From contig QMWA01000021.1 of the NCBI GenBank assembly GCA_003661385.1, forward strand, positions 1-16,061: a stretch of 16,061 nucleotides of DNA, given 5' to 3'. The notes beneath the pieces were generated by a model that was not told where the DNA came from, made no database searches, and was given only the letters and a program-made list of their open reading frames with translations. Below, piece by piece: positions 1 to 16,061 of this stretch. The position numbers and the translations under genes are program-made. The number at the start of each line of letters is the position of its first letter. Within the stretch, counting starts at the first letter, position 1. Origin of the DNA: Thermoproteota archaeon (GTDB lineage Archaea > Korarchaeota > Korarchaeia > B14-G2).

Positions 1-291
1 CAGCCTCTTATTTGTGTCCTCTGCAAGCCCGTACCCTGAAAACTGTCTCATTGTCCATATTCTTGCTCTGTACATTGTTGGGTGTATTCCTCTTGTGTAT
101 GGGTATTTTCCTGGTAGCCCTAGCTTTTCTAGGTAGGTTCCTTTCACGTCTAGTGGTGTGTATACTCTTTTTAGGGGGATTCCGCTTGGTGTCTTGAACT
201 CCTTCTTGCGCTCTGGGAGCTTCCTCAAGTACTCCTGGACAAGCTTAGACTCCCACTCCTCAACCTCCCTCAAAAGACCCTCAACAGACAA
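1..291 (-). CDS. Acyl-CoA mutase large subunit, B12-dependent (methylmalonyl-CoA mutase family), N-terminal part
   Basis: Partial gene: 97 codons run from a TTG at 291 to the left edge and continue outside the window. The product matches the N-terminus of the large chain of methylmalonyl-CoA mutase-type enzymes, which rearrange the carbon skeleton of acyl-CoA using adenosylcobalamin. Visible family signatures are KEFKTPSGIPLKRVYTPLD (about 30-49), YPYTRGIHPTMY (63-74) and the CoA-contact stretch WTMRQF (79-84). In methylmalonyl-CoA mutase the last residue of that stretch is the specificity Tyr (Tyr89 of the Propionibacterium enzyme); here it is Phe84, as in isobutyryl-CoA mutase. The TTG lies 10 bases after the stop of the upstream dehydrogenase, and a GGGGTGG ribosome site precedes it, so the two genes form one minus-strand operon. 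The TTG start is inferred. Family assignment is confident; substrate is open. Confidence 0.85.
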   Translation of the reverse strand, partial: MSVEGLLREVEEWESKLVQEYLRKLPERKKEFKTPSGIPLKRVYTPLDVKGTYLEKLGLPGKYPYTRGIHPTMYRARIWTMRQFSGYGLAEDTNKRL

Positions 292-301
292 AAAACCACC
301 C

Positions 302-1546
302 CTACTTGCTGTACTTCCTGAAGAGCTCCCTGAATATCACCATCCTCTGTATCTCATTAGTTCCCTCATATATTTCAAATATTCTGCAGTCTCTATAAGC
401 CTTCTCTGGGGTAGGTAGGGCCTTTATCGGCGTGTATTCCTCGTCCATCATGAAGCCTCGCCCACCGAAGACCTGTATCGCCCTATGTGCAGCCCACGTT
501 GCGACTTCAGTTGCATAGCACTTCGCCATTGAGGCAGGTAGGGTCACCATCCTCCTGCTTATCTTCCCTCTTATCGCCAGGTCTCTAAGGTATGCTGCCC
601 TGTATGTCAGTAGCCTAGCTGCATCTATCTTGGTTGCCATGTCAGCTATCATCCACTGGATTGCTTGGAACTCAGCTATCTTCTTCCCAAACTGCTCTCT
701 CCGCCCTGAGTACGCTATGGCTTGTTCAAGGCAGCTCTGAGCTACCCCAACTGCCTGGGCTGCTACACCACAGCGCCCGTGGTCCAGAGCATCTAGGGCA
801 ACGTATATGCCCTTGTTCAGCTGGCTAGGGCCGCCTAGTATGTTCTCCTCTGGTACGGCCACATTCTCGAACTTTATCTCGCTAGTCGGTGTTGCTTTGA
901 GCCCCATCTTCTTCTCCTGCTTCGGGTAGGATACCCCCTCAGTCCCCCTCTCGACTATGAACACTGTTATACCACGAGCCTTAGCCTCTGGAGCAGTCTT
1001 AGCGAACACTAGCAGTATGTCCGCTATGTTCCCGAGCATTATGAACTTCTTGTGCCCATTTATCACGTACTCCCCTCCCTTCTTCACAGCTGTTGTCTCT
1101 ATCGAGGCCACGTCGCTGCCCCACTTAGGCTCCGTGAGTGCATAGGACCCAACTTTCTCTCCTCTCAGTATTGGAGGCAAGTACTTCTTCTTCTGCTCCT
1201 CAGTCCCATACATGAGGATCGGGTTGCAGACGAGTGTCGGAGTGTAGTCTACTAGGACGCTGAATGTCCCACATACCCTAGCTATCTCCTCTATCGTGAC
1301 TACCTCAGTCAGGAAGCTCTCTCCTCTCCCACCATACTCCTTGGGGACGTGCTCAGCTAGAAGCCCTCTCTCACCTAGCTTCCTGTATATGTCCCATGGG
1401 AACACCTTGCCCAGCCCATCTAGGTTTTCCTCTTCATACTTCTGCCTGAGCGGGGCAAGCTCTTTCTCAGCGAACTCCCTGACCTTAGCTCTGTGCTCCT
1501 CAAGCTCCGGGGTGGCTAAGGGGCTATACAAGCTAACCTCAGACAT
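302..1546 (-). CDS. Acyl-CoA dehydrogenase with intact catalytic glutamate
   Basis: Flavoprotein of 414 residues, the usual length, that oxidises an acyl-CoA to the 2-enoyl-CoA and passes electrons to ETF. The N-terminal helical domain carries REFAEKELAP (about 23-32). The middle beta domain has the FAD/substrate motif ALTEPKWGSD (136-145). The C-terminal helical domain has RREQFGKKIAEFQAIQW (282-298), FGGRGF (360-365) and YEGTNEIQR (393-401), with Glu394 at the catalytic-base position of short/medium-chain enzymes. Compared with the usual spacing there are about nine extra residues between FGGRG and the RDCRI stretch (about 366-385). The ATG at 1546 has GGTG five bases upstream. The acyl-CoA mutase follows 10 bases downstream. 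Substrate cannot be read from sequence; the neighbour suggests a short or branched acyl-CoA. The gene is divergent from the second dehydrogenase operon. Confidence 0.93.
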   Translation of the reverse strand: MSEVSLYSPLATPELEEHRAKVREFAEKELAPLRQKYEEENLDGLGKVFPWDIYRKLGERGLLAEHVPKEYGGRGESFLTEVVTIEEIARVCGTFSVLVDYTPTLVCNPILMYGTEEQKKKYLPPILRGEKVGSYALTEPKWGSDVASIETTAVKKGGEYVINGHKKFIMLGNIADILLVFAKTAPEAKARGITVFIVERGTEGVSYPKQEKKMGLKATPTSEIKFENVAVPEENILGGPSQLNKGIYVALDALDHGRCGVAAQAVGVAQSCLEQAIAYSGRREQFGKKIAEFQAIQWMIADMATKIDAARLLTYRAAYLRDLAIRGKISRRMVTLPASMAKCYATEVATWAAHRAIQVFGGRGFMMDEEYTPIKALPTPEKAYRDCRIFEIYEGTNEIQRMVIFRELFRKYSK

Positions 1547-1575
1547 GAGGACACCAAGGGGCCTATGGTCATGCT

Positions 1576-1592
1576 GCTTAAAGGCTTTAACC
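1576..1592 (-). promoter_or_regulatory. TATA-like promoter of the minus-strand dehydrogenase-mutase operon
   Basis: On the minus strand this stretch reads ggttaaagcctttaagc, which holds two overlapping candidates (GTTAAAG and CTTTAAG). At the usual archaeal distance of about 26 bases, transcription would begin 5-15 bases before the ATG at 1546, leaving a very short leader. Box choice is uncertain. Confidence 0.4.
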
Positions 1593-1627
1593 TGATTCCG
1601 TGTAGTATGCTCTGCGTTTCTACCAGT

Positions 1628-1662
1628 TACAGCCTACAGATAATGCTTTAATGTAGGCTGTA
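1628..1662. promoter_or_regulatory. Operator-like 11-bp inverted repeat flanking a TATA-like box
   Basis: tacagcctaca (1628-1638) and tgtaggctgta (1652-1662) are perfect reverse complements separated by 13 bases. The spacer and first arm base contain a TATA-like GCTTTAAT (1645-1652), correctly placed to start transcription around 1676-1680 for the dehydrogenase gene at 1686. A partial third copy, gtaggct, follows at 1660-1666. A dimeric repressor bound here would cover the TATA box. An RNA hairpin is less likely because the left arm lies upstream of the expected transcription start. The symmetry and positions are seen; regulator binding is inferred. Confidence 0.6.
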
Positions 1663-1685
1663 GGCTGGGTTGCTGGGGTGAGCTC

Positions 1686-2822
1686 TTGGAGTTTACTTTC
1701 ACAAGCAAGCAGGAGATGCTTAGGAAGGCTGCTAGGGAGTTTGCTGAAAGGGAGGTTGCTCCGAGAGTGCAGGAGATGGATGAGACAGGCGAGGTTCCGA
1801 TGGACCTGGTCAAGAAGATGTTTGACCTGGGCTTCGGTGGCCTACTGATCCCCCAGGAATACGGCGGCAGTGGAATGGGGCATGTTGCGAGGATGATTGT
1901 AATAGAAGAGATAAGCAGAATCTCTCCTCCACTAGGGTTCACGCTCCAGATAGTACACCTCGGCCAGGCTCCAGTGATCTACTTTGGCAGTGAGGAGCAG
2001 AAGCGCAAGTGGCTCCCTGAGCTAGCTAAGGGTGCGCTTATAGCATCCTCTGCTGTGACAGAGCCTACTGGAGGGTCTGATGTCCTCGGCATACAGACCA
2101 CAGCTAGGAAGGAGGGAGATGAGTGGGTTATCTCAGGTAGGAAGTGCTTCATAACAAACGCCCACTTCTCAAACATACATGGTGTGCTAGCCAAGACAGG
2201 AGATAGGGAGTTCAGCTACTTCATGGTCGAGGCTGACAGGCCTGGAGTCAAGCTAGGCAGGAAAGAGGACAAGTTCGGGCTGAGAGGCTGCGTCACTGGA
2301 GAGATAGCTTTTGACGAGGTCAGGGTTCCAGAGGAGAACCTTGTCGGCTCGCCTGGCAAGGGCCTTAGAGTCGCGCTGGCTTCGATAAGCAATGTCGGGA
2401 GGCCTGGTGTAGCTGCTGTAGCCCTAGGCATACTAAGGAGGTGCCTAGAGGAGGCTGCCAAGTACGCTAAGGAGAGAAAGCTCTATGGGAAGCCTATATC
2501 AGACCTCCAGGCAATCCAGTGGAAGCTAACAGACATCTACATGGACTACCAGACATCCTGGCTTCTAGTCTACTATGCTGCCTGGCTTAGAGACCAGAAC
2601 ATCAGGGTTGACGCTGAGAACGCGATGTGCAAGCTCTGGGCTACAGAGGCAGCAGTCAGAGCAGCAAAGTTGCTCACAGAGGTCTTCGGAGCCTATGGCG
2701 TCCTGAGAGAGTATGTGCCACAGAGGCTCCTAAGAGATGCACAAGTGCTGATACCCTCAGCTGGAACCTCGGATATAATGAGGGTAGTGATGGCTAGAAA
2801 AGCTCTCGAGTTCTCCCCATAG
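1686..2822 (+). CDS. Acyl-CoA dehydrogenase-like flavoprotein lacking the catalytic glutamate
   Basis: Protein of 378 residues with the complete acyl-CoA dehydrogenase fold. REFAEREVAP (17-26) marks the N-terminal domain. VTEPTGGSD (124-132) is the FAD/substrate loop. ERKLYGKPISDLQAIQW (263-279), FGAYG (334-338) and RLLRDAQV (347-354) belong to the C-terminal domain. The usual YEGTNEI motif reads SAGTSDI (358-364), so Ala359 replaces the catalytic Glu. The alternative Glu position used by isovaleryl- and long-chain enzymes aligns with Gly238 (NVGRP, 236-240), so neither known base is present. The TTG start has GGGGTGA four bases upstream (1675-1681) and agrees with the family N-terminus. etfB follows immediately, so this flavoprotein most likely exchanges electrons with that ETF. 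It could be a non-catalytic partner of a heteromeric dehydrogenase or use a different residue or reaction. Confidence 0.9.
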   Translation: MEFTFTSKQEMLRKAAREFAEREVAPRVQEMDETGEVPMDLVKKMFDLGFGGLLIPQEYGGSGMGHVARMIVIEEISRISPPLGFTLQIVHLGQAPVIYFGSEEQKRKWLPELAKGALIASSAVTEPTGGSDVLGIQTTARKEGDEWVISGRKCFITNAHFSNIHGVLAKTGDREFSYFMVEADRPGVKLGRKEDKFGLRGCVTGEIAFDEVRVPEENLVGSPGKGLRVALASISNVGRPGVAAVALGILRRCLEEAAKYAKERKLYGKPISDLQAIQWKLTDIYMDYQTSWLLVYYAAWLRDQNIRVDAENAMCKLWATEAAVRAAKLLTEVFGAYGVLREYVPQRLLRDAQVLIPSAGTSDIMRVVMARKALEFSP

Positions 2823-2839
2823 CAACCACCCCCATATTT

Positions 2840-2844
2840 GGTGA
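2840..2844 (+). promoter_or_regulatory. Ribosome binding site that selects the etfB start
   Basis: GGTGA here lies five bases before GTG 2850, the same geometry as at several other genes in this window. It overlaps the alternative starts TTG 2838 and GTG 2841, making those less likely. Confidence 0.6.
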
Positions 2845-2849
2845 AGCAG

Positions 2850-3647
2850 GTGCCATACGAGCTGGTAGTCTGTATAAAGCAGGTACCTGACCCCAGGTTC
2901 ATCAGCAGAATAAGAATAAACCCTGAGACGAAGACTATAATCAGAGAAGGAGTACCAGCTGTCATAAACCCGCTAGACAAGCATGCCCTGGAGGAGGCTC
3001 TCAGAATAAGAGAGCAGCACGGTGGCAGGGTAACAGTGGTCTCAATGGGCCCTCTACAGGCTGAAGACGCCTGTAAAGAGGCTCTGGCGATGGGAGCTGA
3101 CAGAGCAGTGCTCATCACAGACCGAAGGCTTGCTGGCTCAGATACCCTAGCAACAGCTCTTGCGCTTTCAAAGGCGATCAGAAGGATAGGAGGCTTTGAC
3201 CTGGTTCTCTGTGGAGCTGAGACTGTAGATGGGAGCACAGGCCAAGTGCCTCCTCAGCTGGCTGAGTTCCTAGGTGTGCCGCATGTGACGAGAGTCTTCT
3301 CCCTAGCCTTGAAGGGTAGGGAAGCTGAAGCCAAGGCTGCACTGGAATACGGGTATAGGAGGGTCTTGCTGAGGCTGCCAGCTGTGGTGTCAGTCATAAG
3401 GGAGATAAACGAGCCTAGGATACCATCTGTATCTGGGATACTAAGAGCCCACCAGATACCAGTTGAGAAGTGGACCATAGAGGACATAGGCTTGAGCGAA
3501 GATGAAGCTGGCATCAAGGGCTCTCCGACAATAGTCTCAGATGTCTATGAGATCGAGGTGAGAAGGAAGCGAGAGGTGTTCCAAGGGCCTCCTGAGGAGG
3601 CTGCCAGGTGGCTCTTCGAGAGGATAGTGTCGGTGCTGGGTGGGTGA
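2850..3647 (+). CDS. etfB: Electron transfer flavoprotein, beta subunit
   Basis: Beta chain of the heterodimeric ETF, which accepts electrons from acyl-CoA dehydrogenases. The N-terminal strand ELVVCIKQVPDP is typical of the family. It is followed by NPLDKHALEEALRI, the nucleotide-binding region ALAMGADRAVLI and SDTLATA, and the signature CGAETVDGSTGQVP (about 121-134), which lines the cofactor pocket. From GTG 2850 the protein is 265 residues, normal for EtfB. It starts 27 bases after the dehydrogenase stop and its stop overlaps the start of etfA. The operon order dehydrogenase-etfB-etfA implies direct electron transfer between the products. Whether this ETF is of the ordinary or the bifurcating type cannot be decided by eye. 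GTG 2850 is chosen for its GGTGA site; TTG 2838 would add four residues. Confidence 0.93.
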   Translation: MPYELVVCIKQVPDPRFISRIRINPETKTIIREGVPAVINPLDKHALEEALRIREQHGGRVTVVSMGPLQAEDACKEALAMGADRAVLITDRRLAGSDTLATALALSKAIRRIGGFDLVLCGAETVDGSTGQVPPQLAEFLGVPHVTRVFSLALKGREAEAKAALEYGYRRVLLRLPAVVSVIREINEPRIPSVSGILRAHQIPVEKWTIEDIGLSEDEAGIKGSPTIVSDVYEIEVRRKREVFQGPPEEAARWLFERIVSVLGG

Positions 3648-4654
3648 GATTGGAGCTCTGGGTTTACGCTGAGCAGAGGAGGGGCAAGCTGGTGTCAGCT
3701 TCCCTAGAGCTGCTTGGGCTAGCCAGAGGGATCGCAGATAAAGCGAGATGGGCTCTATCATCTGTTCTGCTGGGGCATAACGTCGAGGTGCTCTGCAAGG
3801 AGCTCATAGCACACGGGGCTGATAGGGTGTATCTAGTGGAGCACCCTCTCCTGGAGCTCTATCAGTGTGAGCCCTACTCACGTATCCTAGCTAAGCTAGC
3901 CTCTGAGGCTAAGCCTGAAGCTATCCTCTTCCCCCATACAGCTGTAGGGTCTGACCTGGCTCCGAGGGTGGCAGCAAAGCTGAGGACAGGTTTATCAGCG
4001 CACGTTGTAAACATCGAGCTGGATGAGAGAAGGCTTCTCAGGCAGATAGTCCCAGGGTTCGGTGGCAGCATAATGGCTGTAGTACTGTGCCCAGAGAGGC
4101 GCCCTCAGATGGCCACCATAATGCCTGGAGTAGCTAGGAAGCCTAAGCCAGACTGGAGTAGGAGAGGTGAGGTGATAAGAGTCGAGGAGGAGGTCTCTGA
4201 GGAAGAGCTGAGAGCTAGGACGCTAGAGCTCGTGGAGGAGCCTCCAGAGGAGAAGCCACTAGAGGAAGCTGACATCGTTGTAGCTGGAGGCTGGGGCCTG
4301 AGGTCGAGGGAGGGGTTCAGGATCGTAGAGGAGCTAGCAGAGGCCCTGTCAGCTGCAGTAGGCGGGACGAGGCCTGCCCTAGATGAGGGGTGGATCAAGC
4401 CACACCAGATGATTGGGCACAGCGGCAAGACTATAAGGCCAAAGCTCTACATCGCGATAGGGATATCAGGTGAGATGCACCACACGGTAGGGATACTGGA
4501 TTCTGGCGTCATAGTAGCTGTGAACAACGACCCCTCTGCTCCAATATTTGAAGTTTGCGACTATGGCGTTGTGGGAGATGCTTTCGAGGTCATTCCAAGG
4601 CTGACCTCGATGCTAAGGGAGCTCAGAGGAGCCCAGCTGAAGCAAGAGCCTTGA
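3644..4654 (+). CDS. etfA: Electron transfer flavoprotein, alpha subunit
   Basis: Alpha chain of ETF, 336 residues from GTG 3644. The N-terminal domain has the expected alternating strands and LFPHTAVGSDLAPRVAAKL. An acidic stretch rich in Glu (about residues 180-215) leads into the C-terminal FAD domain. That domain carries the family motifs IGHSGKTIRPKLYIAIGISG, IVAVNNDPSAPIFEV and DYGVVGDAFEVIP in its last 90 residues; these bind FAD. The GTG overlaps the etfB stop codon as GTGA, the usual sign of translational coupling. An upstream GTG at 3608 is in frame but lies well inside etfB and adds residues the family lacks. The last 32 bases overlap the 3' end of the convergent flavin reductase gene. 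Confidence 0.93.
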   Translation: MRLELWVYAEQRRGKLVSASLELLGLARGIADKARWALSSVLLGHNVEVLCKELIAHGADRVYLVEHPLLELYQCEPYSRILAKLASEAKPEAILFPHTAVGSDLAPRVAAKLRTGLSAHVVNIELDERRLLRQIVPGFGGSIMAVVLCPERRPQMATIMPGVARKPKPDWSRRGEVIRVEEEVSEEELRARTLELVEEPPEEKPLEEADIVVAGGWGLRSREGFRIVEELAEALSAAVGGTRPALDEGWIKPHQMIGHSGKTIRPKLYIAIGISGEMHHTVGILDSGVIVAVNNDPSAPIFEVCDYGVVGDAFEVIPRLTSMLRELRGAQLKQEP

Positions 4655-5255
4655 CCACACGCCCAACTCTAGCTCCAAGTTCCCTAGCCCAGCTCAAAGC
4701 CATCTCGTCATCTACAGCTCTCCTCCATCCTTTCTCTCCTTGAAGGCTTGAAACCACCATGCACGGTGAGCTTGTAGGGTCTCCTAGATTCCCCACTATG
4801 ATCATGCCATGTGCCAGCCCAAACCTTAGGATGGAGTCCACAACGAACTCTCCTCCACCGCACCTGAGGCCTGCAACAGCCATCGCCGCCAGGACCTTGC
4901 CTGCTAGCTTATTTCCAGCCATCTTGAGAGGCCTAGTCCTATCCATGAAGTTCTTGAGGATCCCTGGGACAGCCCCCCAGTAGGATGGTGCACAAATTAT
5001 CACACCCTGAGCTCCTAGGATAGCTTCAGCTAGCTTTGGCATGTCATCTCTCTCATCAATGGGGCAAGGCTTCCCCTTCAGGCATGTTCCGCATCCGCTA
5101 CAGGGTTCTATCCTGTAGTCTGCTAGCCTGATCAAGGTGGTCTCAACTCCCTCCTCCTCAGCCCCCCTCAGGCTCTCCCTCAGAAGCACCTCGGTGTTCT
5201 TACCAGGCCTAGGTGAACCAGACATCCCTGCTATGAGAAGGCTTCTATGCCTCAA
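4623..5255 (-). CDS. NADPH-dependent FMN reductase / iron-sulfur flavoprotein family
   Basis: Flavodoxin-like protein of 210 residues. The FMN phosphate loop is MSGSPRPGKNTE (11-22) and the second FMN segment is CAPSYWGAVPG (88-98), both typical of NAD(P)H:FMN reductases. A compact cysteine cluster C52-x2-C55-x2-C58-x5-C64 fits the CX2CX2CX4-7C motif of archaeal iron-sulfur flavoproteins, so a [4Fe-4S] cluster passing electrons to FMN is likely. The physiological partner is unknown; ferredoxin or ETF-linked chemistry fits the surroundings but is inference. The TTG at 5255 gives a complete N-terminus ahead of the phosphate loop, and the promoter box at 5279-5291 places the transcript start a few bases upstream, so the mRNA is nearly leaderless. 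It is divergent from the acyl-CoA synthetase gene and convergent with etfA. Confidence 0.87.
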   Translation of the reverse strand: MRHRSLLIAGMSGSPRPGKNTEVLLRESLRGAEEEGVETTLIRLADYRIEPCSGCGTCLKGKPCPIDERDDMPKLAEAILGAQGVIICAPSYWGAVPGILKNFMDRTRPLKMAGNKLAGKVLAAMAVAGLRCGGGEFVVDSILRFGLAHGMIIVGNLGDPTSSPCMVVSSLQGEKGWRRAVDDEMALSWARELGARVGRVVKALASAGLL

Positions 5256-5278
5256 GCAACCCTATGGGGATAAGCCAA

Positions 5279-5291
5279 CCTTATTAAAATC
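5279..5291. promoter_or_regulatory. Shared AT-rich TATA-like element for two divergent genes
   Basis: CCTTATTAAAATC reads as a TATA-like box on both strands (TTATTAAAA on plus, TTTTAATAA on minus). At about 26 bases it predicts starts near 5311 for the synthetase gene (TTG 5322) and near 5259 for the flavin reductase (TTG 5255). No second AT-rich box exists in this 66-base gap. Confidence 0.55.
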
Positions 5292-5311
5292 CAGCTGAAG
5301 AGGTCAGCTGG
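5291..5311. promoter_or_regulatory. 7-bp inverted repeat between TATA box and transcription start
   Basis: ccagctg (5291-5297) and cagctgg (5305-5311) are perfect reverse complements with a 7-base spacer. The element sits directly after the plus-strand TATA-like box and ends at the predicted start of the synthetase transcript, a position where a bound protein would block RNA polymerase. The operator role is inferred. Confidence 0.45.
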
Positions 5312-5321
5312 GGCTTTAAGC

Positions 5322-7439
5322 TTGCCAGAGGATGATGTTAGGAAGCAGATGGAGTATCTTGTTAACCCACGTAGCATAGCTGTCATAGGTGCCTCAAGAG
5401 ACCCTGGGAAGGTGGGGCATGCAATAGTCAGGAACCTGCTTGACATAGGCTACAAGGGTAAAGTCTACCCGGTGAACCCAAAGGCCTCAGAGATACTTGG
5501 CCTCAAAGCCTACCCCTCAGTGCTAGATATCCCAGATGAGGTTGATAATGCCGTGCTAGCTGTCCCAGCTAGGATCGTTCTAGCGGTGCTAGAGGAGTGT
5601 GGGAAGAAGGGAGTTAAGACTGTGACCATAATATCAGCCGGTTTCAAGGAGACTGGAGGAGAGGGAGTCAGGCTGGAGAAGCAGGTAGTTGAGATAGTCA
5701 AGAGGTATGGGATGAGGGCTCTAGGCCCAAACTGCTTCGGTGTGATAGACATCTGGAACAGAGTAAACACGACATTCGGCAGAGTACTTCCGCCCAAAGG
5801 CTACATATCCTTTGTCTCGCAGAGTGGCGCGATATGCATAGCTGTCCTCTACTGGGCTGTAAGGGAGAAGATAGGGTTCTCAAAGGTCATAAACCTTGGG
5901 AACAAGTGTGATGTAAATGAGACCGACCTCTTGACATACCTAGCTGAAGACCCTCAGACCAGGGTAGTTGCATTCTACCTGGAGAACATCCTTGAAGGCC
6001 AGAAGTTCATTGAGATAGCCAGAGAAGCTATAAGGAAGAAGCCAATTCTCGTGATAAAGTCAGGGAGGACGGAGGCAGGCTCCAGGGCAGCTGCATCCCA
6101 CACAGGTAGCATAGCTGGGATGGATGCAGCATACGACGCTGCATTCAAGCAGACCAGAGTCCTGAGGTTCAGCAGGATCGACGAGATGTTTGATGCAGCA
6201 AGAGCTTTTGCGACACAGCCTCTACCCGAGGAGGGTGGGGCAGCCATAGTCACCAATGCAGGTGGAACAGGGGTGCTGCTAGCTGACGCCTGTGAGCTCA
6301 ACAGGGTTCCACTGGCAAGATTCTCCACATCAACCATAAAGGAGCTTGAGAAGATCCTGCCTCCACATGCTAGCTTCAGGAACCCACTTGATGTCATAGG
6401 CGACACAGATGCCGAAAGGTACACTACAGCCCTCAAGATAGTCCTCAAAGACTCTTCTGTGGGCGCTGTCATAGCAAACATGCTCCCCACAGCCCTCCTA
6501 GACGTGGAGGAGACAGCTGAGATCATATCCAAGATCGAGACGAGGAAGCCCATCCTAGCATGCTTCATGGGAGGAGAGGAGATGCGGAAGGCCATCGAGA
6601 TAGCGAGGGAGGCGGGCATACCAAACTATCCTGAGCCAGAGAGAGCAGTCAAAGCTCTAGCAGCAATGGTGAGGTATGCTAGAGCGCTAAAGGAGCCTCC
6701 TCCATCGCCTCCTCCGAGGTTCAAAGCTGATATCAAGCTCGCTAGAGAGGTGATAGAGAAAGCCATATCAGAGAAGAGAGTAAACCTCACTGAAGCCGAG
6801 GCCAAGACCATACTCAAAGCCTATGGCATCATGTACCCTGAGTTCAGGGTTGCGAGAAGCCTAAGTGAGGCAGTTAGCGCTGCAGTTGAGATAGGCTACC
6901 CTGTGGTGCTGAAGATACATTCACCTGACATACTCCACAAGACAGACATTGGCGGTGTGAAGCTGAACATAATGGACGAGGTAGAGCTGAGAAACGCCTA
7001 CATCACAATGACAATGAACGCCAGGAAGTACGCGCCAAGAGCTAGAGTCTATGGTGTGACTGTGCATCAGCAGGTCCCTTCAGGGCTAGAGGTGATCGTA
7101 GGAGCCATAAGAGACCCGCAGTTTGGTCCCCTCATAATGTTCGGCCTCGGAGGCATATACGTCGAGGTCATAAGAGACGTGTCCTTTAGGGTAGCCCCCC
7201 TCTCACCTAGAGATGTAGATGAGATGATAAAGGAGATAAGAGGCTACCCACTGCTAGCTGGAGCCAGAGGAAGGCCTCCAGTCGACGTAGGCTTCATCAA
7301 GGAGGTGATATTGAAGGTTTCTCAGATGATGACTGAGCTACCTGAGATAGTCGAGCTAGACCTAAACCCCATAGTAGTTTATGAGAAGGGAGGCTACACC
7401 CTAGATGCTAGAGCTGTAGTCCACCCTATTGAGAGGTGA
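5322..7439 (+). CDS. acdAB: ADP-forming acetyl/acyl-CoA synthetase, fused alpha-beta chain
   Basis: Enzyme of 705 residues converting acyl-CoA + ADP + phosphate to acid + CoA + ATP, the energy-conserving step of archaeal fermentation. Residues 1-140 are the CoA-binding Rossmann domain (NPRSIAVIGAS, GPNCFG). Residues about 160-455 are the succinyl-CoA-ligase-like domains, with the phosphorylated histidine in ASHTGSIAG (His260). A proline-rich linker EPPPSPPPR (458-466) leads to the ATP-grasp beta part, residues about 470-705, with a second conserved histidine in ILHKTDIGGV (His539) and IELD-type metal-binding text ELDLNPIVV near 678-686. All key residues are present. The TTG at 5322 gives the full N-terminus; ATG 5349 is an alternative that trims nine residues. 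The next gene starts at the stop codon, so the two are co-translated. Acyl preference is not readable. Confidence 0.93.
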   Translation: MPEDDVRKQMEYLVNPRSIAVIGASRDPGKVGHAIVRNLLDIGYKGKVYPVNPKASEILGLKAYPSVLDIPDEVDNAVLAVPARIVLAVLEECGKKGVKTVTIISAGFKETGGEGVRLEKQVVEIVKRYGMRALGPNCFGVIDIWNRVNTTFGRVLPPKGYISFVSQSGAICIAVLYWAVREKIGFSKVINLGNKCDVNETDLLTYLAEDPQTRVVAFYLENILEGQKFIEIAREAIRKKPILVIKSGRTEAGSRAAASHTGSIAGMDAAYDAAFKQTRVLRFSRIDEMFDAARAFATQPLPEEGGAAIVTNAGGTGVLLADACELNRVPLARFSTSTIKELEKILPPHASFRNPLDVIGDTDAERYTTALKIVLKDSSVGAVIANMLPTALLDVEETAEIISKIETRKPILACFMGGEEMRKAIEIAREAGIPNYPEPERAVKALAAMVRYARALKEPPPSPPPRFKADIKLAREVIEKAISEKRVNLTEAEAKTILKAYGIMYPEFRVARSLSEAVSAAVEIGYPVVLKIHSPDILHKTDIGGVKLNIMDEVELRNAYITMTMNARKYAPRARVYGVTVHQQVPSGLEVIVGAIRDPQFGPLIMFGLGGIYVEVIRDVSFRVAPLSPRDVDEMIKEIRGYPLLAGARGRPPVDVGFIKEVILKVSQMMTELPEIVELDLNPIVVYEKGGYTLDARAVVHPIER
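7435..7439 (+). promoter_or_regulatory. Ribosome binding site inside the synthetase stop codon
   Basis: GGTGA spans the last codons of the synthetase gene, including its TGA stop, and lies five bases before TTG 7445. This supports TTG 7445 as the start of the next gene; GTG 7436 and GTG 7442 are too close to or inside the site. Confidence 0.5.
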
Positions 7440-7444
7440 ATGTG

Positions 7445-8530
7445 TTGAGTGTGTTCCTATGCATAGGAGGATGCGAGCCGAGCTCAGGAAAGACCATAGT
7501 CGCCCTCGCGATAGCTCTTAAGCTCAGAGAGCTCGGCTACAAGGTTTCATACCTCAAGCCCATAGGCCAGAACATAACGACAACAGAAGACGGCAGCCTG
7601 GTAGACGAGGACGCCAAGCTAGCTGTCTCAGTCCTAGAGCTGCCGCTGAAGCCACAGGAGCTCACCCCAATACTCTACCACGAGGACCTCACGCTGAAGT
7701 TCATGTTCAAAGGCCTCAGCGAAGAGGCTAAAGCCAAGATCCAGACTGCAGCTAAGGCAGCTTCTAAAGACGCTGATGTGACCATAGTCGAGGGGATGAG
7801 CAGGATATTCGATGGCATGTCAACTGGAGCGTCAATCTTAGACATATGCAAGGAGCTCGGCGGGAAACTCCTTCAGATATCATTCTATGAGCCACAGTAC
7901 GTTGGAGACAAGCTTCTCCTAGCTAAGAGCCTAGCTGACAAGTACGGTGTTAAGATGATTGGAGCTGTTGTGACAGGTGTAGACGAGGCTTTAATCCCCA
8001 GGTTTGAGTGGGAGGTCCTCCCCCTGATAGAGCAGGGCGGAATAAAGGTTGTGGGCATAGTCCCATTGCTGAGAGAGCTGACCCCCCTCACGGCAGGTGA
8101 GATAGCGAGCATACTGAACGCTGAGGTGATAGCTGCTCGAGACCACCTAGATAACGTCGTGAAGGAGCTCCTGGTTGGAGCATGGACCGTTGAGAAGGCT
8201 ATGAGGTACCTGAGGAGGGCCATGGACTATGCTCTGGTGACTGGAGGCGACCGGACGGACCTGCTGCTAGCTGCGCTTGAAACCCCTGTATCTTGTCTCA
8301 TACTGACTGGAGGCTTCTATCCTGACCAGCATGTGCTAACTAGAGCTGAAGAGAAGGGTGTGCCCGTGGTGCTCTCGAGGTTCGATACCCTTACCACAAC
8401 CAGACGCATAGATGAGCTGGCCTTCAGGCTAGACCCAAGCAACATAGGGAGGATAAAGAGGATAGCTTCAAGTGTCTCCAGGAGGATAGACATAAACGCG
8501 ATCCTAGAGTCACTTAGCCTCCAGGGGTAG
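7445..8530 (+). CDS. BioD-like P-loop protein with DRTGG domain (Pta N-terminal family)
   Basis: Protein of 361 residues related to the non-catalytic N-terminal half of long bacterial phosphotransacetylases. The N-terminal dethiobiotin-synthetase-like P-loop domain has CEPSSGKT (about 10-17), KPIGQN, and VEGMSRIFDGMS as the second nucleotide/metal strand. The C-terminal DRTGG domain contains VTGGDRTDLLLAAL (about 265-278). There is no phosphotransacetylase catalytic domain after it. In bacteria this region is a regulatory module; free-standing archaeal copies have no established function. Its start overlaps the ADP-forming synthetase, which does the energy job that acetate kinase/Pta does in bacteria, so a nucleotide- or CoA-sensing regulatory role on the synthetase is a reasonable inference. 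An alternative GTG start at 7436 would add three residues. Confidence 0.82.
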   Translation: MSVFLCIGGCEPSSGKTIVALAIALKLRELGYKVSYLKPIGQNITTTEDGSLVDEDAKLAVSVLELPLKPQELTPILYHEDLTLKFMFKGLSEEAKAKIQTAAKAASKDADVTIVEGMSRIFDGMSTGASILDICKELGGKLLQISFYEPQYVGDKLLLAKSLADKYGVKMIGAVVTGVDEALIPRFEWEVLPLIEQGGIKVVGIVPLLRELTPLTAGEIASILNAEVIAARDHLDNVVKELLVGAWTVEKAMRYLRRAMDYALVTGGDRTDLLLAALETPVSCLILTGGFYPDQHVLTRAEEKGVPVVLSRFDTLTTTRRIDELAFRLDPSNIGRIKRIASSVSRRIDINAILESLSLQG

Positions 8531-8534
8531 CTGC

Positions 8535-9260
8535 ATGAAGATAAGGGTTCTTGGCGACGGCTACTTCAAGCTTGACAAGAGCTACCTGGTGTACACGAAG
8601 TACATGGGAACCATATACAAGGCATGCTTCAACGTACTGTACGTGGAGGCTGGTGGAGAGCGGATCCTAGTAGACACAGGAATAGGGGAGCTACCAGAGA
8701 AGTACAGGAAGTTCTACCCCGTGGAGAGGAAGCCAGAGGAGGCGCTTGAAGCTCGGCTTAAGTCCATTGGAGTAGAGCCAGGCAAGATAACCCTGGTCAT
8801 AAACACACACCTACACTTCGACCACTGTGGAAACAACAAGCTTTTCAGGAATGCCACGTTCCTAGTTCAAGTAGATGAGCTCAGATATGCATACTACCCT
8901 GACAGGTTCATGAAGGGAGGGTACATAAGAGAGCAGTTTGACATACCTGGCATCAGCATAGAGCCTCTCTACGGCTATAGAGAGGTGGTTGAAGGTGTGG
9001 AGGTCATACCAACCCCTGGCCACACCCCAGGCCACCAGTCAGTTGTGCTGACTAGAGATGATGGCGTTCAAGTGGTCTTCTGTGGTGATGCTGCCCCTCT
9101 GAGCGAGAACCTAGAGAGGGAGAACATACCTGGCATAGTATACAGCCCGGTCTCAGCTCTAGAGTCAATAAAGCTGCTGAAGCAGCTGAGAGCTGACGTG
9201 TATATCTACCCTCATGAGCCTATACCGCCAGATAAGCTCAAGCTGATCGAGCAAGGTTAA
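8535..9260 (+). CDS. Metallo-beta-lactamase-fold hydrolase (lactonase-like)
   Basis: Protein of 241 residues with the full zinc ligand set of the superfamily. It has THLHFDHCGN with His92, His94, Asp96 and His97, TPGHTPGH with His163, CGDA with Asp185, and YPHEP with His227. The arrangement and length resemble the N-acyl homoserine lactonase group, whose members also include general thioester and lactone hydrolases. Given an acyl-CoA operon, hydrolysis of a thioester such as an acyl-CoA or acyl-glutathione-like adduct is as plausible as lactone hydrolysis; this is inference. The ATG lies four bases after the previous stop with a GGGGT site six bases upstream, so it is the third gene of the synthetase operon. 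No signal peptide is visible, so it is cytoplasmic. Confidence 0.85.
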   Translation: MKIRVLGDGYFKLDKSYLVYTKYMGTIYKACFNVLYVEAGGERILVDTGIGELPEKYRKFYPVERKPEEALEARLKSIGVEPGKITLVINTHLHFDHCGNNKLFRNATFLVQVDELRYAYYPDRFMKGGYIREQFDIPGISIEPLYGYREVVEGVEVIPTPGHTPGHQSVVLTRDDGVQVVFCGDAAPLSENLERENIPGIVYSPVSALESIKLLKQLRADVYIYPHEPIPPDKLKLIEQG

Positions 9261-9283
9261 AGAGACAGGGCAGCTAGCTCATC

Positions 9284-9342
9284 TAGGCTGATGATGAAGC
9301 CAAACTGCAGCGACAAGTGGGCGCTGAGAGAGCTGAGGCCTA
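9284..9342 (+). ncRNA. Possible C/D box guide RNA (weak candidate)
   Basis: Most of the 79-base gap between two convergent genes is covered by a C/D-like arrangement: TAGGC (9284-9288), C box ATGATGA (9291-9297), 35 bases, D box CTGA (9333-9336), and GCCTA (9338-9342) pairing with the first arm. Box spacing and total size fit archaeal methylation guides. The internal D' (GCGA, 9310-9313) and C' boxes are degenerate, and no target was recognised. A chance match is quite possible. Confidence 0.2.
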
Positions 9343-10311
9343 CCCATACATCTTGCTGATGTTCAGCACGGTCTCCAGTAGGACTCTCCCAGTGACCTCA
9401 AGGCTCTCTGGGCACACCTTATCTGGCGTGTCCTGTGTGGTGTGCCAGTATGGGTACTTGAAGTCTATGATGTCTACTGCCTTTATCCCCCGCCTTATGA
9501 AGGGCCAGTGGTCATCATACACTGTGTACCCGACTACAGGCCTAAAGTAGCTGCTATACCCTAGCTCCTGAGCTATCTGCCAGATCAAGTCCACAAGCCT
9601 GGGTGCTGCCTCTACTGAAAGCCCCTCCATGTACACTGTCAGGTTACAGTCTCCAACCATGTCCACCAGTATCATCCCAATGGTTCTCTCAAGCTCCTCC
9701 TCGCTTAGCGAAGAGGCATATAGCTTAGAGCCTAGGAAGTAGTCTCTGAGAACCCCTGGCTCCCCCCAGTCCTCTGCGTCAAAGAACACTATCCTCAGCT
9801 CTATTGCGAGGTCATAGCCCCTGAGGGCTCTAGCCAGCTCTAGGAGCACAGCAACACCGCTAGCTCCATCATTGGCGCCAAGAATAGGATGGTTTCTCTT
9901 AGAAGGATCTGGGTCGTAATCTGCTCTAGGCCTCGTGTCGTAGTGCGCGCCCAAGATCAGGATCTTACCCCCCAGCTGCCCTGTGACTGCCTCTATGTTC
10001 ACTATGGGGACTCTGTTCCCCCTGATGTCTACGTGGCTCCCGTTTTGGAACCTGACTACATACCCGTACTGCTCTAATACCTCTACAATGTACTTAATGC
10101 ACTTCTCATGCTCTCTGGAGCCAGGTACTCGAGGGCCTATCGAGCACTGAGCTAAGACGTGCTTGTACGCCATCTCCCCGCTGAAGCCAGCATTGTGTAG
10201 CGTGACTGGGTGGTAGTGGTAGAGTGTGAGAGCTACTATGGCAGCTGCTATAGCTGATGCCCCTAGCAGCAGCTTTCTCCACTCTACCTGCCTTAGCATA
10301 CTCCAAGCCAC
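9340..10311 (-). CDS. Membrane-anchored M28 metallopeptidase / glutaminyl cyclase-like protein
   Basis: Protein of 323 residues. A single hydrophobic segment near residues 14-33 (LLLGASAIAAAIVALTL) follows basic residues, predicting an N-terminal anchor with the enzyme domain outside the membrane. The catalytic domain has the M28 zinc pattern: GAHYDTRP (His123, Asp125), GANDGASG (Asp148), FFDAEDWGE (Glu180, Asp181), LVDMVG (Asp217), DDHWPF (266-271) and WHTTQDTPDK (His290). The FFDAED, DDHWPF and WHTTQD elements especially resemble glutaminyl-peptide cyclotransferases, which cyclise N-terminal glutamine; an aminopeptidase activity is the alternative. The GTG at 10311 has GAGGAG five bases upstream and overlaps the end of the zinc-ribbon gene; ATG 10299 is possible and removes four residues. 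Last gene of a three-gene minus-strand operon. Confidence 0.85.
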   Translation of the reverse strand: MAWSMLRQVEWRKLLLGASAIAAAIVALTLYHYHPVTLHNAGFSGEMAYKHVLAQCSIGPRVPGSREHEKCIKYIVEVLEQYGYVVRFQNGSHVDIRGNRVPIVNIEAVTGQLGGKILILGAHYDTRPRADYDPDPSKRNHPILGANDGASGVAVLLELARALRGYDLAIELRIVFFDAEDWGEPGVLRDYFLGSKLYASSLSEEELERTIGMILVDMVGDCNLTVYMEGLSVEAAPRLVDLIWQIAQELGYSSYFRPVVGYTVYDDHWPFIRRGIKAVDIIDFKYPYWHTTQDTPDKVCPESLEVTGRVLLETVLNISKMYG

Positions 10312-10580
10312 CCTAGCTCCTCGCCTTCAGGGCTCAGTACATCCACTATCGTAGCTACTCTCCTGCCTTCATCTAGAATACCTATGTACCTCAGCTTATA
10401 GGATGCTCCGCAGCTCCTACACTCGACTGGAAGCTCTTCTATCACCCTGTTTCCTTCAGTCCACCCCCTAGCTTCGCCTACAGCTATGTCGCTTGAATCA
10501 CACTCTAAGCACCTATCTGTTCTGATCGGGTCAAACCCCCTAGTGCCAAGTGGGGCATATACTATGCTTGGCTTCTTCAC
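10293..10580 (-). CDS. Small zinc-ribbon protein, function unknown
   Basis: A 95-residue protein I do not recognise. Two Cys pairs, C24-x2-C27 (CLEC) and C54-x2-C57 (CRSC), separated by 26 residues, form a classic zinc ribbon. Strand-forming segments between and after them (VIEELPVEC, YKLRYIGILDE) complete a small beta fold. No catalytic motif or membrane segment is visible. The GTG start at 10580 overlaps the upstream stop codon as GTGA and has GGTGA four bases before it, so it is translationally coupled to the preceding gene; its own 3' end overlaps the M28 gene by 19 bases. Tight packing suggests the three proteins work together. Confidence 0.7.
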   Translation of the reverse strand: MKKPSIVYAPLGTRGFDPIRTDRCLECDSSDIAVGEARGWTEGNRVIEELPVECRSCGASYKLRYIGILDEGRRVATIVDVLSPEGEELGWLGVC

Positions 10581-11356
10581 CTTTTCACCCTCACATTCCC
10601 CATCCTGTTGAAGGAGTCTATGATTCCTACCACTAAATCAAGGGGAAGCCCGGTTTCCACCTTTATATCAAAGCAGGTCCTCTTCCCATCTACATGCTCT
10701 AGTATATCTCTACTCACTCCATCTACGCCAGAAAGAACCCTGACCCTATCTCTCTCAGTTGGGAAGTATGGTACAGCTTTAGCTAAGCTGAGCAGCTCAA
10801 CCCCAGCAGGAGGAGGCAGCTCCTCGGATGTAATGAAGCACTCTGGGTCAGATACCTCGTAAAGAGTGAGCAAAGCGCCTCTACTCCATATGTCCTGGAG
10901 TTCTCCCCTACCATAAGCTGCTATTGGAGGTGTGCTCTGCCCCCTTCTTTCAAACAGGTATAGGCTCGTCTCTGCTGTGGTCACCATCAGCCCAGTTTCC
11001 ATCTCGAGGAGATCGCTATAGAAGCTCAGTACGTCAAGTTTGCTCACTGGCATGGGTGGGGATAGCTCTCTAGTAAACATTGCTTTCAGCGCATCTTTGG
11101 GCAGCATGTATGCTGACATCTCAGCTTCACTTAGTGAAGATGCTATGAACCAGGCTTTTTCCCCCTTAAGCTCCTCCTCTCCTCTTCTGAAGCTTACGTA
11201 AACAGGCTTGGATGCTGATATGATCATGAAGCCTCCTACACCTGCTGACTTCAGCTCTATGAGCACAAGCTTGTCTCTCGGAGCTATCTCAACCGCTATA
11301 GGTGGGGGTATACCCCGAGTTTCAAACAGTTTTTCTCCTCTAGCTGCGGCTTCCAT
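10577..11356 (-). CDS. Unrecognised protein with possible C-terminal winged-helix domain
   Basis: Protein of 259 residues from ATG 11356, with no family I recognise. The N-terminal half looks like alternating beta strands (KLVLIELKSAG, GFMIISASKPVYVSF), with no cofactor motif. The last 60 residues read like a winged-helix module: VLSGVDGVSRDILEHVDGKR, then DIKVETGLP and VVGIIDSFNRMGNVRV. This pattern is seen in archaeal regulatory proteins, so DNA binding is possible but not shown. ATG 11371 is the longest start, but the strong TATA box at 11384-11391 predicts transcription beginning near 11361, after that codon, which favours ATG 11356 with GAGG upstream. First gene of the operon with the zinc-ribbon and M28 genes, divergent from the kor operon. 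Confidence 0.7.
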   Translation of the reverse strand: MEAAARGEKLFETRGIPPPIAVEIAPRDKLVLIELKSAGVGGFMIISASKPVYVSFRRGEEELKGEKAWFIASSLSEAEMSAYMLPKDALKAMFTRELSPPMPVSKLDVLSFYSDLLEMETGLMVTTAETSLYLFERRGQSTPPIAAYGRGELQDIWSRGALLTLYEVSDPECFITSEELPPPAGVELLSLAKAVPYFPTERDRVRVLSGVDGVSRDILEHVDGKRTCFDIKVETGLPLDLVVGIIDSFNRMGNVRVKR

Positions 11357-11383
11357 GCTATCCTCACACATGTCTAGCTGTGG

Positions 11384-11391
11384 CTTTTATA
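11384..11391 (-). promoter_or_regulatory. TATA box of the minus-strand three-gene operon
   Basis: On the minus strand this reads TATAAAAG, preceded by purine-rich AAAAACAG that suits a BRE element. It is the clearest canonical archaeal TATA box in the window. The predicted start near 11361 leaves a leader of about five bases before ATG 11356. Confidence 0.65.
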
Positions 11392-11518
11392 CTGTTTTTG
11401 GATCATTTTTTAACTGAATCGTTAAATTCTTGCCCTATTCACAGGAGGCTAAAGGAGATACCTAAGCCTGTAAGCCAAACTCAAGAGAGCACTTAAGCTG
11501 TTTATCTTCCGCTTTTCA
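11392..11518. other. Intergenic region with no identified gene
   Basis: AT-rich stretch between the divergent promoters. It holds a T6 run (11406-11411), a short TTAAC/GTTAA inverted repeat (11410-11425) and a GGAGG-like site (11444-11448) with no start codon suitably placed behind it. I see no ORF, tRNA or convincing RNA fold. Confidence 0.5.
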
Positions 11519-11539
11519 CTGCAAACCTTTAAATTGCAG
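11519..11539. promoter_or_regulatory. kor operon promoter: TATA box inside a 6-bp inverted repeat
   Basis: ctgcaa (11519-11524) and ttgcag (11534-11539) are perfect reverse complements. The TATA-like CTTTAAA (11527-11533) fills the 9-base spacer. Transcription would start near 11556, 12 bases before ATG 11568. The TATA box within a symmetric element suggests control by a repressor competing with TBP; the regulator is not identified. Confidence 0.6.
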
Positions 11540-11567
11540 GTTATAGACCCTAGATGGCAGTGATGGC

Positions 11568-11843
11568 ATGCCTTTCACAGAAGCTAAGCCAGCTAGGAAA
11601 CCAATAGTCCCTAGAGCAGAGGTTAAGCTAAGGGAAGTAGAGATCGTGATAATAGAGAGTAGGTGCAAGGAGTGTGGCTACTGCATTGAGTTCTGCCCTA
11701 GAGGTGTTCTAGAGAAGTCTGAGAAGTTCAACGAGAGGGGCTATCACCCACCTTACGTGAAGTACCCAGAGCTCTGCGTGGGGTGCGGCCTCTGCGAGAG
11801 AATATGCCCAGACTTCGCGATCTACTTGAGAGAGGTGTCCTAG
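11568..11843 (+). CDS. korD: 2-oxoacid:ferredoxin oxidoreductase, delta (ferredoxin) subunit
   Basis: A 91-residue protein with two [4Fe-4S] ferredoxin motifs: C33-x2-C36-x2-C39-x3-C43-P and C70-x2-C73-x2-C76-x3-C80-P. The roughly 25-residue extension before the first cluster and the GYHPPYV stretch between clusters are typical of the separate delta subunit of KOR/POR-type enzymes rather than free ferredoxins. It carries electrons from the TPP-bearing beta chain to external ferredoxin or, here possibly, to HdrA. ATG 11568 has GTGAT three bases upstream and lies about 12 bases after the predicted transcript start. First gene of korDABC-hdrA. It ends in TAG, directly followed in the same frame by korA. 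Confidence 0.9.
11834..11837 (+). promoter_or_regulatory. Ribosome binding site for the CTG start of korA
   Basis: GGTG, within AGAGGTG, lies six bases before CTG 11844, inside the last codons of korD. No ATG, GTG or TTG occurs in the korA frame between 11844 and 11978, so this site most likely serves the CTG. Confidence 0.55.
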
Positions 11844-12995
11844 CTGCCAGCCAAAACCGTTCTTTCAGGAGTACACTTCGAGCAGGGCAACTGGGCTTGC
11901 GCAGAGGGCGCCATAGCAGCAGGCTGCAGGTTCTTTGCAGGCTACCCAATAACCCCCTCAACTGAGATAGCTGAGAGGATGTCGAGACGCCTCCCAGAGG
12001 TTGGAGGCGTATACATCCAGATGGAGGACGAGCTTGCATCCCTTGTAGTAGTCATAGGTGCATCTCAGGCTGGAGCCAAGGCGATGACGGCCACAAGCGG
12101 CCCTGGGTTCAGCCTGATGATGGAGCAGCTAGGCCTTGCCATAATGACCGAGACTCCCTGTGTCCTGGTCAACGTGATGAGAGGAGGGCCAAGCACAGGC
12201 CAGCCTACCAAGGCAAGCCAAGGGGATGTCATGCAAGCCAAGTGGGGGGCTCACGGGGACTACGAGATAATAGCGCTAGCTCCCTCCTCACCTCAGGAGT
12301 TTTTCGACTACACGATAGAAGCCTTCAACCTCTCAGAAACCTACCGGGTTCCTGTCATAGTGCTGGCTGATGAGCGTGTAGCCCACATGAGAGAGAAGGT
12401 TGTGATCCCACCTGAAGACGAGATTAAGGTTGTAAGCAGGAAGAAGCCTAGTGTCCCACCTGAGGAGTACCTCCCCTATGGTAGTGAGGAGCTTATTCCA
12501 CCGATGGCATGCCTAGGTGAAGGCTATCGGGTACACATCACAGGCCTAACACATAACGAGAAGGGATACCCCGATATGAGTGGTGATGTGCATAGCAAGC
12601 TGATATGGAGGATATGCAACAAGATAAGGAGCAATGCGGAGAAGATATGGAGGTATAAGGTGATAGGCTCTGAGAGGCCGGAGGCGACCATAGTGGTCTA
12701 CGGCTCAGCCTACAGGAGCGCAATAAGAGCGTTCAAGGAGGCCAGAAGGGAGGGCTTAAGCGTAGCTCTCCTAAAGATAGAGACTGTATGGCCGTTCCCA
12801 GAGAAGCCTCTGCTAGACCTCAGCGAGACCTCAAAGGGGTTCATTGTGGTCGAGATGAACACTGGGCAGATCCTCAGAGAAGTTCAGAGGGTAGCTGGCT
12901 CAAGTAGAGTAGAGTTCGTATCCCAGTTAGGCGGAGACCTCCCAGATCCACGTGGCATACTCACTAAGATTAGGAGGGTGCTTGACCATGCTTAA
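11844..12995 (+). CDS. korA: 2-oxoacid:ferredoxin oxidoreductase, alpha subunit, CTG start
   Basis: Alpha chain of the enzyme that decarboxylates a 2-oxoacid to acyl-CoA while reducing ferredoxin. From CTG 11844 the product is 383 residues. The family N-terminus GVHFEQGN (9-16), AEGAIAAGCRFF (20-31) and the TPP-pyrimidine motif GYPITPST (33-40) is complete, followed by MEDELASL, TATSGPGFSLM and RGGPSTGQPTKASQGD (113-128), then the C-terminal transketolase-like domain. The first usual start codon, ATG 11979, would delete 45 residues including GYPITPST, so it cannot be the real start. Motifs resemble the 2-oxoglutarate-type alpha chains, but the acid used is not certain. The gene abuts korD without a gap and overlaps korB by eight bases. 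Alternative explanations are readthrough of the korD TAG or a sequencing error. Confidence 0.88.
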   Translation: MPAKTVLSGVHFEQGNWACAEGAIAAGCRFFAGYPITPSTEIAERMSRRLPEVGGVYIQMEDELASLVVVIGASQAGAKAMTATSGPGFSLMMEQLGLAIMTETPCVLVNVMRGGPSTGQPTKASQGDVMQAKWGAHGDYEIIALAPSSPQEFFDYTIEAFNLSETYRVPVIVLADERVAHMREKVVIPPEDEIKVVSRKKPSVPPEEYLPYGSEELIPPMACLGEGYRVHITGLTHNEKGYPDMSGDVHSKLIWRICNKIRSNAEKIWRYKVIGSERPEATIVVYGSAYRSAIRAFKEARREGLSVALLKIETVWPFPEKPLLDLSETSKGFIVVEMNTGQILREVQRVAGSSRVEFVSQLGGDLPDPRGILTKIRRVLDHA

Positions 12996-13848
12996 GCAGG
13001 TGCAGGTTGAACACCCCTTAGATCCCCTCCTACGCATAGATAGGATACCTCACATATGGTGTCCTGGCTGTGGTATAGGGATAGTGCTGAACGCCTTCTT
13101 GAGAGCTCTTAAAGAGCTCAACTTCGACATGGATAGGCTTGTAGTGGTCTCTGGTATAGGCTGTGCTGGGAGAGCAGCTGGCTACGTGAACGCAGACGGC
13201 TTCCACACAACTCACGGCAGGCCAATCCCATTTGCTACAGGAGTCAAGCTTGCAAAGCCCTACCTCAAGGTTGTGGTGTTCAGCGGAGATGGAGACCTGT
13301 TCGCCATAGGGGGAAACCACTTCATCCATGCAGCTAGACGCAACATAGACATGCTAGTCCTCTGTGTGAACAACCAGAACTACGGGATGACTGGAGGCCA
13401 GCTTGGCCCGACCACACCGCTTGACGCCAGGACTTCAACAAGCCCATACGGCAACATAGAGCACCCGTTCAACCTAGTCCACCTAGCAGCTGGAGCTGGA
13501 GCAGTGTACGTGGCGAGGTGGACGGTCCTTCATGTCAGGAGGATGACTGAGTCCATCAAGAAGGCTTTGCTGAAGAAGGGCTTCTCATTCATAGAGGTGA
13601 TCTCCCCCTGCCCAACCCTCTTCGGCAGATATAACAGGATGGGGACAGGCTTAGACATGATGAAGCTCCTGGCCGAGAGGTCTGTTGTAATGAACTTCAT
13701 AGATCCAGCTGAAGCAGTAGTAGACCTCAGAGACAAGATAGTTTGCGGGGAGTTTGTTGACACGGAGAAGCCAGAGTACACAGAGATGGTCTACCGCCTG
13801 ATAAGGGAGAAGTCGGGTAGAGAGGTGACCTCCATTGTCGAGAGCTGA
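12988..13848 (+). CDS. korB: 2-oxoacid:ferredoxin oxidoreductase, beta subunit
   Basis: TPP-binding beta chain, 286 residues from ATG 12988. The cluster-binding cysteines are visible: CPGCG (Cys25, Cys28), GIGCAGR (Cys59) and SPCPT (Cys208). The thiamine diphosphate/Mg site is SGDGDLFAIGG (99-109), with the partner asparagines in NNQNYGMTGGQ (128-138). HTTHGRPIPFATGVKLA (74-90) is the conserved loop preceding it. ATG 12988 has GGAGGGTG seven bases upstream and overlaps the korA stop; the longer in-frame start at 12952 would add 12 unrelated residues. It works with korA at the active site and passes electrons through its own cluster to korD. Confidence 0.94.
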   Translation: MLKQVQVEHPLDPLLRIDRIPHIWCPGCGIGIVLNAFLRALKELNFDMDRLVVVSGIGCAGRAAGYVNADGFHTTHGRPIPFATGVKLAKPYLKVVVFSGDGDLFAIGGNHFIHAARRNIDMLVLCVNNQNYGMTGGQLGPTTPLDARTSTSPYGNIEHPFNLVHLAAGAGAVYVARWTVLHVRRMTESIKKALLKKGFSFIEVISPCPTLFGRYNRMGTGLDMMKLLAERSVVMNFIDPAEAVVDLRDKIVCGEFVDTEKPEYTEMVYRLIREKSGREVTSIVES

Positions 13849-14395
13849 GGTTGTGATCGCCGGCTTCGGCGGCCAAGGCATAATGCTAGCAGGCTACATA
13901 CTAGGCTACGCTGCCACAATATACGACAGGAAGAACGCTGTTCAAATGGAGTCCTATGGCCCTGAGGCGAGAGGTGGGGCAGCTAAAACCGAGCTCATAA
14001 TCTCAACAGAGGAAATAGACTACCCCATAGTGGAGGAGCCCGATATACTGGTGGTCATGTCCCAGGAGGCTTACACAAGATACCACAGCAAGGTCAAGAG
14101 CAATGGCACCCTGATAATAGATGAGGATCTAGTCGACCTGACTCCACCACCCCCACCAGGTGTAAGCGTCTACAAGGTTCCTGCTACCCGCATAGCTGAA
14201 GCCTTAGGCAGGAGAATCGTGGCGAACATGGTGATGCTAGGTGCACTATGTGCCATAACCAAGGTTGTGTCTCCAAAGGCTATGGAGGAGGCGATCAAGT
14301 CGAGGGTTCCGAAGGGAACCGAGGAGCTCAATATCAAAGCCTTCAGAGCAGGATACGACTTCGCCATCAGGCTCATGAGAGGTGAGGTTGATTGA
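13835..14395 (+). CDS. korC: 2-oxoacid:ferredoxin oxidoreductase, gamma subunit
   Basis: Gamma chain of 186 residues. The N-terminal IAGFGGQGIMLAG (8-20) and the ESYGPEARGGAAKTELIIS stretch (39-57) are the family signatures, and the domain binds the CoA substrate. TPPPPPGV (about 108-115) is a proline-rich loop. TTG 13835 has GGTGA six bases upstream (13824-13828) and overlaps the end of korB by 14 bases. The stop TGA overlaps the TTG start of hdrA. The gene order korD-korA-korB-korC is the usual one for archaeal 2-oxoglutarate-type enzymes and completes a four-subunit complex. Confidence 0.93.
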   Translation: MSRAEVVIAGFGGQGIMLAGYILGYAATIYDRKNAVQMESYGPEARGGAAKTELIISTEEIDYPIVEEPDILVVMSQEAYTRYHSKVKSNGTLIIDEDLVDLTPPPPPGVSVYKVPATRIAEALGRRIVANMVMLGALCAITKVVSPKAMEEAIKSRVPKGTEELNIKAFRAGYDFAIRLMRGEVD

Positions 14396-16061
14396 GTGCT
14401 GAGCCTAGGATAGGAGTCTACGTGTGCCACTGTGGAACCAACATAGCTGGCTTCGTAGACGTGACTAAAGTAGTAGAGTACGCTAAGGCGCTCCCATACG
14501 TTGTAGTAGCCCGAGACTACAGGTACATGTGCTCAGATCCAGGGCAGAGGCTGATCAAAGAGGACATAAAGACCTACTCGCTGAACAGGATAGTTATAGC
14601 AGCCTGCAGCCCAAGGCTCCATGAGCCTACCTTCAGAAAAGTAGCTGAGGAAGCTGGCTTAAACCCATATCTCGTTGAGATGGCCAACATCCGAGAGCAA
14701 GACTCCTGGGTTCACATGGACAATCCAAGCGAGGCTACCGAGAAGGCCAAGGACCTCGTGAGGATGGCTGTAGCGAGAGCAGCTCTGCTCGAGCCCCTAG
14801 AGAAGGTCGTGGTCCCAGTCAAGAAGGCTGCTCTTGTGATTGGCGGCGGTATAGCCGGGATATCAGCTGCCTTAGACTTAGCTGAGGCAGGCTACCCAGT
14901 CTACCTGGTAGAGGAGAAGCCCAGCATAGGAGGCCACATGGCTCAGCTAGACAAGACCTTCCCCACCATGGACTGCTCAGCCTGCATCCTCACACCAAAG
15001 ATGGTAGAGGTCTCAAGGCACCCCAACATCAAGCTGAAGACCTACTCTGAGGTGGTAGGTGTAGAGGGCACTGTAGGCAGCTTCAAAGTGAAGGTCCTCA
15101 TGAAGCCCAGGTTTGTGATAGAGGACAAGTGCACAGCTTGCGGTGAGTGCGCGCAGGCATGCCCAGTCGAGGTCCCAAACGAGTTCGACATGGGCCTATC
15201 CTGGAGGAAAGCAATATACATCCCATTCCCCCAAGCGGTCCCAAACGCCTACGTCCTAGACCTGGAGAACTGCCTTGGCATAACCCCAGAGGCATGCCTG
15301 AAGTGCAAGGAGGTCTGTGAAGCTGATGCAATAGACTACGACATGCAGCCTAAGATAGAAGAGATCGAGGTAGGCACGATAATAGTGGCAACAGGCTACG
15401 ACACCTACAACCCTGTGATAGACCCAGAGTACGGCTACGGCCGCTACCCAAATGTGCTGACCTCCCTTGAAGTAGAGAGGCTCCTGAATGCAGCTGGCCC
15501 AACTGGAGGTAAGCTAGTTAGGCCCTCAGATGGGAGGCCACCGAAGAGAATAGTCTACGTGCAGTGCGTGGGCTCAAGGAACAAGAACAGGAACCCATAC
15601 TGCTCTAGAGTCTGCTGCATGTACGCTGTCAAGCAAGCTAGGCAGATAAAGGAGAAGTACCCTGATGCCCAGGTGACCATATTCTACATAGACCTTAGAG
15701 CATTCGGGAAGGGATACGAGGAGTTCTATGAGGCAGCTCAACGCGAGTATGGCGTGAGCTTCGTCAGAGGGAGGGTGTCAAAGATAGTAGAGGATCCAGA
15801 GACCCACAACCTGGTGGTAAGAGCTGAAGACACCCTGCTAGGCACGCCAGTAGAGGTAGAGGCAGACATGGTCGTCTTGTCAGTCGGCATCGCACCCTCA
15901 GAGGGGACCAGGAAGATAGCTGACATCCTAGGCCTAAGTAAGAGCCCAGATGGCTTCCTCATGGAAGCTCACGCCAAGCTTAGGCCAGTTGACACGATGA
16001 TAGACGGCGTGTTCCTCTGCGGGACAGCACAGGGCCCCAAGGACATACCTGACTCCGTAGC
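14392..16061 (+). CDS. hdrA: Heterodisulfide reductase subunit A-like FAD/iron-sulfur protein, C-terminus cut off
   Basis: Partial gene: 556 complete codons, open at the right edge. HdrA is the FAD-carrying electron-bifurcating hub of heterodisulfide reductase complexes. The N-terminal domain begins RIGVYVCHCGTNIAG (6-20). The FAD-binding fold has GGGIAGISAALDLAEAG (151-167). TMDCSACILTPKM (192-204) is a conserved HdrA/QmoA stretch. Two [4Fe-4S] motifs follow: C247-x2-C250-x2-C253-x3-C257-P and C294, C302, C305, C309. QCVGSR with YCSRVCCMYAVK supplies C392, C404, C408 and C409, a pattern like the extra cluster of methanogen HdrA. The TTG overlaps the korC stop as TTGA, with GGTGA six bases upstream. 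Co-translation with korDABC implies a shared electron pathway. Partners HdrB/HdrC or MvhD are not in the window. Confidence 0.92.
   Translation, partial: MSAEPRIGVYVCHCGTNIAGFVDVTKVVEYAKALPYVVVARDYRYMCSDPGQRLIKEDIKTYSLNRIVIAACSPRLHEPTFRKVAEEAGLNPYLVEMANIREQDSWVHMDNPSEATEKAKDLVRMAVARAALLEPLEKVVVPVKKAALVIGGGIAGISAALDLAEAGYPVYLVEEKPSIGGHMAQLDKTFPTMDCSACILTPKMVEVSRHPNIKLKTYSEVVGVEGTVGSFKVKVLMKPRFVIEDKCTACGECAQACPVEVPNEFDMGLSWRKAIYIPFPQAVPNAYVLDLENCLGITPEACLKCKEVCEADAIDYDMQPKIEEIEVGTIIVATGYDTYNPVIDPEYGYGRYPNVLTSLEVERLLNAAGPTGGKLVRPSDGRPPKRIVYVQCVGSRNKNRNPYCSRVCCMYAVKQARQIKEKYPDAQVTIFYIDLRAFGKGYEEFYEAAQREYGVSFVRGRVSKIVEDPETHNLVVRAEDTLLGTPVEVEADMVVLSVGIAPSEGTRKIADILGLSKSPDGFLMEAHAKLRPVDTMIDGVFLCGTAQGPKDIPDSV

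Follow-up and report, generated by a model that had tools for sequence, protein, structure and literature searches.

The infC gene of prokaryotes starts at AUU, a codon used for autoregulation. In Escherichia coli a CUG codon gives about 0.9% (0.86%) of the output of AUG, and CUG makes up 0.024% of bacterial initiation codons (both values quoted in PMC11497404). Reinitiation in Haloferax volcanii and E. coli requires that the two genes overlap or lie a very short distance apart, and pairs of this kind show an enrichment of subunits belonging to the same complex (PMC10666635).

We describe a korA gene from a member of the Korarchaeia whose start codon is, on our best reading, a real near-cognate CTG. 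Given the low output and rarity of CUG, it is surprising that a core subunit should rely on it. A first-pass annotation of the locus had called CTG initiation very rare for a core enzyme. The window, that is, the whole stretch of DNA analysed, is 16,061 nt of contig QMWA01000021.1 (assembly GCA_003661385.1). The host genome (G000) comprises 1.74 Mb in 206 contigs, and the genome statistics given below come from a 387 kb sample of it.

The korD-korA junction

Four kor genes lie in the order korD-korA-korB-korC and are followed by a same-strand gene from 14392, with successive spacings of 0, -8, -14 and -4 nt. In a profile search the korA product scores 559 bits with NF006412 (cut-off 411) and 248 bits with POR_N (PF01855). 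By family cut-off, POR_N domain and a GYPITP motif near the N-terminus it is, on sequence grounds, the alpha subunit of a 2-oxoacid:acceptor oxidoreductase; its relatives in the PDB are 1yd7 and 8ys5. The korD product matches Pfam Fer4 and reaches 65.8 bits with OGOR_delta (NF042987), under the curated cut-off, and is predicted to be the delta subunit, a two-[4Fe-4S] ferredoxin, of a 2-oxoacid:ferredoxin oxidoreductase. korC is above the cut-off of its own family, while korD and korB are clear members that fall under the equivalog cut-offs. The gene from 14392 encodes an FAD/4Fe-4S protein resembling HdrA. The features of the locus are as follows.

11568-11843, forward: korD, ORF from ATG 11568 to TAG, 91 aa
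11832-11837, forward: Shine-Dalgarno (SD) match GAGGTG, within the final korD codons, 6 nt 5′ of CTG
11841-11843, forward: korD TAG stop, adjoining korA and in frame with it
11844-11846, forward: CTG, inferred korA start codon, the only one of the first five codons that is one base off ATG; the position of TTG in locus L004
11844-12995, forward: korA, 383 aa, intact and full length (NF006412; POR_N, PF01855)
11940-11963, forward: GYPITPST motif, absent from the product if the start is ATG 11979
11979-11981, forward: ATG, the first canonical start of the korA frame, lying 45 codons too far 3′ and without an SD match
12988-13848, forward: korB, from ATG 12988, overlapping the korA end by 8 nt
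13835-14395, forward: korC, TTG start with SD GAGGTGA, overlapping korB by 14 nt

korD and korA share one frame, interrupted by the TAG alone, and the junction reads GAGAGGTGTCC-TAG-CTG-CCA-GCC-AAA-ACC. CTG is the first codon 3′ of the stop, at an intergenic distance of 0 nt. The korA frame contains no ATG, GTG or TTG upstream of ATG 11979. The first-pass annotation had described the continuous frame, the lack of a canonical start before 11979 with GYPITPST encoded upstream, and a GGTG six bases before the CTG; all of this was borne out with every coordinate correct, the GGTG (11834-11837) being part of GAGGTG.

GAGGTG is a six-base match to the archaeal SD, at a spacing of 6 to the korA CTG. 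A search of the host assembly for an archaeal 16S rRNA, which would have supplied the anti-SD, found none. Of the 2152 interior CTG codons in the genome sample, just 26 (1.2%) are preceded by an SD match of six or more bases at a spacing of 4-9. In the same operon korC has GAGGTGA at spacing 6 ahead of its TTG start. RNA structure around the junction is unremarkable: the SD does sit in a stem, but a hairpin hiding it was rejected as a signal, given a z-score of -0.79 and a stability equal to the operon median.

Homologous starts and a second CTG junction

We collected 110 loci, drawn from relatives and GTDB species genomes; 107 of them contain the GYPITP motif in a frame that can be read. A canonical start lies 27-36 codons 5′ of GYP in 100 of the 107; the window CTG is at -32. 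The other seven comprise four with ATG, GTG or TTG slightly beyond this range, one (L086) clipped at the locus edge, and two with CTG, namely the window and a Thorarchaeota locus (L071). In L004, from the same class as the host, TTG occupies exactly the homologous codon. A conserved run, VL(T/S)GxHF..G..ACAEGAIAAGCRFFA, is shared with relatives from some five codons past the TAG onward, and conservation from about residue 5 places the korA start within the first five codons (CTG CCA GCC AAA ACC), where CTG is the only codon a single base from ATG. Comparison of related korD-korA junctions, a check proposed in the first-pass annotation, shows canonical starts clustering at the CTG position, one further CTG, and no fusion in 107. 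By exclusion we infer that korA would start at CTG, there being no canonical start before the conserved sequence and homologues starting canonically at this place.

Two other readings of the gene bear on this placement. KorA could be a shorter protein made from ATG 11979, the first canonical start in its frame. Because homology sets in only a few residues after the CTG, initiation at 11979 would lose the conserved GYPITPST segment; in all it would cost 45 residues, mostly conserved, and with them the start of the POR_N domain and of the fold that 1yd7 and 8ys5 display. That ATG also has no SD upstream, and we regard its use as extremely unlikely. Alternatively, the locus might be decaying, its korA start codon lost, with a paralogue doing the work. 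The host does carry a second korA (G000:C49:5123-6376, L130), which has an ordinary TTG start with GGTGA upstream. Yet none of korA, korB, korC and the gene after them is damaged, and korA retains both its SD and a start position homologous to that of its relatives, which leaves decay with hardly any probability.

The second CTG occurs in Thorarchaeota SMTZ1-45 (L071, LRSL01000109.1), where the junction is gagaaggaggaaaaa-TAG-CTG-CCT-GAA and the korD end runs into korA as aaggaggaaaaa[TAG]CTG. Six siblings of this locus, with KorA 84-92% identical, also have the korD stop abutting korA, with ATG in five and GTG in one; several keep the same TAG and SD. An in-frame ATG lies five codons 3′ of the L071 CTG, and because this ATG could also serve as the start, the L071 case appears weaker than that of the window.

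Across the 107 loci the korD stop directly abuts the korA start in ten, both CTG cases among them (hypergeometric p 0.008, a post hoc value, with related Thorarchaeota among the ten). The Thorarchaeota and Bathyarchaeota junctions L032, L033, L057, L059, L071, L078, L088, L094 and L095 resemble that of the window in having stop and start abutting in one frame; L071 shares its CTG, whereas the remaining eight start with ATG or GTG.

A sequencing or assembly error is one alternative to a CTG start: if the true base at 11844 were A, G or T, korA would start normally. A single substitution suffices to give ATG, GTG or TTG, the host genome is fragmented (206 contigs), and, counting against a CTG start, both instances are known from metagenome assemblies alone. 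However, the rest of korA is intact and the junction is otherwise free of anomaly, sampled host genes without a canonical start are few, and the TAG/CTG of L071, in an unrelated assembly, would need the identical error to have struck the same codon twice. We consider error unlikely, though less so than any other alternative weighed here.

The shared frame also invites a second reading of the TAG, and the first-pass annotation had suggested that it may be read through to give a KorD-KorA fusion. Nothing except the TAG separates the two genes, and in-frame abutment of stop and start recurs in Bathyarchaeota and Thorarchaeota. Fused loci, however, number 0 of 107, and the KorD C-terminus lies about where it does in relatives whose korD has other stops and frames. 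TAG is the commonest stop in the host, ending 176 of 364 sampled genes (TGA 111, TAA 77), and an ideally spaced SD would have no role in readthrough. A search for PylS gave nothing above the cut-off, and matches below it were taken as other class II synthetases. ARAGORN called a tRNA-Pyl(cta) at G000:C18:5160-5214 (L285); its anticodon arm, CCGGC-CTTCTAA-GCCGG, is that of tRNA-Arg(UCU), misfolded and carrying additional sequence close to the D arm. With no fused loci, TAG the commonest stop, no PylS above the cut-off and the tRNA-Pyl call rejected, the suggestion of a fusion is not supported, and it is very unlikely that a fusion is the main or sole form of KorA. Low-level readthrough of the TAG may occur.

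Other genes without a canonical start

In the host sample there are three genes whose conserved sequence is preceded by no canonical start: korA, rpp29 and that of a Rio1 kinase. We also compared 286 ortholog pairs between two species of the genus Korarchaeum, with a gene filter applied; only rpp29 had a coding-like block ahead of any canonical start.

The RNase P gene rpp29 has an invariant ATA at the required start site, several codons downstream of purine-rich sequence resembling GAGGGG, in 13 species of the genus (L158, L160-L162, L164, L165, L167-L170, L172, L174 and L177). Upstream of the conserved core, twelve of these lack any ATG, GTG or TTG; three of the twelve (L167, L170 and L172) also have a TAA two codons 5′ of the ATA, which is then the sole near-cognate codon. 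Outside Korarchaeum, ATG or GTG usually occupies this site. The host rpp29 (G000:C4:16971-17291, L153) likewise has no canonical start there (GAGGGGGTTAAA ATA). In the open-access literature we found no account of archaeal rpp29 starting at AUA.

The Rio1 kinase gene (G000:C11:18339-19082, L121/L178) has no ATG, GTG or TTG before its conserved region, and most relatives have such codons further upstream; the gene directly 5′ of it was taken for eIF1A. Two further host ORFs, L127:1850-2995 and L114:56-766, both on the reverse strand, are long and coding and have no canonical start in their first 49 and 97 codons, respectively. In L127 a GGAGG lies 8 nt 5′ of a CTG.

These genes have a bearing on annotation. 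Gene finders limited to ATG, GTG and TTG would make KorA 45 residues short and miss its start, and the same limit conceals the rpp29 starts across Korarchaeum.

Proposed reinitiation at korA and related systems

We think it likely that korA is translated from the near-cognate CTG at 11844, served by a strong SD and by reinitiating korD ribosomes. The CTG start proposed in the first-pass annotation gains support from the homologous start position, the SD at ideal spacing and the second CTG instance. The product would be a normal alpha subunit of 383 residues with an initiator methionine and a predicted N-terminus of (M)PAKTVLSGVHFEQGNWACAEGAIAAGCR.

Under this proposal ribosomes translating korD would release at the TAG, be retained by the SD and start again at the codon that follows; GAGGTG, inside the korD end at spacing 6, would position them at the CTG, to be decoded presumably by the initiator tRNA. 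Reinitiation would most likely be the main source of ribosomes for korA and would make a poor start codon tolerable. If independent initiation at the CTG is low, KorA output would be tied to that of KorD and would fall when korD is untranslated, and a rate-limiting role of the CTG for korA is plausible. The first-pass annotation had raised coupling of korA to korD as a possibility, and the 0-nt distance, the SD at ideal spacing, the membership of both subunits in one complex and the second CTG at the same junction all speak for it.

A relaxed initiator tRNA, with an M1-like change, was ruled out as the cause of CUG use, for the initiator tRNA gene in G000:C20 keeps the GGG/CCC pairs of the anticodon stem, the three G-C pairs by which start choice is enforced; the tRNA appears normal and offers no explanation for the CTG. 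This gene (G000:C20:4336-4466, L299) appears to contain an 11-nt intron 3′ of the anticodon, with another insertion close to the T arm; short introns occur in many tRNAs of the host genome.

The occurrence of CTG at the same abutting junction in two distant archaea offers a test case for whether archaeal ribosomes are laxer about the identity of the start codon when they reinitiate than when they initiate afresh. We tentatively suggest, while thinking it rather doubtful, that at an abutting stop in archaea the terminating ribosome and the SD fix the position and so relax the identity of the start codon, allowing near-cognates such as CTG to become fixed, as the two korD/korA junctions would illustrate. 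Put more widely, and just as tentatively, a near-cognate start may be tolerated in the Korarchaeia by a small number of conserved genes (korA with CTG, Rpp29 with ATA).

One described system close to this locus is termination-reinitiation. The distance known to permit it is an overlap or a few nucleotides, and at korD/korA it is 0 nt; with spacings of 0, -8 and -14 nt through korDABC and a shared complex, the pair fits the termination-reinitiation pattern. Like such pairs in Haloferax volcanii (Huber et al. 2019, 2023), it has a touching stop and start, subunits of one complex and an SD in the upstream gene; the commonest overlap there is 1 or 4 nt, whereas korD and korA meet at 0 nt in the same frame and korA has a CTG start. 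With the CUG starts of E. coli (PMC11497404) korA shares a codon one base off ATG. It resembles infC in that a near-cognate codon one base from ATG is chosen by position and SD, and differs from it in having no known autoregulation and in sitting straight behind a stop codon.
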